From positions 62,001-126,000 of the forward strand of contig NZ_JARUKW010000009.1 in NCBI RefSeq assembly GCF_029688845.1: 64,000 nucleotides of DNA, in the 5' to 3' direction. Numbering within the stretch: position 1 is the stretch's first letter; each line of letters opens with the position of its first letter. Shown piece by piece: positions 1 to 64,000 of this stretch. Below the pieces are notes generated by a model. The model had not been told where the DNA came from, ran no database searches, and saw nothing but the letters and a program-made list of their open reading frames with translations. The translations under genes and the position numbers were made by a program. Source of the DNA: Natronococcus sp. A-GB1 (GTDB lineage Archaea > Halobacteriota > Halobacteria > Halobacteriales > Natrialbaceae).

Positions 1-45
1 ATCGCCGCGCCGGTTGCCGGACTGCTCATCGTCGTCGTCAGTCAT
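1..45 (-). CDS. N-terminal stub of a gene running off the left edge
   Basis: An ATG on the minus strand at 45 opens a frame that is uninterrupted to the window edge (15 codons: Met, Thr, then four Asp, Glu, Gln and an Arg/Gly-containing run). The acidic start is typical of haloarchaeal proteins. Nothing further can be said about function because only the first residues are visible. It would be transcribed away from the gene at 140-682, which lies upstream on the same strand. Confidence 0.4.
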   Translation of the reverse strand, partial: MTDDDDEQSGNRRGD

Positions 46-139
46 TTCACGAGTAGTTCGTCGATGCCGTCGGGGACTCACGCCTAATACGAAACGAACC
101 GATATGTCGGCCGGCGTGCTGGAACGTCGAACGCCTCTT

Positions 140-682
140 CTACCGATCCTCGTCCTTGCCGCGATCCCGCGTCACCGTTCGATCCCCCTCGGGAGGCGCC
201 TCCTCGTTATCGGAGTGGCGCTCGTCGCCGGCCTCGTCCATCCCCTCGGTTTCGGGCTCGAGGGCCTCGCCGGAGCGCCCGTCCTCGTCGGGGAGGTCGT
301 CGGTTCCCGCGGTCCCCTGTCCGGTGTCGCGTCTGCCGTCCCCGGAGCCCTCGTCGTCGATCCGTTCGTCGTGTTCGATGACCGGTTCGCCGTCGTCGCG
401 TCCGGCACTCTCGGCGTCGTCGTCCGCGCTGCCGTCGTCGCCGGCGCGCTCGAGCCGAACCGTCTCGTCCGTGATCCCGCCGACGTCGTCTTCTCCGAAC
501 GAAACCGTTTCCGCATCGGTGTCGACGTTCTGACCGAGCGCACCTCTGAGCGACTCGAGGGCGCCGGAGTCGTGGTCGATCTCGGCCGTCGCACCCTCGA
601 GGGAGACGACGACGCCGACCCGTTCGCCGTCCGCGGTCTCGACCGGTTTGCCGACGTCGTTCTCGGTGAGTTGCGTTCCCAT
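140..682 (-). CDS. Acidic hypothetical protein with PRC-barrel-like N-terminus
   Basis: A 180-residue protein starting MGTQLTENDVGKPVETADG. Residues about 5-55 look like a small beta-barrel of the PRC-barrel type (NDVGKPV, then GERVGVVVSLEG, then a paired strand), a fold used in RNA processing and photosynthetic reaction centre proteins. The remaining two thirds is a low-complexity, very acidic Asp/Glu/Gly/Arg tail predicted to be disordered. The Met at 682 was chosen because the longer upstream frame is antisense to the kinase gene at 771-1583 and has no protein-like composition. The gene lies downstream of that kinase on the same strand with an 88-base gap. The fold call is inference from the short conserved-looking stretch. 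Confidence 0.75.
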   Translation of the reverse strand: MGTQLTENDVGKPVETADGERVGVVVSLEGATAEIDHDSGALESLRGALGQNVDTDAETVSFGEDDVGGITDETVRLERAGDDGSADDDAESAGRDDGEPVIEHDERIDDEGSGDGRRDTGQGTAGTDDLPDEDGRSGEALEPETEGMDEAGDERHSDNEEAPPEGDRTVTRDRGKDEDR

Positions 683-770
683 GGGCGGGCTAACGGTGAG
701 CGGGAAAAACCGGCAGTGCCTGCACTCGCGGGGTCCGCGAATCGGCGGCTCGCCGGAGCGAACCGGCTCG

Positions 771-1583
771 TCAGCGCTGCTGACCCAGATCCGCCGCCTT
801 CTCGAGTTCGCTTCGTAGCGTCGTCGAGTCGAACTCGTGGTCGGGGCGCAGCCGGACGAAGTCCAGAAAGCGCCGAGCTGACAGCAGCGTCTCCGGATCG
901 TACACCGACAGGGCCGCGTTGACGGCGTCTCGGGGGCCGATCCGGGGCTCGAGCACCGCGAGCGCGCAGGCGATATCGTAGGCGGTCGTCTCGTCGACCC
1001 GGTCCTCGTGGACGCTGGTGGCGTCGATGAAGTACAGCTCGCCGTCACACAGCAGGATGTTCTCGGCACGCAGGTCGCCGTGGGCCATCCCGTGGGTGTG
1101 CAGCGTCGCCAGCATCTCGAAGAGGTCGACGGCGCGGGCCGCGACGAACTCGTCGGAGACCTCGTCGAGGGACTCGAACGCCGGGAGGTACTCGAGGACG
1201 AGCACGCCCAGCCCGTTGACCTCGAAGGCGTCGATCGGCCGGGGCGCGTTGATCCCGATCTCGCGCATTCGCCTGGTCGCCTCGTACTCGTGTTCGACCA
1301 TCTCGCGGGGCGTGTCGAACCGGTCGAAAAAGCCCTCCGTACCCGAGGAGAAGGCGCCGACGTTACGACCGGTCGTCAGTAGGGCGTGGACCAGCGCGTT
1401 CTGTCGGGAGACGATCTTGACGAACCACTCCTCGTCGATGACACACGGCGTCGACAGCCAGTTGTCGGCCTCGAGGAACTCGACGCGGACGTCCTCGCGG
1501 CCGTACCGATCCGCCAGCGTCCGGACGACGCGCTCGATGCGGCTCCACTCGACGGTTCCGCGAGCGAGCTGGCGGATATCCAT
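771..1583 (-). CDS. RIO-type/ABC1-like serine/threonine protein kinase
   Basis: 270 residues resembling the RIO family of atypical protein kinases, which act in ribosome maturation and regulation. Visible kinase features are the ATP-binding lysine in WFVKIV (about residue 56), a glutamate-rich helix EHEYEATRRM (98-106), the hinge VLEYLP (129-133), the catalytic loop HGDLRAENIL (168-177) and a metal-binding FIDAT (185-189) that replaces the usual DFG, as RIO kinases do. An N-terminal winged-helix-like stretch precedes the kinase fold. The gene is divergent from the membrane protein at 1734. It is probably a soluble signalling kinase; its substrate cannot be inferred. Confidence 0.82.
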   Translation of the reverse strand: MDIRQLARGTVEWSRIERVVRTLADRYGREDVRVEFLEADNWLSTPCVIDEEWFVKIVSRQNALVHALLTTGRNVGAFSSGTEGFFDRFDTPREMVEHEYEATRRMREIGINAPRPIDAFEVNGLGVLVLEYLPAFESLDEVSDEFVAARAVDLFEMLATLHTHGMAHGDLRAENILLCDGELYFIDATSVHEDRVDETTAYDIACALAVLEPRIGPRDAVNAALSVYDPETLLSARRFLDFVRLRPDHEFDSTTLRSELEKAADLGQQR

Positions 1584-1695
1584 ACGTCCAACGAAGGAGC
1601 GATGGGGTTAAATGCCTCTCGAACTCCCGCAATCGAGACCGGTTTCGGAGACGAGTTCGCGATCCGACGTTCCCGCTCGCGGACCGTCGGAACAG

Positions 1696-1703
1696 TATTA
1701 TTA
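1696..1703 (+). promoter_or_regulatory. TATA-like box upstream of the membrane protein at 1734
   Basis: The AT-rich run TATTATTA stands out in the GC-rich divergent region 1584-1733 and lies about 31-38 bases before the ATG at 1734, the spacing expected of a leaderless or short-leader archaeal promoter. No transcript evidence is available. Confidence 0.4.
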
Positions 1704-1733
1704 TCAGCGGTGCGACGGTACCGTTCGGTACGC

Positions 1734-2918
1734 ATGGACGCTGTCGACGACCTCGGTGACGCGATCGCCGCGACGCGGAACTTCCTGACGCCAGTCCGGG
1801 CCGGGCTGTGGCTCCGGCTGGCGATACTCGCGCTGTTCGTCGGTGGACTGGGCACCGGGTTTCCGTCCGCTCCGACCGGCGACGTCGGCCCGGCGGCAGA
1901 GCAAGCCCCCGGTCCCGGAGCCGAGACGATCCCCGAGGAGGCGCTCGCCGCGGCCGCCGTCGCCGTCGGCTTCCTGCTGTTGCTGTGGCTTGGCTACGCG
2001 CTCATCGCGGCCGTCATGGAGTTCGTCTTCATCGAGTCGCTTCGCTCCGAGACGGTCCGCGTTCGGCGGTACTCGAACGCGAACGTCGGCCGCGGCATTC
2101 GGTTGTTCGGGTTCCGGGTGGCACTTATTGTGATCGCGGCGCTAATCGGTGCGACCCCCGTCGTCGCCTCGATACTCGGCCTCGGCGGGATCGACGGAAC
2201 GACCGGAGTAGTGGGTCTGGCAGCGCTGTTCGCTGTCGGCGTCTACCTTCTCTACGCCGTGATCAACCGCTTTACCTCCGAGTTCGTTGCCCCCATTATG
2301 CTGCTCGAGGAGCGGGGCGTGCTCTCGGCCTGGCGGCGGTTCTGGCCGACGGTTCGGGCGAACTGGCTCGAGTACGTCGTCTACCTCGTTCTCGTCTGGA
2401 TCATCCAGGCCGCCATCGGGATCGCCGTCAGCATCCTCATGCTGATCGTCGGCATCATCGTCGCGATCCCGTTCGTCGTCGTTGCGGTCCTGCTGTTCGC
2501 ACTCGGCGACGTCGGCGCGATCCTCGCCGCAGTGGTGGTTCTGACGGGGATCCTCGCGTTCGTACTCGCCGCGTTGCTCATCCAGGTCCCCGTCGTGTCG
2601 TACTTCAAGTACTACGCGCTGTTGTTGCTCGGCGACACGAACGCCGAGCTCGATCTGATCCCCGACCAGCGGGCGGCGATCAGAGCCGACGGCGGCGGAG
2701 AGCCGTCCGGGCCCGTTCGGGACGACTCGAGTCGACCGCCCGAGACCGACGACTGGGGTGACGACGAGGACGACTGGACGGCCGACTACGGGTGGGTCGA
2801 CGACGAGGAGGAGATCGACGACTGGGAGGACGCCGGCTGGGGTGAAACGGAGGATCGAACCGACCGCGACGATCCGGACGACCGGGAGGACCGCGAGGAC
2901 GACGACCGCGGCTGGTAG
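1734..2918 (+). CDS. Multi-pass membrane protein with acidic C-terminal tail (DUF7544-like)
   Basis: 394 residues starting MDAVDDLGDAIAATRNFL, a start shared by an uncharacterised haloarchaeal membrane family. About six hydrophobic segments are visible: residues 25-45, 75-100, 130-150, 165-185, then a long block from 220 to 290. The hydrophilic C-terminal quarter is dominated by Asp, Glu, Trp and Arg (for example DDWGDDEDDW) and is probably cytoplasmic and disordered. The ATG at 1734 is preferred over upstream in-frame starts because those would overlap the divergent kinase gene and lack hydrophobic or conserved sequence. Function is unknown; it could be a membrane scaffold or transporter-like protein. 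Confidence 0.75.
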   Translation: MDAVDDLGDAIAATRNFLTPVRAGLWLRLAILALFVGGLGTGFPSAPTGDVGPAAEQAPGPGAETIPEEALAAAAVAVGFLLLLWLGYALIAAVMEFVFIESLRSETVRVRRYSNANVGRGIRLFGFRVALIVIAALIGATPVVASILGLGGIDGTTGVVGLAALFAVGVYLLYAVINRFTSEFVAPIMLLEERGVLSAWRRFWPTVRANWLEYVVYLVLVWIIQAAIGIAVSILMLIVGIIVAIPFVVVAVLLFALGDVGAILAAVVVLTGILAFVLAALLIQVPVVSYFKYYALLLLGDTNAELDLIPDQRAAIRADGGGEPSGPVRDDSSRPPETDDWGDDEDDWTADYGWVDDEEEIDDWEDAGWGETEDRTDRDDPDDREDREDDDRGW

Positions 2919-2982
2919 CCGCCCCCTCCGTAGTTGATCATTTTTCCGGAGCGTTTATTCCGGGGCTCGGCAAGTATTGCAT

Positions 2983-4125
2983 ATGGACTTCGAGCTGCCG
3001 GACGAACATCGGATGATCCAGGAGACGGTCAGGGAGTTCTGCCAGGGCGAGATCGAGCCGATCGCCCAGGAGATCGAGGACGACCACCGCTTCCCCGAGG
3101 AGATCTTCGAGCAGCTCGCCGACCTCGACATGATGGGGGTTCCCATCTCCGAGGAGTACGGCGGGCTCGGCGGCGACACGCTCATGTACTCGCTGGTCGC
3201 CGAGGAGATCGGACGCGTCTCCGGCTCGGTCGGACTCTCCTACGTGGCACACATCTCGCTTGCCTCGAAGCCAATCGAGCTGTTCGGAACGCCCGAACAG
3301 AAAGAACGCTGGCTGCGCCCGCTCGCGGAAGGCGAGTACATGGGTGGCTGGGCACTGACGGAGCCGAGCAGCGGCTCGGACGCCTCCGACATGGATACCG
3401 TCGCCGAAAAGGAGGGCGACGAGTGGGTGATAAACGGCACGAAGCAGTTCATCACGAACGCCTCCGAGGCGGGCTCGGTGCTCGTCAAGGCCGTCACCGA
3501 CCCCGGCGCGGGCTACGACGGGATCTCGACGTTCATCGTTGACCCCCGCGAGGACGACGGGTTCGAGGTGACGACGATCTGGGACAAGATGGGACTCAAC
3601 GCCTCGCCGACCTGTGAGATCCAGCTCGAGGACGTCCGCCTCTCGGAGGACCGCCTGCTCGGCGAGGAGGGCGACGGCTGGGACCAGACGAAGAAGACGC
3701 TGGACGGTGGGCGGATCTCGATCGCGGCGCTGTCGACGGGACTCGCACAGGGCGCCTACGACCACGCCAAGGCCTACAGCCAGGAGCGCGAGCAGTTCGG
3801 CCAGCCCATCTCGCAGTTCGACGCCGTTCGGGACAAGGTCGTCGACATGCACCGCAAGACCGAACGCGCCCGACTGCTCACCCACCAGGCGGCCCACCGC
3901 TACGATCAGGGCGAGCCCGTCACCCGCGAGTCCGCGCTGGCGAAACTCGACGCCAGCGAGGCCGCCCGCGAGGTTGCCGAGGACGCGGTGCAGGTGCTGG
4001 GCGGCTACGGGTACACCACCGACTTCGCGCCACAGCGGTTCTACCGCGACGCCAAACTGATGGAGATCGGCGAGGGGACGAGCGAGATCCAGCACCTCGT
4101 CATCGGCCGCGAACTCGGTCTATAG
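2983..4125 (+). CDS. Acyl-CoA dehydrogenase
   Basis: 380 residues, the normal length for the acyl-CoA dehydrogenase family, which oxidises acyl-CoA thioesters to trans-2-enoyl-CoA with FAD and passes electrons to ETF. The substrate-channel motif WALTEPSSGSDASD (about 123-136) binds FAD/acyl chain, DKMGLNASPT occupies the middle beta domain, and YGYTTDFAPQRFYRDAK plus GEGTSEIQ near the C-terminus carry the usual FAD contacts and catalytic glutamate. The ATG at 2983 is preferred over a TTG two codons earlier. A promoter-like TTTATT run lies about 28 bases upstream. One base separates its stop from the next small gene, suggesting cotranscription. Chain-length specificity is not evident. A paralogue lies at 34917-36062. 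Confidence 0.93.
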   Translation: MDFELPDEHRMIQETVREFCQGEIEPIAQEIEDDHRFPEEIFEQLADLDMMGVPISEEYGGLGGDTLMYSLVAEEIGRVSGSVGLSYVAHISLASKPIELFGTPEQKERWLRPLAEGEYMGGWALTEPSSGSDASDMDTVAEKEGDEWVINGTKQFITNASEAGSVLVKAVTDPGAGYDGISTFIVDPREDDGFEVTTIWDKMGLNASPTCEIQLEDVRLSEDRLLGEEGDGWDQTKKTLDGGRISIAALSTGLAQGAYDHAKAYSQEREQFGQPISQFDAVRDKVVDMHRKTERARLLTHQAAHRYDQGEPVTRESALAKLDASEAAREVAEDAVQVLGGYGYTTDFAPQRFYRDAKLMEIGEGTSEIQHLVIGRELGL

Positions 4126-4126
4126 G

Positions 4127-4345
4127 ATGCTCGCGACGGCTCTCGGGATCGTCTTCCTCACGTTCGGCCTCGCGGGGATCCGGTATGCCCCCGCGATCGT
4201 CGAGGCTCAGCGCCGGGAGGGGATGACGCCGTTCGACGACGCCGAACTCGAGGCGTCCGACCGAGTCAGGGTCACGCGGGGAACGGGCGCCGTCGCCGTC
4301 CTGATCGGCCTCGCCCTGCTCGTCTACGGGCTGGGCCTCGTCTAG
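4127..4345 (+). CDS. Small two-helix membrane protein
   Basis: 72 residues with one hydrophobic helix at about 1-18 and another at 53-71, separated by a charged stretch. It begins one base after the stop of the acyl-CoA dehydrogenase, so it is probably translated from the same message. It resembles many small haloarchaeal membrane proteins of unknown function; no catalytic motif is visible. Confidence 0.65.
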   Translation: MLATALGIVFLTFGLAGIRYAPAIVEAQRREGMTPFDDAELEASDRVRVTRGTGAVAVLIGLALLVYGLGLV

Positions 4346-4429
4346 GGACGATCGGAACGCCGACGACGCTGATCCAAGGTTGCACTCGAGCACTCGACGA
4401 GCGGTCGACTTCTCAAAAGCATCGGCGCG

Positions 4430-4936
4430 CTAGCGACGGAACAGCCCGAGGACGGCCGACGCGGACGACCCGTCGGCGGGGTCGTCCGCCCGTTCGCGGT
4501 GGAGTCGCGTCAGCCGGGCGACGACGACGTAGCTCGAGGCCGACAGCGCCGCGGCTATCAGGAGGTTGCCGACCAGGAGCTGCCGGACGACGATCCCCGC
4601 GGTCTCGAGCAGCGAGGTGTCCGTCGTGCTCGAGCGAAGCGGTCGCTCGCCGAAGATGAGCCCGCCAACCTGGTAGCTGCCGACGTAGACGGCGGGTTTG
4701 ACCAGCGGGTTGAGCACGGCGATCGCCGCGATGATCGCGGGCTTGCTGACCCACGACCACCACGCCGCGAGCCCGGCGAGCAGACCGATTCCGAGCCCAC
4801 CGGTCGGCATGGCCGTCACGAAGATCCCGATCGCGAAGCTCAGCCCCACCTCGTGGGGGGTGTGTTCCTCGCGGAGGGCGGTCGTCAGCTCCCGGCGGAC
4901 GCGCTCGCGGTACCGGGAGAGCCGTTCTCGGATCAC
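4430..4936 (-). CDS. DUF2062 family membrane protein
   Basis: 168 residues from a GTG start (MIRERLSRYRERVRREL). The segment HEVGLSFAIGIFVTAMPTGG followed by two long hydrophobic stretches with NPLVKPAVYVGSYQVG is the hallmark of the DUF2062 membrane family, a small integral membrane protein often found near glycosyltransferases and of uncertain function. GTG at 4936 was chosen because longer frames upstream run antisense into the glutamate dehydrogenase gene and look like shadow sequence. It is downstream of and on the same strand as glutamate dehydrogenase with an 85-base gap. Confidence 0.8.
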   Translation of the reverse strand: MIRERLSRYRERVRRELTTALREEHTPHEVGLSFAIGIFVTAMPTGGLGIGLLAGLAAWWSWVSKPAIIAAIAVLNPLVKPAVYVGSYQVGGLIFGERPLRSSTTDTSLLETAGIVVRQLLVGNLLIAAALSASSYVVVARLTRLHRERADDPADGSSASAVLGLFRR

Positions 4937-5021
4937 GCTCTGTCGATCGGTCCGTCCGGGTCGGCAAAAACATGTCGACGTGCTCGCGGCCGTGTCGCCG
5001 GGCCGACAGCTCGAGGCGAGA

Positions 5022-6278
5022 CTACGGGAAGCTGCCGGCTTCCTCGAAGGCGTTCGCGACGCGCTCGATCGCGACCACGTAGGCCGCGGTGCGGGGGTTC
5101 TCGAGGTCGTTCTCCTCGATCGTCTCGATGAGAGCGTCGAAGGCGTCGACGATGTGGCCCTCGAGTTCCTCGTTGACCTTCTCCTCGGACCAGTAGAACC
5201 GCTGGCGGTTCTGGACCCACTCGAAGTACGAAACGGTGACGCCCCCGGCGTTAGCGAGGATGTCGGGGATAACGAAGGCGTCCCCCTCGGCGAGGATCGC
5301 GTCTGCCTCCGGGGTGAGCGGGCCGTTGGCGGCCTCCGAGATGACGTCGGCCGAGACGTCCTCGGCGAGCGCGGCGTCGATCGCGTTCTCAAGGGCCGCA
5401 GGGATCAGCAGGTCGACGTCCATCGTCAGGACGTCCTCGTTGGTGAGCTCCTCGTTGCTCTCCTCGTAGCCGGCGATGCTGCCAGTCTCGTTTTTGTGGT
5501 CCTTCGCGGCGACGGGGTCGAAGCCGTCGGCGTTGTAGATCCCGCCGCTCGAGTCGCTGGCGGCGACGACGGTCGCGCCCATCTCGTCGATCAGCTTGGC
5601 GGCGATCCAGCCGGCGTTGCCGTACCCCTGGACCGCGACGGTCGCGCCCTCGAGGTCCTTCTCGAGGTAGTCGAAGGCCTCGCGGGCGGCGAGCACCGTC
5701 GAGCGGCCGGTTGCCTCGACGCGGCCCTCGCTGCCGCCGCTGGCGAGGTTCTTGCCCGTGACGACCCCCGGCTCGGTGGTGTTCTCCAGGGTCTCGTAGG
5801 TGTCCTTGATCCAGTTCATCTCCCGCTGACCCGTGTTCACGTCGGGGGCGGGGATGTCGCGGTCCTCGCCGACCATCGGTCGGAGCTCCTTCGCGAACGC
5901 GCGGGTGAGGCGCTCGAGTTCGGCTTCCGAGTACTCCGTCGGATCGATGACGATCCCGCCCTTTCCGCCGCCGTAGGGGATGTCGACGGTCGCGCACTTG
6001 TAGACCATCCAGCCCGACAGCGCCTTTACCTCATCGCGGTTGACGTCCGGGTGGTATCGGATCCCGCCTTTGTACGGGCCGCGGTCGCCGTTGAACTGCG
6101 AGCGGAAGGCCTTGAACCGCTCGAGCGAGCCGTCGTCGAGTTCGATCGTCAGGTTGGTCTCGAGGACCCGCTCGGGGTGTTTGAGCCGCTCGATGACGTC
6201 GGCCTCGACGTCAAGGTAGGCGGCGGCCTCGTCGATCTGTGACTGGAGACTCTCGAATGGGTTCGCCTGCCCTGTCAT
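5022..6278 (-). CDS. gdhA: Glutamate dehydrogenase
   Basis: 418 residues, full length for hexameric Glu/Leu/Phe/Val dehydrogenases, which interconvert glutamate and 2-oxoglutarate plus ammonia with NAD(P)H. Substrate-binding motifs [10 protein letters not shown] and YGGGKGGI, with the catalytic lysine in the latter and the PAPDVNTG loop, occupy the N-terminal half. The Rossmann motif GYGNAGW (about residue 220) begins the coenzyme domain. The C-terminal [20 protein letters not shown] is typical. It is followed by the DUF2062 gene and preceded on the same strand by a CitE-like lyase. A second paralogue lies at 56873-58147; the two share domain order but differ in many positions, suggesting different coenzyme or direction preferences. 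Confidence 0.95.
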
Positions 6279-6375
6279 ACGGAGGCATTTCTCGGACTGG
6301 TGGATAAGCGTAGCGAATATCAGTTACAATCGAATAACCCGCAGATATACTAGGACGTTCTAGGTCCCTTCTTCG

Positions 6376-7230
6376 TCAGTCGACCACACGAGCTCGCTCG
6401 AGGATCCGCTCGGCCTGGGCGATCAACGGTGCGTCGATCATCTCGCCGTCTACCTCGAACACCCCTCGGTTCGCCTCCTCGGCTTCCCGCTCGGCCTCGA
6501 GGACGCGCTCGGCCCACTCGATCTCGTCGGGGTCGGGGGAGAACGCCTCGTTGATCGGCTCGACCTGGGCGGGGTGGATCGCCAGCTTCCCGTCGTAGCC
6601 CAACTGGACCGAGAACGCGGCGTCCTCGCGCAGGCGCTCCCCGTCGCCGAAGTCGGTAACTAGCGTGTCGATCGCCTCGCAGTCCCGGGCCGCCGCCGCG
6701 AGGACGACCCGCTCTCGCGCGTAGAGCACTTCGGTTCCCTCCCTCGTCCGGGTCGCGCCGAGATCTGCCGAGAGGTCCTCGGCGCCGAAAACGAGGGCGT
6801 CGGTCGCGTCCGCACCCGCGATCTCGGGCGCCGCGAGCACGCCCGCGGCGTTCTCGATCAGGGCCAACACGGGGCAGGCGAGCCCGCGTTCCTCGAGGTC
6901 CCTCGACAGCTCGTGAACGTCGGCGCCCGCCGTCGCCTTCGGGAGCATGACGCTGTCGAGACGGATCGCCTCGGCGTCGGCGCCCGCGAGCGCGTCGAGA
7001 TCGCGCTCGATCGCATCGGACGTAGCGTTGACCCGGACGCAGACCTCGGGGTCGGGATCGAACCCAGGATCTGAAAGGAGGTCGCGGACGACCTCGCGGG
7101 CCTCGTCCTTGTGGCCGGGTGAGACGGCGTCCTCGAGGTCGAACACGATCGCGTCGGCGCCGGAATCGGGCGCCTTGCGGAGCATCTCCGGGCGATCGCC
7201 GGGCGTAAATAGCAGGCTTCGACGTACCAT
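6376..7230 (-). CDS. HpcH/HpaI aldolase / CitE-like CoA-ester lyase
   Basis: 284 residues starting MVRRSLLFTPGDRPEML, the standard opening of CitE-family lyases that cleave malyl-CoA, methylmalyl-CoA or citramalyl-CoA. The TIM-barrel metal-binding and CoA-binding residues are visible in FDLEDAVSPGHKDEAR (about 31-46), RVNATSDAIERDL, LIENAAGVL and FGAEDLSADLG. Its position just upstream of glutamate dehydrogenase is notable because haloarchaea using the methylaspartate cycle need both enzymes, the lyase acting on beta-methylmalyl-CoA. That pathway link is inference; no glutamate mutase or methylaspartase gene is present in this window. The Met at 7230 fits the family better than longer starts. 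Confidence 0.88.
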   Translation of the reverse strand: MVRRSLLFTPGDRPEMLRKAPDSGADAIVFDLEDAVSPGHKDEAREVVRDLLSDPGFDPDPEVCVRVNATSDAIERDLDALAGADAEAIRLDSVMLPKATAGADVHELSRDLEERGLACPVLALIENAAGVLAAPEIAGADATDALVFGAEDLSADLGATRTREGTEVLYARERVVLAAAARDCEAIDTLVTDFGDGERLREDAAFSVQLGYDGKLAIHPAQVEPINEAFSPDPDEIEWAERVLEAEREAEEANRGVFEVDGEMIDAPLIAQAERILERARVVD

Positions 7231-7280
7231 ACCTCCGTGTGTGCGGACCGTCACCGTCAATGTACGGGTCAGAGCGGGAC

Positions 7281-7940
7281 TCAGGCCTCGAGGATCGCGT
7301 CGAGGAGTTTGGTCTGTGCGGCGCCGAGGTGTTCGGAGAACGTCGACCGCGAGATACCGATCGCCTCGGCGACGTCGCCTGCGTTCGCCCGCTTCGGGTA
7401 CTCGAAGTAACCCATCTCGTGGGCGGTCTCGAGGACCTCCTGCTGGCGGTCGGTCAGCCGACTCCGGTCGACGACGGCGAGATCCGTCGACTCCCGTTCA
7501 CCGGTCCGGAGCAGTTGCTGGAGTTCGACGGCCTCGAACTGTTCGCGAAGCGCGCCGACGATGTCCGACAGTGCCTCGACATCGGTCGCCCGGACGGTCA
7601 GATACAGCGCCCCTTCATCGGCCCGGATCGACGACACCGGCGTCCCCTCCGTCTCGACGACCTCGCAGGCACAGGGGCCGTCGAGATCTCGCGTGAACCG
7701 GTACACCTCGCCGTGTTCGTTCGCGGAGACCGTCGACAGCTCGACCCCGACGTCGACCGACTCGAGGGGCTCGCACTCGCCTTCACTCTCGATCGAGAAC
7801 TCCTCGACAGCCGGCGCCTCCGGACTCGAGGGCGACGACCGGGAGACCGTCTCGACCGATTCTCCGGTCGCGCTCGTGGCGCGGGCGACCGGACAGCTCT
7901 CCGGGTCGCGAAGTACGACCGTCGCTGACAATCCACTCAT
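7281..7940 (-). CDS. HTH-10 (bacterioopsin-activator type) transcriptional regulator A
   Basis: 219 residues. The C-terminal 60 residues match the HTH-10 DNA-binding domain of the bacterioopsin activator family: LTDRQQEVLETAHEMGYFEY, then AEAIGIS and STFSEHLGAAQTKLLD. The N-terminal sensor half has cysteines in ESCPVAR and PCACEV that may bind a metal or a redox ligand, as in some DMSO/TMAO-type regulators. It is divergent, across about 167 bases, from the small zinc-ribbon gene at 8108, an arrangement repeated by its paralogue at 8850-9497. Its target is most likely the divergent gene, itself, or both. Confidence 0.87.
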   Translation of the reverse strand: MSGLSATVVLRDPESCPVARATSATGESVETVSRSSPSSPEAPAVEEFSIESEGECEPLESVDVGVELSTVSANEHGEVYRFTRDLDGPCACEVVETEGTPVSSIRADEGALYLTVRATDVEALSDIVGALREQFEAVELQQLLRTGERESTDLAVVDRSRLTDRQQEVLETAHEMGYFEYPKRANAGDVAEAIGISRSTFSEHLGAAQTKLLDAILEA

Positions 7941-8107
7941 ACATCCCGCTTCGAGACGGACCACGATTACTTGGGCCGCCAGTTCCCAGCGCGTGGAAAA
8001 AAGGATGGGGACGAGCCGATCCCGATGTTCTCTTAAACCCACCCGGATATGTTGGAGGCGACGACTTCAGTACGGCGCGTCACTTTCCACAGAGGAACAC
8101 ACGAGGG

Positions 8108-8245
8108 ATGTCCGAATACGAGTTTACCTGCCCGGATTGCGGGCAACAGATCGACGTCAACACGCCGGTTCGCGAGGCGACGCTGTCACACGGCTGTCCC
8201 GTCTGTGGCGCGTCGGTCTCGCAGGAGCACTTCTCGAGGCAGTAG
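8108..8245 (+). CDS. Small CPxCG-type zinc-ribbon protein A (45 residues)
   Basis: A 45-codon gene read from ATG at 8108 to TAG at 8243-8245. The product has two Cys pairs, CPDCG at residues 8-12 and CPVCG near residue 32, spaced as in a rubredoxin-like or treble-clef zinc ribbon. Haloarchaea encode many such tiny zinc-finger proteins, mostly uncharacterised. Its closest relative in the window is the 51-residue protein at 9614, which keeps both Cys pairs and the intervening helix. It is divergent from HTH-10 regulator A. It may work as a partner or antagonist of that regulator, which is inference from arrangement only. Confidence 0.78.
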   Translation: MSEYEFTCPDCGQQIDVNTPVREATLSHGCPVCGASVSQEHFSRQ

Positions 8246-8310
8246 GCCGAACCCGACTCCGTTCGAGGAACACCGAGACGTATCGCCGGCTGTTTCGCCC
8301 GAGGGTTCGG

Positions 8311-8778
8311 CTACTTGCTCTCGGCGTCGCGGTCGATCTCAGTCCGCCGACCGCTCAGCTCCGTCGGTTCGAACTCGTAGAGCTGGATGTCGAGGTTCTC
8401 CTTCGAACTCCCCCAGATCTCGAACAGCGGCTGCTTGGCCTCGCCGTACTGCTCGATGCGGGAGACGGTCAGCTCGGATGGATCGATCTCCTCAAGCGAA
8501 CCGATGGCAACGACGCTCCGATAGGTCTCGTCCGAATCTCCTTCCTCGTAGACCACGAGTCGGGACTCCGGCGAGGAGGCCAGGAACAGGCGCTTCTCGC
8601 TTTCGGGCGTCGAAACCAGTCGCAGATAGAAGCTTCGAGCGTCGGCGTCGTACCCGTAGGAGATCGGAATCGCGTACGGCGTCCGCTCGTTGGCGAGCGC
8701 CAGTACGCCCGTCTCGTGGCGGCTGAGAAACGCGTCGATCTCGTCGTCGGTCATCTCGGTCTCCTCGGCAAGTGCCAT
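8311..8778 (-). CDS. Pyridoxamine 5'-phosphate oxidase family flavoprotein
   Basis: 155 residues with the split-barrel FMN-binding pattern: an N-terminal helix (TDDEIDAFLSRHETGVLAL) followed by strands PYAIPISYGYDADARSFYLR, SRLVVYEE and YRSVVAIGSLEEI. This is the layout of general-stress type PNPOx-like proteins that bind FMN or F420. It sits between the two HTH-10 regulators on the minus strand, immediately downstream of regulator B and convergent with zinc-ribbon gene A. The substrate is unknown; reduction of small quinones or nitro compounds is a common activity in the family. Confidence 0.85.
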   Translation of the reverse strand: MALAEETEMTDDEIDAFLSRHETGVLALANERTPYAIPISYGYDADARSFYLRLVSTPESEKRLFLASSPESRLVVYEEGDSDETYRSVVAIGSLEEIDPSELTVSRIEQYGEAKQPLFEIWGSSKENLDIQLYEFEPTELSGRRTEIDRDAESK

Positions 8779-8849
8779 TAACGTACCCCGAGTGCGCGTA
8801 GCACTAAAAAAACACCCTTCGTTGTCCCTGGTGCGAGCGGGTCGCGACG

Positions 8850-9497
8850 CTACGTCCCGGACTCGAGGATGTCGCCGAGGAGTTTCCGCTGTGCCGCGCC
8901 GAGGTGTTCGGTGAACGTCGACTGGGTGATCCCGAGGGACTCCGCGACCTCCGTCGCGTTGGCTTCCTTCGGCCGCTCGAAGTAGCCCATCTCGTAGGCC
9001 GTCTCGAGCACCTCGTATTGGCGATCGGTTAGCTTCCCGCGGTTGACGAAGATCCGTTCCTCCGGCGTTCCGCTGAGCGGTGGCTGGAGCAGACTCTGGA
9101 CGTCGACGCCGGGGTACCGCTCGCGGAACTCGTTCATCACCGTCTGGAGCTGATTGAAGTCTGCCGCGTGGAAGACGACCGTTACGTCGCCGTCTGCCGC
9201 CCGGTAGCGGTGAACCGGGCAGTCGTACGATCCCAGACACTCGCAGGGACACGACGCCTCGCTGTCGTGGGAACAGCGGTAGAGGTTCGTCGTTCCGTAG
9301 GAGAACACCGGCCCCGAGATCGGCTCGTCGAACTCGACGTCGACATCCGCGAGAAACTCGGTCGTCGACCCGTCCGAGCCACAGGAGACGCTCGTCGACA
9401 CCTGATCAATCGTCGTTCCGGTTTCCCGCGAAAACCGTGCGATCGGGCAGGCTTCTGGGGAGTCTATTTTTACCGTAGCGCGAATTCCCGACGACAT
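8850..9497 (-). CDS. HTH-10 (bacterioopsin-activator type) transcriptional regulator B
   Basis: 215 residues, same architecture as the regulator at 7281-7940: a sensor domain opening with EACPIARFSRE, a cysteine-rich middle (CPCECLGSYDCPVHRY) that looks like a metal or disulphide site, then the HTH-10 domain LTDRQYEVLETAYEMGYFER with AESLGITQSTFTEHLGAAQ. The middle cluster is richer in cysteine than in paralogue A, so the two may sense different cues. It is divergent from the small zinc-ribbon gene at 9614 with 116 bases between starts, duplicating the arrangement at 7940/8108. A TTTAAA box lies about 31 bases before its ATG. Confidence 0.88.
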   Translation of the reverse strand: MSSGIRATVKIDSPEACPIARFSRETGTTIDQVSTSVSCGSDGSTTEFLADVDVEFDEPISGPVFSYGTTNLYRCSHDSEASCPCECLGSYDCPVHRYRAADGDVTVVFHAADFNQLQTVMNEFRERYPGVDVQSLLQPPLSGTPEERIFVNRGKLTDRQYEVLETAYEMGYFERPKEANATEVAESLGITQSTFTEHLGAAQRKLLGDILESGT

Positions 9498-9527
9498 AGA
9501 TGATACACTCGGCTTCAGCCTCCGTCG

Positions 9528-9535
9528 TATTTAAA
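9528..9535 (-). promoter_or_regulatory. TATA-like box between HTH-10 regulator B and zinc-ribbon gene B
   Basis: TATTTAAA lies 31-38 bases before the minus-strand ATG at 9497, the distance expected for a leaderless haloarchaeal promoter. The TTTAAA core is palindromic, so a contribution to the divergent gene at 9614 is also possible. Assignment rests on spacing and composition. Confidence 0.45.
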
Positions 9536-9613
9536 GTGGGTAGCCGAAGTCGATATTCTCACACCCTCGGAACAAGAATCGGTACCTTATGGGTGGAGAG
9601 CGTAGTCCGAGCT

Positions 9614-9769
9614 ATGAGCACCCGTGAGAACGCACGGTTCGTCTGTCCGGCCTGCACCCGGTCGATCGCCGTCACCGACGCCGTTCGCGACGCGCTCGTC
9701 GAGAGCGGATGCGCCGTCTGTGGCGCCGACGTGGATCTCGGCGCCTTCGACGCCGCGGAAACCGCGTGA
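9614..9769 (+). CDS. Small CPxCG-type zinc-ribbon protein B (51 residues)
   Basis: 51 residues starting MSTRENARFVCPACTRS. It has two cysteine pairs, CPAC near residue 11 and CAVCG near residue 33, separated by a helix (TDAVRDALVESG), matching the small zinc-ribbon protein at 8108-8245 in length and spacing. ATG at 9614 is preferred to upstream in-frame starts because it places the first Cys pair near the N-terminus as in the paralogue, and because the upstream part would overlap the divergent promoter. It is divergent from HTH-10 regulator B. Role unknown; zinc binding is predicted, DNA or protein binding is possible. Confidence 0.78.
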   Translation: MSTRENARFVCPACTRSIAVTDAVRDALVESGCAVCGADVDLGAFDAAETA

Positions 9770-9806
9770 CGAACGAGGAACTTCGAACACCGTCTGTGTG
9801 AGGATG

Positions 9807-9825
9807 TATAAAACCCCATTATAAA
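9807..9825 (+). promoter_or_regulatory. TATA boxes upstream of the winged-helix gene at 9881
   Basis: Two AT-rich boxes, TATAAAA at 9807-9813 and ATTATAAAG at about 9818-9826, sit in an otherwise GC-rich gap, 56-74 bases before the ATG at 9881. This predicts a transcript with a leader of roughly 30-45 bases. The second box may be the start-selecting one. Confidence 0.5.
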
Positions 9826-9880
9826 GGGTCCCCGATATCGGTGGTCAACACTGGTGGCGCTCCGGTCCCCACGGTGTAGT

Positions 9881-10249
9881 ATGAGCCAATCGCTGACTGG
9901 AACCCCGGAGACGTACGGCCGCGACCGACTGACGGACGAGCCGCGGACCGTTTCCAGCGAGGACGAGATCAGAACGGTTCTCACCGCGCTCAACGACGCC
10001 GACTGTCGCGCTATTCTCGAGGAGCTCGGCGACAGCGAGCCTTACCTCTCGGCAGCGGAGCTCTCCGATCGCTGTGGGGTCCCCCTCTCGACGACCTACC
10101 GAAAGCTCGAGCTCCTCGAGGAGGCCGACCTGCTCGAGGAGAAGCTGCGGATCCGCCAGTCCGGGCGTCACGCGAGCGAGTACAACCAGCGCGTCGACGA
10201 CGTCACGATTTCGGTCGACGACGGCGGGATCGCGCTCGAGCTCTCGTGA
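9881..10249 (+). CDS. Winged-helix DNA-binding protein (ArsR-like)
   Basis: 122 residues. The core ALNDADCRAILEEL ... LSAAELSDRCGVPLSTTYRK is a helix-turn-helix followed by a wing with KLELLEEADLLEEKLRIR, the pattern of haloarchaeal ArsR/MarR-like regulators. The tail GRHASEYNQRVDDVTISVDD forms a short beta unit. A clear paralogue lies at 60863-61240, next to the replication origin, sharing the STTYRKLELL / STVYRKLELL recognition region and the HASEY tail. Tandem TATA boxes precede the gene. Probably a small dimeric transcription regulator; target unknown. Confidence 0.85.
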   Translation: MSQSLTGTPETYGRDRLTDEPRTVSSEDEIRTVLTALNDADCRAILEELGDSEPYLSAAELSDRCGVPLSTTYRKLELLEEADLLEEKLRIRQSGRHASEYNQRVDDVTISVDDGGIALELS

Positions 10250-10312
10250 GCGCTCGGTTCGATCGGTCGCGACGAGGGATACCGTTATCCGCTCTCGGAG
10301 GGTAGGTCCACC

Positions 10313-10573
10313 GTGAGTCGCAGTTACGACGGAACGGAATCGAAACCGCCGAGCCTGGCGGTCGTCGAGGCCGTCGCCGACGCGGAGGGTGTTCGGTACG
10401 ACCGGCTCACGATGCCAGCGTACGACCCTCTCCACTCCGCCGTCGATCCGACCGCGCTCGACGAACTGTTCGCCCCGCTGCGGGACGGACGGCCGCGTAC
10501 CGGTTCCGTCTCGTTTTCCTACTGCGGGTACGACGTCACCGTCGATCACCGCGGGAACGTCACACTCGAGTGA
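10313..10573 (+). CDS. HalOD1 output-domain protein
   Basis: 86 residues from a GTG start. The pattern PPSLAVVEAVADAEGVRYDR followed by LTMPAYDPLHSAVDPTALDELF and a C-terminal VSFSYCGYDVTVDHRGNVTL pair of strands matches the HalOD1 domain, a stand-alone or C-terminal module of haloarchaeal signalling proteins whose biochemical role is unknown. It follows the winged-helix gene at 9881 by 63 bases on the same strand and may be cotranscribed. Confidence 0.75.
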   Translation: MSRSYDGTESKPPSLAVVEAVADAEGVRYDRLTMPAYDPLHSAVDPTALDELFAPLRDGRPRTGSVSFSYCGYDVTVDHRGNVTLE

Positions 10574-10630
10574 CCGGGACGGGTTCCGAAACGGCAAGAC
10601 AAATACGCGCCCTCTCCTAACCGTCGCCCG

Positions 10631-11230
10631 ATGGCAACCGCCGACGCGAGAGAGCGACTTCGGGAGCGACCGATCGGCGCAACGATCCTGTTGACGATCG
10701 TCGGCTACACGCTCGTCATCGGAACCTTCGTCGCGGACGTCCCGATCTATCCGGATCTGACGAACGCGCAGGTCAACCTGTTTACCCACGCGATCGCGGT
10801 GATCAACGCCGTGACGACCGTGTTCCTCGTCGCAGGCTGGTACTGGATCCGAGCCGGCGACGTCGACAAACACCGCGCGGCGATGACGGGCGCGTTCGCG
10901 ACGATCCTCCTGTTTCTGGTCGTCTACCTGATCCGGGTCGGCGGCGGCGGAACGAAGGAGTTCGTCGGCCCCTCCCCGGAGTACGAGCTCTACCTCGCGA
11001 TGCTCGCGATCCACATCGTGCTCTCGATCATCGCGGTCCCGGTCGTGCTGTACGCGCTGATCCTGGGGCTCACCCACTCCCCGTCCGAGCTTCGGGAGAC
11101 CATCCACGCTCGCGTCGGCCGCATCGCTGCCGGCTCGTGGATCCTGAGCCTCGTCCTCGGAATCGTCACCTACCTTATGCTCAACCACATCTACGGCTAC
11201 GAGTTCGCGATGCTCGTTCCTCTCCTCTGA
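10631..11230 (+). CDS. DUF420 family membrane protein
   Basis: 199 residues with five predicted transmembrane segments (about 18-38, 52-75, 86-106, 126-148, 166-187). Conserved DUF420 features are the histidine-bearing NLFTHAIAVINAVTTVFLVAGWYWI, KHRAAM and AIHIVLSIIAVPVVLYAL. Family members often lie near cytochrome oxidase or haem-related genes and may bind haem through these histidines; no such genes are adjacent here. ATG at 10631 follows an AACCGTCGCCCG leader without an obvious Shine-Dalgarno. Confidence 0.85.
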   Translation: MATADARERLRERPIGATILLTIVGYTLVIGTFVADVPIYPDLTNAQVNLFTHAIAVINAVTTVFLVAGWYWIRAGDVDKHRAAMTGAFATILLFLVVYLIRVGGGGTKEFVGPSPEYELYLAMLAIHIVLSIIAVPVVLYALILGLTHSPSELRETIHARVGRIAAGSWILSLVLGIVTYLMLNHIYGYEFAMLVPLL

Positions 11231-11260
11231 ACGGGATCGTCCCTCGTCGTCGGCCGCGGG

Positions 11261-11413
11261 TTACTGCTCCCGATCGCGGAGTTCTCGAAGGAGTTGCTCC
11301 CCCCATCGCGACTCCCGCTCGGGAGCGCTGCTCCAGAGCCACTTGCAGTACCGCAGGTGCGCGAGACACTCCTCGTGAGTGAGCTGACTCTTACAGCCGG
11401 GACAGGTCGGCAT
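11261..11413 (-). CDS. 50-residue zinc-finger protein
   Basis: A short minus-strand gene from ATG at 11413 to TAA at 11261-11263. The product begins MPTCPGCKSQLTHEECLAH and continues with LRYCKWLW, giving a CPxC pair followed by a Cys/His/Cys cluster (C14, H18, C22) that could complete a CCHC zinc site. The rest is a charged, amphipathic helix rich in Glu and Arg. It is convergent with the DUF420 gene, 30 bases apart. The motif order is protein-like and codon choice is GC-rich as in neighbours. It is not part of the HTH-10-linked zinc-ribbon family seen at 8-10 kb. Function unknown. Confidence 0.65.
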   Translation of the reverse strand: MPTCPGCKSQLTHEECLAHLRYCKWLWSSAPERESRWGEQLLRELRDREQ

Positions 11414-11560
11414 ATCCGTCGAAACGCGTCCGAAGGGAGAGTAGCTTCCGGTGACCCTCGCTCCCGACCGGTCGACAACAAAGACTACCGGGACGATCCG
11501 AGAGTCTACCTGTGTTATGTGTTAGCAAGTGCTTTTCCTCGTGGAGAGCGCGGTAGCGAT

Positions 11561-12583
11561 ATGCAGTTCCGCGCAGCGGCAATCGGACTCGGGGGGCTCG
11601 GGCAACTCGAACTCGAGGTGCTGGTCGGGCTCGAGGGTGTCGAGCTGGTCGCGGGGGCCGACGTCTCTGGCGACGCACGGGACGTTTTCGAACGGGAGTT
11701 CGGCGCGCCGGCGTACGCCGACCACGACGCGATGCTCGCTGACCACGGGGACAGGATCGATATCGCGCTGATCGTCACCCCCCACACCCTCCACTTCGAA
11801 CAGGCTCGAGCGTGTCTCGAGGCCGACGTCCACGTCTACCTCGAGAAGCCGATGGTGACCGACGTCGGCGACGCGGTCGAACTGCTCGAACTGGCCGACG
11901 GTCGGGGGCTCGTCGTACAGGTGGGGTACCAGCGACGCTTTCATCCGGGGTTCGCCGAGGTCAAACGGGTCGTCGACGACGGTCGTGTCGGGGAGATCCA
12001 CGCCGCGAACGCGTTCCTCGGCCAGAACTGGCTCGGGCTCCACGAGGGAACCTGGCGCGTCGATCCGACGCTCTCTGGCGGCGGACAGCTGTACGATACG
12101 GGATCGCACCTGCTCGACGTACTCTGCTGGATTGTCGGCGGAGGGCCGACTCGCGTCTCCGCGGACGTAACGTACGCGAAAGCCGAGGTCGACGTTAACA
12201 GCGCGCTGTCGATCGAATTCGAACGCGACGACCGGTCGATCCTCGCGGGTGTCACGATCAGCGGGGACGGCGTCGAACTCACGCCGGCAGAGGGGTACAC
12301 GATCTGGGGGACGGACGGCCGGGTCACCTTCGACGGCGAGCGGATTCGTCTCGCCGAACGCGGCGCAACGGTCTACGAGAGCACGATCGACGCCCGAACG
12401 GATTTCACGACGCTGACGACCGCGAAACTCGGCAACTTCCTCGAGTCGATCGCGGGAACCGCCGACCCGGCCGTTCCGGGGACGGACGGACTCCGCGTGG
12501 TCGCGCTGACGGAGGCGGCCTACCGGGCCGACGATCGAGAGCGTCGAGTCGACGTGCAGGCGTTGATCGAGGAGGCACGGTAA
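11561..12583 (+). CDS. Gfo/Idh/MocA family NAD(P)-dependent oxidoreductase
   Basis: 340 residues with an N-terminal Rossmann fold (AAIGLGGLGQLELEVL in place of the usual GxGxxG, then VAGADVS) and the diagnostic EKPMVTDVGDAVEL (about 91-104). The C-terminal alpha/beta domain includes GGGQLYDTGSHLLDVLCWI, which supplies the catalytic Asp/His typical of myo-inositol dehydrogenase and glucose-fructose oxidoreductase relatives. Such enzymes oxidise or reduce sugars and sugar derivatives. ATG at 11561 gives the expected N-terminal strand; upstream in-frame sequence is antisense to the zinc-finger gene. Substrate not assignable. Confidence 0.9.
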   Translation: MQFRAAAIGLGGLGQLELEVLVGLEGVELVAGADVSGDARDVFEREFGAPAYADHDAMLADHGDRIDIALIVTPHTLHFEQARACLEADVHVYLEKPMVTDVGDAVELLELADGRGLVVQVGYQRRFHPGFAEVKRVVDDGRVGEIHAANAFLGQNWLGLHEGTWRVDPTLSGGGQLYDTGSHLLDVLCWIVGGGPTRVSADVTYAKAEVDVNSALSIEFERDDRSILAGVTISGDGVELTPAEGYTIWGTDGRVTFDGERIRLAERGATVYESTIDARTDFTTLTTAKLGNFLESIAGTADPAVPGTDGLRVVALTEAAYRADDRERRVDVQALIEEAR

Positions 12584-12640
12584 GCCGGGCTCGGGAGCCC
12601 AGCCCCTGGGATTGGTATGGGAGGGCCCCGTCCATCGAGT

Positions 12641-13150
12641 ATGAAGGTTCGAGGCTCGCTCTCCCACACGGACGTCACGACGTTTCTCGACGAACGGACG
12701 GTTCCGATCCGGCTCGGCTGCCGAACGCCCGCCGACCATCCCTGGATGGTGTCGCTGTGGTACCGCCGACGGCTCCTCGAGGCGGGACCGACGGACACCG
12801 AAGGCGACGAGGCCGACCGAGAGAGCGGCGAAGCCGGCGAGAGCGACCGCTGGATCCTCGAGTGTGCCACTGCCGCCTCGGCCGACGTCGTCACCTACCT
12901 CCGTGAGACGCCCGAGGTGTCGTTCGAGGTTTCGACGAACGACCCGCCCTACGCCGGAGTTCGCGGACGAGGTACGGCGTCGCTCGAGCCCGATCCTAAA
13001 AAAGAGGTACTCCGAGACCTCCTCGAGCGCTACCTCGGCGGTACTGACTCGGAGCTGGCACAAACGCTGCTTCGTGAGGACCGCGAGGAGGTGACGATCG
13101 CGATCGAACCCGCGGTCGTCTACGGCTGGGACTTCTCCGATCGGATGTAG
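12641..13150 (+). CDS. Pyridoxamine 5'-phosphate oxidase-like flavoprotein
   Basis: 169 residues of split-barrel type: TDVTTFLDERTVPIRLGCRT, HPWMVSLWYRR, then a charged insertion about 30 residues long rich in Glu/Asp/Ser, then WILECATAASADVVTYL, FEVSTNDPPYAGVRGRGTAS and a final YGWDFSDRM. The WMVSLWY and PYAGVRGRG segments are the FMN/F420-binding strands of PNPOx-like proteins. It follows the oxidoreductase gene by 57 bases on the same strand. It is distant from the one at 8311-8778. Confidence 0.82.
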   Translation: MKVRGSLSHTDVTTFLDERTVPIRLGCRTPADHPWMVSLWYRRRLLEAGPTDTEGDEADRESGEAGESDRWILECATAASADVVTYLRETPEVSFEVSTNDPPYAGVRGRGTASLEPDPKKEVLRDLLERYLGGTDSELAQTLLREDREEVTIAIEPAVVYGWDFSDRM

Positions 13151-13185
13151 GACCCGCCACGACGGAGGGTTCCAGGAGACGAGTT

Positions 13186-14427
13186 TCAGTTCGCCGACGA
13201 TCGCTCGTACCGGATCGGCAGCGACTCGACGCCGTAGATCAGCGAGCTGCGAACCGGCTGCAGGTCGGTGTCGACCGTCTCGATCGTCGCTGTTCGGGCG
13301 CACAGCTCCTCGAGGGCGACCGACGCCTCGAGGCGAGCCAGCGGGGCGCCGAGACAGTAGTGGGTCCCGTGGCCGAACCCGAGGTGCTGGTTGGGCGATC
13401 GGTTGGGAACAAACGCGTCGGCGTCCTCGAACTGCCGTTCGTCCCGGTTCGCGGAGCCGAGCCAGACGACGACGCGGTCGCCCGATTCGATCTCGGTGTC
13501 TCGAAGCGTCACGTCTTCCGTCGCAACCCGGGACATCGCCTGGACCGGGGAGCGGTAGCGCAACACCTCCTCGATCGCCCGCCCGATCGCGTCCGGCTCC
13601 GCGCGGAGCTCGTCGAACAGGTCGTGGGCGTCGAAACAGCGGACGGCGTTCGTCACGAGGTTCGTCGTCGTGATGTTGCCGGCGATGAGCAACAGGATAC
13701 AGGTGCCGAGCGCTTCCTCCTCCGAGAGGCGTGATCCGTCCTCGAGCTCCCGCGTGACGATCTGGCTCATGAGATCGTCCCGGGGCGACTCGCGTCGGTC
13801 GGCGATCATCTCGAAGAAGTAGCTCGCCATCTCCATCTGGGCCTCCCGCTGTCGCTGGGTGAACGCCTCGGTCTCGTCGTCCGTGCTCGAAGACTCGACG
13901 AGCGTGTCCGACCAGCGCTTGAACTGCTCGCGGTCCTCGGCGGGAACGCCGAGCAGCTGGGCGATGACGACGACTGGAAGCGGGTACGCGAAGTCGTCGA
14001 CGATGTCGAGCTCGCCCCGATCGTCGGCCAGCGCATCCGAGAGGAGGTCGGTCGCCAGCTCGCGGATCTCCGGCTCGAGCGCCCGGATTGCCCGTGGCTC
14101 GAACGCGTCGTCGACGACGCCGCGGAGCTCGTCGTGACGGGGCGGATCCTTGAACAGCATCGTCTCGAAGAGCAGCCCCTCCTCGGGGCGCTCCGGTTCC
14201 TGAAAGTCGTCGGCCAGCCGCGGATTCACCGAGAACGTTCCGTCGTCGTCGAGGATCCGTTTGACGTCGGCGTACCGGAAGACGTCCCAGCACCCCCGGG
14301 ACGGGTCGTACCGGACAGGGGCGTTCTCGCGCATCTCACGGTACCAGTCGAACGGCTCGAGCCACGCCTCCCGGGAGGAGAGCTCGTCGGGGAACGCCTG
14401 CAATCCCTGTGGGTCTGCACTACTCAT
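13186..14427 (-). CDS. Cytochrome P450
   Basis: 413 residues, the length of soluble bacterial-type P450s. The haem-binding loop FGHGTHYCLGAPLAR places the cysteine ligand near residue 358. The ExxR motif is in EEVLRYRSP, and the oxygen-activating I helix reads LLIAGNITTTNL, with Asn-Ile in the usual AGxxTT. Such enzymes hydroxylate hydrophobic substrates using a ferredoxin partner. No redox partner is adjacent. It is convergent with the flavoprotein at 12641-13150 and lies downstream of the ABC-2 exporter. Substrate is unknown; terpenoid or fatty acid hydroxylation is plausible. Confidence 0.93.
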   Translation of the reverse strand: MSSADPQGLQAFPDELSSREAWLEPFDWYREMRENAPVRYDPSRGCWDVFRYADVKRILDDDGTFSVNPRLADDFQEPERPEEGLLFETMLFKDPPRHDELRGVVDDAFEPRAIRALEPEIRELATDLLSDALADDRGELDIVDDFAYPLPVVVIAQLLGVPAEDREQFKRWSDTLVESSSTDDETEAFTQRQREAQMEMASYFFEMIADRRESPRDDLMSQIVTRELEDGSRLSEEEALGTCILLLIAGNITTTNLVTNAVRCFDAHDLFDELRAEPDAIGRAIEEVLRYRSPVQAMSRVATEDVTLRDTEIESGDRVVVWLGSANRDERQFEDADAFVPNRSPNQHLGFGHGTHYCLGAPLARLEASVALEELCARTATIETVDTDLQPVRSSLIYGVESLPIRYERSSAN

Positions 14428-14473
14428 AGCCCGTAGACGAGGGGAACGAACAAAACGTTCGGGGACGATTCGC

Positions 14474-15247
14474 TCAGTCGGTCGTCGGAATCGAACGGGC
14501 GCCGAGCGCGAAGAAGACCACCGCGAGGACTGCAAGGATCCCCAGGTTCGCCAGCGCGGGATCGACCCCCGCGATCGCGGACGTCGCCGCGTTCGGGTCG
14601 GTCGCCGCCCGAACCCCGCGGGCGAAGTAGGTCAGCGGCGAGAGGTTCACGAGCGGTTCGAACCAGCCAGGTAGTTGCTCGAGCGAGACGAACGTCTCGG
14701 AGAGAAAGAGCAGCGGGAGCCCGATCGCGTTGCTGGCGGCGACGGCGCCGTCCTGGGAGTCGGTGTAGCTGCCAAGCATCGCACCGACGCCGCAGAAACA
14801 GACGACGCCGACGAGAACGTAGGGGACCAGCAGCGGCGAGAAGACGATCTCGGCGCCCGTCAGGACGACCACGAGCGCGAGGATCAGCAGGCTCGCCAGC
14901 CCGATGATGACGGCGTTGACGACCGTCTGGGCAAGCAGCCACTCGGCTCGCGTCTGTGGGGTCGTCGCGAGCTTTTCGAAGCGACTCCCCTCGCGATGGC
15001 GCGCGACCTCGCTACCGAGTCGCGACAGCGGGGTAAAGAGGACGACCACCGCCAGGTAGCCCGGGACGTAGTACGCCGGGTGCTCGGCGAACAGTCCGCC
15101 CCCGCCGGGATCGGTTCGGATCAGCGCGCCGAAGATGACGATCAGGATCACCGGGAAGAAGAACGTGAAGAAGACCGCAGTTCGGCGACGGACGAACGCC
15201 CGCCAGCCGGCGGCGGCCTCGGCGCGGACGCGACCGAGCCGGCTCAC
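14474..15247 (-). CDS. ABC-2 type transporter permease
   Basis: 257 residues with six predicted transmembrane helices and the ABC-2 signature region GSEVARHREGSRFEKLATTP between the second and third helices. It overlaps the upstream ATPase gene by 4 bases (15244-15247), a translational-coupling arrangement, so the two form an exporter. The family exports drugs, lipids or polysaccharides; the substrate cannot be told from the sequence. Confidence 0.9.
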   Translation of the reverse strand: MSRLGRVRAEAAAGWRAFVRRRTAVFFTFFFPVILIVIFGALIRTDPGGGGLFAEHPAYYVPGYLAVVVLFTPLSRLGSEVARHREGSRFEKLATTPQTRAEWLLAQTVVNAVIIGLASLLILALVVVLTGAEIVFSPLLVPYVLVGVVCFCGVGAMLGSYTDSQDGAVAASNAIGLPLLFLSETFVSLEQLPGWFEPLVNLSPLTYFARGVRAATDPNAATSAIAGVDPALANLGILAVLAVVFFALGARSIPTTD

Positions 15248-16179
15248 GCCGTCTCACCCGCGCGAGCGAGAGCCGTCCCGTCGGTTCGCTCGAGTTCGGT
15301 TTCGTCTGCCAGCTCGAGGTAGACGTCCTCCAGATCGGGCTCGGCCCAGGAGAGCCCGGAGTAGTCGATCCCTCGCTGCTCGAGGTAGTCGACGACGCGC
15401 CCGATCTCGGCGGGCGAGACCTCGCGAACGACGACCTCGCTTCCCCGCGTCGTCGTCGGGAACGGCAGATCCTCGAACGCGGTCTGGTCGGCAGGCGTCT
15501 CGATCGTCAGCCGGCTCGAGCCGGCGTGGTCGGCGACCAGTCCCATGGGGGTCCCTCGGGCGACGAGTTCGCCGTCGGCGAGCAGTCCGACGCGGTCGGC
15601 GAGGCGTTCCGCCTCTGCCATATCGTGGGTCGTCAGGAAGACTGTGGTTCCCGAGTCGGCGAGGTCCTCGATCAGCCGCCAGACGGTTCGCCGACCCGCG
15701 GGGTCGATGCCCGTGGTCGGCTCGTCCAGGAAGAGCACGTCGGGGTCGTTGACCAGCGCGGTGCCGACGCAGACCCGTCGCTGCTGGCCACCCGAGAGGT
15801 TCTCGTACCAGGTGTCGTCGGCGTTGGCGAGACCGACGTCGGCCAGCACGGCCTCGGGGTCGCGGTGGTCGTCGTACAACCCCGCGTAGTAGGCCACCAG
15901 CTCCCGGGCAGTGAGTCGATCCGGGGGCGAGAACGACTGCGGGAGCACGCCCAGCCGGTCGCGGTCGACGGCCGAGGGCGCCGCCTCGAGGACGCGCGCG
16001 CTGCCCGAATCGGGCTCGGTCGTCCCGGTGAGCGCGCGAACGAGCGTCGTCTTGCCCGCGCCGTTGGGGCCGATGAGCGCGAACACCTCGCCGCGCTCGA
16101 CCGACAGCGTCACGCCCGCCAGCGCCGTGGTCCCGTCGTATCGCTTCTCGAGTCCCTCGGCGACGACCGCGGTATCCAT
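15244..16179 (-). CDS. ABC transporter ATP-binding protein (exporter, DrrA-like)
   Basis: 311 residues with Walker A GPNGAGKTT (about 36-44), the ABC signature LSGGQQRRV, Walker B DVLFLDEPTTGID and the switch histidine in TTHDM. A C-terminal extension of about 90 residues (TRGSEVVVREVSPAEIG) is typical of drug/antibiotic-resistance and polysaccharide ABC-2 ATPases. Start at 16179 is used because the Met begins directly before the first conserved strand; a longer start 19 codons upstream is possible. It overlaps the permease by 4 bases. Confidence 0.92.
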   Translation of the reverse strand: MDTAVVAEGLEKRYDGTTALAGVTLSVERGEVFALIGPNGAGKTTLVRALTGTTEPDSGSARVLEAAPSAVDRDRLGVLPQSFSPPDRLTARELVAYYAGLYDDHRDPEAVLADVGLANADDTWYENLSGGQQRRVCVGTALVNDPDVLFLDEPTTGIDPAGRRTVWRLIEDLADSGTTVFLTTHDMAEAERLADRVGLLADGELVARGTPMGLVADHAGSSRLTIETPADQTAFEDLPFPTTTRGSEVVVREVSPAEIGRVVDYLEQRGIDYSGLSWAEPDLEDVYLELADETELERTDGTALARAGETA

Positions 16180-16245
16180 ACGGGTCGCTATCGGCGCGGC
16201 CGGCGTAAGGGGTTCGATTCGTCGCTTTCGGATCAATGGGACGTG

Positions 16246-18366
16246 TTACTCGAGGCAGACAACGACGACGTCTTCGACCTCGAGGGTCGGGCTCGTGGTT
16301 CCGCCTTCGACGGCGAGTTCGTCGCCGGTGACGAGGTCGACGGGATCGACGGGGACGTCGAAGGTCACCTCGACGGGATCGCTCCCGAAGTTCAGCGCGA
16401 CGGCGACGCGCTCGGCGTCGGCCTCGCGGGTGAACGCAACGACGCGCTCGGAGTCGGCTTCGTACTCGAGATCCGCGAGGGTGCCCCGAGAGAGCGCCTC
16501 GGAGTCGCGCCTGGCCGTGACGAGCCGTCGGTGGTACGTCATCGCGCGGCTGTCGCCCTCCCAGGGCATCCGCTGGCGGTACTTGGTCGCACCCCGCTCC
16601 TGGCCGTAGTAGATCATCGGAACGCCCGGCAGCGTGAGGACGGCCGCGACCGCGGCCCGTTGGGCGTCCTCGCCACAGTCGGACAGGTACCGCGTTTCGT
16701 CGTGGTTCTCGACGTAGCGCATCTGCAGCGACCAGTCGGGAAACCCCTCCCGCTCGGGAGCCCGTGCGGCCTCGAGCAGGTCGTCAGCCGCCCGCTGACC
16801 GTTGCCGATCTCCCGGAGCGCGTAGTACAGCGTCGTATCGTAGTGGACGCTGAACTCGCCCTCGGCGTACTCGGGTTCCCTGGGAATGGTCTCGTCCAGC
16901 AACAGGAACTCGTCGTTGCGGTCTCGAGCGAGATCGGCGACCTCCTTCCAGAAGCCGTGAGGGACGCCCCAGGCGACGTCGCAGCGAAAGCCGTCGACGA
17001 CGTCAGCCCACTCCTCGACGACCGATCGGAAGAACGACCGCACCGCGAGCGAATCGTAGTTGACGTTCGGAATGCCGTGCCAGTTGAAGTAGTAGTCGGC
17101 GACCTCGATGCGGCCATCCTCGGTGTGTCGCGACGGCGGCGCATCGGCGTCCCGTCCGCCCTCGAGGTCCGCCGCGTCGATCCCGACGTCCTCGAGGGAC
17201 TCCCAGACGTACCAGTCGTCGTACTCGGGAACCCGGGCTGCGCTCATGTCGAAGGCCGCGTGCTCGCGGGCGGTGTGGTTGATGACGAGGTCGAATACGA
17301 CCCTGATCCCCGCCTCGTGACACCGATCGACGAACGACTCGAACTCCTCGCGCGTGCCGAGGTCCGAAGCGGTGTCGAAGTAGTCAGTCGTGTGGTAACC
17401 GTGTTCAGTCGGGCTCTCGAGGATCGGCGTCAGCCAGAGACAGTCGATACCCAGCGACTCGAGGTAGGGAACCCGCCGCTCGAGCGCTCGGAAGCTTGCG
17501 GGATCGGTAAACGAGCGCACGAAAATTTCGTAGACGATCGCGTCCTCGGCCCACCCCGGTGGATCGTTCGCTCGGTCGATCTGCCCGTCGGGGTGGACGA
17601 CGACACAGTCGGCGACGCTGTGGCGCTCGCCGACCGCGACGGCGTGGACGCGAGCCAGTTCGTCGAGGTCCGCGAGATCGATCCGGACCTCGGAGCCGTC
17701 GACCTCGAGATCGGCATCCGAGAGCGGATCCCGGCCGTCGGCGTAGAACTCGACCTCGAGGTCCGCCGCGGCGTACTCGCTGTCCGTACCGGGTGTCACC
17801 TCGGCTGTAACGGTAACCGCCTCGTCGTCTTCGTCGGCCTCGCCTTCGAGACGAACTCGCGGTCGGCCTGGCCCGGGGATCTCGACGTTCGTCCAGACGG
17901 CGTTCTCGAAGTCCTTGCCCGGAACGTAGCCGTAGCGGTGCGTTCCCGGCTGGACCTCGATCTCGTAGCGATAGGTGCCCTTCTCGAGGGTCGGCCACTC
18001 CCGCGCGAACCGGTGTTCGTTGAACGGCCCCATGATCGAGACCTCGTCGGGATCGTGGTCGGGGAGCTCCGTTCGGTCGAGGTCGAAGCTCGTCTCCCGG
18101 CGGACGTCCGGAAAGACCCGAACACGTTGTTCGTGCATGCCGGCAGGCGACTCGAGCTCGAATTGATAGTTACCTGGTAAATCGGGTTCGATCTCCGCGA
18201 CCGCTGTCTCGGGCGCCGATAGTTCGCTCTCGGCCGGTTTTTCTACGAGTGCCCACTCGTAATCGGCGTCGGGATCCGGCGCTCGCGGTGCGAGTTCGAC
18301 GGTTTCGCCAACGGCACAGAACCGCGGCGGCCCTGGATGGTGCATGCGATGCCAGACACCCCCCAT
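16246..18366 (-). CDS. GH13 alpha-amylase family glycoside hydrolase (cyclomaltodextrinase/neopullulanase-like)
   Basis: 706 residues. The N-terminal 250 residues are beta-rich; MGPFNEHRFAREWPTL with YRYEIEVQPGTHRYGYVPG resembles a carbohydrate-binding CBM48/E-set unit. The GH13 barrel follows: YEIFVRSF, FDLVINHTA, the nucleophile Asp in GFRCDVAWG, the acid/base Glu in LLLDETIP, and YVENHDETR with the third catalytic Asp. A C-terminal beta domain ends the protein. It would cleave alpha-1,4 (and perhaps 1,6) linked glucans; the lack of a signal peptide means it acts in the cytoplasm on imported oligosaccharides. It is downstream of the MalK-like ATPase gene on the same strand. A second Met at 18345 is an alternative start. 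Confidence 0.9.
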   Translation of the reverse strand: MGGVWHRMHHPGPPRFCAVGETVELAPRAPDPDADYEWALVEKPAESELSAPETAVAEIEPDLPGNYQFELESPAGMHEQRVRVFPDVRRETSFDLDRTELPDHDPDEVSIMGPFNEHRFAREWPTLEKGTYRYEIEVQPGTHRYGYVPGKDFENAVWTNVEIPGPGRPRVRLEGEADEDDEAVTVTAEVTPGTDSEYAAADLEVEFYADGRDPLSDADLEVDGSEVRIDLADLDELARVHAVAVGERHSVADCVVVHPDGQIDRANDPPGWAEDAIVYEIFVRSFTDPASFRALERRVPYLESLGIDCLWLTPILESPTEHGYHTTDYFDTASDLGTREEFESFVDRCHEAGIRVVFDLVINHTAREHAAFDMSAARVPEYDDWYVWESLEDVGIDAADLEGGRDADAPPSRHTEDGRIEVADYYFNWHGIPNVNYDSLAVRSFFRSVVEEWADVVDGFRCDVAWGVPHGFWKEVADLARDRNDEFLLLDETIPREPEYAEGEFSVHYDTTLYYALREIGNGQRAADDLLEAARAPEREGFPDWSLQMRYVENHDETRYLSDCGEDAQRAAVAAVLTLPGVPMIYYGQERGATKYRQRMPWEGDSRAMTYHRRLVTARRDSEALSRGTLADLEYEADSERVVAFTREADAERVAVALNFGSDPVEVTFDVPVDPVDLVTGDELAVEGGTTSPTLEVEDVVVVCLE

Positions 18367-18370
18367 TCAC

Positions 18371-18388
18371 TTCACTGTTATCAGTGAA
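18371..18388. promoter_or_regulatory. Palindromic operator candidate before the amylase gene
   Basis: TTCACTG-TTAT-CAGTGAA is a perfect 7-base inverted repeat with a 4-base spacer, located 5-22 bases before the amylase start at 18366 and just downstream of an AT-rich promoter-like segment (18389-18408). Its position suits a sugar-responsive repressor or activator site. No copy was found next to the divergent transporter genes, so its binding protein is unknown. Confidence 0.45.
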
Positions 18389-18478
18389 CTACTATTACAA
18401 CACCTTTCTAGTCCGGGTCGGCTCGCCGACGAGTACGGACCCAGCCGCAGTGTGACGACGAAACCGAACAATGGTCGC

Positions 18479-19603
18479 TCAGGGTTCGGGCGTCGGCACC
18501 GCCTTGCTCGAGTGTAACAGCGATTCGCCAGTCGAGTCGTCAAAGAGCCGAATCTTCGATTCGTCAAACGTGACGTCGACGACGTCGCCGACCGCCGGTT
18601 CGAAGTCAGCGCTAACCCGCGCCATGAACTGCTCGCCGATGTCCAGATAGAGGTAGTTGTCGCTGCCGATCGGCTCGACGACGTCGACGGTCGTTCGGAT
18701 TCCGTTCGGTCCGTCCGCCGGATGGACGTCTTCCGGGCGGATGCCGAGAACCGCCTCCTCGCCGTTGTCGACGTTCACTTCCTGTGAGTAGGCGGACGAA
18801 AGCGAGTACTGGAACGCCTCGCCGCCGTCCAGAACGATTCGATCGCCCGATCGCCGGGCGACGACGTTGACGAAGTTCATCGACGGCGAACCGATGAAGC
18901 CGCCGACGAACCGGTTCGCCGGTTCGTCATAGACGTCTTTCGGGGGACCGACCTGCTGGAGTTCGCCGTCGTTGAGGATGACGATCCTGTCGCCCATCGT
19001 CATCGCTTCCTCTTGATCGTGTGTGACGTAGACTGATGTGATACCGAGTTCCTCCTGCAGGCGCTGGATCTCCGCACGCATCGTCGTTCGGAGTTTGGCA
19101 TCGAGGTTCGAGAGCGGTTCGTCGAACAGGAAGAGCTTGGGCTCGCGAACGATCGCCCGACCGAGCGCGACCCGCTGTTGCTGGCCACCCGAGAGCTCGT
19201 CGGGTGTATCGTCCAGCAACTCCTCGATGTCCATCATCCGGGCCGCCCACTCGACCTTCTCCCGGCGTTCGGCCTTCGAGAGGTCGGTGCTCATCCGAAG
19301 CCCGAACTCCATGTTCTTGAACACCGTCTTGTGCGGGTACAGCGCGTAGTTCTGGAACACCATCGCGATATCACGCGTTCGTGCACTCTGATCTGTGACG
19401 TCCTCGCCTCCGAGGGTAATCGAGCCGGAAGTCGGCTCCTCGAGTCCAGCGATCATCCGCAGTGTCGTCGTCTTTCCACAGCCCGAGGGACCGACGACGG
19501 TGACGAACTCGCCGTCCTCGACCTCGAGACCGAGGTCGTCGACGGCCACGATCGACCCTCTATCGAACTCCTTCCGGAGATCCTCCACGTACAAACGCGC
19601 CAT
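18479..19603 (-). CDS. Sugar ABC transporter ATP-binding protein (MalK/UgpC/MsmK type)
   Basis: 374 residues, normal for CUT1 sugar importer ATPases. Walker A is GPSGCGKTT, the Q loop is in MVFQNYALYPH, the signature is LSGGQQQRVALGRAI, Walker B is LFLFDEPLSNLD, and the switch His is in YVTHDQEEAMTMGDR. The C-terminal 120 residues form the OB/TOBE regulatory domain with VLGIRPEDVHPA. It is divergent from the binding protein and permease genes at 19815-23197, with which it would form one importer, and is followed by the GH13 amylase, giving an uptake-and-hydrolysis unit. Confidence 0.94.
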   Translation of the reverse strand: MARLYVEDLRKEFDRGSIVAVDDLGLEVEDGEFVTVVGPSGCGKTTTLRMIAGLEEPTSGSITLGGEDVTDQSARTRDIAMVFQNYALYPHKTVFKNMEFGLRMSTDLSKAERREKVEWAARMMDIEELLDDTPDELSGGQQQRVALGRAIVREPKLFLFDEPLSNLDAKLRTTMRAEIQRLQEELGITSVYVTHDQEEAMTMGDRIVILNDGELQQVGPPKDVYDEPANRFVGGFIGSPSMNFVNVVARRSGDRIVLDGGEAFQYSLSSAYSQEVNVDNGEEAVLGIRPEDVHPADGPNGIRTTVDVVEPIGSDNYLYLDIGEQFMARVSADFEPAVGDVVDVTFDESKIRLFDDSTGESLLHSSKAVPTPEP

Positions 19604-19780
19604 TTGTGTACTGTCTGGTGATATCGTACATAATTCTTTTCCCCATTTTTCGATGGTTGATGCACTATTTCATCCTAGCTCGAGATCAGCAGCTGTGCGC
19701 TGAGCCTCGATAATTACTTGATTGGGGACTTCTACTCCGTGCTCTGCTCCCGTGAGGTGGCACCGATACCCACAACTACT

Positions 19781-19803
19781 AAATATATGAAGTTATAATT
19801 CAT
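19781..19803 (+). promoter_or_regulatory. TATA box and overlapping inverted repeat before the binding-protein gene
   Basis: AAATATAT at 19781-19788 lies about 27-34 bases before ATG 19815, fitting a leaderless promoter. Overlapping it, ATGAA-GTTATAA-TTCAT (19787-19803) is an inverted repeat of 5-base arms that could be a regulator site covering the transcription start. The remainder of the 211-base divergent gap is AT-richer than neighbouring DNA. Confidence 0.45.
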
Positions 19804-19814
19804 CATGTATCGCC

Positions 19815-21113
19815 ATGACCATGGATCGGAGAACGACGATGAAGTACCTCGCGGGCGCTTCCGCCGTCGGCGTCCTTGCGGGATGTATCAGCACCGAAGA
19901 GCCCGAGTCAGACGACGACGGAAACGGTGACGACGCCGGAGACTACGAGGAACACGACGACTGGGAAACGGTCGAGCCGGACGGTGTCTCCGGCGATGCG
20001 TCGCTCTGGCACTCGCTCTCCGGCGGCGAGCAGGACGACTTCGAGTCTCACCTCGAGTCGTTCAACGACCAGTTCGACGCCGACGTCGCGCCCGATCACA
20101 TCTCGGACCTCGAAGAGCAGACGATGGCCGCGATTCCGGCCGGTGACGGTCCCGAACTGTTCATCTGGGCCCACGACTGGATCGGCGACTACCACCAGAA
20201 CGGCTTTTTGAGTGACCAGTCGGACGAAGTGAGCTTCGACCTCGAGGAATACTTCGGTGAGAACGCCGAATCCGGAATGTTCAACGACGAACTCCACGGC
20301 CTCCCTCACGCTGCGGAGACGGTCGGACTCATCTACAACACGGAGTACGTCGACGAACCACCCGAGACGTTCGACGAACTGCTCGAGATCGCCGAGGAAC
20401 ACCACGACCCTGACGGCGGAACCTACGGCCTGGGCTGGCCGATGGACGCCTACCACGTGAGCGCGCTCCCACACGGTTTCGGCGGCTACTACTACGACGA
20501 CGACTCGGGCGAACTCGGCCTCACGAACGACGAGACGGTCGAGGGCTTCGAGTACGTTCTCGAGGAGGTCTGGGAGTACATGCCAAACGATCCCGATGGC
20601 GAAGCACAGGAAGCCGTCTTCCTCGAGGGGAACGCACCGTTTCTCTTCAGCGGTCCCTGGCAGCTCGGGCAGCTCGATGAAGACGAGTTCGAGTGGGGCG
20701 TCGCCCCGTGGCCCGAGGTCGAGGGACACACGCCGAGTCCGTTCACCGGCGTGCAGCTCATCTACTTCGCGGCCGCGATGGACGAGGACGACGAGCGTGC
20801 GGGGGCCGCCCGCGCGTTCGCCGAGTGGTACACGACGAACACCGCGGCTATCGCCCAGATGGCCGACGAACACGGATTCATCCCGGTCCACAACGCGTTC
20901 GCCGACGACGGTGAAGAGGAGGACGAACTCAGCGACGACCTCCAGGGCTTTGCCGCCGCGGTCGACCAGGGCGAGCCGATGCCGACCGATCCGGACTTCC
21001 AGCCGGTCTGGGAGCCCCTCGAGGACGAGTGGTGGGAGGCGCTGAACGGGAACAAGTCGGTCGCGGACGCAATGGCCGACGCCGAGAGCCGAATCGAGGA
21101 CGCCTGGGACTGA
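19815..21113 (+). CDS. Sugar ABC transporter substrate-binding lipoprotein
   Basis: 432 residues. The N-terminus has a Tat motif (DRRTTMKYL), a hydrophobic stretch and a lipobox LAGC at about residues 21-24, followed by an acidic Asp/Glu linker typical of haloarchaeal lipoproteins. The mature part is an extracellular binding protein family 1 fold: SLWHSLSGGEQDDFESHLESF, FIWAHDWIGDYHQNG, HAAETVGLIYNTEY, and a C-terminal GNKSVADAMADAESRIEDAW. Maltose/trehalose/maltodextrin specificity is suggested by the neighbouring amylase and the CUT1 permeases but is inference. It is the first gene of an operon with two permeases 9 bases downstream. Confidence 0.93.
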   Translation: MTMDRRTTMKYLAGASAVGVLAGCISTEEPESDDDGNGDDAGDYEEHDDWETVEPDGVSGDASLWHSLSGGEQDDFESHLESFNDQFDADVAPDHISDLEEQTMAAIPAGDGPELFIWAHDWIGDYHQNGFLSDQSDEVSFDLEEYFGENAESGMFNDELHGLPHAAETVGLIYNTEYVDEPPETFDELLEIAEEHHDPDGGTYGLGWPMDAYHVSALPHGFGGYYYDDDSGELGLTNDETVEGFEYVLEEVWEYMPNDPDGEAQEAVFLEGNAPFLFSGPWQLGQLDEDEFEWGVAPWPEVEGHTPSPFTGVQLIYFAAAMDEDDERAGAARAFAEWYTTNTAAIAQMADEHGFIPVHNAFADDGEEEDELSDDLQGFAAAVDQGEPMPTDPDFQPVWEPLEDEWWEALNGNKSVADAMADAESRIEDAWD

Positions 21114-21122
21114 ACTCGACAC

Positions 21123-22121
21123 ATGAGTCTTTCTTCAGTTGGAGATCGGACACGCGAGCGCTATCAGGCGACCGTTCCGGAACACGTCAGGGATCGTCTC
21201 GAGGAACACCGACCGCTGTTGCTCGTTCTGCCGGGGCTGATAGCGTTCTCCCTGTTCATGTTTTTCCCGCTCGCGTACACGATCTACCTCTCGTTTACGG
21301 ACGCGGAACCGGCAACCGTCTTTCAGGACGGGCCGGGCGGCCTGACTGGCTTTTTCGGGCTTCGAGGCGAGGAGTCGTTCGTCGGTCTCGAGAACTACAT
21401 CGCGGTGTTCTCCGATCCGACGTTCTGGAACTCGCTGGGAGTCACTTGGCTGTTCGTCATCTGTAGCGTGGCGCTGAAGGTGCTGTTTGGCGTCGGCATC
21501 GCGATGATCATGACGAGCGACCGGGTGAAGGGAAGACGGTACATGCGCTCGATCATCATTATCCCGTGGGCACTACCACCGATTTTCACCATCACGATCT
21601 GGAGCGGCATCTTCAGCTCCGCGCAGTTCGGGCTGGCCAATCAGGCCGTCATCTTCCTCGGATTCAGTGAGCAGGCCTGGCTCAACGACCGGTGGATGGC
21701 CTTCGCGAGCTACCTCCTGACGGAGATGTGGCTGGCGTACCCGTTCATGGTGATTATCACCGTCAGTGCCCTACAAGCGGTTTCGGATGAGCTCATGGAC
21801 GCGGCGAAGGTTGACGGAGCGGGCTACTTCCATCGGTTCTGGCACGTGACCGTGCCATCGATCAAACGGCCGGTGATGTTCGCAGCGATCCTCACAGCCG
21901 CAGCCTCGTTTACCCAGTTTCTCATCCCCTATGTGTTCAACCGGGGCGGACCGAACCGTGCGAACGAACTGATCGTCCTTCACGGCTACCAGGAGGCGTT
22001 CAACTTCAACGCCTACGGAGCCGGTGCGGCGATCATGATGTCGGCAGTTGCCTTTATCGGAGCGTTCATGATAGTTGCAGTCTGGAAAGGCCGTCTCGCC
22101 GAGGGGGTAGACGGTCCATGA
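21123..22121 (+). CDS. Sugar ABC transporter permease (MalF/UgpA type)
   Basis: 332 residues with six predicted membrane helices. The EAA cytoplasmic loop is visible as ELMDAAKVDGAGYFHRFWHV followed by VPSIKRP near residue 230, and it contacts the MalK-like ATPase. An insertion between helix 1 and 2 (DAEPATVFQDGPGGLTGFFG) is typical of MalF relatives. It begins 9 bases after the binding-protein stop and overlaps the next permease by 4 bases. Confidence 0.94.
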   Translation: MSLSSVGDRTRERYQATVPEHVRDRLEEHRPLLLVLPGLIAFSLFMFFPLAYTIYLSFTDAEPATVFQDGPGGLTGFFGLRGEESFVGLENYIAVFSDPTFWNSLGVTWLFVICSVALKVLFGVGIAMIMTSDRVKGRRYMRSIIIIPWALPPIFTITIWSGIFSSAQFGLANQAVIFLGFSEQAWLNDRWMAFASYLLTEMWLAYPFMVIITVSALQAVSDELMDAAKVDGAGYFHRFWHVTVPSIKRPVMFAAILTAAASFTQFLIPYVFNRGGPNRANELIVLHGYQEAFNFNAYGAGAAIMMSAVAFIGAFMIVAVWKGRLAEGVDGP

Positions 22122-23197
22122 CGGTGCGCGAATGGTTCTCGAACAGGATCCGTAACGACGTCCGGACCGTCGTCCAGAAGCCCGCGGAGTGGCGCGAGGA
22201 CGTCGCCTACACCGTCGACGGGATGCGACGGGGAACGATCGATCCGCTGGACGTCGCGAAGACGGTCCTCGCCACGCTGGCGACGATCGTGTTCGTGTTC
22301 GTGCTGTTGATCCCGGTCTACTGGATCTTCATCATCGCACTCCAGGGAGAAGGTGCGACCCTGTACTCGACCGACAGCGCCGGACTCATTCCCAGCCAGT
22401 TCGACCCCGCGGCGTTCGTCTGGGTGATCGGCGATATTGCCATCCCCGGCGCGATCGTCGGAATCACCATCCCGTTTACCGACGTCGAGTTCTACATCTC
22501 GTGGCCGCGAATCGTCTTTCTGGACGCGAGCAACTACGTCGACTCGACGTCTGACTTCCCCCGGTACTTCCGCAACAGCATGTTCATCAGCTTCTGGACG
22601 GTCGTGTTCGCGATGCTGATGATCGTCCCGGCCGCCTACGCGTTCTCGCGGCGGGAGTTCGCGGGCCGGATGAAACTCCTGTACGGCTACATCCTGTTCA
22701 CCCAGGTCGGCGCCGGACTGGGAATCGCCTCGGTGATCGCCCTGTACACCATCTTCTCGAGTATGGGCGTGACGAACAATCGGCTCGTGCTCTCGTTTTA
22801 CTACGCGGCGATGGCCGTGCCGTTCAACACGTGGCTGCTCAAGACCTACATGGACTCGATCCCCACCTCGCTGGAGGAGGCGGCGATCATGGACGGCGCA
22901 TCGCCGTTCCGGGTCGCCTGGGAGGTCGTGTTGCCGCTGGCAAAGCCCGGTATCGCCACGATCTTCATATTCATCTTCCTCGTGGGCTGGATGGAGTTCA
23001 TCATCGCCCAGCTGATCCTCTCGCCGGAACACTACACCCTGCCGGTCGGGTTGTTCTCCCTCATCGACGAACACAACGTCCCGTGGGGACAGTTCTCAGC
23101 GTTCGCACTCGTCTACGCGTCGCCGGTCGTCTTCATCTACATGTTCGCTCAGCGCTACATCGAGGACGGGTTCTCCTTCGGCGGTACGAAGGGATAG
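22118..23197 (+). CDS. Sugar ABC transporter permease (MalG type)
   Basis: 359 residues with six predicted helices and an EAA loop SLEEAAIMDGASPFRVAWEV followed by LPLAKPG near residue 270. An N-terminal cytoplasmic extension of about 60 residues precedes the first helix, and a periplasmic loop of about 90 residues follows it, as in MalG. The ATG overlaps the end of the MalF-like gene by 4 bases. It closes the transporter operon. Confidence 0.94.
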   Translation: MTVREWFSNRIRNDVRTVVQKPAEWREDVAYTVDGMRRGTIDPLDVAKTVLATLATIVFVFVLLIPVYWIFIIALQGEGATLYSTDSAGLIPSQFDPAAFVWVIGDIAIPGAIVGITIPFTDVEFYISWPRIVFLDASNYVDSTSDFPRYFRNSMFISFWTVVFAMLMIVPAAYAFSRREFAGRMKLLYGYILFTQVGAGLGIASVIALYTIFSSMGVTNNRLVLSFYYAAMAVPFNTWLLKTYMDSIPTSLEEAAIMDGASPFRVAWEVVLPLAKPGIATIFIFIFLVGWMEFIIAQLILSPEHYTLPVGLFSLIDEHNVPWGQFSAFALVYASPVVFIYMFAQRYIEDGFSFGGTKG

Positions 23198-23576
23198 CCC
23201 CTCTCGACTCCACTCGGCGACCGCTACGTCGTACGCCCGTTCCGGACGCATTTCGCCCCGCTGCTTCTCACGATCGGGTCCGACGCCGGTTCGCCTGCGA
23301 TTGCGTTTGCGTTTGCGTTTGCGTTTTCGGCTACCGACCTCGAGTCGGTGTCGGAACACTGGTGGGACGGCTGCTCGAAGAGGCACGGAAGATCCACAAG
23401 CAACGGTCGATCTTAGAAGAGACGCTCGCTACCGCTACGCAACCGAGGTGTGAGGCTCAGCTAAAGACGAATGGTTTGGTCTGATAGTAACTTTTCGACG
23501 AATTCTCGCTCAACCAACTGTTGTGTAAATGTATAAATAATCGGCAACAATACGGGCGCCGTGTCGGGATTTGACT
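23198..23576. other. Gene-free spacer with a TTGCGT hexamer run
   Basis: 379 bases between the permease and the beta-helix gene. It contains four tandem copies of TTGCGT at 23301-23324, a segment (23374-23450) that reads as a short charged peptide in one frame but has no start or homology I can recognise, and at 23459-23476 an 18-base sequence repeated at 25028-25045 with one mismatch. An AT-rich TATAAATAA at about 23531 is a likely promoter for the following gene. Confidence 0.6.
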
Positions 23577-24770
23577 ATGCGAGACGACAGTGTGAACGAG
23601 TCGAGTCTCGGCCGACGAACGATGCTGCGTCGAGGAACCGTCGCCACGGCGGGGTTAGTCGCGCTCGGCACGAGCGCCAGCGCCGACGGGACTGACGAGG
23701 ACGACCCGACCGTCATCACGGAGTGTACAACGATCACCGAACCGGGCGACTACGTCCTCGGCGCCGATCTGGAAGCTCCGGACGGCGAATCGGGTCTCAC
23801 GATCGGAGCAAGCAACGTCACGCTCGACGGGCGCGGGCACACGATCACCCGACCCAGGGACCGTCCGCTCCCGGATCCCGACCGTCCGAACCCGGAGACC
23901 GCCGGCATAGGGACGACACCACCTGGTATGGGAACGCTCTCGAACGTGACCGTCGAGAACTTCGAAGCGGGAGTTCACTTCGTTCGGGTACGGAACGGCC
24001 GAATCAGTGCGACGACGACCTGCGAGAACAACGTCGGCATCGCTCTCGAAGCGTCGACCGCGAACACGGTTATCGACAACGAGGGGATCCGAAACCGGAG
24101 GCGAGGGATCGCGCTATTCGAGTCGGACGAGAATACGATCACCGAAAACACCAGCAGCGACGGGAGCCATCCCCTCAGTCGCGGAATCGAACTGCTCCAC
24201 TCGAACCGGAACGCGATCGAGGAAAACACGTTCGACGACAATCAGATCGGCGTCGAACTTGACGGCTCGGACGACAACGAAATTGAGCGAAACACCGTCC
24301 GCGATAACTTCCGGAATATCGTCCTTCGAGAGGACGACGAGAACACGATCCGTGACAACACCGCTACAGGAGCCGACCTGATCGGCGTCGAGGTGTCGGG
24401 AACGGGGAACGAACTCGTCGGCAACGAGGTGCGCGACACGCGAGGGTTCGGTTGCAGGATCTCCGGGTCCGGGACCCTGCTCCGGGAGAACGAGGTCACC
24501 GACAACGCCGCGTCCAGGATCACTGTCGAGGGCGTGGCGGGCCGTCTCGAGGCGAACACGGCCTCGGCGAACGAACTGTCCGGAATCCAGGTCAGCGGCC
24601 GTGCGTACGTCCTCGAGGACAACGTCGCGGCCGAGAACGGTCAGGCGGGGCTGTTGTTCGACGAGGAATCGGCCGATAATACAGGAAGTGGGAACGTCCT
24701 CGTCGACAACGAGGACGCGGAACTCATCGACGACGGGACGGACAACAGCGTCGAGTACACGACCGAGTAA
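23577..24770 (+). CDS. Secreted right-handed beta-helix protein (NosD-like repeats)
   Basis: 397 residues from ATG 23577 (a TTG two codons earlier is less likely). A Tat signal, GRRTMLRRGTVATAGLVALG, ends in an Ala-rich cleavage site (TSASA) without lipobox. From about residue 80 on the protein is a series of parallel beta-helix coils marked by N-T-I-x-x-N repeats (ENTITENTSS, ENTFDDNQIG, NEIERNTVRDN, ENTIRDNTA, NELVGNEVRD, RENEVTDN). This NosD/PbH1 fold is used by pectate-lyase-like enzymes and adhesins. A catalytic site is not evident. It sits between remnants of two other genes and may have been inserted there. Confidence 0.85.
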   Translation: MRDDSVNESSLGRRTMLRRGTVATAGLVALGTSASADGTDEDDPTVITECTTITEPGDYVLGADLEAPDGESGLTIGASNVTLDGRGHTITRPRDRPLPDPDRPNPETAGIGTTPPGMGTLSNVTVENFEAGVHFVRVRNGRISATTTCENNVGIALEASTANTVIDNEGIRNRRRGIALFESDENTITENTSSDGSHPLSRGIELLHSNRNAIEENTFDDNQIGVELDGSDDNEIERNTVRDNFRNIVLREDDENTIRDNTATGADLIGVEVSGTGNELVGNEVRDTRGFGCRISGSGTLLRENEVTDNAASRITVEGVAGRLEANTASANELSGIQVSGRAYVLEDNVAAENGQAGLLFDEESADNTGSGNVLVDNEDAELIDDGTDNSVEYTTE

Positions 24771-24847
24771 TCGCTCCGAATACGGAGAGGGCGGCCCGTG
24801 GACGTGGTAGAGTTCTCGACAGCTCCCGCAATCGATCCCGCGAACGA

Positions 24848-24980
24848 TCACACCACCCGGTTCGTCGCCGCCTCGTCCTCGACGAACCGCTCGACGTTCT
24901 CCTGGATGAGATTCCGACGGGCCGGTAGTAGTCCTCGGTGTAAGCCGCACAGTGGAGTGTGACAATTACCTCATCAAAAC
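24848..24980 (-). pseudogene. C-terminal remnant of a D-2-hydroxyacid dehydrogenase, frameshifted
   Basis: Reading the minus strand leftwards from about 24980, one frame gives FDEVIVTLHCAAYTEDYY, the end of the coenzyme domain of NAD-dependent D-isomer-specific 2-hydroxyacid dehydrogenases, where the catalytic His precedes this kind of segment. The match then continues in another frame as LIQENVERFVEDEAATNRVV and a TGA at 24848-24850, the usual C-terminal helix and tail of haloarchaeal members. One small indel separates the halves at about 24913-24925. No start or N-terminal domain remains upstream (which would be at higher coordinates). I judge it a decayed tail. Confidence 0.6.
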
Positions 24981-25028
24981 GCTGGGTCTGTCGGTTTCGC
25001 TCCGTAATCGAACACGGATGGAGTATTA

Positions 25029-25328
25029 GCTACAGACGAATGGTTCGTCAACTACCGGAGCCGGGACCACGCGCGGACGCCAATGCAGTGGGACGACTTG
25101 CCGGGAACCGGCTTCACCGACGGCGAACCCTGGCTCAAGGTGAACGAGAACCGTTCGAGAGTCAACGCCGAGGCCGCGCTCGCCGACGAGGACTCGAGCT
25201 GGCACTTCTACCACCGGCTGATCGAGCTGCGGGGCGCCGAGGACGTGCTGGTCTACGGCGAGTCGCCCGCGAATCCGACCGGTGCCGAGTTTCGACCCTA
25301 CGAGGCGAACGTCTACCGCCTCAAGTAG
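25029..25328 (+). pseudogene. C-terminal remnant of a GH13 alpha-glucosidase
   Basis: An open frame without start reads YRSRDHARTPMQWDDLPGTG and continues GFTDGEPWLKVNENRSRVNA, then HFYHRLIELRGAEDVL and a stop at 25326-25328. RDHARTPMQWD and the PWLKVN segment are hallmark C-terminal parts of oligo-1,6-glucosidase, alpha-glucosidase and trehalose synthase-type GH13 enzymes. All catalytic residues would lie in the missing N-terminal 350-400 residues. The homology begins right at an 18-base sequence that is repeated at 23459-23476, suggesting a recombination junction. It is a remnant of the sugar-utilisation locus that begins at 16246. Confidence 0.8.
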
Positions 25329-25389
25329 GGTTCGCTTCTTGCTTTCGCAGGGCCAACCGTTAGACGCGCGTTCGTGCTATCCCGAGTCG

Positions 25390-26343
25390 ATGGTTCAACT
25401 CGGATACACGCTCTCGAGCGAGGAACACGAGCCGAACGAGCTCGTTTCCATCGCACAGCGGGCCGAAACGGCCGGCTTCGACTTCCTCTCGATCTCGGAT
25501 CACTTCCACCCGTGGGTTCCGGCCCAGGGGGAGTCCCCGTTCGTCTGGTCGACGCTGGGCGGGATCGCGACCGCGACGGACGACATCGAGGTCGGCGTCG
25601 GCGTCACCTGTCCGACGACCCGGATTCACCCGCTCAACGTCGCCCACGCGGTCGCGACCGTCGACGAGATGTTCGGCGACCGCTTTACGTTCGGGGTCGG
25701 TACGGGCGAGAACCTGAACGAACACGTCACGGGCGAGCGCTGGCCCGAACACGACGTCCGCCTCGAGAAGCTCGACGAGGCGATGGACGTGATGGAGCAG
25801 CTCTGGACCGGTGAGACGACGAGCCACCACGGCGAACACTACACGGTCGAGAACGCCCGCCTGTACACCTGCCCCGACGAGCAGCCGACGACGATCGGGA
25901 GCGCGTTCGGGCCCCAGACCGCCCAGTGGGTCGCCGACAACACCGACGGGCTCTGGTGTTCAGGGCCGAAAGAAGAGCCAGTCGAGGCCTACGAGGACGC
26001 TGGCGGCGACGGACCGAAGTACACCCAGCTGCACGGCTGTTACGCCGACAGCGAGGAGGAGGCCGTCGAGACGGTCTACGAGTACTGGCCGAACGGCTCG
26101 GTTCCGGGCGAACTCGGCCAGGAGCTGCCGATGCCGGCTCACTTCGATCAGGCCGCCCAGATGGTCGAGAAGGAGGACATCGCCGAGTCGGGGACGACGA
26201 CCAGTCCGGACCCGCAGGACCACATCGACAGCATCGAGCAGGCGGTCGACGCCGGCTACGACCACGTCCACTACCACCAGGTCGGTCCGGACCAGGAGTC
26301 GGCGATCGAGCTCTACGAGGAAGAAGTGTTGCCGTCGTTCTGA
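25390..26343 (+). CDS. F420-dependent LLM-class oxidoreductase (G6PDH-family)
   Basis: 317 residues of the luciferase-like monooxygenase class. SISDHFHPWVPAQGESPFVW (about 37-56) with the HxHPW catalytic His, VTCPTTRIHPL, and FTFGVGTGENLNEHVTG are typical of F420-dependent glucose-6-phosphate dehydrogenase-like enzymes. The C-terminal HYHQVGPDQESAIELYEEEV closes the barrel. It would use coenzyme F420 for hydride transfer with an alcohol or sugar phosphate; the true substrate in haloarchaea is not established. ATG at 25390 matches the family start. Convergent with the flavoprotein at 26410. Confidence 0.92.
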   Translation: MVQLGYTLSSEEHEPNELVSIAQRAETAGFDFLSISDHFHPWVPAQGESPFVWSTLGGIATATDDIEVGVGVTCPTTRIHPLNVAHAVATVDEMFGDRFTFGVGTGENLNEHVTGERWPEHDVRLEKLDEAMDVMEQLWTGETTSHHGEHYTVENARLYTCPDEQPTTIGSAFGPQTAQWVADNTDGLWCSGPKEEPVEAYEDAGGDGPKYTQLHGCYADSEEEAVETVYEYWPNGSVPGELGQELPMPAHFDQAAQMVEKEDIAESGTTTSPDPQDHIDSIEQAVDAGYDHVHYHQVGPDQESAIELYEEEVLPSF

Positions 26344-26409
26344 AACGCTCGAGTCCACCGCCGACGTCCTATCGGTGCGAAAACCGCGTACCCAACTCGA
26401 GCCGGCGTC

Positions 26410-27912
26410 TCAGTACTTGCGCTCGTCGGGGGAGAGCTCGAGGGCGTCATAGAACTCCCGGTCGAGACGGTCGCGCTCGGAGCGCCAGCGTTCGAACGAC
26501 GAACGCTCCGCCGGATAGGCCTCGTACCGTCGTTCGTACTCGGAGACGTAGTCCCGCGTTCGCTTGAGGCCGAGGACCGCCTCGTACAGTTCGGTCCTGT
26601 CCACGCCGAGCTCGTCGAAGGTACCCTTGCGGGTCTCCGTCGCGAAGTTCCTGAGGACGCCAGCACCCACCAGCAGCTTGCTCTTGAGTCCGTCCACCTC
26701 GGTCGACGTGCCGACGATCTCCCGGAGCTCCTTCTCGGGAAGCAACGCGGTGACGGCTCGGAGGACGCTCACGTCGATGGAGCTCGCGGCGACGTTGTAC
26801 GCGTCCCACGAGGCGAGCTTCGCGGCCTCGCCGTGCTCGCGGTACAGCCAGCGGTTGTGCTCCCAGAGCCCGGCCTCGGAGACGTCGCCGTCTTCGACCG
26901 CGAGGGCGGCGGCGCGCCCGGCGGAGTAGCCGGAGTAGGCCGCCCCGCGGATCCCCTTGCCGGTGATCGGGTGGGTCGTCCCCGCCGCGCCGCCCGCGGT
27001 CAGGTAGCCGGGGGCGACCATCGAGTCCAGCGGGCGCCGGAGGGCGATCGCCGAGCCGAGTTTGTTCTTCCTATCGAACCGCTCGGCGACGCTCGCACCG
27101 CGGAACTCGGGCCGGCTCTCGACGTCGCGGCGCAGACGGTCGGCGAGCGGGATCGGCTCCTTGTTCATCTGGAACCCGAGGCCGACGTTGATCTGCGTCG
27201 GCGTGCGCGGGAAGTACCAGATGTAGCCCATCTCCTCGAGCGGCTTGCCGACGATCGCGTTGTGGTAGTCGACCGGCTCCTCGGTCTCGATGATCTCGCG
27301 GTAGGCCGACCCGAAGTGGGTGTAGTGGGGCATCTCGAACGTCGGCTCGGCGGGCGTGTCGAGCGCCTCGAAGTCGACCATGTCCTGCAGGATCGACTGT
27401 GCGCCCGCGGTGTCGATCAACACGTCACACTCGTAGGTGACCGGCTCGCCGGCACGGATCGCCTTGACGCCGGTGACGCGACCGTCCTGAACGACCTCGT
27501 TGACCACCGTGTCGTAGTGCTGTTCGACGCCGTGATCAGCGGCCTGCTCGAGCAGGCGCTGGCCGAACTCGTATCGGTCGATAACGTTGCTCCCGTTCTG
27601 GTAGGGCAACACCTTCCGCACGCCGAGGTCCTCGTCCCACCACTCGATCTGGTCGATGTTGTTGTCGATCAGGACCGATTCGTCGTTCGCAACCGCGTCC
27701 ATGTCGATCGGCCCCGGATAGTTGGTCGGATTTCGAGGACTCTTTATCGCGTCGCCACAGGCGATAAACCCGCCCTCTTCGCGGGGTTTTCGTTCCAGTT
27801 GGACGACGTCGACTCCCTCGGCTGCTGCTGTCGCCGCCGCAAAACAGCCCGCTATCCCACCCCCGACGACGATCACGTCGTGTTGGCTGTCCACCATTGG
27901 GTTACTGTTCAT
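26410..27912 (-). CDS. Geranylgeranyl-reductase family FAD-dependent oxidoreductase
   Basis: About 500 residues with an N-terminal dinucleotide-binding fold DVIVVGGGIAGCFAAATAA, an ERKPREEGG strand, CGDAIKSPRN, and the second FAD motif GAAGTTHPITGKGIRGAA, all typical of digeranylgeranylglycerophospholipid reductase-like enzymes that saturate isoprenoid chains of archaeal lipids. YFPRTPTQINVGLGFQ is the substrate-cavity strand seen in this family. The C-terminal 100 residues are helical and charged. Start alternatives are Met at 27912 or 27897. It is a candidate lipid or menaquinone side-chain reductase. Confidence 0.9.
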   Translation of the reverse strand: MNSNPMVDSQHDVIVVGGGIAGCFAAATAAAEGVDVVQLERKPREEGGFIACGDAIKSPRNPTNYPGPIDMDAVANDESVLIDNNIDQIEWWDEDLGVRKVLPYQNGSNVIDRYEFGQRLLEQAADHGVEQHYDTVVNEVVQDGRVTGVKAIRAGEPVTYECDVLIDTAGAQSILQDMVDFEALDTPAEPTFEMPHYTHFGSAYREIIETEEPVDYHNAIVGKPLEEMGYIWYFPRTPTQINVGLGFQMNKEPIPLADRLRRDVESRPEFRGASVAERFDRKNKLGSAIALRRPLDSMVAPGYLTAGGAAGTTHPITGKGIRGAAYSGYSAGRAAALAVEDGDVSEAGLWEHNRWLYREHGEAAKLASWDAYNVAASSIDVSVLRAVTALLPEKELREIVGTSTEVDGLKSKLLVGAGVLRNFATETRKGTFDELGVDRTELYEAVLGLKRTRDYVSEYERRYEAYPAERSSFERWRSERDRLDREFYDALELSPDERKY

Positions 27913-28087
27913 GCCTTGGGAAATACGGAACGTAACTCTTGCTCTTGCGGTGGTGGAGGGGACGAGTTGGCAGCCCACAGCGAGACCGCTCTGGCGGAGG
28001 GAGTAACCGCGACGGTCGGCGTCTCGAGTTTCCGACCCCCTTTCCGCAGCCCAATCCGTTTTACCACTCGCAGCGAAACCCTCGAGC

Positions 28088-29092
28088 ATGGAGTACACCA
28101 CGCTCGGCAACACGGGCACGACCGTCTCCCAGCTGTGTTTCGGCACCTGGCGGTTCGGTCGCTCGACGGGCGACCTCGAGAACGAGACGACCCGCGAGGA
28201 GGCCCACGAACTGCTCGACGCCTGCGTCGACCACGGGATCAACTTCATCGACACCGCCAACGTCTACGGCACCCCCGACGGCACCAGCGAGGAGTGGATC
28301 GGCGAGTGGCTCGAGGGACAGGATCGCGAGGATCTGGTCATCGCCTCGAAGGTGTACTTCGAGTTCGACGGCTGGGGCGACCCCGGACCGAACGACTCGG
28401 GGCTCGGTCGCAAACACATCCGCGCCCAGATCGAGGGCACGCTCGAGCGACTCGGCACCGACTACCTCGACCTGTACTACATCCACCGCTGGGACGACGA
28501 GACCCCGATCGAGGAGACGATGTCCGTCCTCACCGACCTCGTCCGCGAGGGGAAGGTCAACCACCTCGGCGCGTCGACGATGGCCGCCTGGCAGCTCACG
28601 AAGGCGCTGTGGACCAGCGACGTCGAGGGACTCGAGCGCTTCGACGTCACCCAGCCGATGGTCAACGCCGCCCACTACGACGCCGTCGGCGACTACCTCG
28701 ACGTCTGTGCCGACCGGGAGCTCGCCGTCTGCCCGTACTCGCCGCTGGCCGGTGGGTTCCTGACGGGCAAGTACGAGCGCACCGACGACGGCGGCGTCGA
28801 GGCCCCCGACGGCTCGCGGGGCAGCCTGGACGACCTCTTCGAGGACCGCTACGCGACCGACCGGGCGTGGGACGTCCTCGAGGCTGTCGAGTCGGTCGCC
28901 GACGAGGTCGATGCCTCCCCCGCGCAGGTCTCGCTGCGCTGGCTCATGGACCAGGACCGCTTTACCTGCGTGCCGATCGTCGGCGCGCGCTCGCCCGACC
29001 AACTCGAGGAGAACGTCGGTGCCGTCGACGTCGAACTCAGCGGCGAGCAGCTCGAGCGGATCGACGCGGCGCGGACGGCCACTGAGAACTAA
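28088..29092 (+). CDS. Aldo/keto reductase
   Basis: 334 residues with the catalytic tetrad in order: Asp in NFIDTANVYG (about 58-67), Tyr in the same motif, Lys in VIASKVYF, and His in YIHRWDD. The NADPH-binding C-terminal part includes YSPLAGGFLTGKYER and the IVGARSPDQLEENVGA loop. Substrate is unknown; members reduce sugars, aldehydes or ketosteroids. It starts 175 bases from the divergent geranylgeranyl-reductase-like gene and is transcribed away from it. Confidence 0.93.
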   Translation: MEYTTLGNTGTTVSQLCFGTWRFGRSTGDLENETTREEAHELLDACVDHGINFIDTANVYGTPDGTSEEWIGEWLEGQDREDLVIASKVYFEFDGWGDPGPNDSGLGRKHIRAQIEGTLERLGTDYLDLYYIHRWDDETPIEETMSVLTDLVREGKVNHLGASTMAAWQLTKALWTSDVEGLERFDVTQPMVNAAHYDAVGDYLDVCADRELAVCPYSPLAGGFLTGKYERTDDGGVEAPDGSRGSLDDLFEDRYATDRAWDVLEAVESVADEVDASPAQVSLRWLMDQDRFTCVPIVGARSPDQLEENVGAVDVELSGEQLERIDAARTATEN

Positions 29093-29150
29093 CCACCTCG
29101 AATGAACTTGCGGACCTTCGCGTTGCATCCGTCGAGACAGGTGCGAGCGT

Positions 29151-29801
29151 TCAAACGAAGCGAAAGACGCTCGCGAGCAACACGACGAGGAGCAGGACGG
29201 GGACGACCCTGAGCGCAACGTCTCGAAGCGGGAGCAGCCGCGCCTTGTTCGACCAGTTAACGAACGAGCTCCCGATCTGAACGGGGCTCAGGATATCGCG
29301 CCGCCGAAGGGGTTGAGACGCCGCGACCGTATCCTGGAGCCACTCGTAAAACGGCCGTAGATCGGGGTGATCGATGCTCGGTCGCGTCAGCTCGACGTTG
29401 AGCTCGATATTGTACTCGAAGGCGACCTGGGTGATGTTCCCGGAGCCGACGATACACGTCGGGTTCGGCCCGTTGCGCAGGTAGAGCTTCGCGTGAAGTC
29501 CCTTCGGCTGTTTGTACAGCTGTACCTGATCGTGCTCGTCGAGCGACCAGAGGTCGTGAGCGATCCGGGCCGAGAACTGGTCCGACGCGGGACCGACGAT
29601 CGCGACCAGCTCGTTGTTCCTGGAGCGCTCGAGAAACGAAACGATGTCGTCGCGAATCGAGAGATATCCCTGATAGGTGAAGTAGCCGCTGACCAGATAG
29701 ATCGTACCGTCGCCAGTAAACAGCTCGGAGAGAGCGTTCTGAAACCGTCGGTCGGAGGAATCGGTCGCCAGAACGCCGACGCTCGGTTCGACTTCGATCA
29801 T
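29151..29801 (-). CDS. Phospholipase-D-like protein with C-terminal membrane anchor
   Basis: 216 residues. One HKD-type motif is present, GLHAKLYLRNGPNPTCIVGS followed by GNIT (about 100-125), which is the active-site signature of phospholipase D/nuclease superfamily proteins. The N-terminal part (GTIYLVSGYFTYQGYLSIRD) matches the first beta-alpha unit of that fold. Only one HKD copy is present, so the enzyme would act as a dimer. A hydrophobic C-terminal stretch (about 196-213, VPVLLLVVLLASVF) anchors it in the membrane. It follows the EEP phosphodiesterase gene on the same strand with a 69-base gap. Role unknown; nuclease or lipid phosphodiesterase. Confidence 0.8.
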   Translation of the reverse strand: MIEVEPSVGVLATDSSDRRFQNALSELFTGDGTIYLVSGYFTYQGYLSIRDDIVSFLERSRNNELVAIVGPASDQFSARIAHDLWSLDEHDQVQLYKQPKGLHAKLYLRNGPNPTCIVGSGNITQVAFEYNIELNVELTRPSIDHPDLRPFYEWLQDTVAASQPLRRRDILSPVQIGSSFVNWSNKARLLPLRDVALRVVPVLLLVVLLASVFRFV

Positions 29802-29870
29802 ATCACTAGGAACATTTCCGCTACTGCTACTATTGAAGGATCGGTATCGTTTCAGCTTCCAGGGAGGCGG

Positions 29871-30647
29871 TTAGCCGGTCGTCTCGAGGACGATCGGTCG
29901 GTGATCGGACAGCTGTACATCGAGGACGTCACACCGCTCGACGTCGATCGACGATGAACAGCAGAACAGATCGAGGCTGCGCGAGTCAACGAACAGGTCG
30001 TCGAGCGGCCGCGGCGGAACGGTTTCGCCGGGAACGCGAAGCTCGAGTCCGGTCCGATCGGTGAAGTCGGCCAGCGCACCGTTCTCTGCGAAGGTGTTGA
30101 AATCACCGGTGACGACGACGTCCCGGTCGTCGGCTCGTCGCGCGATTAGCTCCGAGAGCTGGTCGAGCTGGCGGGCTCTGCTTCGCGCGCCGAGCGAGAG
30201 GTGCACCGCGAACAGCACAGTTTCGCCGAGGTCGACCTCGATGACGAGCCGTTTGCGACCGGCGGCGAGGTAGTGCGTCGTCACCGCCGAATCGAACCGC
30301 GAGAGGACCGCGTTGCCGAGGTGACTGTAGAACGGCAGCGACTCCACGATCGTTCCATCGCCGTACTTGTTCGCAGCGGCGCCCTCGTAGGAGAGATTTC
30401 GATCGCGAAGCGACTCGACGAGCGTCCGAAGCTGGCTGTCGGTGGCCGTCCGGTGAGAGCCCCGGTCGACCTCGAGCAGCGAAACCACGTCGGGTCGCTC
30501 GCGGTCAATGATCGACGCGAGCTGCTCGAGCTTTCGGCGTTCGATCTCCGTATCACCGAGCAGCGAGGGTATCGGCGGCGGGACGTACCCCCCGAGGATG
30601 TTCTGATATCCAAGCAGGTAGCCGGCGTTACAAGTGAGGATCTTCAT
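29871..30647 (-). CDS. Endonuclease/exonuclease/phosphatase (EEP) family protein
   Basis: 258 residues. Recognisable EEP elements are the first strand MKILTCNAGY with catalytic Asn, VVSLLEVDRGSHR (catalytic Glu near residue 60), LFAVHLSLGARSRARQL, VVVTGDFNTFAENG (DxN motif) and the C-terminal SDHRP with the catalytic His. The family includes DNases, inositol phosphatases and sphingomyelinases. Start at 30647 gives the correct first strand; a longer frame upstream would add 14 unsupported residues. It is upstream of the PLD-like gene and may be coexpressed. Confidence 0.88.
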   Translation of the reverse strand: MKILTCNAGYLLGYQNILGGYVPPPIPSLLGDTEIERRKLEQLASIIDRERPDVVSLLEVDRGSHRTATDSQLRTLVESLRDRNLSYEGAAANKYGDGTIVESLPFYSHLGNAVLSRFDSAVTTHYLAAGRKRLVIEVDLGETVLFAVHLSLGARSRARQLDQLSELIARRADDRDVVVTGDFNTFAENGALADFTDRTGLELRVPGETVPPRPLDDLFVDSRSLDLFCCSSSIDVERCDVLDVQLSDHRPIVLETTG

Positions 30648-30762
30648 GCGAGACGAACTGGCCGAGAGCCAGGTATCGCGCATTAGCACTGGATCGATAT
30701 GAGCGTTTCACCGCTTGCCGCCCGGCGTGAACCGTCCCGAGGAGACAGTGACACTGCGCGGC

Positions 30763-31407
30763 TCAGTTGGCGTCCTCGGCCATCGTGATGATCTCGTCGG
30801 CGTCGAGCGGATCCTCGACTTCCTCGTCGTCGACGAACACCGTCGGGGTACGGTCGACGCCCCGGTCGTCGGCATCCTCCCACCCGGCGGCCAGCGTCGG
30901 GTAGTAGCTGTTCTCCTCGAGGGCGTCTTCGACGACCGAGGGGTCGACGTCGGTCTCCGCATCTGCGATCTCGACCAGCTCCTCGTCGCTCGGCGTCCCC
31001 GCGTCCATCGCGAACCGCTTGTACTGGAAGAACTCCCCCGGATCGTCCTCGCTCCCGGACGCCGACTGGACCGCCCGCGCGGCGTTTGCCATCGGGATCG
31101 ACCGCTCCTCGTCGGCCGGCAGTGGGAAGTCGTGGTGACGGTAGGTCGCCCCGTCGTCCTCGAGGAGGCGAGCCTCGAGCTCGGGGAAGACGGCGGCTTG
31201 GAACTCCTGACAGCTCGGGCAGGCGAGGTCCTCGTAGACGTCGATCGAAACGGTCCCCGAGCCGACCGTCGGCGTCGGGAGCTGGTCGGGGTCGGAGTCG
31301 ACGCCGTCAAGTTCGTCGGGGAGCGACGCGCCGAACAGCGCCGTACAGCCGGCGAGCGCGACCGATCCGGTCACGGCGGTAGCAGTGAGAAACGAGCGGC
31401 GGTTCAT
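30763..31407 (-). CDS. DsbA-like thioredoxin-fold lipoprotein
   Basis: 214 residues. A Tat signal NRRSFLTATAVTGSVALAGC ends in a lipobox with the lipid-bearing Cys at about 21. The mature protein has a CPSC redox motif (DLACPSCQEF, about 60-69) and a cis-proline in DRTPTVFVDD near residue 188, the two elements of DsbA-type oxidoreductases. It would act outside the cell membrane in disulphide exchange of exported proteins. ATG at 31407 directly precedes the Tat motif. It is downstream of and separated by 58 bases from the haem-synthesis gene on the same strand, which fits a role in cytochrome maturation, an inference. Confidence 0.9.
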   Translation of the reverse strand: MNRRSFLTATAVTGSVALAGCTALFGASLPDELDGVDSDPDQLPTPTVGSGTVSIDVYEDLACPSCQEFQAAVFPELEARLLEDDGATYRHHDFPLPADEERSIPMANAARAVQSASGSEDDPGEFFQYKRFAMDAGTPSDEELVEIADAETDVDPSVVEDALEENSYYPTLAAGWEDADDRGVDRTPTVFVDDEEVEDPLDADEIITMAEDAN

Positions 31408-31465
31408 TCGGCCGAACGTAGGGAGTCGGGCCTGTTATCGGTGACGCTTCTCGCTCGAGCGATCC

Positions 31466-32905
31466 TCAGAACACCGGCGTCGTCAGCACGAGCGCGTCGA
31501 CGAGGATCGCGACCAGCACCGCGCCGAGGAACGCGTTCGAGGCGTGGAACGACCGGAACGCCGCGGCCTCGGTCTGCTCGAAGTGGAGGCCGACGGCGCT
31601 CCAGAGGAAGATCCCGCCGAAGACGAGGACCGTCGCCGCGTACAGCGCGCCCAGGTTGGCAATCCAGGCGAGCGCGACCGTCCCTGCGAGCGTCGCGGCG
31701 ATGTAGTAAACGATGTGTTTTCGGGTCTCGGTCTCGCCCCGAACGACGGGCATCATCGGGAACCCGCCGCGGGCGTAGTCGTCCTTGTACGCCAGCGCGA
31801 GGTTGTAGAAGTGCGCCGGCGTCCAGAGGAAGATGACGCCCGCCAGCGCGAGCCCCGGGAGGCCGATCTCGTTCGTGACCGCGGCCCAGCCGATCAGCGC
31901 CGGGAGCGCGCCCGCGGCGCCGCCGATCACCGTGTTCTGGACGGTGTTGGGTTTGAGCAACAGCGTGTAGACGACGCTGTAGAAGATGATCGCGGCGAGG
32001 CCGAGCGCGGCCGCGAGCGCGTTGATCGTCAGGAAGACCGTCAGCGAGGCCGCGGTCAGGAACAGCCCGAACAGCAGGGCGTTTCGAACCGGGATCAGGT
32101 CGGTCGCCAGCGGCCGATCGGCCGTGCGGGACATCCGCTGGTCGACGTCGCGCTCTAAGACGTGGTTGAACGTCCCCGAGGCGCCGATCGCGAGGACGCC
32201 GCCGCCGAGCGTGGCGACGATCGTGTAGCGGTCGAGCGCCGGGCCCGCGGCCAGGGCCATCCCCGCGGCGGCGACGAGACAGAGCAGCCACATCAGGCGG
32301 GGCTTCATCATCTTGAAGTAGGCGAAGGCGGTCAGCCGGGTGCGGGCGAGCCGGCTCGAGGGAAGCGTTCGGCCTCCCCCGGCCGTCGCGGACGGCTCGG
32401 GATCGATCGGCTCTGGCGTCTCGATGATATCGTCCTCACTGCCGGTGGCAAGCTCGAGGTCCCAGGCGAGCGCCAGGACGACGGTCGTAAAGATCACGAC
32501 GCCCAGCGTGAGGTGGAGGCCGGGAACGATCGCGGCGGGACCGAGCGTGGCGGTCGCGGCGCCGACGCCGACCTGCACGACGTAGAGGACGGCGCCGACG
32601 ACCAGGACGGCCATAACGCGGCTCGAGGCCGCACCGAGCATCGCAGTGACTACGGACGCGGCGACGAGCGCTCCGACGAGGACGGCGGCGAGGCGGTGGC
32701 CCCAGGCGATCGCCAGATCGGTCTGGCTCAGGGGATCGACAGGGGTGTGGCAGGCCGGCCACGTCGAACACGCCGTCGCCGCGTTCGTAATCGACGTCGT
32801 GGCACCGATGATCAACAGCAGGTAGACGCCGAGGGCGGTCGCTGCGAGCAGTGCGGAGAAACGACGACGCGTCCGAATCGGACGGGGAAACGGGTCGGTT
32901 GCCAC
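31466..32905 (-). CDS. ctaB: Haem A/haem O synthase fusion (CtaA-like half plus CtaB)
   Basis: 479 residues with two domains. Residues about 20-165 contain four membrane helices with LLLIIGATTSITNAATACST and GHRLAAVLVGAL, resembling one half of CtaA (haem A synthase). Residues about 190-479 form a UbiA-type prenyltransferase with eight or nine helices, the Asp-rich motif NHVLERDVDQRMSRTADRP and second motif YKDDYARGGFPMMPV, which farnesylate protohaem to haem O for terminal oxidases. An acidic linker (SEDDIIETPEPIDPEPSA) joins them. Fusion of these two activities is known in haloarchaea. It lies upstream of the DsbA-like lipoprotein. Confidence 0.9.
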   Translation of the reverse strand: MATDPFPRPIRTRRRFSALLAATALGVYLLLIIGATTSITNAATACSTWPACHTPVDPLSQTDLAIAWGHRLAAVLVGALVAASVVTAMLGAASSRVMAVLVVGAVLYVVQVGVGAATATLGPAAIVPGLHLTLGVVIFTTVVLALAWDLELATGSEDDIIETPEPIDPEPSATAGGGRTLPSSRLARTRLTAFAYFKMMKPRLMWLLCLVAAAGMALAAGPALDRYTIVATLGGGVLAIGASGTFNHVLERDVDQRMSRTADRPLATDLIPVRNALLFGLFLTAASLTVFLTINALAAALGLAAIIFYSVVYTLLLKPNTVQNTVIGGAAGALPALIGWAAVTNEIGLPGLALAGVIFLWTPAHFYNLALAYKDDYARGGFPMMPVVRGETETRKHIVYYIAATLAGTVALAWIANLGALYAATVLVFGGIFLWSAVGLHFEQTEAAAFRSFHASNAFLGAVLVAILVDALVLTTPVF

Positions 32906-33021
32906 GGCTATTCTCGTCTACACCGTTCGACTCCGCGTATTTAGGGTTCCCGCTTTTTTCGCCGGCGAACCCGCTTGCCCGGCTCCGTTCGGTCGCCGAC
33001 CGAACAACTCCGGTCTTCCGC

Positions 33022-33327
33022 TTACATTCCCATGTCAGCAGCGGCCTCCGGCACCGGGAGCTCGCAGGGCGAGACGCCGAGCAGCTCGCCGACGTGATCG
33101 AGCGCCATATCGAAGCCGTAGTAGCGCTCGAGCTCGTCGCCCGCCGCCGTCGGGCGCACCTTCAGCATGGCGTACCCCTCGAGGTTCTGGGCGATCGCCG
33201 CCGTCGAACCGGCTCGGGCTCCCTCGCTGGCGTCGGTCGTCTCGAAGGAGAGGCGTCGCTCGCCGTCGACCACCTCGTAGCTTGCTCTGATCCCGTTCGC
33301 CTCGGCGGTTTGATCGTCGTCGGTCAT
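33022..33327 (-). CDS. Uncharacterised conserved-looking protein of 101 residues
   Basis: An acidic 101-residue protein starting MTDDDQTAEANGIRASYEVV. A central strand-helix stretch ERRLSFETTDASEGARAGS, then YAMLKVRPTAAGDELERYYG, then a C-terminal DHVGELLGVSPCELP look like a small alpha/beta protein family common in haloarchaea, but no domain could be named with confidence. It is divergent from the metallopeptidase-like gene and lies downstream of none; its ATG at 33327 is 88 bases from the GTG at 33416. Confidence 0.65.
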   Translation of the reverse strand: MTDDDQTAEANGIRASYEVVDGERRLSFETTDASEGARAGSTAAIAQNLEGYAMLKVRPTAAGDELERYYGFDMALDHVGELLGVSPCELPVPEAAADMGM

Positions 33328-33415
33328 ACCCCCATCTGTGGAGTCGATAACCGGGAAGCTGTCGGTTTCGTCGGCGACCGACACCCCTTTCGCCTCGCTC
33401 ACGAGAGGAGAGAGC

Positions 33416-34348
33416 GTGTCAGCTGCGACGCCGAGCGGAACCGCAATCGACGGCGCCTCGCTCGGGCCGATCGAGACGGTTCGGCTCAGTCGGTCGGTCG
33501 CCGTCGGACTAGTTCTCGTCTCGGTCGTCGGCTTCTTCGCGTCGGCGTACGCGTTCGGCGTCGTCCTCGCCGCGATCCACGGAGCCACCCTCGAGCCGAT
33601 CGTCCTCTCGATCGGGATGCTGTCCTACGGCGGGCCGACCCTGCTCGCCGCGATCGGACTCGGGGTGCTCTCGGTCGTCGCCCACGAACTCGTCCACGGG
33701 CTGTTCATGGCCCGCTACGGCGACTCGCCATCCTACGGGATCGGCGTCTCGCTCGTCTTTCCCTATGCCTACGCTCGAGGCGGCGCCGCCAGCTACGGAC
33801 GGAACCAGCTCCTCGTCGTCCTCCTTGCACCGCTCGGAATCGGTACCGCGGCGGGGTTGCTCGCGATGGCGATCCACCCGTCCCCGATTTGGCTCGTCCC
33901 GCTGGCGGTCAACGCGGCGGGTTCGGTCGGCGACCTCTGGATGGCGCTCGCGCTCTGGCGGTATCCGGCCGACGTGCGCGTCGGCGATCACCCGCGAGCG
34001 GACGCTCGAGGGTTCGGGATCTACCCTCCCGCAGGCCCAGGCGGGTCCGAACGGAACCCCGTCGAACGGCTCCCCGGACGCGAGTTCCTCTCGCGAACCG
34101 CCGTCGGCGCTGCGGCAACGGCGGTCGCGCTCGCGGCGATCCTGGTCGGCCTGGTCTTTCGATCGCTCGCGGTCGGCACGGGGACCGTCGTCGTCGATCT
34201 CGGTGGGTGGACGCTGCTTCGCCACGAGATGTACACGGGGGTCGTCGTCCTCGAGGTCGGCGCTCGATACCTCGCCGCGGTAACCGTCGGCGGGGGACTC
34301 GCCTTGGCGATCGCCGGCGCCGTCCGAAACGGACTCGCGAAACCGTAA
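33416..34348 (+). CDS. DUF3267-type membrane zinc metallopeptidase-like protein
   Basis: 310 residues from GTG 33416. An HExxH zinc-binding motif, AHELVHGLF, lies at about residues 87-95 inside a membrane segment, and the later VNAAGSVGDLWMAL helix carries the Asp expected as third ligand, the pattern of the DUF3267/site-2-protease-like family. Six membrane helices are predicted. GTG 33416 is preferred to an in-frame GTG at 33338 because a GAGGAG ribosome-binding site lies directly before it and because 33338 would leave only 10 bases to the divergent start at 33327. It may act on a membrane substrate; none is known. Confidence 0.82.
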   Translation: MSAATPSGTAIDGASLGPIETVRLSRSVAVGLVLVSVVGFFASAYAFGVVLAAIHGATLEPIVLSIGMLSYGGPTLLAAIGLGVLSVVAHELVHGLFMARYGDSPSYGIGVSLVFPYAYARGGAASYGRNQLLVVLLAPLGIGTAAGLLAMAIHPSPIWLVPLAVNAAGSVGDLWMALALWRYPADVRVGDHPRADARGFGIYPPAGPGGSERNPVERLPGREFLSRTAVGAAATAVALAAILVGLVFRSLAVGTGTVVVDLGGWTLLRHEMYTGVVVLEVGARYLAAVTVGGGLALAIAGAVRNGLAKP

Positions 34349-34379
34349 CGCTCGAGCGAGCGCGGATCGATCGCCTGGT

Positions 34380-34667
34380 ATGAGCAAGTGGCTCCAGAGC
34401 GGCCGGCGGCGGGATCTCTGTTTCCTGCTCGCGGCCGAGGGCGAACTGCGTGGCCAGCAACTCAAGTCCCGCCTCGAGTCCCACTACGACGAGCGCCTCG
34501 AGCCGAAGTCGTTCTACGGCTCGCTGTCGGCGCTGCTCGAGACGGGGTTCGTCGAGAAACGGACGGAGGGGCTCCACGACGTCTACGCGCTGACCGAGAC
34601 TGGCGAGCGGCGGGTTCGCGAACACGGCGAGTGGGTTCGGACGTGTATCGAGGAGACGGCCGAATAG
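34380..34667 (+). CDS. PadR-family winged-helix regulator
   Basis: 95 residues with a single winged-helix domain: LCFLLAAEGELRGQQLKSRL (helices 1-2), then LEPKSFYGSLSALLETGFVE (recognition helix and wing) and VYALTETGERRVREH. SFYGSL in place of the usual LYRVLSRL and the final TGERRV helix are PadR-like. It starts 31 bases after the metallopeptidase gene on the same strand and may be cotranscribed with it. Ligand and target unknown. Confidence 0.84.
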   Translation: MSKWLQSGRRRDLCFLLAAEGELRGQQLKSRLESHYDERLEPKSFYGSLSALLETGFVEKRTEGLHDVYALTETGERRVREHGEWVRTCIEETAE

Positions 34668-34696
34668 CATATGTGTTCGATCGCATAGTAGTAAGC

Positions 34697-34912
34697 ATGG
34701 TTGACACTCGGCTGAAGAGACAATTAAACGCGATCATCCTGCTGCTCGTGATTCTCGTGGGCGCCGCGCTGGGCCTCGCGACCGCACTCGGTTCAGACGC
34801 GATCTTCGGATCGGTGTTCGGCGCGGCGATCCTGGCCGCCGTGACGGTCCCCTACGCGATGGGGGGATCCGACGCGGCCGCCGAGCGGGACGAGGAGCGA
34901 ACGGCCGACTGA
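34697..34912 (+). CDS. Small two-helix membrane protein
   Basis: 71 residues with hydrophobic segments at about 10-30 and 36-56 and an acidic C-terminal tail (SDAAAERDEERTAD). ATG at 34697 follows the PadR-like gene by 29 bases on the same strand. Similar small membrane proteins are common in haloarchaea, with no known role. It is convergent with the acyl-CoA dehydrogenase at 34917, four bases apart. Confidence 0.65.
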   Translation: MVDTRLKRQLNAIILLLVILVGAALGLATALGSDAIFGSVFGAAILAAVTVPYAMGGSDAAAERDEERTAD

Positions 34913-34916
34913 TCCC

Positions 34917-36062
34917 CTACTCTTCGAGGACCTGATCGCCGATCGTGTTCCGCAGCACCTCGCTCGTGCCCTCATAAATCTCGTTGAGCTTGGCGTCGCG
35001 GTAGAACCGCTCGGCGGGGAAGTCCTTGGTGTAGCCGTACCCGCCGTGGATCTGGATCCCCTCATTCGCGACCTCGCGGCTCACCTCGGAGGCGTACAGC
35101 TTGGCCTGGGCGGAGGCCTTGATGTAGTCCTCGCCGCGGATCTTCCGGTCGGCGGCCTTGTGCATGAGCAGCTTCGCGGCCTGGATCTTCGTGTCCATGT
35201 CGGCGAGCTTGTGTTTGATCGCCTGGAACTCGCCGATCGGCTGGTCGAACTGTTCGCGCTCGTTGGCGTAGTCGCGAGCCTCGTCCAGGGCTGCGCGGGC
35301 GATGCCGACCCCGCGGGCCGCGATGGTGATCCGCCCCCCATTGAGGGTCTTCAGCGCCTGGACGAACCCCTCGCCCTCCTCGCCGAGCAGGCGGTCCTCG
35401 GGAATCCGGAGGTCGTCGAAGCGCAGTTCCGCGGTCGGACAGCCCTTGTCGCCGAGCTTCTCCTCGGTACCCTCGACGTGGAAGCCGTCATCCTCGTCGG
35501 GGCGGACGACGAACGACGAGATCCCCCTGTTGCCCGCGTCGGGATCGGTCTTGGCGAAGACGGTGACGGTGTCGGCGACCGAGCCGTTCGAGATCCAGAG
35601 CTTGCCGCCGTCGATAACGTACTCGTCGCCCTCTTTCTCGGCGGTGGTCTCCATCGCCGGTACGTCGCTGCCTGCGCCGGCCTCCGAGAGCGCGAACGCG
35701 CCGACGTCGGTGCCCTCGGCAAGCGGCGTCAGGTACTCCTCCTTCTGGGCCTCGTCGCCGAACTCGTAGAGCATGTTACCCGCCAGCGAGATGTGGGCGG
35801 CGACGACCGTTCCCAGGCCGCCCGAACCCCGCGAGATCTCCTCGAGGCCGATCGCGTAGGAGTGGTAGTCGAGTCCGGCGCCGCCATACTCCTCGGGGAA
35901 CGGCATCCCCATCAGCCCCAGCTCGGCCATCTCGTCGACGAGGTCGGCGGGGAACTCGTCGTCGTGATCGATCTCGCTCGCGACGGGGACGACCTCCTCG
36001 TCGACGAACTCCGAGACCATATCCCGAATCTGGCGCTGCTCGGTCGAGAGTGCAAACTCCAT
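34917..36062 (-). CDS. Acyl-CoA dehydrogenase (second copy)
   Basis: 381 residues of the same family as the gene at 2983-4125, with the substrate motif FALSEAGAGSDVPAMETTAE, EKLGDKGCPTAELRFDD in the beta domain, and HGGYGYTKDFPAERFYRDAK and YEGTSEVLRN in the C-terminal helices (the latter supplying the catalytic Glu). The N-terminal ISLAGNMLYEFGD differs from the other copy, so the two probably differ in substrate preference. It is divergent from squalene synthase across 202 bases. Confidence 0.94.
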   Translation of the reverse strand: MEFALSTEQRQIRDMVSEFVDEEVVPVASEIDHDDEFPADLVDEMAELGLMGMPFPEEYGGAGLDYHSYAIGLEEISRGSGGLGTVVAAHISLAGNMLYEFGDEAQKEEYLTPLAEGTDVGAFALSEAGAGSDVPAMETTAEKEGDEYVIDGGKLWISNGSVADTVTVFAKTDPDAGNRGISSFVVRPDEDDGFHVEGTEEKLGDKGCPTAELRFDDLRIPEDRLLGEEGEGFVQALKTLNGGRITIAARGVGIARAALDEARDYANEREQFDQPIGEFQAIKHKLADMDTKIQAAKLLMHKAADRKIRGEDYIKASAQAKLYASEVSREVANEGIQIHGGYGYTKDFPAERFYRDAKLNEIYEGTSEVLRNTIGDQVLEE

Positions 36063-36264
36063 ACGCAGATATTGCGAGTTGATTATTTATTACTGTCTCT
36101 CCACGGGGATGTCGGCTTCCGGCCCGTCGTTCGGCGTTTCCGGGCGGCGAGACGAGCGCTTCGGTCGGATTCGGTGACCAGTCGGCACCGCGAGTATCCG
36201 TAACGGAACGACGCGCCGCGACCGCGGCGCTTTTCCGGGATGGGAACCAAACCGTATCGAGTAG

Positions 36265-37311
36265 ATGACAACGGGCCAGCCTGAAACAAACCTCGATACC
36301 GACCTCGAGTGGTGCTACGAGGCGGTACACGGGGTCTCTCGGACCTTCTCGATCACGATCGATCGCCTCGACGAACCGATGGCGAGACATATCTGCCTCG
36401 GGTATCTCCTCTGTCGCGTCGCCGACACGATCGAGGATGCGGGTCACATTCCGCCCGAGACCCAGACGGAACTATTGAGCGCGTACGACCGGCTGCTCGA
36501 TCCGGCCGACCCGCTCGAGGTCGAGCAGTTCATGGCCGACATCGAGCCCTGGATCCCGGAGGAGGCAAACGCCGACTGGGAGGTCGTCGCCGAGACGCCC
36601 CGCGTCCTGCGAACCTTCGAGGCGCTCGACGAGGAGCCCCGCGAGATCATGCGCGACCCGGTTCGAGAGCTCGTCGACGGGATGGCGATGTTTACCGATC
36701 GGTACGCCGAGGAGGGCGGCCTGCGCCTGCAGACCCTCGAAGAGCTCGAGGAGTACTGCTGGTACGCCGCCGGCACCGTCGGCACCCTGATCACGGGACT
36801 GGTCGCCCGCAGCGCCTCGCCCGATCGGGCAGAGGAGATGCGCAAGAACGCCCGCTCGTTCGCCCTCCTCTTACAACTCGTCAACATCGCCAAGGACGTC
36901 GAGAGCGACTATCACGAGGAGAACAACGTCTACCTCCCCGAGGAGTGGCTCGCCGAGGAGAACGTCGACGCCGACGCCGTCACCGAACCCGACAACCAGC
37001 GCGGCGTCACCAACGTCATCCAGCGGGTGACCGGCCGCGCGGAGAACTACCTCGACGACGCCCACCGCTACCTCGAGATCGTCCCCGAGCGCCACGGCAA
37101 CCGGCTCTCGGCGTGGGCGATCCCCTACCTGCTCGCGGTCGGCACCCTACGGGAACTCCAAGAACGACCCGAAGACGTCGTCCGCGAGGGTGACGTGAAG
37201 ATCTGCCGTGCGGAGGTGTTCGCCGTCATCCAGCAGTTCGAGGACGGCGTCTCCCGCGCTCAGCTACGCGATCTCCGCCAGGAAATGGCCGAGAAACCGC
37301 TGCACCGTTAA
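36265..37311 (+). CDS. Squalene synthase (phytoene/squalene synthase family)
   Basis: 348 residues. The first Asp-rich motif is CRVADTIEDAG (about 51-60) and the second region reads LLQLVNIAKDVESDY with Asp ligands for the diphosphate magnesium ions. YCWYAAGTVGTLITG matches the squalene synthase (farnesyl-diphosphate farnesyltransferase) pattern rather than phytoene synthase. It would make squalene, a haloarchaeal membrane isoprenoid. It ends 4 bases inside the convergent Tat-protein gene. ATG 36265 gives the normal N-terminus. Confidence 0.93.
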   Translation: MTTGQPETNLDTDLEWCYEAVHGVSRTFSITIDRLDEPMARHICLGYLLCRVADTIEDAGHIPPETQTELLSAYDRLLDPADPLEVEQFMADIEPWIPEEANADWEVVAETPRVLRTFEALDEEPREIMRDPVRELVDGMAMFTDRYAEEGGLRLQTLEELEEYCWYAAGTVGTLITGLVARSASPDRAEEMRKNARSFALLLQLVNIAKDVESDYHEENNVYLPEEWLAEENVDADAVTEPDNQRGVTNVIQRVTGRAENYLDDAHRYLEIVPERHGNRLSAWAIPYLLAVGTLRELQERPEDVVREGDVKICRAEVFAVIQQFEDGVSRAQLRDLRQEMAEKPLHR

Positions 37312-37739
37312 CAGGGGCCGACCCGCGTCTCCAGATCACCGGTCGCCGTCACGACCAGCGCGACGCGCGCACAGTCCGGCCCCCAACCCGCTCCCTCGAG
37401 TCGCTCGGTGATCTCGCTGGCCCGGATCTCGAGCGTCTCACCCTCGTACTCGGCCCTGACGGTCCACTCGGCCGTGTTTTTTATCCACCGACCCGAAAGA
37501 TGCGTCGCCCCCTCCTCGTCCGCTGGCGCCAGCCGGACCGTCCGCTGGGCTTCGATTCCGTTCCCCTCGACGGCGAACTCGAGCGTCAGGGGGTCGGCCG
37601 TCTCGTTGATGGCCTCGAGCGGTTGAAGCCGAAGGTGGTAGCGCGTCGCGTATCGGTTCCACGCGTATCCGCCCGCGAGAACCGACGCGGTGCCGGTCGC
37701 GCCCGCGCCGACGAGCTGGCGGCGACTGTACCCGGGCAT
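37308..37739 (-). CDS. Tat-signal hypothetical protein
   Basis: 143 residues starting MPGYSRRQLVGAGATGTASV. A twin-arginine motif with a hydrophobic stretch suggests export, but no lipobox or clear cleavage site follows. The mature part is beta-rich (ATRYHLRLQPLEAINETADP, TVRLAPADEEG, ITERLEGAGWGPD) and unrecognised. The gene is convergent with squalene synthase and shares the last four bases, TTAA, so that each stop codon overlaps the other. Its start is separated by 65 bases from the hydroxyacyl-CoA dehydrogenase gene stop. Confidence 0.7.
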   Translation of the reverse strand: MPGYSRRQLVGAGATGTASVLAGGYAWNRYATRYHLRLQPLEAINETADPLTLEFAVEGNGIEAQRTVRLAPADEEGATHLSGRWIKNTAEWTVRAEYEGETLEIRASEITERLEGAGWGPDCARVALVVTATGDLETRVGPC

Positions 37740-37804
37740 CGGACGACCGTTCTCGCGGTCTGATAAAAAGCTTGCCGCGCGCCGCCGGGTCGGCTAGAGG
37801 GTCG

Positions 37805-38677
37805 TCAGTCGTGTTCGTAAAACCCCTTGCCCGTCTTCTTCCCGAGGTCGCCGGCCTCGACCTTCCGCTTGAGCAGGTAGGCCGGTTTGTACCGGTCGCC
37901 GAGCTCCTCGTGGAGGGTCTCGGAGGCGTGGAGACAGATGTCGAGACCGATGTGATCGGCGAGCGTGAGCGGCCCCATCGGGACGTTCGTGCCGAGTTCC
38001 ATTCCCGCATCGATGTCCTCCTTCGTCGCGACGCCCTCGTCGTAGGCCCGGATCCCCTCGTTGATCCAGGGCATCAGGATCCGGTTCGTGACGAAGCCGG
38101 GTTTGTCGTCGGACTCCCAGGTCGTCTTCCCAAGGTCCTCGGCGAGGTCGTGAGCCAGTTCGGTCGCGTCGTCGGTCGTCTTCTCGCCGACGACGACCTC
38201 GACGCCCTCCATGATCGGCACGGGGTTCATGAAGTGCAGCCCGATCACGCGCTCCGGGCGGTCGAGTTCGGAGGCGATCGTCGTGATCGAGAGGGTGCTC
38301 GTGTTCGTCGCGAGCAACACGTCCTCGTCGCAGACTCGCTCCAGCTCCGCGAAGATCTCCTGTTTGACGTTCATCTCCTCGAGGGCAGCCTCGACGACGA
38401 GGTCGCAGTCGCCGAGTTCGTCGATGGCGGTCGTCCCCTCGATTCGGCCGCGAATCGTCTCGGGGTCCTCCTCGAGAGCGTCACGTCCCTCGAGGCGGCC
38501 GAGGCTGTCCTCGATCGTCTCGAAGCCGTTCTCGACGAACTCCCGCTCGATGTCCCGGAGCACGACGTCGTAGCCGATCGTCGCGGCGACCTGTGCGATC
38601 CCGCTGCCCATCGTTCCCGCGCCGACGACACCGATCCGGTCGATCTGGTCGCGTACCATACGCTTGCCTTCACTCAT
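37805..38677 (-). CDS. 3-hydroxyacyl-CoA dehydrogenase
   Basis: 290 residues with the NAD-binding GVVGAGTMGSGIAQVAATIG near residue 16, the catalytic His in IGLHFMNPVPIMEGVEVV (about 148-165), and the C-terminal domain KPGFVTNRILMPWINEGIRA and GPLTLADHIGLDICLHA. It oxidises (S)-3-hydroxyacyl-CoA to 3-ketoacyl-CoA in beta-oxidation. The two acyl-CoA dehydrogenases in the window would feed it through an enoyl-CoA hydratase. Start at 38677 or 38659 are both plausible. Divergent from the aldolase gene at 38872. Confidence 0.94.
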   Translation of the reverse strand: MSEGKRMVRDQIDRIGVVGAGTMGSGIAQVAATIGYDVVLRDIEREFVENGFETIEDSLGRLEGRDALEEDPETIRGRIEGTTAIDELGDCDLVVEAALEEMNVKQEIFAELERVCDEDVLLATNTSTLSITTIASELDRPERVIGLHFMNPVPIMEGVEVVVGEKTTDDATELAHDLAEDLGKTTWESDDKPGFVTNRILMPWINEGIRAYDEGVATKEDIDAGMELGTNVPMGPLTLADHIGLDICLHASETLHEELGDRYKPAYLLKRKVEAGDLGKKTGKGFYEHD

Positions 38678-38840
38678 CGGGCTCGTAAACGTGCCGATCG
38701 ATCGTGTGGATCCGCTGCTCGAGGGAGACGAACTGTTGCTTTCGAGAGGGGGTGTTCAGAGGGATATTTCCGGACAGTGGACGACCGACTGAGTCGCTTA
38801 CTACGACTGTAAGTAATTTATATCAGGCAGACCACCAGAG

Positions 38841-38847
38841 ATATATA
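38841..38847 (+). promoter_or_regulatory. TATA box of the aldolase/FBPase operon
   Basis: ATATATA at 38841-38847 is 25-31 bases before ATG 38872, consistent with a leaderless transcript. A second AT-rich box, ATTTATATC at about 38816-38824, could serve as an alternative or a regulated promoter. Confidence 0.5.
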
Positions 38848-38871
38848 GCGACACGGTGGACCGTCTAACAG

Positions 38872-39660
38872 ATGATTCCGATCGACGACTCTCCGATCGT
38901 TCGCGACGGTAAGTCACTGATTCTCGCGATGGACCACGGCCTCGAGCACGGTCCGGTCGACTTCGAGGACGTCCCGGAGAAGCTCGACCCGTCGACGGTG
39001 TTCGAGACGGCGACCCACGACGCCGTCACCTGCATGGCCGTTCAGAAGGGGATCGCCGAGGGCTACTACCCCAGCTACGAGGACGACGTCAACCTCCTGT
39101 TGAAGGTAAACGGCACCTCGAACCTCTGGATGGGCGAGTACGACTCCGCGGTGAACTGCTCGGTCGACTACGCGGCCGAACTCGGCGCCGACGCTATCGG
39201 GTTCACCCTCTACGGCGGTTCGAACCACGAGGTTGAGATGGCAGAAGAGTTCCGCGACGTCCAGGAGGACGCCCGCGAGCACGACCTGCCCGTCGTCATG
39301 TGGTCGTACCCCCGTGGACAGGGGCTGAAAAACGACACCAAGCCGAGCACTATCTCCTACGCGACCCGCCTCGGCCTCGAGCTGGGCGCCGACATCGCGA
39401 AGGTCAAGTACCCCGGTAGCTCCGAGGCGATGGAACACGCCTGCAAGGCCGCGGGCGACATGAACGTCGTCATGAGCGGCGGCTCGAAGACTTCGGACTA
39501 CGAGTTCCTCTCGACGGTCGAGTCCGCCGTCAGCGCCGGCGCGAAGGGACTGGCCGTCGGCCGCAACGTCTGGCAGCGCGAGAACCCGACCCGAATCCTC
39601 GACGCCCTCGAGAAGGTGATCTTCGAGGAGGAGACCGCCGACGCCGCGCTCGAGGAATGA
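38872..39660 (+). CDS. Class I fructose-bisphosphate aldolase (DhnA family)
   Basis: 262 residues of the archaeal-type class I aldolase family. The Schiff-base lysine is in AKVKYPG at about residue 179, and ILAMDHGLEHGPVD and VVMSGGSKTSD are phosphate-binding elements. It condenses dihydroxyacetone phosphate and glyceraldehyde 3-phosphate to fructose 1,6-bisphosphate and the reverse. Its stop overlaps the start of fructose-1,6-bisphosphatase by four bases, so it works in gluconeogenesis, and in glycolysis if the ADP-dependent kinase at 43445 makes fructose bisphosphate. Length and motif order are normal. Confidence 0.94.
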   Translation: MIPIDDSPIVRDGKSLILAMDHGLEHGPVDFEDVPEKLDPSTVFETATHDAVTCMAVQKGIAEGYYPSYEDDVNLLLKVNGTSNLWMGEYDSAVNCSVDYAAELGADAIGFTLYGGSNHEVEMAEEFRDVQEDAREHDLPVVMWSYPRGQGLKNDTKPSTISYATRLGLELGADIAKVKYPGSSEAMEHACKAAGDMNVVMSGGSKTSDYEFLSTVESAVSAGAKGLAVGRNVWQRENPTRILDALEKVIFEEETADAALEE

Positions 39661-40526
39661 CCGGACCCGACGACGGTCGCGTGGTCGACGAGGTGGTCGA
39701 GACGATTGCGGAATCGGCACCGGAGATCAGGCAGGGTCTTGTCGGCCGCCGCGAGGACGCCGACGCGGAGAACCCAAGCGGTGAGACCCAGGCCGAAGCC
39801 GACGTCTGGGCCGACGAGCTGCTCGCCGACCGTCTCTCGGCGATCGACGGCATCTACCAGTATGCGAGCGAGGAACGTCTCGAGACGATCGACTGCGGCA
39901 GCGAGGACGGCCTCTCGGTCGGGGTCGACCCGCTCGACGGCTCCTCGAACCTCAAGTCGAACAACACGATGGGGACGGTGTTCGGAATCTACGACGAATC
40001 CCTTCCCGCGCCGGGGTCCTCACTCGTCGCCTCCGGCTGGATCCTCTACGGCCCGATCACGACGATGGCGCTCGCTCGCAACGGCACGGTCGAGAAGTAC
40101 GAGCTCACGGGCGACGATCGAACCCTCGTCGACGACGACGTCACCCTCCCCGACGATCCCCTCGTCTACGGCTTCGGCGGCCGCGTCCCCCACTGGTCGG
40201 ACGAGTTCGAGGCCTACGTCCGGGAGATCGAGTCCGACCCGAGCCACAAGCTCCGCTACGGCGGCGCGATGATCGGCGACGTCAACCAGGTGCTCACCTA
40301 CGGCGGGATCTTCGCCTACCCCGCCCTCGAGGGCAGCTCCCGGGGCAAGCTCCGCCTGCAGTTCGAGGGGAACCCGATCGCGCACCTCGTCGAGACCGCC
40401 GGCGGCAGCTCCACGGACGGAGCCCGGTCGATCCTCGAGGTCGAACCGGACGAGCTCCACGACCGTGTGCCGCTGCACGTCGGCAACGACGAGCTGATCG
40501 ACCGCCTCGAGGACGCGCTCGCCTAA
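39657..40526 (+). CDS. Class 1 fructose-1,6-bisphosphatase
   Basis: 289 residues. The metal-binding signature VDPLDGSSNLKSNNTMGTVF (about 102-121) and the preceding GETQAEADVWADELL are typical of class 1 FBPases and related inositol monophosphatase-fold enzymes. The C-terminal region GGIFAYPALEGSSRGKLRLQ and PIAHLVETAGG complete the fold. Translationally coupled to the aldolase by a 4-base overlap; together they make fructose 6-phosphate from triose phosphates. Confidence 0.93.
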   Translation: MTGPDDGRVVDEVVETIAESAPEIRQGLVGRREDADAENPSGETQAEADVWADELLADRLSAIDGIYQYASEERLETIDCGSEDGLSVGVDPLDGSSNLKSNNTMGTVFGIYDESLPAPGSSLVASGWILYGPITTMALARNGTVEKYELTGDDRTLVDDDVTLPDDPLVYGFGGRVPHWSDEFEAYVREIESDPSHKLRYGGAMIGDVNQVLTYGGIFAYPALEGSSRGKLRLQFEGNPIAHLVETAGGSSTDGARSILEVEPDELHDRVPLHVGNDELIDRLEDALA

Positions 40527-41066
40527 TACGAGCCTCTATTTTGGTCATCGATTGCCGTCGACGGATGCGTTCGGTGAATCGATGCCCAGTGACGTCTACG
40601 AGGCTATCTCGAGTACCATCGGCTCGAGGCTGCGGCGTGTACGAGCCAGTCCGATTAGTTCCAGCGTCGGAGCACAACTCGCTGAACCGGGGGTCGTTCT
40701 TCGACGACTCAGAATTTATATCTTGCTGGCATAAATTCCCCGCCAATAGCGAGTTCGAAAACGGAGTCACGGTCGCGCTGGTTCGCGTGAATATTCGAGG
40801 AACCGGCCGGCTGGCCGGCCAACGCACTCCTCTTTTGCCGGCAGCTACCTGCTTCACACTGTCGTTCGTTCGCGGTTACTCCGGCTGGTTTGTCGACTTC
40901 GATCACGCGAATGCCGTTGAGTGCACTCTTATACTTCAGACTCCAGTCCCTCGCACCCATCCGACTGATACGGTTTACTGTAAGTCAGTACCGGCGCAAC
41001 CGCCGCACGGGTCGCGGTTACGCCGGTACATCGGTACAGCAATCCGTATGAAACGGAGCCACGGAA
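40527..41066. other. 540-base intergenic region with promoter-like box and hairpin
   Basis: Between FBPase (plus) and the PEP synthase stop (minus). No convincing coding region is present; open frames here have atypical composition. Features are an AT-rich box AATTTATATC at about 40712-40721, a GGCCGGCTGGCCGGCC GC-palindrome near 40805-40820, and an inverted repeat at 40989-41028. A small RNA starting near 40745 is possible but untested. Confidence 0.5.
40989..41028. repeat. 15-base inverted repeat with 10-base loop
   Basis: TACCGGCGCAACCGC (40989-41003) and GCGGTTACGCCGGTA (41014-41028) pair with one G/T-type mismatch around a 10-base loop. It lies 39 bases beyond the PEP synthase stop and would form a strong hairpin in either strand's transcript. 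It might terminate or stabilise the ppsA message, or be the end of an RNA from the intergenic region. Confidence 0.6.
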
Positions 41067-43346
41067 CTACTCCGAGGATTCGAACTCCGAGACCGTCAGC
41101 ATCGTCTCCACCGCGACGTCCGGCGAGACCGAAATCGAATCGATGTCTTCCTCGAGCAGGAACTCGGTGTACTCCGGAATCGTCGAAGGTGCGTCGCCGC
41201 AGATCCCGACCGGTCGGTCGTGACGGTGGGCCTCCTCGATGAGCGAACTGATCGACCGCGTCACCGAGTCGTCGGTCTCGTCGAACAGCGGTGCGAGTTT
41301 CTCCGAGTTGCGGTCGACGCCGAGGACGAGCTGTGTGAGATCGTTCGAGCCGATCGAGAACCCGTCGAACAGGTCCGCAAACTGATCTGCAAGCACGATG
41401 TTCGCGGGCAGTTCGGCCATCACATAGACATCCATCTCGTCGCTCGAGAGACCGTACTCGGCCATGATCTCAAGCACGCGCTCGCCTTCCTCGGGCGTTC
41501 GACAGAACGGAACCATCAGGATGACATTGTCGAGTCCCACCTCCTCGCGAACCTGTCGGAGCGCCTCGCACTCGAGGCGGAACGCCTCCCGAAACGCCTC
41601 GTCGTAGTACCGGGAGGCGCCGCGCCAGCCGAGCATCGGGTTCGCCTCGTCGGGTTCGTACTTCCAGCCGCCCTCCAGGTTACGGTACTCGTCGGTTTTG
41701 AAGTCGCTGAGTCGGAAGATGACCTCGTCGGGGTAGAACGCGGCGCCGATCTTCGCAATCCCCGTCCGGAGGGCGTCGACGAACTGCTCCTCCTCGCCGC
41801 GCTCGAGCAACTCGAGCGGGTGGAAACCGACGTGGGAAGTGACGATGAACTCCTCGCGGGCCAGGCCGACGCCGTCGACGGGGAGGTTCGCGAGCGCGAA
41901 CGCCCGCCCGGGATCGCCGAGGATCAGCTTGACGTCGGTGTCGGTTGCGGGAAGGTCGTCGACGACCTCCTCGGTGACGTCATACTCGAGTTCGCCCTCG
42001 TAGATGCGACCGGTGTCGGTCGAACAGTCGACGGTGACGGTGTCGCCGTTCGACAGCGACTCCGTCGCCGTTCCGGTCCGAACGATCGCGGGGATGCCCA
42101 GTTCGCGGGAGACGATCGCGGCGTGAGAGGTTTTGCCCCCTCTGTCGGTGACGATGGCGCTCGCGCGCTTCATCACCGGCACCCAGTCGGGATCGGTCAT
42201 CTCGGTGACGAGGACGTCGTCCTCTTCGACCCGGTCCATCTCCCGGTGGTCCGAGAGCACGCGAACGGTGCCGCTTCCGATTGCGTTCCCGATTGCGACC
42301 CCCTCGAGCAGTGGCTCGTCGGTTTCCTCGAGGCTGTACGTCCGGAGGACGTTCCCCTCGGCCGCCCCGTGGACCGTCTCGGGCCTGGCCTGGACGACGA
42401 ACAGTTCGTCGAGATCGCCGTCGACGAGCCACTCGATGTCCTGTGGCGTCCCGAAGTGGTCCTCGATCCGGGTCGCGTACCGCGCCAGTTCCCGGATCCG
42501 GTCGTCCGAGAGCGCGAACTCCTCGCGTTTTTCGTCCGGCACCGACTCGAGTTTGGTCCCGCCGTTTCGGCGGACCATCCGCTGGGACTTGCCGCCACAC
42601 TCCTTCTCGACGATCCCGGTCGTCGGCTTGAAGACGACGTACCGGTCGGGGTCGACGACGCCCTGGACGATCGGTTCGCCGAAGCCGTAGGCGGCCTCGA
42701 TCGTGACGACCTCGTCGAACCCCGTATCGGGGTCGAGCGTGAACAGGACGCCCGACGAGGCCAGGTCCGCCCGGCCCATCTTCTGGACGGCACAGGCCAG
42801 TTTGACGTCGAAGTGGTCGAAGTCGTTGTTCTCACGGTAGACGATCGCGCGGTCGGTAAACAGCGAGGCGAAGCAGTGTTTGATCGACTCGAGCAGTTCC
42901 GTCTCGCCGGCGACGTTGAGGAACGTCTCCTGCTGACCGGCGAAGGAGGCCTCCGGGAGGTCCTCCGCGGTCGCGGAACTCCTGACGGCGACCTCCGGGT
43001 CGTCGATCCCGAGGTCGTCGCCCAGTTCGGCGTACCGCTCGCGGATCGCCGACTCGAGTGTCAGCGGCATCGACGCCTCCGAAACCGTGCGCCTGATCCG
43101 ATCGCCGCGTCGCTGGAGGTCCGCGACGTCGTCGACGTTCAGCTCCTCGAGTTGCGACTCGATCTCGGCGTGGATCCCGGTCTCCTCGATGTAGTAGTCG
43201 TAGGCCGACGCGGTCGTCGTGAATCCCGGCAGGACGGGGATATCGAAGTCGGCAAGTTCGCCGAGGTTCGCGCTCTTGCCGCCGACGCTGTCGGTGTCGT
43301 CGCCGCTCAACCCTTCTAGCGATCGGATGAACGAGTTTCGTGACAT
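41067..43346 (-). CDS. ppsA: Phosphoenolpyruvate synthase
   Basis: 759 residues, the usual length. The N-terminal nucleotide-binding half has VGGKSANLGEL (22-32) and EVAVRSSATAEDLPEASFAG, the central swivelling domain has the phosphorylated histidine in GGKTSHAAIVSR (about residue 405), and the PEP/pyruvate-binding C-terminal barrel has MVPFCRTPEEG, GFSIGSNDLTQLVLGVDRN and VGICGDAPS. It converts pyruvate and ATP to PEP, AMP and phosphate. It is divergent from the ADP-dependent kinase gene, with 98 bases between starts, which may allow coordinate but opposite control. Confidence 0.96.
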   Translation of the reverse strand: MSRNSFIRSLEGLSGDDTDSVGGKSANLGELADFDIPVLPGFTTTASAYDYYIEETGIHAEIESQLEELNVDDVADLQRRGDRIRRTVSEASMPLTLESAIRERYAELGDDLGIDDPEVAVRSSATAEDLPEASFAGQQETFLNVAGETELLESIKHCFASLFTDRAIVYRENNDFDHFDVKLACAVQKMGRADLASSGVLFTLDPDTGFDEVVTIEAAYGFGEPIVQGVVDPDRYVVFKPTTGIVEKECGGKSQRMVRRNGGTKLESVPDEKREEFALSDDRIRELARYATRIEDHFGTPQDIEWLVDGDLDELFVVQARPETVHGAAEGNVLRTYSLEETDEPLLEGVAIGNAIGSGTVRVLSDHREMDRVEEDDVLVTEMTDPDWVPVMKRASAIVTDRGGKTSHAAIVSRELGIPAIVRTGTATESLSNGDTVTVDCSTDTGRIYEGELEYDVTEEVVDDLPATDTDVKLILGDPGRAFALANLPVDGVGLAREEFIVTSHVGFHPLELLERGEEEQFVDALRTGIAKIGAAFYPDEVIFRLSDFKTDEYRNLEGGWKYEPDEANPMLGWRGASRYYDEAFREAFRLECEALRQVREEVGLDNVILMVPFCRTPEEGERVLEIMAEYGLSSDEMDVYVMAELPANIVLADQFADLFDGFSIGSNDLTQLVLGVDRNSEKLAPLFDETDDSVTRSISSLIEEAHRHDRPVGICGDAPSTIPEYTEFLLEEDIDSISVSPDVAVETMLTVSEFESSE

Positions 43347-43417
43347 CGGACTGTCACTCGGACCACGCGGACGATAATAAGTTCGCAGGGGCGACGGACG
43401 AGCACCCCAGGATTAAC

Positions 43418-43432
43418 TCCCTGCGTCAGGGA
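43418..43432. promoter_or_regulatory. Hairpin/palindrome in front of the ADP-dependent kinase gene
   Basis: TCCCTG-CGT-CAGGGA is a perfect 6-base inverted repeat ending 12 bases before ATG 43445, immediately followed by GGGAGGG, which may act as ribosome-binding site. It could be an operator or an RNA hairpin that controls access to the ribosome-binding site. Confidence 0.4.
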
Positions 43433-43444
43433 GGGAGCCCTGCT

Positions 43445-44818
43445 ATGCAGGATGCCCACGCCCAACTGGAGGCGGACGTCGCCGCACTCGAGGAGTTGCC
43501 CGTATTCATCGCTTACAACGCGAACGTCGACGCGATCGTTCGGGTCGACAAGGAACTCGAGTCGTTCCTCGAGCGACCGACCGATCCCGGTGCGGACGTC
43601 CCGCCGAGCCCGCTGACTTCGAAACGAGAACTCGCGGCGGCGATCGCACACACGATGGCCGCCGGCCGGGGCGACGAGATCGCGATGGCCGACGAGTTCG
43701 CCGCGACACTCGAGTCGGAACTGGACCCCGACAGCCAGCAGATGGGCGGCCAGGCGGGGATCATGACGAACCTGCTCACCGCGCTGGGAACGGCGCCGAT
43801 CTCGTACACCTACCTGATCTCCGAGCGACAGCTGTCGATGTTCGACCATCCCGACGAGGTACAGTATCCGACCGTCGAGGACGGCCAGGTGCGCTACGTA
43901 CCCCTCTCCGAGGCCGTCAACACGGATCGGACGAAGATCAACTGGGTGTTTGAGTTCAGGGAGGGAGACGAGTTTTTCGGCGTGACCGCGCCGGAAGACA
44001 CCCGGTTCATCGCCGCCTCGAGGCCGCCTGAGTTCGACCTCTCTGCGGGGGAACTCGACGAGGCAATCGATCAGGTCGGCGAGAACGTCGATGGCGCGCT
44101 CCTGGCGGGGTATCACAACCTCACGCCCGACCACGTCGAAGAGGGGTACGAGGAGACCCACCGTCACGCGAGAGACGTCATCCATCGACTCCGGTCTGGG
44201 AGCGACGTCGACGTCCACGTCGAGTACGCGGTCACCCACGACAACGACCTCAGGGAGAGCATGTACGAGTGGATCCTGCCGGAGGCGAACGTCGTCGGTG
44301 CGGACAGCCACGAATTGACGATGTTACACGACGACGCGGGGATCGACGCCGTCGAGGAGCCGCCGTCGGAAGCGACGCCGTTCGAACCCGAGGAGATCCT
44401 CAACCACTACAGAATGCTCGAGGCGGTCCGCGAGGAACTCGGTGTCGACTGTCTCCAGTTACACGCGATGGAGTACCACCTCGCCGTGATGGAGTCGTAC
44501 CACTCGCCGGAGGCGCTCCGACGGGGCCTCGAGTTTTCCGCCGTCAACGCCGCCACCAAGGCGGCACTGGGACACGTCTCGGAACCCGAGGACCTCGAGA
44601 CAGGGCTGGAGTACGAGCCCTCGAAGATGGGGCGGGAGGCGATCGAACTGCTGGCCGATCACGTCGGCGAGACGGCCGAGGACGGCGTCCTCGAGACCCC
44701 CTCGGTCGCTGCTTGTCCAAACCGCGTCGTCGACGAACCGGCAGGAACGGTCGGTATCGGCGACATTGTCTCCGCCTCGAGTTTCGTCCTGGAACTCGCC
44801 GTGGCCAGCGGCCGATAG
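43445..44818 (+). CDS. ADP-dependent phosphofructokinase/glucokinase family protein
   Basis: 457 residues. The ribokinase-like fold of ADP-dependent kinases is visible: LPVFIAYNANVDAIVRVDKE near the N-terminus, QMGGQAGIMTNLLTALGTAP (about 100-119), NWVFEFREGDEFFGVTAPED, LLAGYHNLTPDHV, HVEYAVTHD, NVVGADSHEL, and the C-terminal GIGDIVSASSF with the catalytic Asp. Archaeal members transfer phosphate from ADP to fructose 6-phosphate or glucose in modified Embden-Meyerhof glycolysis. Its location among aldolase, FBPase, GAPDH and PGK genes supports a sugar-phosphate role, but which sugar is used cannot be said. ATG 43445 is preferred to upstream frames. Confidence 0.88.
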   Translation: MQDAHAQLEADVAALEELPVFIAYNANVDAIVRVDKELESFLERPTDPGADVPPSPLTSKRELAAAIAHTMAAGRGDEIAMADEFAATLESELDPDSQQMGGQAGIMTNLLTALGTAPISYTYLISERQLSMFDHPDEVQYPTVEDGQVRYVPLSEAVNTDRTKINWVFEFREGDEFFGVTAPEDTRFIAASRPPEFDLSAGELDEAIDQVGENVDGALLAGYHNLTPDHVEEGYEETHRHARDVIHRLRSGSDVDVHVEYAVTHDNDLRESMYEWILPEANVVGADSHELTMLHDDAGIDAVEEPPSEATPFEPEEILNHYRMLEAVREELGVDCLQLHAMEYHLAVMESYHSPEALRRGLEFSAVNAATKAALGHVSEPEDLETGLEYEPSKMGREAIELLADHVGETAEDGVLETPSVAACPNRVVDEPAGTVGIGDIVSASSFVLELAVASGR

Positions 44819-44858
44819 CGGCTCCGGGACGGCGGCAAGCGGTAGTCGCCGGAGGACG

Positions 44859-45749
44859 TCACGGCTCCTGGGCGCTGACCGGCACGCAAAACACCGGCAC
44901 GTCTGCCTGGCGGACGACGTTTTCGGTCACGCTCCCGAGGAACCACTGGCCGATCCCCGTCCGGCCGTGGGTCCCCATAACAATCAGGTCGATGTTGGTC
45001 TCGGTCGCGTAGGAGGGGATCTCCCTCGCCGGAGCGCCGGTCACAGTCGCTCCCGAGACGGTCACCCCGACGTCCTCGCCGCGCTCTCGGACCTCGTCGA
45101 GTGCCTCTTCGCCCCTGTGCTCGAGAGCCTCGAGGAATTCGTCAGCCTCCGACTCGTCGGCGAAACTCGTGTCGATCGAGTAGAGCACGTGTAGCGACGA
45201 TTCGAGCCGACTCGCGAGTTCAATACCCCACTCGGTCGCGATCGCCGCGCCGTCGCTCCCGTCCGTGGGAAGAAGGAGCCGCTCGAACGGGATCTTGTCG
45301 ATTGCGGGCTCGTCTGCGTTCGGCGGAACCGCGAGTACGGGACTCCGTGCCGTTCGAAGGACGTTCTCAGTCACGCTGTCGAGGAGCACCCTGTCGAGTC
45401 CCGTTCGGCCCTTCGTTCCCATAACGATGACGTCGATCTCGCGTTGCTTGGCGTACTCTCTGATCGACTGGAACGGAGTGCCTTTTCTGATCGTTGTCGT
45501 AACGTCGATTTCCTCGTCGTGGTCTGCGGTCAGCCGGGCGATCTCCTCGACCGCGTTCTCGGCGCGCTCCTCGAGTGACTGGAACTCGAACTCGTCGGAC
45601 TCCCCCGTACGCAGTCAAGATTCGACAACCGATAGCACGTGGATGTCGGCATCAACCCGCGACGCGAGCGCGATCCCGCGTTTAGCTCCGGCCAGCGCTC
45701 CGTCGCTGCCGTCGGTTGGTATCAGTACCACTTCGATGAACCGGCTCAT
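44859..45749 (-). pseudogene. Tandem universal stress protein interrupted by an in-frame TGA
   Basis: From ATG at 45749 the frame reads MSRFIEVVLIPTDGSDGALA and IALASRVDADIHVLSVVES, then a TGA at 45615-45617 (codon 45), then in the same frame continues LRTGESDEFEFQSLEERAEN, DVIVMGTKGRTGLDRVLLDS, and a complete second UspA domain (RLLLPTDGSDGAAIATEWGI and IVMGTHGRTGIGQWFLGS) to 44859. The whole 297-codon frame is two UspA domains with normal ATP-binding loops G-x2-G-x9-GS. A single CGA-to-TGA change would explain the stop. Downstream starts (for example Met at 45422) would make a truncated protein. It lies in the carbon cluster, convergent with the kinase gene. Confidence 0.8.
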
Positions 45750-45848
45750 GGGTGGGTCCCGGGTTGCTTCACCACCTCGGCGGATAACTGTGTGGGGGTG
45801 GTCGGCCGACAGAATCTGACTGGAACGAACCCAACGATCGGGGCCATA

Positions 45849-47085
45849 TCAGGACTCGAGCGTTGCTTCAGCGACAAAAATCTCGAGCAGGTCGCCGAGC
45901 TGTCGAGGCAGCAAGAATCGCTCCCGAACGTGTTCCCGGGCGTTATCGCCGAAGGTTCGCCGACGCCTGTCGTCCCCGAGAAGGTCGACGATCCGATCGC
46001 CAGCACCCGTCGCGTCATCGGGATCGACGAGGTAGCCGTTACGGTCGTCCTCCACCTGGAGCGGGATCCCGCCGACCGTCGAGTCGACGACCGGTGTGCG
46101 CTTCCAGAGCGCCTCCGAGACGACGAGGCCGAACCCCTCGCGCAATGACTTCTGGACGACGACGTCCGACAGCCGCTGGAGAGCGTTTATCGTCGTGTCT
46201 GGGAGGTCAGTCAGGACGTGAACGTCCGGATCGCCGACCGCATTTTCGGCGACCTGTTCGTACAGCTCCAGTCCTTCCGGATCGTCCCCGGCCATCCCGC
46301 CGGCCAACGCCAGCTGGAGCTCCGGCACCTCCTCCGTGGCGGTTCGGTACGCCTCGAGCGTACCGAACTGATCCTTCCACGGGTCGAAACGGGACACCTG
46401 CGTCACCACCGGCGCGTCGAACGAGAGCGGTTCCAGCCGGTCGCGTTCGGCCGCCAGCTCTTCGTCCTCGAGCGAGCGGTTCTTCTCCGTCACCGGGTCG
46501 ATCGACGGGTAAACGATGCTCGTCGACGGCGTGTCGATCGCCGCGTACTTCGAGCGACTGAAGATCGCGTGGTCGATCGGTGTACTCCGAGACGAACGCG
46601 AGATAGTCGTCGACCGGGTCGGTGAGATCGACGTGACATCGCCAGAGGATGGGTGCGTCCGGAAGCCGTTCTTCGAGTCGCTCGAGCATGCCAAGCGGCT
46701 GTGGATCGTGAGCCAGCACGAGGTCGTACTCGTCTTCGATCTCGGCTGCGTTCCGCGCTGTCACCTCGCGATAGGTCGCTTTCATCTCGTCGGTCAGCGG
46801 CACGCCGCTACCCTGGAGGCCGTTGTGGACCGCTTTCGTGACCTCGAAGAAATCGTCGTCTGCGTCCATAACGTGCCAGTCAGTGTCGATTCCAAGGTCG
46901 TTACAGACCGGCACTATCGAGCGGAGCAACTCCGCGACGCCACCGCCCATCGCGGTCGAATTGACGTGCAGGATTCGGACGTCCGACAGCGTCTCGGCAA
47001 GCTCACGGAGTCGCTCGAGGCGGTCGCCATCCGTCACGGTGGCGTAGTCCTCGATCGATCGGTCCGGGAGTGAGGGACGATGCAT
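45849..47085 (-). pseudogene. treT: TreT-like trehalose glycosyltransferring synthase, frameshifted
   Basis: A GT4-family glycosyltransferase reading in two frames. From 47085 the first frame gives LHVNSTAMGGGVAELLRSIV and WHVMDADDDFFEVTKAVHNG, then APILWRCHVDLTDPVDDYL and FVSEYTD at about 46580, after which a second frame continues DHAIFSRSKYAAIDTPSTSI, then TQVSRFDPWKDQFGTLEAYR and SLREGFGLVVSEALWKRTPV (UDP/ADP-sugar binding) to 45849. The join is at GATCGA in 46571-46580, where removing a duplicated 4-base unit restores EYTDHAIFSRSKY. TreT makes trehalose from NDP-glucose and glucose. Divergent from GAPDH. Either a natural pseudogene or a base-call problem. Confidence 0.8.
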
Positions 47086-47223
47086 CGTCGGTGCACGTCA
47101 CCACCACGACGACGCTCGCATCAGTTGGGGTCAGGAACGCGGAGCGACGGGTTAGAGGGTGTTTATCTCCAGACATCCGACGGTCGCACCAACAAATTTA
47201 CCCGCAAGGGTGGAGCCTCGACC

Positions 47224-48294
47224 ATGGAAGGAGAGACGAACGGCAGCTCGGAAACCGGCGAAACGCTTCGAATCGGACTCAACGGCTTCGGACGGGTCGG
47301 GCGGTGTCTCCTCCGTGCGTCGCTGACACACGACGACGTCGATATCGTGGCGATCAACGACGTGATGGACGACGACGACATGGAGTACCTGCTCACGTAC
47401 GATTCGGTTCACGGCCGTCTCGACGGAGTCTCCCGTCGCGGCGATAGGCTCTTTGTGGACGATCGGGAGTTCCAGTTGCTCTCGAAGGGCGAGCCGCCAG
47501 AACTCCCGTGGGACGAACTGGATGCCGACGTCGCCTTCGAAGCGACGGGGTTGTTCCGGACCCGCGACGAGGCTGCACAGCACCTCGAGGCGGGCGCAGA
47601 GAAGGTCATCATCTCGGCGCCACCGAAGGGCGAAAAGGAGGTACCGATGTTCGTCTACGGCGTCAACCACGAGGAGTACGGCGGTGACGACGTCATCTCG
47701 AACGCCTCCTGTACGACGAACTCGGTCGCGCCGGTCCTGAAGATCCTCGACGAGGTGTTTGACGTCGTCTCTGGACACTTGACGACCGTCCACGCCTACA
47801 CCGGAAGCCAGGGACTCGTTGACGGCCCCATGGCCAAGCGACGACGCGGCCGCGCCGCTGCCGAGAACATCGTCCCCACGACGACCGGGGCAGCCGGTGC
47901 GACCAGCGAGGTGCTTCCCGAGTTCGAGGGCAAACTCGAGGGGATGGCGATGCGGGTACCGGTCCCGAACGGTTCGATCACCGACATCACCGTCAACATC
48001 GAGGAAGACGTCGAGCGGGACGAAGTGATCGACGCGATCCGGGTGGCGGCCGACGACGACCTGGCCGGCGTCCTCGGCTACACCGACGACGAGATCGTCT
48101 CGCGGGATATCGTCGGGTCGCCCTTCGCCTCGTATGTTGACCTGGAATCACTGATGGTCGCGGCCAACGACACCGTAAAAGTGCTCGCCTGGTACGACAA
48201 CGAGTACGGCTTCTCGAACCAGATGATCAAACTCGCGAAACACGTCGCGACCGAGTCGGAGAGCATCGACGCCGGGCGAACCGTCATCAACTGA
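47224..48294 (+). CDS. gap: Glyceraldehyde-3-phosphate dehydrogenase (type I)
   Basis: 356 residues of the bacterial-type phosphorylating GAPDH family: NAD-binding GLNGFGRVGRCLLRAS (about 18-33), active-site NASCTTNSVAPV with nucleophile Cys near 163, HAYTGSQGLVDGP, RAAAENIVPTTTGAA and the final WYDNEYGFSNQM. An acidic 12-residue N-terminal extension (MEGETNGSSETGE) precedes the usual start. It interconverts glyceraldehyde 3-phosphate and 1,3-bisphosphoglycerate. The next gene, PGK, starts 29 bases downstream on the same strand. AAATTTA at about 47195-47201 is a promoter-like box 22-29 bases upstream of ATG. Confidence 0.95.
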   Translation: MEGETNGSSETGETLRIGLNGFGRVGRCLLRASLTHDDVDIVAINDVMDDDDMEYLLTYDSVHGRLDGVSRRGDRLFVDDREFQLLSKGEPPELPWDELDADVAFEATGLFRTRDEAAQHLEAGAEKVIISAPPKGEKEVPMFVYGVNHEEYGGDDVISNASCTTNSVAPVLKILDEVFDVVSGHLTTVHAYTGSQGLVDGPMAKRRRGRAAAENIVPTTTGAAGATSEVLPEFEGKLEGMAMRVPVPNGSITDITVNIEEDVERDEVIDAIRVAADDDLAGVLGYTDDEIVSRDIVGSPFASYVDLESLMVAANDTVKVLAWYDNEYGFSNQMIKLAKHVATESESIDAGRTVIN

Positions 48295-48323
48295 CGGAGA
48301 CACGCGAGCAATACTTTCCAGCC

Positions 48324-49448
48324 ATGGCTACGTTTCGAACTATCGACGACCTCGAACCTGGGCGACGCCTGCCCGTCCGGATCGACGTCAACACCGCCGT
48401 CGAAGACGGAATCGTACAGGACAGTCGCCGGTTCGCAAGCCACGCGGAAACCATCCGGGAACTGCTCGCGGACAACCACCTCAATCACCCCGTCGAGTTC
48501 GTCGCAGACACGTACGGCGAGGACGCGCTCGCAGCTATCGACGACCTCGAGTCGGGTGACGTGCTCCTCCTCGAGAACGCCCGGATGTGCGACGAGGAGT
48601 TACCCGAGGAAGAGCCGGACGTGAAAGCCGAGACGGACTTCGTTCGGACGCTCGCTCCGGAGTTCGACGCCCACGTCGGGGACGCGTACTCGGCCGCGCA
48701 TCGTTCCCACGCTTCGATCGTCGGCTTTCCGCGCGTCATGGACGCGTACGCGGGGCGCGTGATGGAACAGGAGTACACGGCGATCACGGCCGTCCGGGAG
48801 CGGGAGTTCGACGGTCCGGTTACGATGGTCCTCGGCGGGACGAAAGCCGAGGACGTCATCCCGATCATCGAGCGACTCGACGACACCGTCGACCGGTTCT
48901 GTCTCGGCGGCGTCGTCGGCGAACTCTTCCTGCAGGCGGACGGGTACGACGTGGGCTACGACGTCGCCGAGACGTCGCTTTTCGACCACCAGTGGGACGA
49001 CCATCGTGGTCGACTCGAGCGTACCCTCGAGGCCTACCGCGACCGACTGTCGCTCCCAACCGACTTGGCTTACGAGGACGACGACGGCGAACGTGTGGAA
49101 GCGTCGCTCGAAAGACTCGAAAAAGATCGACCGTTCCTCGATGTCGGTTCCGAGACGGCCGATCGCTACGCCGACGTCGTCGAGGACGACGACGCGGTGT
49201 TCGTCAAGGGCGCACTCGGCGTCTTCGAGGACGAGCGGTTCGCCCACGGGACCGTGACGGTCGTCTCGGCGATCGTCGAGACCGACTGTTTCTCGGTCGT
49301 CGGCGGCGGCGACATCGCCCGCGTCGTCGAACTGTACGACCTCGACGAGGACGATTTCTCGCGCGTCACGGTCGCTGGCGGCGCGTACGTTCGCGCGCTC
49401 ACCGGCGATCCGCTCGTCGGCGTCGAGATACTCGAGGGAGGGGGCTGA
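48324..49448 (+). CDS. pgk: Phosphoglycerate kinase with internal deletion
   Basis: 374 residues, about 26-28 shorter than family members near 400. The N-terminal start RIDVNTAV and DSRRFASHAETIRELL are normal; where other PGKs have a strand, an HxGRP-containing loop (3-phosphoglycerate binding) and helix, this protein jumps from LLADN directly to HLNHPVEFVADTYG (junction about 48471-48482). The rest is intact: GDAYSAAHRSHASIVGFP, MVLGGTKAEDVI, FVKGALGVFEDERF, SVVGGGDIARVVEL. The deletion is in-frame. Loss of the loop should impair 3-phosphoglycerate binding, so activity is doubtful. Located directly after GAPDH and before the nucleotidyltransferase. Confidence 0.88.
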   Translation: MATFRTIDDLEPGRRLPVRIDVNTAVEDGIVQDSRRFASHAETIRELLADNHLNHPVEFVADTYGEDALAAIDDLESGDVLLLENARMCDEELPEEEPDVKAETDFVRTLAPEFDAHVGDAYSAAHRSHASIVGFPRVMDAYAGRVMEQEYTAITAVREREFDGPVTMVLGGTKAEDVIPIIERLDDTVDRFCLGGVVGELFLQADGYDVGYDVAETSLFDHQWDDHRGRLERTLEAYRDRLSLPTDLAYEDDDGERVEASLERLEKDRPFLDVGSETADRYADVVEDDDAVFVKGALGVFEDERFAHGTVTVVSAIVETDCFSVVGGGDIARVVELYDLDEDDFSRVTVAGGAYVRALTGDPLVGVEILEGGG

Positions 49449-49449
49449 A

Positions 49450-50430
49450 ATGGCGGACACGACTACCGCCGTCGTTCTGGCCGGTGGCTACGCGACTCGC
49501 TTATGGCCGATCACGAGGCACCGACCGAAGATGTTGCTCCCGCTCGGCGAGACGACGGTCATCGATCGCATCTACGCCGAACTCGAGGCCCTCGATCGGA
49601 TCGAGGAGGTCTACGTGAGCACGAACGAACGGTTCGCTCCCGACTTCGAGGCTCACCTCGAGGACAGGCCGTACGACAAACCGCGTCTGTCCGTCGAGGA
49701 GACCGAACGCGAAGACGAGAAACTCGGCGTCGTCGGCGCGCTCGCCCAGTTGATCGATCGCGAAGGACTCGACGACGACCTGCTGGTGATCGCGGGCGAC
49801 AATCTCTTTAATTTCGCACTCGAAGAGTTCTTCGAGTACTTCGACCGACGCGAGGGCCCGGCGATCGCGGCCTACGACGTCGGCTCACGGGAGCGGGCCA
49901 CGTCGTACGGTGTGCTCGAACTGGACGACGAGCGCGTCGTCGGCTTTCAGGAGAAACCGGACGAACCGGAGAGTTCGCTCGTCTCGATCGGCTGCTACGC
50001 GTTCCCCGGTGAGATGCTGTCCCTGTTCGATCCCTATCTCGAAGGGGGAAACGACCCGGACGAGCCGGGCTGGTTCGTCCAGTGGCTCCAGGACCGCGAA
50101 CCCACCTACGCATACACGTTCGACGGTGCGTGGTACGACATCGGAACCAGGAGGAGCTACCTCGACGCCGTCTCCTGGCACCTCGACGGCGACTCCCACG
50201 TCGCCGAGTCGGCGACCGTTCGGGATGGCAGTGTCGGCGACGACGTCCACGTAATGGCGGACGCGACCCTCGTCGACGCCGACGTCGAACGCTCGGTTAT
50301 CTTCCCGGCAGCGCATCTCGGATCGACGACTGTTCGCGACTCGATCGTCGACGAAGAAGCCAGAATCAGCGGCTTCGACCTCGAGTGCGCCCTTATCGGA
50401 GCCCACTCCCGGATCCCGGACGACCGGTGA
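49450..50430 (+). CDS. Sugar-1-phosphate nucleotidyltransferase
   Basis: 326 residues. The NDP-sugar pyrophosphorylase signature LAGGYATRLWPITRHRPKM ends with PLGETTVIDR (about 9-38); IAGDNLFNFALEEFFEYFD and VGFQEKPDEPESSLVS, GCYAFPGEML and FDGAWYDIGTRRSYLDAV are typical of the catalytic core. The C-terminal 80 residues show a left-handed beta-helix-like repeat (VAESATVRDGSVGDDVHVMA). It would make NDP-glucose from glucose 1-phosphate; the neighbouring TreT-like gene uses NDP-glucose, so a trehalose role is plausible but the nucleotide is unknown. Only one base separates it from the PGK stop. Confidence 0.92.
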   Translation: MADTTTAVVLAGGYATRLWPITRHRPKMLLPLGETTVIDRIYAELEALDRIEEVYVSTNERFAPDFEAHLEDRPYDKPRLSVEETEREDEKLGVVGALAQLIDREGLDDDLLVIAGDNLFNFALEEFFEYFDRREGPAIAAYDVGSRERATSYGVLELDDERVVGFQEKPDEPESSLVSIGCYAFPGEMLSLFDPYLEGGNDPDEPGWFVQWLQDREPTYAYTFDGAWYDIGTRRSYLDAVSWHLDGDSHVAESATVRDGSVGDDVHVMADATLVDADVERSVIFPAAHLGSTTVRDSIVDEEARISGFDLECALIGAHSRIPDDR

Positions 50431-50453
50431 GACGAGGCCGGTTCCTTACGTTG

Positions 50454-50607
50454 GTAGCTCACCGAACCGCTGTCGCCGTCGGCAGATCCACCTCGTCGCC
50501 CAGCGGATCCGGCCGCGTCGACAGAAGTCGTCGGTGAAACAGGTCACTGCGTCGTTCCACTTGATGCGACCGGTCGTGTGGCCGATCAGCGCACCCACCG
50601 TCTGGAT
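50454..50607 (-). pseudogene. Decayed partial copy of the protease-like gene at 50985-52157
   Basis: These about 150 bases align with 51123-51277 at roughly 80 percent identity by eye, with small indels. Translated on the minus strand, pieces read GHTTGRIKWNDAVTCFTDDF, CRRGRIRW, then in other frames GDEVDL and GDSGSVSY, the same order as GHTTGRVQGFDAVTCFTDDF, CRRGQIRW, GEMDL, GDSGSASYY in the intact gene. At least two frameshifts are present. It is a remnant of a duplicated paralogue. Bases 50608-50713 hold no further recognisable gene. Confidence 0.7.
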
Positions 50608-50713
50608 CTGGCGACGGGATCGGCGACAGCACCTCGACTCGAGTTTCGTCCTCGAGGCCGTCGTGCCGTGGCCGGGAGCGGGACCGATCGAGACAGGCTG
50701 TCTCGCATTGCAG

Positions 50714-50983
50714 TTACGACCCTGAGGTCGACCCGCCCCACCAGGCGGTGAACTGGACGTAGAGTCCGACCCCGCCGAGCAGGAGGACGTAGAACAGCCA
50801 CCGCGGCCAGTTCGTCGAGAGAAACAGCAGCGTCAGAAACAGGACCCAGAGCCCGACGACGAGCGCGTCGGCGAGGACGCGGGTCCCGACGCCGATGGCT
50901 GCCGCGAGGGTGGCGACGGCGCGGCGCAGTCGGGAGGGGTGATCGTCGGACATCCGGGATCCGTGCGTAGTATCGCGTTCCAT
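50714..50983 (-). CDS. Small membrane protein coupled to the protease-like gene
   Basis: 89 residues with two predicted helices (about 42-61 and 67-83, VLFLTLLFLSTNWPRWLFYV then LLLGGVGLYVQF). The ATG at 50983 lies one base after the TGA of the upstream trypsin-like gene (TGA-T-ATG), which indicates translational coupling; a later Met at 50953 is possible. It could be the membrane anchor or partner of the secreted protein. No known family. Confidence 0.68.
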   Translation of the reverse strand: MERDTTHGSRMSDDHPSRLRRAVATLAAAIGVGTRVLADALVVGLWVLFLTLLFLSTNWPRWLFYVLLLGGVGLYVQFTAWWGGSTSGS

Positions 50984-50984
50984 A

Positions 50985-52157
50985 TCAGAAGTGATAACCG
51001 TACCGTTCGGTGACGCGATAGGCGGCGACCCCCCAGACGTAGCTCTGGCCGGGCCACCAGGTGCGGGCGTTGTTGAACCCCGCAACGAGAACGTCCTCCT
51101 CGTTACCGTCGGGATCGTCGTAGTAGCTGGCCGAGCCGCTGTCGCCGTCGGTCAGGTCCATCTCGCCGCCCCAGCGGATCTGGCCCCGCCGACAGAAGTC
51201 GTCGGTGAAACAAGTTACCGCGTCGAACCCCTGAACCCGGCCGGTCGTATGGCCCGTCAGCGCGCCGACCTTCTCGAGGCGTTCGTCCCGTGCGATGAGG
51301 TCGGCGAGGCCCCAGCGCGTCAGCTGACCGCGCACGCGGACCGGCTCCGGGGCGTCGATCCACATCGACGGGGCGAGGCTCCCGTTCGGTTCAATAGCGG
51401 CGACGTCCTCGACAGGATAGGCGTGTCTGACCGGCCCGAGATCGACGGGTTCCTCCGCCGAGATCGGAAGCGAGAGCAACGCGCCGTCGACCTCGTCCTG
51501 TTCCTCGAAGGCGTGTTCGGCCGTGACGAAGTACCGCTGCTGCGTTTCGGGGTCGAACATGGCCGGCCCGAGCGTCGCGAGACTCGAGGGCGTCTCGCAG
51601 GCGATTCCGGCGGGGATCTGACTCGAAGTAAGCGATTCGGCCATCCGCGGCTCGTAGCGGTCGGAATCGTCCTCGACCGCGTCGACGTCGACGATCTCCC
51701 GGACGTTTAGGGAAACGCCCTCGGAGAGGTTGCCGACCGCGTCCCGGATCGAACCGAGATCGCTAGAGACGCCGACGGAGACCGCCGCACCGCCGTCGTC
51801 GTAGGGCTCGGGGACGACCGCGCTGCCGAGGTATCCGGTGAAAGCAGCCCGCGAGAGGCGGTCGTTCAATTCGATCGCACTCTCGACGGCGGCGTACCAG
51901 TCGGCGGGAACGTACTCCGTGCGTTCCTCGAGCGACCAGGGGTCGTCGGGGTCGCTCCGGACGAGCGCGGTGACGACCGGGACCTCGCCGTCGTCGGCCG
52001 CGAGGAAGTCCTCGACGCCGAGAAAGTGGGCCATACCGAGGGCGTACCCGCCGGTAGCGAGGGTTCGGAAGAACTCGCGGCGGCTCATCCCTTCCTGTAC
52101 GTGGTCGCGAATCCTCGCGAGTCGATCTGCGGAGCGGGAAGCGGTCGCATCGGACAT
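50985..52157 (-). CDS. Tat-exported trypsin-like protein
   Basis: 390 residues. A Tat motif MSRREFFRTLATGG at about 24-37 is preceded by a charged 23-residue extension and followed by a hydrophobic stretch (YALGMAHFLGVEDFLAADD). The C-terminal region shows a chymotrypsin-like order: FVTAEHAFEE, where TAEH resembles the catalytic-His TAAH motif, then acidic positions, then DLTDGDSGSASYY, where GDSGS matches the catalytic serine motif. Four cysteines (CETPSS, CFTDDFC) may form disulphides. It would be an exported protease or protease-fold protein. A decayed copy lies downstream (50454-50607) and a small membrane gene is coupled to it. Confidence 0.8.
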   Translation of the reverse strand: MSDATASRSADRLARIRDHVQEGMSRREFFRTLATGGYALGMAHFLGVEDFLAADDGEVPVVTALVRSDPDDPWSLEERTEYVPADWYAAVESAIELNDRLSRAAFTGYLGSAVVPEPYDDGGAAVSVGVSSDLGSIRDAVGNLSEGVSLNVREIVDVDAVEDDSDRYEPRMAESLTSSQIPAGIACETPSSLATLGPAMFDPETQQRYFVTAEHAFEEQDEVDGALLSLPISAEEPVDLGPVRHAYPVEDVAAIEPNGSLAPSMWIDAPEPVRVRGQLTRWGLADLIARDERLEKVGALTGHTTGRVQGFDAVTCFTDDFCRRGQIRWGGEMDLTDGDSGSASYYDDPDGNEEDVLVAGFNNARTWWPGQSYVWGVAAYRVTERYGYHF

Positions 52158-52407
52158 ACTACTGATCTCTCGAGTCTGGCTCTACGGTGTACGCCACGGG
52201 CTGTCATAGCTAATCGTCACGTACACCCGTGGGATCGGAATCTACTACGGGTTTGGGCGATTTAGAAGATACCGATTCTGCCTGCAGGTGCTATTTCCGT
52301 TTCGAGACCTGACAGTCACCGAAACCGGCGTTTCGACGGGACGATCAGTCGAACCTCGGCGCCGGCGAGTGAAAACGGTTTTGAGACCCCCCGTCGCAAT
52401 TTTTGTC

Positions 52408-54186
52408 ATGAAAGTTCGTATCGCTGCGACCGCGTCCGACGACGAGGCGGCCGCGATCGCGGCCGCGCTGGCCGAACACGTTGGGAGCAACGTCGAGGTG
52501 TACGTCGGCGACGGAGACGAGCCAGCGGCGACCCACGAGGAGCCGTCCGAACCCGAGTCGACGGCGGATCGATCGGCGGACGACCGGTCCGCCGAGTCGC
52601 TCGGCCCGACCGACCGCGAGGAACTGCTGTGGGAAGAAATCGAGGACATCCTCGAGGGTGGCCCGAAGAAGTACCGCGAACAGCTCGAGGACGGCGAGAA
52701 GCTGTTCGTCCGGGACCGCCTCGACCTGTGGTTCGGCGGGGACGACGGCGACCTGCTGTTCGAGGACGGGAAGTTCGCGGCGTTCGACGACTGGCACCCC
52801 CGCGGAGCCGATGCGGACGAGGAGACCGACGACCGACTTCCGGCCGACGGGCTCATCACTGGCGCCGCGGAGTTCGAGGACAGGGACGTCCACTTCATGG
52901 CCAACGACTACACCGTCAAGCGCGGCAGCATGGCGGCCAAGGGCGTCGAGAAGTTCCTCCGGATGCAACAGCGGGCGCTGAAGACGGGCAAGCCGGTACT
53001 GTACCTGATGGACTCCTCCGGGGGGCGGATCGATCAGCAGACGGGCTTTTTCGCCAACCGCGAGGGGATCGGGAAGTACTACTACAACCACTCGATGCTC
53101 TCCGGTCGTGTGCCCCAGATCTGCGTGCTCTACGGCCCCTGTATCGCCGGGGCCGCCTACACGCCCGTCTTCGCCGACTTCACGGTCATGGTCGAGGAGA
53201 TGTCCGCGATGGCGATCGCCTCTCCGCGGATGGTCCAGATGGTGACTGGTGAGGACATCAGCATGCAGGACCTCGGCGGCCCGCGGGTCCACGCCGCCGA
53301 ATCCGGCTCCGCGGACCTCGTTGCGCGCGACGAGGAACACGCCCGCGAACTCGTCGCCCAGCTGATCACGTACCTCCCCGACAGCGCCGATGAGAAGCCA
53401 CCGAAACAGGAGCCGAAGCCGCCGGCCGCCTCGCCGGAGGGGATCGACGCGATCGTTCCCCAGGAACCGAACAAGGGGTACGACATGACCGACGTCATCG
53501 ATCGGGTCGTCGACGACGGCTCCTACTTCGAGTTACGGCCCGACTACGGCGAGGAGATTATCACGGCGTACGCCCGAATCGATGGCCAACCCATCGGGAT
53601 CGTCGCGAACCAGCCGGCCCACCGCGCCGGCGCGATCTTCCCCGACGCCGCCGAGAAGGCCGCCGAGTTCATCTGGAAGTCCGACGCCTTCGATATCCCC
53701 CTGCTCTACCTCTGTGACACGCCCGGCTTCATGGCCGGCTCGCAGGTCGAGAAAGACGGCATCCTCGAACAGGGCAAGAAGATGATCTACGCGACCTCCT
53801 CGGCGACGGTGCCCAAGCAGACGGTGGTCGTCCGCAAGGCCTACGGCGCCGGCATCTACGCGATGGGCGGGCCCGCCTACGACCCCGAGAGCGTCATCGG
53901 CCTCCCCTCCGGCGAGATCGCCATCATGGGCCCCGAGGCCGCGATCAACGCCGTCTACGCGCGCAAGCTCTCCGAGATCGACGACCCCGAGGAGCGCGAA
54001 CGCCACGAGCAGGAGCTGCGCGAGGAGTACCGCGAGGATATCGACGTCCACCGGATGGCCAGCGAGGTCGTCATCGACGAGATCGTTCCCCCGAGCACGC
54101 TTCGCGAGGAGCTGTCGGCCCGCTTCGCGTTCTACGAGGGCCTCGAGAAGGAGCTGCCGGACAAGAAACACGGTACTATCCTCTAG
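52408..54186 (+). CDS. Acyl-CoA carboxylase carboxyltransferase with epsilon-like N-terminus
   Basis: 592 residues. Residues about 85-592 are a standard acyl-CoA carboxylase beta subunit (PccB type): LDLWFGGDDGDLLFED, MANDYTVKRGSMAAKGVEKF, LMDSSGGRIDQQTGFFANRE, LYGPCIAGAAYTPVFADF, then DGSYFELRPDYGEEIITAYA, GSQVEKDGILEQGKKMIYAT and ASEVVIDEIVPPSTLREEL, transferring the carboxyl group from biotin to propionyl/acetyl-CoA. The first 35 residues, MKVRIAATASDDEAAAIAAA, resemble the small epsilon-type subunit of actinobacterial carboxylases, with an acidic linker after it. The biotin carboxylase subunit is not in the window. ATG 52408 is preceded by AATTTTTG. Confidence 0.92.
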   Translation: MKVRIAATASDDEAAAIAAALAEHVGSNVEVYVGDGDEPAATHEEPSEPESTADRSADDRSAESLGPTDREELLWEEIEDILEGGPKKYREQLEDGEKLFVRDRLDLWFGGDDGDLLFEDGKFAAFDDWHPRGADADEETDDRLPADGLITGAAEFEDRDVHFMANDYTVKRGSMAAKGVEKFLRMQQRALKTGKPVLYLMDSSGGRIDQQTGFFANREGIGKYYYNHSMLSGRVPQICVLYGPCIAGAAYTPVFADFTVMVEEMSAMAIASPRMVQMVTGEDISMQDLGGPRVHAAESGSADLVARDEEHARELVAQLITYLPDSADEKPPKQEPKPPAASPEGIDAIVPQEPNKGYDMTDVIDRVVDDGSYFELRPDYGEEIITAYARIDGQPIGIVANQPAHRAGAIFPDAAEKAAEFIWKSDAFDIPLLYLCDTPGFMAGSQVEKDGILEQGKKMIYATSSATVPKQTVVVRKAYGAGIYAMGGPAYDPESVIGLPSGEIAIMGPEAAINAVYARKLSEIDDPEERERHEQELREEYREDIDVHRMASEVVIDEIVPPSTLREELSARFAFYEGLEKELPDKKHGTIL

Positions 54187-54316
54187 TTCGGCTATCGGGA
54201 ACCGTTTAGCAGCCACCTATCCGGCCGCTATCGCTCCCATAACAAAACCGCTCCTCGTCGAGGTGAGCAGTGCGCTCCCGAGGGCGGCCGCCGGTTCGAC
54301 TCCGGCGGGGAGACTT

Positions 54317-54667
54317 ATGAGTTTCGACGAGGGGTACACCTCGAGACGGCTTCCCGGCGAGCTGACGCCGCAGACGCTCGAGCGCGCGCTCTGGATCCTC
54401 GTCGCCCTCTCGCTGGTCGGCGACGTCGTCACGACGTTCGTCGGCCTCCAGCTCGGGTTGGCCGAGTCGAACCCGATCGCCAGGAACGTGATCTATAGCT
54501 ACGGGCTCGCTGGAATGCTCGCGATGAAGGGCGCCGCCGTCGGCGTCGGCCTGGCCTGTCGGCCCCTCCTTCCACAGGTGTATCGGGTGATCGTCCCCGC
54601 CGGCCTCGCGATCCCCTGGACCATCGCGGTCGGGATCAACCTCTACATGATATCGCAGGTCGTCTGA
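54317..54667 (+). CDS. Four-helix membrane protein (DUF5658-like)
   Basis: 116 residues with three or four predicted helices. RALWILVALSLVGDVVTTFV, then LAESNPIARNVIYSYGLAG and LAMKGAAVGVGLACRPL resemble the small DUF5658 membrane family, where an Asp and an Asn-Pro are conserved in the first two segments. ATG 54317 is chosen because it begins 12 codons before the conserved region; a longer frame has no support. Function unknown. Confidence 0.72.
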   Translation: MSFDEGYTSRRLPGELTPQTLERALWILVALSLVGDVVTTFVGLQLGLAESNPIARNVIYSYGLAGMLAMKGAAVGVGLACRPLLPQVYRVIVPAGLAIPWTIAVGINLYMISQVV

Positions 54668-54681
54668 GTGCCTAAGAGGGG

Positions 54682-55302
54682 CTACCGGCGCTCGTCGCCG
54701 TTTCGCTCCTCGAGGGCGACCCGCCAGTCCCGAACCGCGTCCCTGATCGCGGTCCACTGTGCCCGTGTCCCGGGAATTCCAGCCCTTCCGGACCCGTCCG
54801 CCGCGCGCTCGAGTTCGGCGCGAACCTCGAGCGGAGCGTCGACGGAGCGAAACGCGAGCGTCGACCCGCTCGCGGTCTCGATCGAGACCGTTCCGGCGTC
54901 GATCACCGTCTCGAGGGCGCCCTGCGTGACGGTCGTGTTCTGGACCTGCTCGAGGCCGACCGTTCGCACCGAGACGCCGACCACGCCGCGTCTGATCGCC
55001 AGCCGGTGGTCGGTGATCACGAACTCCGTTCTCGCGAGTCGAACGTAGGGCCACACCGGGATCGCCGCGAGTATCGGGATCCAGCCTAGTGCCAGAACCG
55101 TGAGGAACTCGAGGACGACGCCGGCCGCGATCGCGGCCATGGCGAAGACCGTGCCGGCCAGCCACGGGTAGACGGTCTGGATTCGGGGCCGACCCCGCCA
55201 GCGAAGCCGTTCGTCCGACTCGAGGGCCAGCCAGGATGCGACCCCGTTCCGATCGGTCGGCTCGGCGGAGTCGGTCGAAGAACGACTCGTCGTGGCCGTC
55301 AT
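54682..55302 (-). CDS. PH-domain (bPH2/YdbT-like) membrane protein
   Basis: 206 residues. Two adjacent hydrophobic helices (about 46-66 and 68-84) are followed by a bPH2 domain: RTEFVITDHRLAIRRGVVGV, RTVGLEQVQNTTVTQGALET and AGTVSIETASGSTLAFRSVD. The C-terminus is charged. It overlaps the upstream PH-domain gene by 4 bases, so the two are translated together. Paired PH-domain membrane proteins occur widely in prokaryotes with unknown roles, possibly in lipid or envelope stress. Confidence 0.83.
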   Translation of the reverse strand: MTATTSRSSTDSAEPTDRNGVASWLALESDERLRWRGRPRIQTVYPWLAGTVFAMAAIAAGVVLEFLTVLALGWIPILAAIPVWPYVRLARTEFVITDHRLAIRRGVVGVSVRTVGLEQVQNTTVTQGALETVIDAGTVSIETASGSTLAFRSVDAPLEVRAELERAADGSGRAGIPGTRAQWTAIRDAVRDWRVALEERNGDERR

Positions 55303-56150
55303 CGTCGGTTCCGATCGTCGTCGTCGGATCCGTTCCTCGAGGGGTCGTCCTCGAGCGGACGGTCATTGAACGACGGATCATCACCCTCGAGGAGTCGGTC
55401 GTCGGACGGCTCGCCGTCGAACGGGCTCTCATCCGTCGGGCTTGTGTCGTCCGTCGGCGGCTGTCGCCTGCGAACGGGCTCCCGCCGATCCGGTTCGGGT
55501 TCGGTCCTGGATTCGAATGCAGGCTTCGACTCGGCTTCGCGTCCGGCGTCCGAGTCGGGCTCGAGCAACCCTTCGCCGTCGATATCCGATATTTCGTCGT
55601 CGATATCCGGCATCTCGCCGCGGTCGTCCGACTCCTCGACGGCCGCACGGATCGCCCGTAGCTCGGTGAGGATCTCCTCGAGGACATCGCCCTCCCCCTG
55701 ACCCGGGTCGCGGTGACGGCCGACCTGCTCGCTGATCCGCTGTTGGACCGTTCGGGGCTCCGGAACGGACCGGAACGCCATCTCGACGCCCGCGCCGCCG
55801 GCTGTCGTGAGTTCGACGGTCCCGTAGCCGAAGGTCGAGCCGAGCGCGGACTGGCTGTAGGAGATGTCCTGGACCTTCTCGTGGTCGATCCGTTTGACGT
55901 CCCGGGAGAGTACACCCGTCTTCCGGTAGACGGCGCTGTCGGTGATCACGTAAACGGTGTTACTGATCCGAAGGTACTCGCCGACGATGAGCAGGATCCC
56001 AATCAGCACGATCGAGAGCGGGATCCCGATCGCCAGCGTCGGCAGCAGCGTCCGACGGTCGGGGCCGCCGACCCAGACGATCTCCTCGTCGTCCTCCAGC
56101 GAGAGCCACTCGAGGTCGTGCTCGAGGGCAGCGTCACCGGAGGCCGACAT
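55299..56150 (-). CDS. PH-domain (bPH2/YdbS-like) membrane protein with acidic tail
   Basis: 283 residues. Two helices (about 37-61, LLPTLAIGIPLSIVLIGILL) precede a bPH2 domain, VYVITDSAVYRKTGVLSRDV, KRIDHEKVQDISYSQSALGS and YGTVELTTAGGAGVEMAFRS. The last 120 residues are an acidic Asp/Glu/Arg-rich, probably unstructured tail. ATG 56150 is used; GTG 56156 gives two more residues. It starts two bases after the MaoC-like stop and overlaps the next PH gene by 4 bases. Confidence 0.83.
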   Translation of the reverse strand: MSASGDAALEHDLEWLSLEDDEEIVWVGGPDRRTLLPTLAIGIPLSIVLIGILLIVGEYLRISNTVYVITDSAVYRKTGVLSRDVKRIDHEKVQDISYSQSALGSTFGYGTVELTTAGGAGVEMAFRSVPEPRTVQQRISEQVGRHRDPGQGEGDVLEEILTELRAIRAAVEESDDRGEMPDIDDEISDIDGEGLLEPDSDAGREAESKPAFESRTEPEPDRREPVRRRQPPTDDTSPTDESPFDGEPSDDRLLEGDDPSFNDRPLEDDPSRNGSDDDDRNRR

Positions 56151-56152
56151 CG

Positions 56153-56614
56153 TCACTCCGCCTCCGCGTGCTCGCGTTTCAGCGAGAGGACGGTGCGCTC
56201 GAACTCGCAGACGAGCTCGTCGTTCTGGTTGAACGCCTCGACGCGCATAGTGACGATCCCGCGCTCGCCGTCGCTGGTTTCGCGCTTGTCGGTCACCGTT
56301 GATTGGACCCGGATCGTGTCGCCGTGAAACACCGGCTGGGGGTGTTCGACGTCGTCGTAGGAGAGATTCGCGACGATCGTCCCGTCGGTCGTCTCCGGGA
56401 TCGAGACCCCGACCGCCAGCGACATCGTGTAGAGACCGTTGACCAGCCGCTCCCCGAACTCGGTGTCGCCAGCGAACTCCTCGTCTAAGTGGAGGGGCTG
56501 CTGGTTCATCGTCATGTCACAGAAGCGCTGGTTGTCGCTCTCGGAGATCGTCCGGCGGCGCTCGTGTTCGATCGTCTCTCCGACCTCGAACTCCTCGTAG
56601 TACAGTCCGGTCAT
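56153..56614 (-). CDS. MaoC-like (R)-enoyl-CoA hydratase family protein
   Basis: 153 residues starting MTGLYYEEFEVGETIEHERR. The hot-dog fold motifs are RTISESDNQRFCDMTMNQQP, then HLDEEFAGDTEFGERLVNGL with the catalytic Asp/His pair region, then FHGDTIRVQSTVTDKRET and MRVEAFNQNDELVCEFERT. The family hydrates enoyl-CoA or mesaconyl-CoA. Met 56614 fits the family start better than the long upstream extension. It is the first gene of a compact three-gene set with the PH-domain proteins (2-base spacing), an unusual association. Confidence 0.88.
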   Translation of the reverse strand: MTGLYYEEFEVGETIEHERRRTISESDNQRFCDMTMNQQPLHLDEEFAGDTEFGERLVNGLYTMSLAVGVSIPETTDGTIVANLSYDDVEHPQPVFHGDTIRVQSTVTDKRETSDGERGIVTMRVEAFNQNDELVCEFERTVLSLKREHAEAE

Positions 56615-56872
56615 GCGTTCGACCTCCACGAGACCGCACAAAAACGCGTCGGGATCTCGAGGCGTCTTTCGCGCGCTCGAGGGTAGCCCAGGTGCGATCG
56701 GACGGCTGTCGGGTGTTGGCCTCGTGGTCGCAAGTATTGTCATAATTCGTCGGGAGTGACAAGGATTATTGTTCGGCGCGGACATCGATCAGACCTGCAC
56801 TCCGGAGCCCGGGTCGACGACGAGTCGCCGATCCGTTCGAGCACTACTCCGATCGTGCACCACCGTTTCACA

Positions 56873-58147
56873 ATGACTACAGCCGAATCCACAGCGGAAC
56901 CCGAATCCGAGAGCGCCGTCGAAACCGCCCGTCGCCAGCTCGAGCGCGCCGCGGCACACCTCGAGGTCGACGAGGGCGTCGTCGAACGGCTCCGGCACCC
57001 GACCAGCGTCTACCGGGTGTCGATCCCGCTCGAGCGCGACGACGGGACGACCGAGATGTTCACCGGCTACCGCGCCTACCACGACAGCGTTCGTGGCCCG
57101 TACAAGGGCGGGCTGCGCTACCACCCCGGCGTCAGCGAAGACGAGTGCGTCGGGCTCTCGATGTGGATGACCTGGAAGTGCGCCGTGATGGATCTCCCCT
57201 TCGGCGGCGCGAAGGGTGGCGTCGTCGTTAACCCGAAGGAGCTGAGCAAAGGGGAGAAGGAGCGGCTCACCCGGCGATTCGCCGAGGAGCTCCGGCCGGT
57301 CATCGGCCCGATGAAAGATATTCCGGCCCCGGACATGGGAACCGATCCACAGACGATGGCGTGGTTCATGGACGCCTACTCGATGCAGGCCGGCGAGACG
57401 ACGCCCGGCGTCGTTACGGGGAAGCCGCCAGTTATCGGCGGTTCCAAGGGCCGCGAGAAGGCCCCCGGTCGAAGCGTCGGGATCGTCACGCGGGAGGCGA
57501 TCGACTACTACGACTGGGAGCTCGAGGAGACGACGGTCGCGGTCCAGGGGTTCGGCAGTGTCGGCGCGAACGCGGCCCGCTATCTGGACGAACGCGGCGC
57601 GACGATCGTCGCGGTCTCGGATGTCGACGGGGCGATCTACGATCCGGACGGGTTCGACACGAACGACGTCGAGGACCATGACGAGGCGCCAGGGATGGTA
57701 TCGACGTACGATGCCCCCGAGACGCTCTCGAACGCGGAGCTGCTCGAGCTCGACGTCGACGTCGTGATCCCCGCGGCGATCGGGAACGTGTTGACGGTCG
57801 AGAACGCCCGTAACGTCCAAGCTGACATGATCGTCGAGGGCGCGAACGGACCGACGACGTCGGCCGCCGACCAGGTCTTCGAGGACCAGGGCGTTCACGT
57901 GATCCCGGACATCCTCGCTAACGCCGGCGGGGTGACGGTGAGCTACTTCGAGTGGCTTCAGGACATCAACCGCCGGGCCTGGAGCTTGGAGCGGGTCCAC
58001 AAGGAGCTCGAGTCGGAGATGCTCCAGGCGTGGAACGCCGTTCGGGAGGAGTACGACGCGCGGGACGTCACCTGGCGCGACGCGACGTACCTCGTTGCAC
58101 TCTCGCGGATCGCGGACGCACACGACGCCCGCGGCCTGTGGCCGTAG
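56873..58147 (+). CDS. gdhA: Glutamate dehydrogenase (second copy)
   Basis: 424 residues with the same domains as the gene at 5022-6278: [32 protein letters not shown] with the catalytic Lys, [20 protein letters not shown], the Rossmann motif [15 protein letters not shown] (about 225-239), and [20 protein letters not shown]. The N-terminus has an acidic 15-residue extension. ATG 56873 is preferred; in-frame sequence upstream has no conservation. Where the other copy has [12 protein letters not shown] this has [12 protein letters not shown], next to the coenzyme domain; NAD versus NADP preference could differ. Confidence 0.94.
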
Positions 58148-58199
58148 TAAGGGGGTATCGTCCCCCGTCGATAATCGCGACCGTTGGGTCGGGGTCCCA

Positions 58200-58227
58200 C
58201 CCCTCGTTCAGAGTGAAACGGCTCGAG
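58200..58227 (-). repeat. Origin-recognition-box-like repeat A (downstream of orc1)
   Basis: The 28-base unit, reverse complement CTCGAGCCGTTTCACTCTGA then ACGAGGGG, differs at one base from repeats B and E. It contains the near-palindrome TTCAGAGTGAA and ends in a G-run (GGGGTGGG on the minus strand, 58194-58203). It lies between the second glutamate dehydrogenase and orc1. Confidence 0.75.
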
Positions 58228-58327
58228 AGAGCGGTGGGGCGACGGAAACGCGGAGTGGTGCCGAGACTACTGGAACGGAGAGCGACTGCGATGGGGAGCG
58301 ACGTAAGAGAGCGACTGGAACGGAAAG

Positions 58328-59611
58328 CTACGAGAACGAGGACAGGTCGACGCGCCCGCGTGTCGAGTCGGTACTGTCGGCGAGTTTGTCGTAGGGCGGT
58401 AGCTCCTCGAGCGAGTCGTCGCGGCGGACGGCCTTGACGATGTGTTTCGGATCCGTGACGAGCCGGTGGAGGAGGTAGCTTCCCTGGGAACGTCCCCCGC
58501 CGGTCTTCTCGGACTCGATGACGCCTAAAAAGGCCTGTTCCTTGAGCTGGCGGTAGAGCCCGTTCTCGGTGATCGGGTCCGTCGCGACCAGCTCGCAGAT
58601 GTCGGCGTAGCGCTCGTAGATCTCGCGGGTCTTGTAGGTCTCGCGGTCGCCGGTGACGATACAGCTCGCCAGCGCGTACAGCGCCAGCTTCGCGTGGGCG
58701 GTCGCCCCGCTGGTGAGCTCCTCGATCCGGTTGATCTCGGCGACCTCCTGAGCCTGCTTGATGTGGCGCTCGGAGACGCTCTCGGAGGCCGTGCGGCGCG
58801 CGAGCTCGCCGGCTTCCTTGAGGATCTCGATTGCCTTGCGCGCGTCGCCGTGTTTCTTCGCCGCGAGGGCGGCACAGAGCTCGATCGTGCCGTCCTCGAG
58901 CACGCCGGGTTGGAAGGCGTCCTGCCGATTTCGCATAATCTCCCGGAGCTGTGCGGCGTCGTAGGGGTGAAAGAACAGCTCCCGGTGGCCGAAGCTGCTG
59001 TCGATCCGTTCATCGAGGGTCTCGCGGTACTGGACCTTGTTCGAGATGCCGATGACACCGATGTAGGCGTCGGTCTTTCGGGCCTCGCGGGCCCGCGAGA
59101 GCTGCATCAGGATGTTACTGTTGTCGAGCTTGTCGATCTCGTCGAGGATCACGATCACCGAGTCGAAACAGTCCTCGAGGATCGACCAGATGTGCTGGTA
59201 GTACTCCATTGTACCGACGCCACGGACCGGAATATGCTGGTCGTAGCCGGTCTGGTCGGCGAGGCTAAGCGCGAGCTGGCGGGTCGCCCGCGTTTCGGTG
59301 TTGGCTTCGGAACAGTCGACGTAGAGCACGCCACAGCCGATCTCGTTGTCATCGGCGGCATCCCGGGCCCGTGTCGCGACGTGGCGGGAGATGAGACTCT
59401 TCCCGGTCCCGGTCTTGCCGTAGATCATCACGTTGTTCGGTGGATCGCCCCGCGTGATCGCCCCGACTTCGGCGGCGACGGACTGGATCTCGTCGTCCCG
59501 GCCGACGATCCGGTCCTCCTCGGGGACGTGGCCGACGTGCAGGAGTTCCTTCCGATTGAAGATCGGATCCTGCGACTGGAAGAGGGGATCCCCACCGGCC
59601 TGTTCGGTCAT
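58328..59611 (-). CDS. Orc1/Cdc6 replication initiator
   Basis: 427 residues. The AAA+ domain has Walker A IYGKTGTGKSLISRH (about 63-77), Walker B VIVILDEIDKLDN, the sensor 1 segment GVIGISNKV with YRETLDERIDSSFGHRELFF (box VII/arginine finger) and sensor 2 in GDARKAIEIL. The C-terminal winged-helix domain (TREIYERYADICEL and GGGRSQGSYLLHR) binds origin-recognition boxes. Its start at 59611 faces an AT-rich segment flanked by inverted ORB-like repeats, and another repeat lies after its stop, so it most likely initiates replication at this origin. Confidence 0.96.
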   Translation of the reverse strand: MTEQAGGDPLFQSQDPIFNRKELLHVGHVPEEDRIVGRDDEIQSVAAEVGAITRGDPPNNVMIYGKTGTGKSLISRHVATRARDAADDNEIGCGVLYVDCSEANTETRATRQLALSLADQTGYDQHIPVRGVGTMEYYQHIWSILEDCFDSVIVILDEIDKLDNSNILMQLSRAREARKTDAYIGVIGISNKVQYRETLDERIDSSFGHRELFFHPYDAAQLREIMRNRQDAFQPGVLEDGTIELCAALAAKKHGDARKAIEILKEAGELARRTASESVSERHIKQAQEVAEINRIEELTSGATAHAKLALYALASCIVTGDRETYKTREIYERYADICELVATDPITENGLYRQLKEQAFLGVIESEKTGGGRSQGSYLLHRLVTDPKHIVKAVRRDDSLEELPPYDKLADSTDSTRGRVDLSSFS

Positions 59612-59785
59612 GTTGCTGTCCTTGGAGAGTTGTATAATAAAACTATGGAAGGTAGCTCAGACTGATAAGGTATCTCGAGCGGCGTTGAACCGATGTATTT
59701 CGAGAGAATCGGCGCGAGCGGGCCGGAGGCCGCATGCAGACTGAACTGCAGGGAGACTCCACCGATGTTTTCGGCCTCTGTTCGA

Positions 59786-59841
59786 CCCCACCCCCACCCC
59801 TCGTTCAGAGTGTAACGGCTCGAGAGAGGGTGGGGGTGGGG
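59786..59841. repeat. ORB-like repeat B inside a 14-base G/C-run inverted repeat
   Basis: CCCCACCCCCACCC (59786-59799) is the exact reverse complement of GGGTGGGGGTGGGG (59828-59841). Between them lies the ORB core, whose minus strand reads GTTACACTCTGAACGAGGGG. The core plus flank (59797-59824) is identical over 28 bases, in inverse orientation, to 60474-60501. The G-runs can form a cruciform or G-quadruplex. Confidence 0.8.
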
Positions 59842-60060
59842 TGATGAGAAACGGCAGTGGGTAACCACGGGATTGAGACAGTAACTGCTGTGAGGACGTG
59901 ATAGTTCATTCACCATACACCCATCTCGAACGTAGCGTGAGTGTGTCTAGCGTTCCCTGTAGCCAAGGTCTACTAGTTAGTATTATATTTTGTGTTATAG
60001 GTTATTATTGCTGGGAAATGGCAATGTCTAGAACACCTCTAGTTAGTTACTGTGTCTTTC

Positions 60061-60133
60061 TAGATATCTATCTAGTGTCCAGGCATAGACATTCAGAGAG
60101 ACAGTCCACCACGATATGCTAGTTGCTAACTAG
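60061..60133. repeat. Palindromes in the AT-rich origin segment
   Basis: TAGATATCTA (60061-60070) is a perfect palindrome and CTAGTTGCTAACTAG (60119-60133) is a 6-3-6 inverted repeat. Both contain or abut CTAG and lie in the putative unwinding region. Confidence 0.6.
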
Positions 60134-60384
60134 GTCAAAGATAACATACTCCAAGACAGCGTGCTACACGAATCGACACCTACATCGGTCCAGAACAAGG
60201 ATGCTGGCAGTATACCGTATCTACACAGCAGCGTTTGCTCCCCTTTTCCGCTCTGATCTAGGGACTGTGTAAAATTGTCGCGAGACAACCCAGCTGTGGT
60301 GATTCCGAACGATACGCCGGTTTCTCGCTGAGTATCTTTCCCACCCTCGTGCCCTACAGGCAGTGGGACACCTTCGAAGCCCTT

Positions 60385-60412
60385 TTCACTCTGAACGAGG
60401 GGTGGGGGTGGG
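60385..60412 (+). repeat. ORB-like repeat C with long G-run
   Basis: TTCACTCTGAACGAGGGG followed directly by TGGGGGTGGG. Same core and same G-run as repeat B but on the opposite strand, as expected for a pair of ORBs that face each other across the unwinding element. Confidence 0.78.
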
Positions 60413-60418
60413 CACACA

Positions 60419-60436
60419 CCCCATTCAGAGTGAAAA
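60419..60436 (-). repeat. Partial ORB-like repeat D
   Basis: CCCCATTCAGAGTGAAAA carries the TTCAGAGTGAA core in the opposite orientation to C, 7 bases after its G-run, but only a short C-run (CCCC) instead of the usual longer one and no CG spacer. It may be a weak site. Confidence 0.55.
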
Positions 60437-60473
60437 CCTGCAGTCAGCTATCGCCGCTTCCCCGAGCTTCCCG

Positions 60474-60501
60474 CTCGAGCCGTTACACTCTGAACGAGGG
60501 G
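60474..60501 (+). repeat. ORB-like repeat E
   Basis: CTCGAGCCGTTACACTCTGA followed by ACGAGGGG, identical to the inverse of repeat B over 28 bases, followed by ACCGGGGG. It is the outermost right-hand box. Confidence 0.78.
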
Positions 60502-60515
60502 ACCGGGGGACGGGG

Positions 60516-60644
60516 ATGGCGACAGCGACGCCACACCGATCGTTCAACGACGGTGAGGGTGACTTCCGCTGTGGAACCTGCAGCGCGACGTCCTCGGGAC
60601 CGACCGCCGAGATGCTGATGGGCAACCGCAAAGGTCCCTACTGA
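60516..60644 (+). CDS. Possible 42-residue protein at the origin edge
   Basis: ATG at 60516 opens 42 codons ending at TGA 60642-60644, with a CGTC pair (DFRCGTCSATSSGPTAEMLM). The cysteine pair and the charged end look protein-like, and origin-proximal small genes are known in haloarchaea, but one CxxC alone is weak evidence and no ribosome-binding site or promoter is clear. Bases 60645-60862 hold no gene; a TATA-like TATATTTT lies at about 60808-60815. Confidence 0.3.
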   Translation: MATATPHRSFNDGEGDFRCGTCSATSSGPTAEMLMGNRKGPY

Positions 60645-60862
60645 GCTCCCGTTCGATTTCGGCCGTATCCCGTTCGATCCCGCGTCCGATCGGAGTCGTC
60701 CCTTTCCGACCCGATTCGGCGCTGCCCGATCCGATCTCGAGCGGACTTGTGTTTCGCTGCACCTCCAACCCTGTCCCACATAACCACCCCCTAATAAATG
60801 GGCCCGTATATTTTGGGCAGTAGTTGGTACGGATCCCACGGAGAGAAGGGAGTAGAACGACG

Positions 60863-61240
60863 ATGTCCGCGACGAACTACGACCGCGACCCCGCCGACTC
60901 CGAATCGCCTCTCTCGACCGAAGACGACGTCGACGTCGACTCCGTCCTCACGGCCCTCGAGGACGGCGACTGCCGAACGATCCTCGAGGCGACGACCGAC
61001 GAGGCGCTGACCGCCTCCGAGGTCGCCGAACGGTGCGAGATCCCCTCCTCGACGGTGTACCGCAAACTCGAGCTACTGACCGATGCAGGACTGCTCGAGG
61101 AGCGGATCCGCATCCAGATGGGCGGCAAACACGCCAGCGAGTACTATCAGTGTTTCGATGAGATAACGGTCTCCGTGACCGGCACCGACGAGATTTCGAT
61201 CGACGACCCGGGGCAGGGCTCGAGTGCGCTCTCGGACTAA
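60863..61240 (+). CDS. Winged-helix DNA-binding protein (ArsR-like), origin-proximal
   Basis: 125 residues with the same architecture as the protein at 9881-10249: an acidic N-terminal region, ALEDGDCRTILEATTDEALT, AERCEIPSSTVYRKLELLTD, LLEERIRIQMGGKHASEYYQ, then a beta tail ITVSVTGTDEISID. Sharing of TVYRKLELL and KHASEY/RHASEY shows common ancestry. ATG at 60863 follows a GGGAG-containing leader and an AT-rich promoter box (CGTATATTTTGG at about 60805-60816). Its location beside the origin is suggestive but any role in replication control is speculative. Confidence 0.85.
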   Translation: MSATNYDRDPADSESPLSTEDDVDVDSVLTALEDGDCRTILEATTDEALTASEVAERCEIPSSTVYRKLELLTDAGLLEERIRIQMGGKHASEYYQCFDEITVSVTGTDEISIDDPGQGSSALSD

Positions 61241-61310
61241 GATCGACACTTCTGCGAGCTCCCGCCGATGCTCGAGCGATCGCCACGCAACGTGCTCTGA
61301 TTCGACCGGT

Positions 61311-61817
61311 CTACAGGAAGAGCTCCATCTCGTGTTCTCCGCGCCCGCTCGCCGTCGTCTCGAATCCGGCCGACCAGTAGAGATTCATCGCGATCCGGTT
61401 CGAGCGGGAGACGGTGAGCCAGACGTGCTCGACGCCGTGCTCCTGTCCCTGGCCCAGCAGCCCGCGGATGAGCTGCGTGCCGATTCCCGCCGCCTGGTAC
61501 TCCGGTCGGACGAAGATCGCGAGCTCGAACAGCTCGCCGGAGGGGACCAACACTGCGTGGCCCACCGCGTCGTCGCCGTGGTAGGCGACGGTGTTGTACC
61601 CGTCCTCGAGCAGCCCCTCGAGCCACTCGCGGGTTCGATCGTCCGACCTGGGCGGGAGCCCCTGTGACCGCGACTCCTCGTCGAAGTGGCCGTACATCTC
61701 GACGAGGGGTTCGGTGCCGCCGTCGTACTCGACGACCGTTATCGTCCGGCCCTCGTGATCGTCGGCCGTCGTCGGCGGACGCGGGAACCGCGATCGCTGG
61801 TCGGGCGGGAGGGTCAT
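61311..61817 (-). CDS. GNAT-family N-acetyltransferase
   Basis: 168 residues. The acetyl-CoA-binding motif A is visible as LFELAIFVRPEYQAAGIGTQ then LIRGLLGQGQEHGVEHVWLT (about 103-142), where Q/RxxGxG/A is QAAGIG; motif B is SNRIAMNLYWSAGFETTASG. It transfers an acetyl group to an amine; the substrate is not indicated. Met at 61817 was preferred to upstream frames because the residues added there are Arg-rich and unlike the family. Confidence 0.87.
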   Translation of the reverse strand: MTLPPDQRSRFPRPPTTADDHEGRTITVVEYDGGTEPLVEMYGHFDEESRSQGLPPRSDDRTREWLEGLLEDGYNTVAYHGDDAVGHAVLVPSGELFELAIFVRPEYQAAGIGTQLIRGLLGQGQEHGVEHVWLTVSRSNRIAMNLYWSAGFETTASGRGEHEMELFL

Positions 61818-61975
61818 GTGCTGTACTCGGTAGTGGACGTTCCTAAGCCTGTCCCGGGTTCCCAGCGGCTGGGAGCGAGCGAGCATCCGTCGTTTCGGTC
61901 GAGAGACTCGGTACCGTACGTCTCTACGGGACGAGCGCGTCACGGTTTTCCCCGTTCGGGCCGAAGCGCCACCGT

Positions 61976-63025
61976 ATGAAACGCCGTCAGTTTCTCTCGA
62001 CGACTCTCGCCGCGACGGGCGTCGCGACGATCGCCGGGTGTTCCGGCACCGGCGACCTCGACGGTGACGACGGCTAGTTCCCCTCCCGCGACGTTCCCGG
62101 CTACGCCGGGTGGGTCCCCGAGGCGAGCCGAGGAACGGAGACGGGAACGTTTTTCGCCCACCTCGACTGGACGGCCCTCGAGGACGTCGAGCGGGAGGCC
62201 GACGTTCCGAGAACTGACGACGAAACCGAGGCGTTCCTCGAGGAGGCTCCGATCCTCGGCCTTCCGGTGTACGGCGGTCTGGTCGCTCCGTTCGCGGTGT
62301 CCGGGATCGCGTTCTACCCCTTCTCCAACGATCTCCTCCCCGAGGACGGCCAGGAGGTCGACGGGATCGCGACCGACTCGGTGACCTGGACCGAGAACGT
62401 GCTCGTGTTCCATGGAACGTACGACCCCGAACTCTTCGTCGCGCAGTACTCCGAGGAGTTCGAACAGGCGGACGAACGGAACGGGTACACCGTCTACGTC
62501 GCCCCCGAGGAGCTGGCCTACGCCGTCTCGGAGGACGCGGTAGTCGTCGCGATCCAGCCCGGCGACGACGACGGGTACCGACCCGAAGCCGTCGTCGAGG
62601 ACGCGCTCGAGCGTCGCCTCGACGAGGTCGACCGAACCGTCGACACCGACGACGGTCGCTGGCTCTTCGAGACGACGGGCGACGCCGCGATGGCGTTCGG
62701 CGTCTGGAACGTCGAGAGCTTCGACGACGCGCTCGAGCCGGCAGAGGAGCTCGGCGCCGGCGACGAGCCGCGAGTCGACCTGGATGTGGGCGGCAATCCC
62801 GTCCTCAGCGACGTCGATGAGTTCGTCACTACTCTCGTGGTCGATACCGAGGACGGCGACCTCCTCGAGACGGAAGCCCGATTCTCGGGGCGCTATCCCG
62901 AGGATTCGGTCCCCGCCGAGAGCATGGTTCGGGACCACCTCGTCGACGAGGACGTGCCCCACGAGATCAGCCTCGAGGGGAATCGCGTCCACGCGTCGGC
63001 GACGTTCGAGGAACTGCCGTCGTAG
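61976..63025 (+). pseudogene. Tat lipoprotein interrupted by an in-frame TAG
   Basis: ATG 61976 starts a Tat signal MKRRQFLSTTLAATGVATIA then a lipobox GC at residues 21-22 and a short acidic linker. Codon 34 is TAG (62075-62077). The same frame continues without further stop for 316 codons (FPSRDVPGYAGWVPEASRGT, FFAHLDWTALEDVEREADVP) to 63025, with normal codon use and an acidic, beta-rich exported-protein character. The whole would be a 349-residue lipoprotein; as it stands only the signal peptide plus about 11 residues are made unless TAG is read. Family unknown. The stop could be natural, a base-call error, or suppressed. Confidence 0.78.
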
Positions 63026-63135
63026 GCTGTTCGGGAGTTGGGGTCGGGTGGCTTGGGATTGCTTCCGCTAAAAGGTATCTACGCACTACTGCTCTCGGTT
63101 GAGCGGGTTTGTTTCACGAGAAAATATCTGAAATA

Positions 63136-63208
63136 TAGTCCCGGGCGGATTCGAACCGCCGTCATGGGCTCCAAAGGCCCATATGATTGGCCACTACACC
63201 ACGGGACT
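63136..63208 (-). tRNA. tRNA-Gln (anticodon UUG)
   Basis: Minus-strand 73-base cloverleaf. Acceptor stem AGTCCCG pairs with CGGGACT followed by discriminator A; the D arm contains GTAGTGGCCAATCAT; the anticodon stem TGGGC/GCCCA holds loop CTTTGGA with anticodon TTG; the T arm is GGCGGTTCGAATCCGCC. Archaeal tRNA-Gln is usually charged through Glu-tRNA-Gln amidation. CCA is not encoded. A 16-base stretch overlapping its 5' end (63197-63212) recurs 65 bases upstream of the gene at 63262-63277. Confidence 0.95.
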
Positions 63209-63261
63209 TCTCACTCCGGTCGAAGCCCCGTAAGGATCGCAGTTCCAAGGGAACTGCTCAC

Positions 63262-63277
63262 CACCACGGGACTCCTC
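63262..63277. repeat. Partial duplicate of the tRNA-Gln 5' end
   Basis: CACCACGGGACTCCTC repeats 63197-63212 (CACCACGGGACTTCTC) with one mismatch. The first 12 bases are the start of the tRNA read in reverse. Such short duplications next to tRNA genes can be attachment-site relics, though integrases usually duplicate the 3' end. Confidence 0.35.
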
Positions 63278-63313
63278 GTGTTACGCGCAGATGCGGCTTA
63301 TCCGCGTAACGGT

Positions 63314-64000
63314 TTATGAGTTGCTGTTTCCCGTCGAGATGTCGATCGCCCCGATTTCGGCTAGCCGGTGGCAGCTTCGGCACAGACAGACGAGGTTATC
63401 TATCGAGTGGGCGATCTGTGGATCACTGAACTCGCGAACGGGAACGATATGATGTACATCCGGTTCCTGTCCGAGTTCTTCCTCGGTAGCTCCACAGTTT
63501 TTACAGCGGTGGTCGTCTCGATCCAACGCTCGTCGTCTTACTTCTCGCCAGTTCCCGTTGTAGACGTTCTGGTCCGAAGCATCCCGCATCATGAGCGAGA
63601 GGGATAGACAGTTGTGACTGCAGAACCTCACAGGATATCTATCGGCTCGAGACTGAAGGACGTCTATTATTCTACCGCAAAACTCACAGACTTTCTTGGT
63701 CCGCTCGATCTCGTGCACTTCGTAGTACGGTTCTCCGAGAAACTCGGACGATGCTTCCACACATTCCGGACAGTACACTCCTTTCTTGTCCGACGGATAG
63801 AACTCGAACGTCTCGTCACACCGTTTGCAAGTCGTTTCTTCCCGCTTTCCTGTCCAGTTTCCGTTGTGTTCCCCCGCGTTCGGATTACAGTTGTCGCAGA
63901 ACTTCCGGCGAGCCTTCGGGTCGTAGAACTCCGTTTCACAGCCCTTACAGGTTCGGTTTAGTAGCGGCTCCCCGTGTACTTTCGTGTGGTGCTGTCGCAT
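63314..64000 (-). CDS. HNH endonuclease with zinc fingers, 5' end beyond the window
   Basis: At least 228 residues, continuing past the right edge; the Met at the edge (codon complement CAT at 63998-64000) is probably internal because the flanking QHHTKVHGEPL is usually preceded by more zinc-finger sequence. Several Cys pairs (TCKGCETEFYDPKARRKFCD, CDNCN, TCKRCDETF, CPEC, VCEFCGR) form zinc fingers; the C-terminal HNH nuclease has DDHRCKNCGATEEE, DVHHIVPVREF and NLVCLCRSCHRLAE. The HHIVP His-His and the later Asn/His catalytic set are present. It is probably a free-standing mobile or restriction-type nuclease. It is upstream of tRNA-Gln on the same strand. Confidence 0.85.
   Translation of the reverse strand: MRQHHTKVHGEPLLNRTCKGCETEFYDPKARRKFCDNCNPNAGEHNGNWTGKREETTCKRCDETFEFYPSDKKGVYCPECVEASSEFLGEPYYEVHEIERTKKVCEFCGRIIDVLQSRADRYPVRFCSHNCLSLSLMMRDASDQNVYNGNWREVRRRALDRDDHRCKNCGATEEELGQEPDVHHIVPVREFSDPQIAHSIDNLVCLCRSCHRLAEIGAIDISTGNSNS

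Follow-up and report, generated by a model that had tools for sequence, protein, structure and literature searches.

We could confirm that an AT-rich segment beside an orc1/cdc6 initiator gene of Natronococcus sp. A-GB1 carries a real cluster of CTAG tetranucleotides, located between the inverted ORBs of a locus that is, by its anatomy, an Orc1-linked origin. We consider it very probable that the cluster is under selection in this lineage and belongs to the origin, whereas methylation-dependent control is our leading reading at modest confidence. We assign a probability of roughly 0.45 to the combined explanation, namely that selection maintains the CTAGs within the AT-rich opening region and that they take part in a methylation-based control of re-initiation. 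The origin is an example of unusual clarity for the CTAG clusters that were proposed for such loci in 2016.

CTAG counts, origin anatomy and other CTAG groups of the genome

The window, i.e. the whole stretch of 64 kb that was analysed, contains 25 CTAG by exact count. Nine of them are found inside the segment listed in Table 1, in agreement with the preliminary description, which had counted nine in about 320 bases, and its by-eye estimate of about fifteen elsewhere turned out to be close to the exact number of 16 in the remaining 63.7 kb. The segment of 319 bp has a GC content of 44% compared to 65% for the window, and 1.2 CTAG would be expected in it from base composition and 3.1 from dinucleotide shuffles. 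At least nine CTAG were reached in one of 5000 dinucleotide shuffles (P = 0.0002), which retain the CT, TA and AG steps contributed by the CTAGs themselves, and never in 5000 base shuffles. For the rest of the window the 16 observed CTAG stand against 104 expected from dinucleotides, and over a wider stretch of 3 kb the dinucleotide shuffle does not set the observed CTAG apart from the expected, owing to the general depletion of CTAG and to the share that the CTAGs have in the dinucleotides being shuffled. A fair comparison therefore needs real DNA of similar composition. In 1.19 Mb of the 4.5-Mb genome, the sample used for the genome-level frequency, CTAG occurs 0.32 times per kb, and 320-bp windows at 40–50% GC outside the origins hold 0.37–0.45 CTAG on average and three at most, by which composition alone is ruled out as the cause of the cluster. 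Non-coding runs (at least 150 bp, taken from a rough ORF mask) have 0.85 CTAG per kb and 1–2 per kb at 45–55% GC, compared to 28 per kb in the segment. CTAG is alone among the palindromic tetramers in showing a strong excess there; a packing of GATC was ruled out, as the segment has a single copy.

A neutral explanation would be that genes avoid CTAG and that AT-rich non-coding DNA simply does so less. The frequency of CTAG is in fact lower in genes than in DNA that is non-coding or AT-rich, but this explanation is largely refuted by the GC-matched windows with about 0.4 CTAG per 320 bp vs 8–9 here. AT-rich orc1 upstream regions of another family (f3, see below) are without clusters, and a CTAG is retained at most 12 bases from the end of a conserved core while its exact offset varies, both of which also speak against neutrality, and we consider it very improbable.

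The claim that the segment belongs to an origin was likewise borne out by the anatomy of the locus, which points to an Orc1-linked origin with its orc1 gene, inverted ORBs and AT-rich stretch. The segment is intergenic and upstream of the orc1/cdc6 gene, whose product shows 99% identity to Orc1 of Natronococcus amylolyticus, and inverted ORBs with G-string are present on both sides of the AT-rich stretch, as seen from the ORBs at 59803, 60387, 60423 and 60486 and from the GC profile. Haloarchaeal origins have been described by Wu et al. (2012) as an AT-rich stretch between inverted ORBs with G-strings beside orc/cdc6, and our locus resembles them in all of these elements, although CTAG goes unmentioned there (PMC3528665). 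The AT content and the position between the ORBs are what would make the segment a putative unwinding element. A search for structured RNA at the origin gave no Rfam match, and sigma-70-type and terminator scans of the locus gave nothing useful, their models being ill-suited to archaea.

Table 1: Features of the origin (positions in the window).
Feature	Position	Strand	Basis
orc1/cdc6 initiator gene, 427 aa, divergent from the origin	58328..59611	-	TIGR02928, 389.9 bits
ORB-like half site TTCAGTCTGCATGCGG	59731..59747	-	sequence; kept in relatives
ORB with halophile G-string GTTACACTCTGAACGAGGGGTGGGGGTGGGG, orc1 side	59785..59817	-	fits the ORB/G-string description in PMC3528665
AT-rich segment with nine CTAG	59944..60262	none	44% GC; exact counts, shuffles, GC-matched windows
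CTAG starts in the segment	59947, 59973, 60028, 60039, 60060, 60072, 60119, 60130, 60258
CTAG one base beyond the core end	59973..59976	none	core comparison across Natrialbaceae origins
Conserved AT-rich core CACAAAATATAATACTA (family consensus CRTAANATATAATACTA)	59978..59994	-	weight matrix, 30.3 bits
CTAG quartet, start spacings 11, 21 and 12 bp	60028..60075	none	sequence comparison
CTAG-N7-CTAG pair	60119..60133	none	also present in N. amylolyticus
ORB with G-string TTTTCACTCTGAACGAGGGGTGGGGGTGGGC, distal side	60383..60413	+	sequence
Inverted ORB GTTTTCACTCTGAATGGGGTG	60417..60437	-	sequence
Third distal ORB GTTACACTCTGAACGAGGGGA	60482..60502	+	sequence

Groups of three CTAG within 72 bp were counted just six times in the 4.5-Mb assembly (overlapping matches merged), and three of these six are upstream of orc1/cdc6 homologues, namely the window origin, C16:44969, where 36 bp contain six CTAG, and C12:82064. 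As orc1-upstream DNA amounts to about 22.5 kb, at least three of the six would fall there by chance with P about 2.5e-6. Looser CTAG groups are present at the orc1 loci on contigs C34 and C2. At these other orc1 loci of the genome the CTAG clusters are located in the AT-rich part and the flanking repeats differ; by eye, the CTAGs on C12, C34 and C2 lie between repeats whose sequences vary from origin to origin. The three remaining triplets (C9:38361-38416, C57:14041-14059 and C20:3-39) have no orc1 hit alongside. One of them is between divergent ORFs with an aldo/keto reductase-like one on one side, one is upstream of an OsmC-like ORF (both by eye) and one is at a contig end.

The conserved core and its adjacent CTAG

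The orthologous origins of the same family (Natrialbaceae) have the AT-rich core CRTAANATATAATACTA in common. Using a weight matrix seeded from a CTAG-free core string, the window copy scores 30.3 bits, and no other site in the 1.19 Mb sampled from the genome exceeds 17.0 bits. In 21 of 21 distinct core-bearing Natrialbaceae origins a CTAG starts between −3 and +9 from the core end, where density alone predicts about 17% per origin; the set, from which locus L039 with its best core match far from its AT-rich part had been removed by hand, includes related species that are not independent, so that an overall P is withheld. The CTAG density in these 21 origins, which were picked without reference to CTAG, is 14.3 per kb. 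The offset of the adjacent CTAG from the core end is 1 in most Natronococcus, 5 in most Natronorubrum and 3 in several Natrinema, and additional CTAGs are located upstream of the core in Natronococcus and mostly downstream of it in other genera. As the word is kept near the core while offsets and other CTAGs move between genera, the comparison suggests that selection acts on CTAG itself. The shared AT-rich core with a nearby CTAG in all 21 core-bearing origins is a new detail; the core is not described in the freely accessible literature that we searched, subscription literature being outside that search.

In 31 family origins 103 CTAG are found at most 120 bp from the core vs 51.8 in shuffles (z 8.3), and among the other 15 palindromic tetramers the biggest excess in the same origins is that of ATAT (z 4.2), with some loci of this set having been retrieved by a CTAG-containing pattern. 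At least four CTAG in 320 bp are present at 15 of the 35 same-family orc1 loci (hand count), and orthologous loci without the usual ORB array (e.g. L022 and L024) show neither core nor cluster. Of the 391 genomes of the order, 24 have the exact core-plus-CTAG pattern, and 20 of these belong to the family of the window. In the CTAG quartet the spacing is largely retained in Natronococcus relatives and the spacer bases differ. The conservation of CTAG columns in five Natronococcus origins is 75% vs 62% for neighbouring bases and marginal (P = 0.06). A longer consensus containing CTAG was ruled out, as the flanks vary among relatives. Outside the family, seven CTAG in 320 bp together with a weaker core-like site are found in Actinarchaeum halophilum (L053 and L270), where the CTAG group is located about 900–1000 bp upstream of orc1.

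The CTAGs might also serve as an operator or promoter element within the origin and regulate orc1 or a transcript of the origin, as the AT-rich core can be read as a TATA-like element with a CTAG just downstream and some repressor binding sites contain CTAG (PMC6471742). We regard this as improbable, since the core is 383 bp away from the orc1 start with an ORB in between, Rfam gave no match and the origin-wide array exceeds the needs of an operator.

The CTAG methyltransferase and its distribution

The idea of the preliminary description that CTAG methylation acts at this origin depended on orthologous origins being richer in CTAG than their AT content predicts and on a CTAG methyltransferase being encoded in the genome. 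An enrichment beyond composition is indeed seen in the orthologous origins, and a PF01555 homologue, a 352-aa protein, is present at C4:18865-19920 of the same genome. It shows 49% identity over its length to the enzyme of plasmid pFZ1, which from this plasmid we take to be M.MthZI. M.MthZI is a characterised m4C CTAG enzyme (PMC5867850), and by homology both the activity and the target of a CTAG methyltransferase are predicted for our protein. The pFZ1 homologue adjoins an MjaI-family nuclease. Since no homologue of this nuclease, the one nuclease family covered, was found in the genome of strain A-GB1, its methyltransferase is apparently an orphan. The genome has a second PF01555 match at C55:208731-208928 (L099:940-2001), which is part of a 353-aa open frame.

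The methyltransferase was found in 348 of the 391 genomes of the order and MjaI-family nuclease homologues in 13 of them. Every same-family genome among the 391 has the enzyme, and none of the 23 enzyme-negative genomes named by set difference belongs to the family of the window, so that the clade with dense clusters offers no case of enzyme loss against which to compare them. In genus g28 (probably Halorubrum) the enzyme is located about 0.1 kb from an MjaI-family nuclease in five of the six enzyme-bearing genomes. A correlation of enzyme and clusters within this genus was set aside, as there are no clusters to lose and the enzyme is mostly beside the nuclease. Homologues of methyltransferase and nuclease at this distance are found in G153, G203, G208, G262 and G333 (all g28), G096 and G324 (both g46) and G382; these pairs are apparent CTAG restriction-modification systems and occur mostly in genera that are often without the orphan enzyme.

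In family f3, which includes Haloferax, at least four CTAG in 320 bp were found at two of 40 loci with the methyltransferase and at none of 40 loci without it, these 80 orc1 upstream regions belonging mostly to paralogues and not orthologues of the window's Orc1. In this family the presence of the methyltransferase is no predictor of origin CTAG clusters. Six further families in which the enzyme is common (f2, f4, f5, f9, f10 and f11) reach the same density at four of 38 loci, and the enzyme is therefore far more widespread than the clusters. The f3 data are a new caution against inferring function from the co-occurrence of enzyme and motif. A mobile origin class, with 74–99% likeness between families, retains its few CTAGs in genomes both with and without the enzyme. 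At L165-L171, L240, L241 and L278-L282 an orc1-origin unit occurs whose upstream DNA is 74–99% alike along about 640 bp in families f2, f3 and f9, which suggests a recent spread between lineages.

The mobile origin class with its CTAGs in enzyme-less genomes and the f3 counts also speak for the main rival, according to which CTAG is either recognised by a protein that occupies the opening region as cooperative arrays or acts as a flexible element with TpA that aids melting, with methylation being incidental. The start spacings of 4–5 and 8–12 bp that recur around the core, according to a statistic that ignores phylogeny, would fit such a role as well. On the other hand a candidate protein is lacking, and it would be a coincidence that a conserved orphan methyltransferase targets the same word. 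We nevertheless regard a role of CTAG in protein binding or melting, without any part for methylation, as a real, if tentative, possibility.

Proposed methylation-based control and known systems

According to the explanation that we prefer, with the CTAGs as selected methylation targets in the opening region, Orc1 would bind the inverted ORBs on both sides of the AT-rich stretch and the DNA would open within it, probably in the vicinity of the conserved core. The orphan enzyme of the cell would be expected to place m4C on both strands of CTAG. Firing of the origin would then produce many hemimethylated CTAGs beside the core at once, and these could delay or mark re-initiation, presumably through a reader, until they are remethylated; that methylation times or gates initiation, as first suggested for this segment, is plausible. 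The explanation is supported by the CTAG-specific excess near the core, the adjacency in 21 of 21 origins, the turnover of positions, the recurrence within the genome and the universal enzyme of the family. Against it stand the counts in f3 and in the six families, the mobile class without enzyme, the normal growth of Haloferax volcanii described below, the lack of a known reader and the marginal P value of the column conservation. A more far-reaching version, in which the core and an obligatory, positionally mobile CTAG form a new archaeal origin module whose m4C state controls opening as the first archaeal counterpart of the Dam/SeqA type, appears rather unlikely to us.

At oriC of Escherichia coli, the site of the Dam/GATC/SeqA system, GATC is packed in the opening region and Dam is an orphan methyltransferase. 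Both origins share many copies of a palindromic methylation target in the opening region and an orphan enzyme, but E. coli has m6A, DnaA and SeqA in contrast to m4C, as judged from the enzyme family, and archaeal Orc1 here, and with its one copy GATC is not enriched in the Natronococcus segment. To our knowledge there is no SeqA counterpart or other reader of hemimethylated CTAG.

In H. volcanii m4C at CTAG has been demonstrated, and Ouellette et al. (2018) reported that CTAG is raised only at oriC2, where GATC is enriched too (PMC5867850). The species has the M.MthZI-like enzyme HVO_0794 and with oriC2 an origin of increased CTAG density, as in our case, but differs in that one origin only is affected and GATC is enriched as well. 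Growth was normal in the strain deleted for the enzyme and showed no defect in the absence of CTAG methylation, although the species is able to grow without origins (PMC5867850). The negative growth result comes from a species with raised CTAG at a single origin and with dispensable origins. If methylation has a part anywhere in the control of archaeal replication, it is best tested in Natronococcus and its relatives, whose clusters are dense and whose orphan enzyme is universal, and the core-plus-CTAG module is a precise mutational target.

The hypothesis of control by methylation is not new, as Blow et al. published it in 2016 (PMC4752239). They described CTAG clusters upstream of haloarchaeal orc1/cdc6 genes, several per genome (Fig. 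6D there), correlated them with a conserved orphan methyltransferase and proposed replication control by methylation. Of these features, an increased CTAG density ahead of orc1/cdc6 genes at orthologous loci of several species and an apparently orphan enzyme gene are also seen here. Motif, position, several orc1 genes per genome, enzyme family and proposed role are the same in both studies. The earlier one dealt with motif density, whereas the core with its adjacent CTAG, the turnover of positions and the missing correlation in f3 are added here. The motif appears as CATG in the main text of Blow et al. and as CTAG in their figure legend (PMC4752239).
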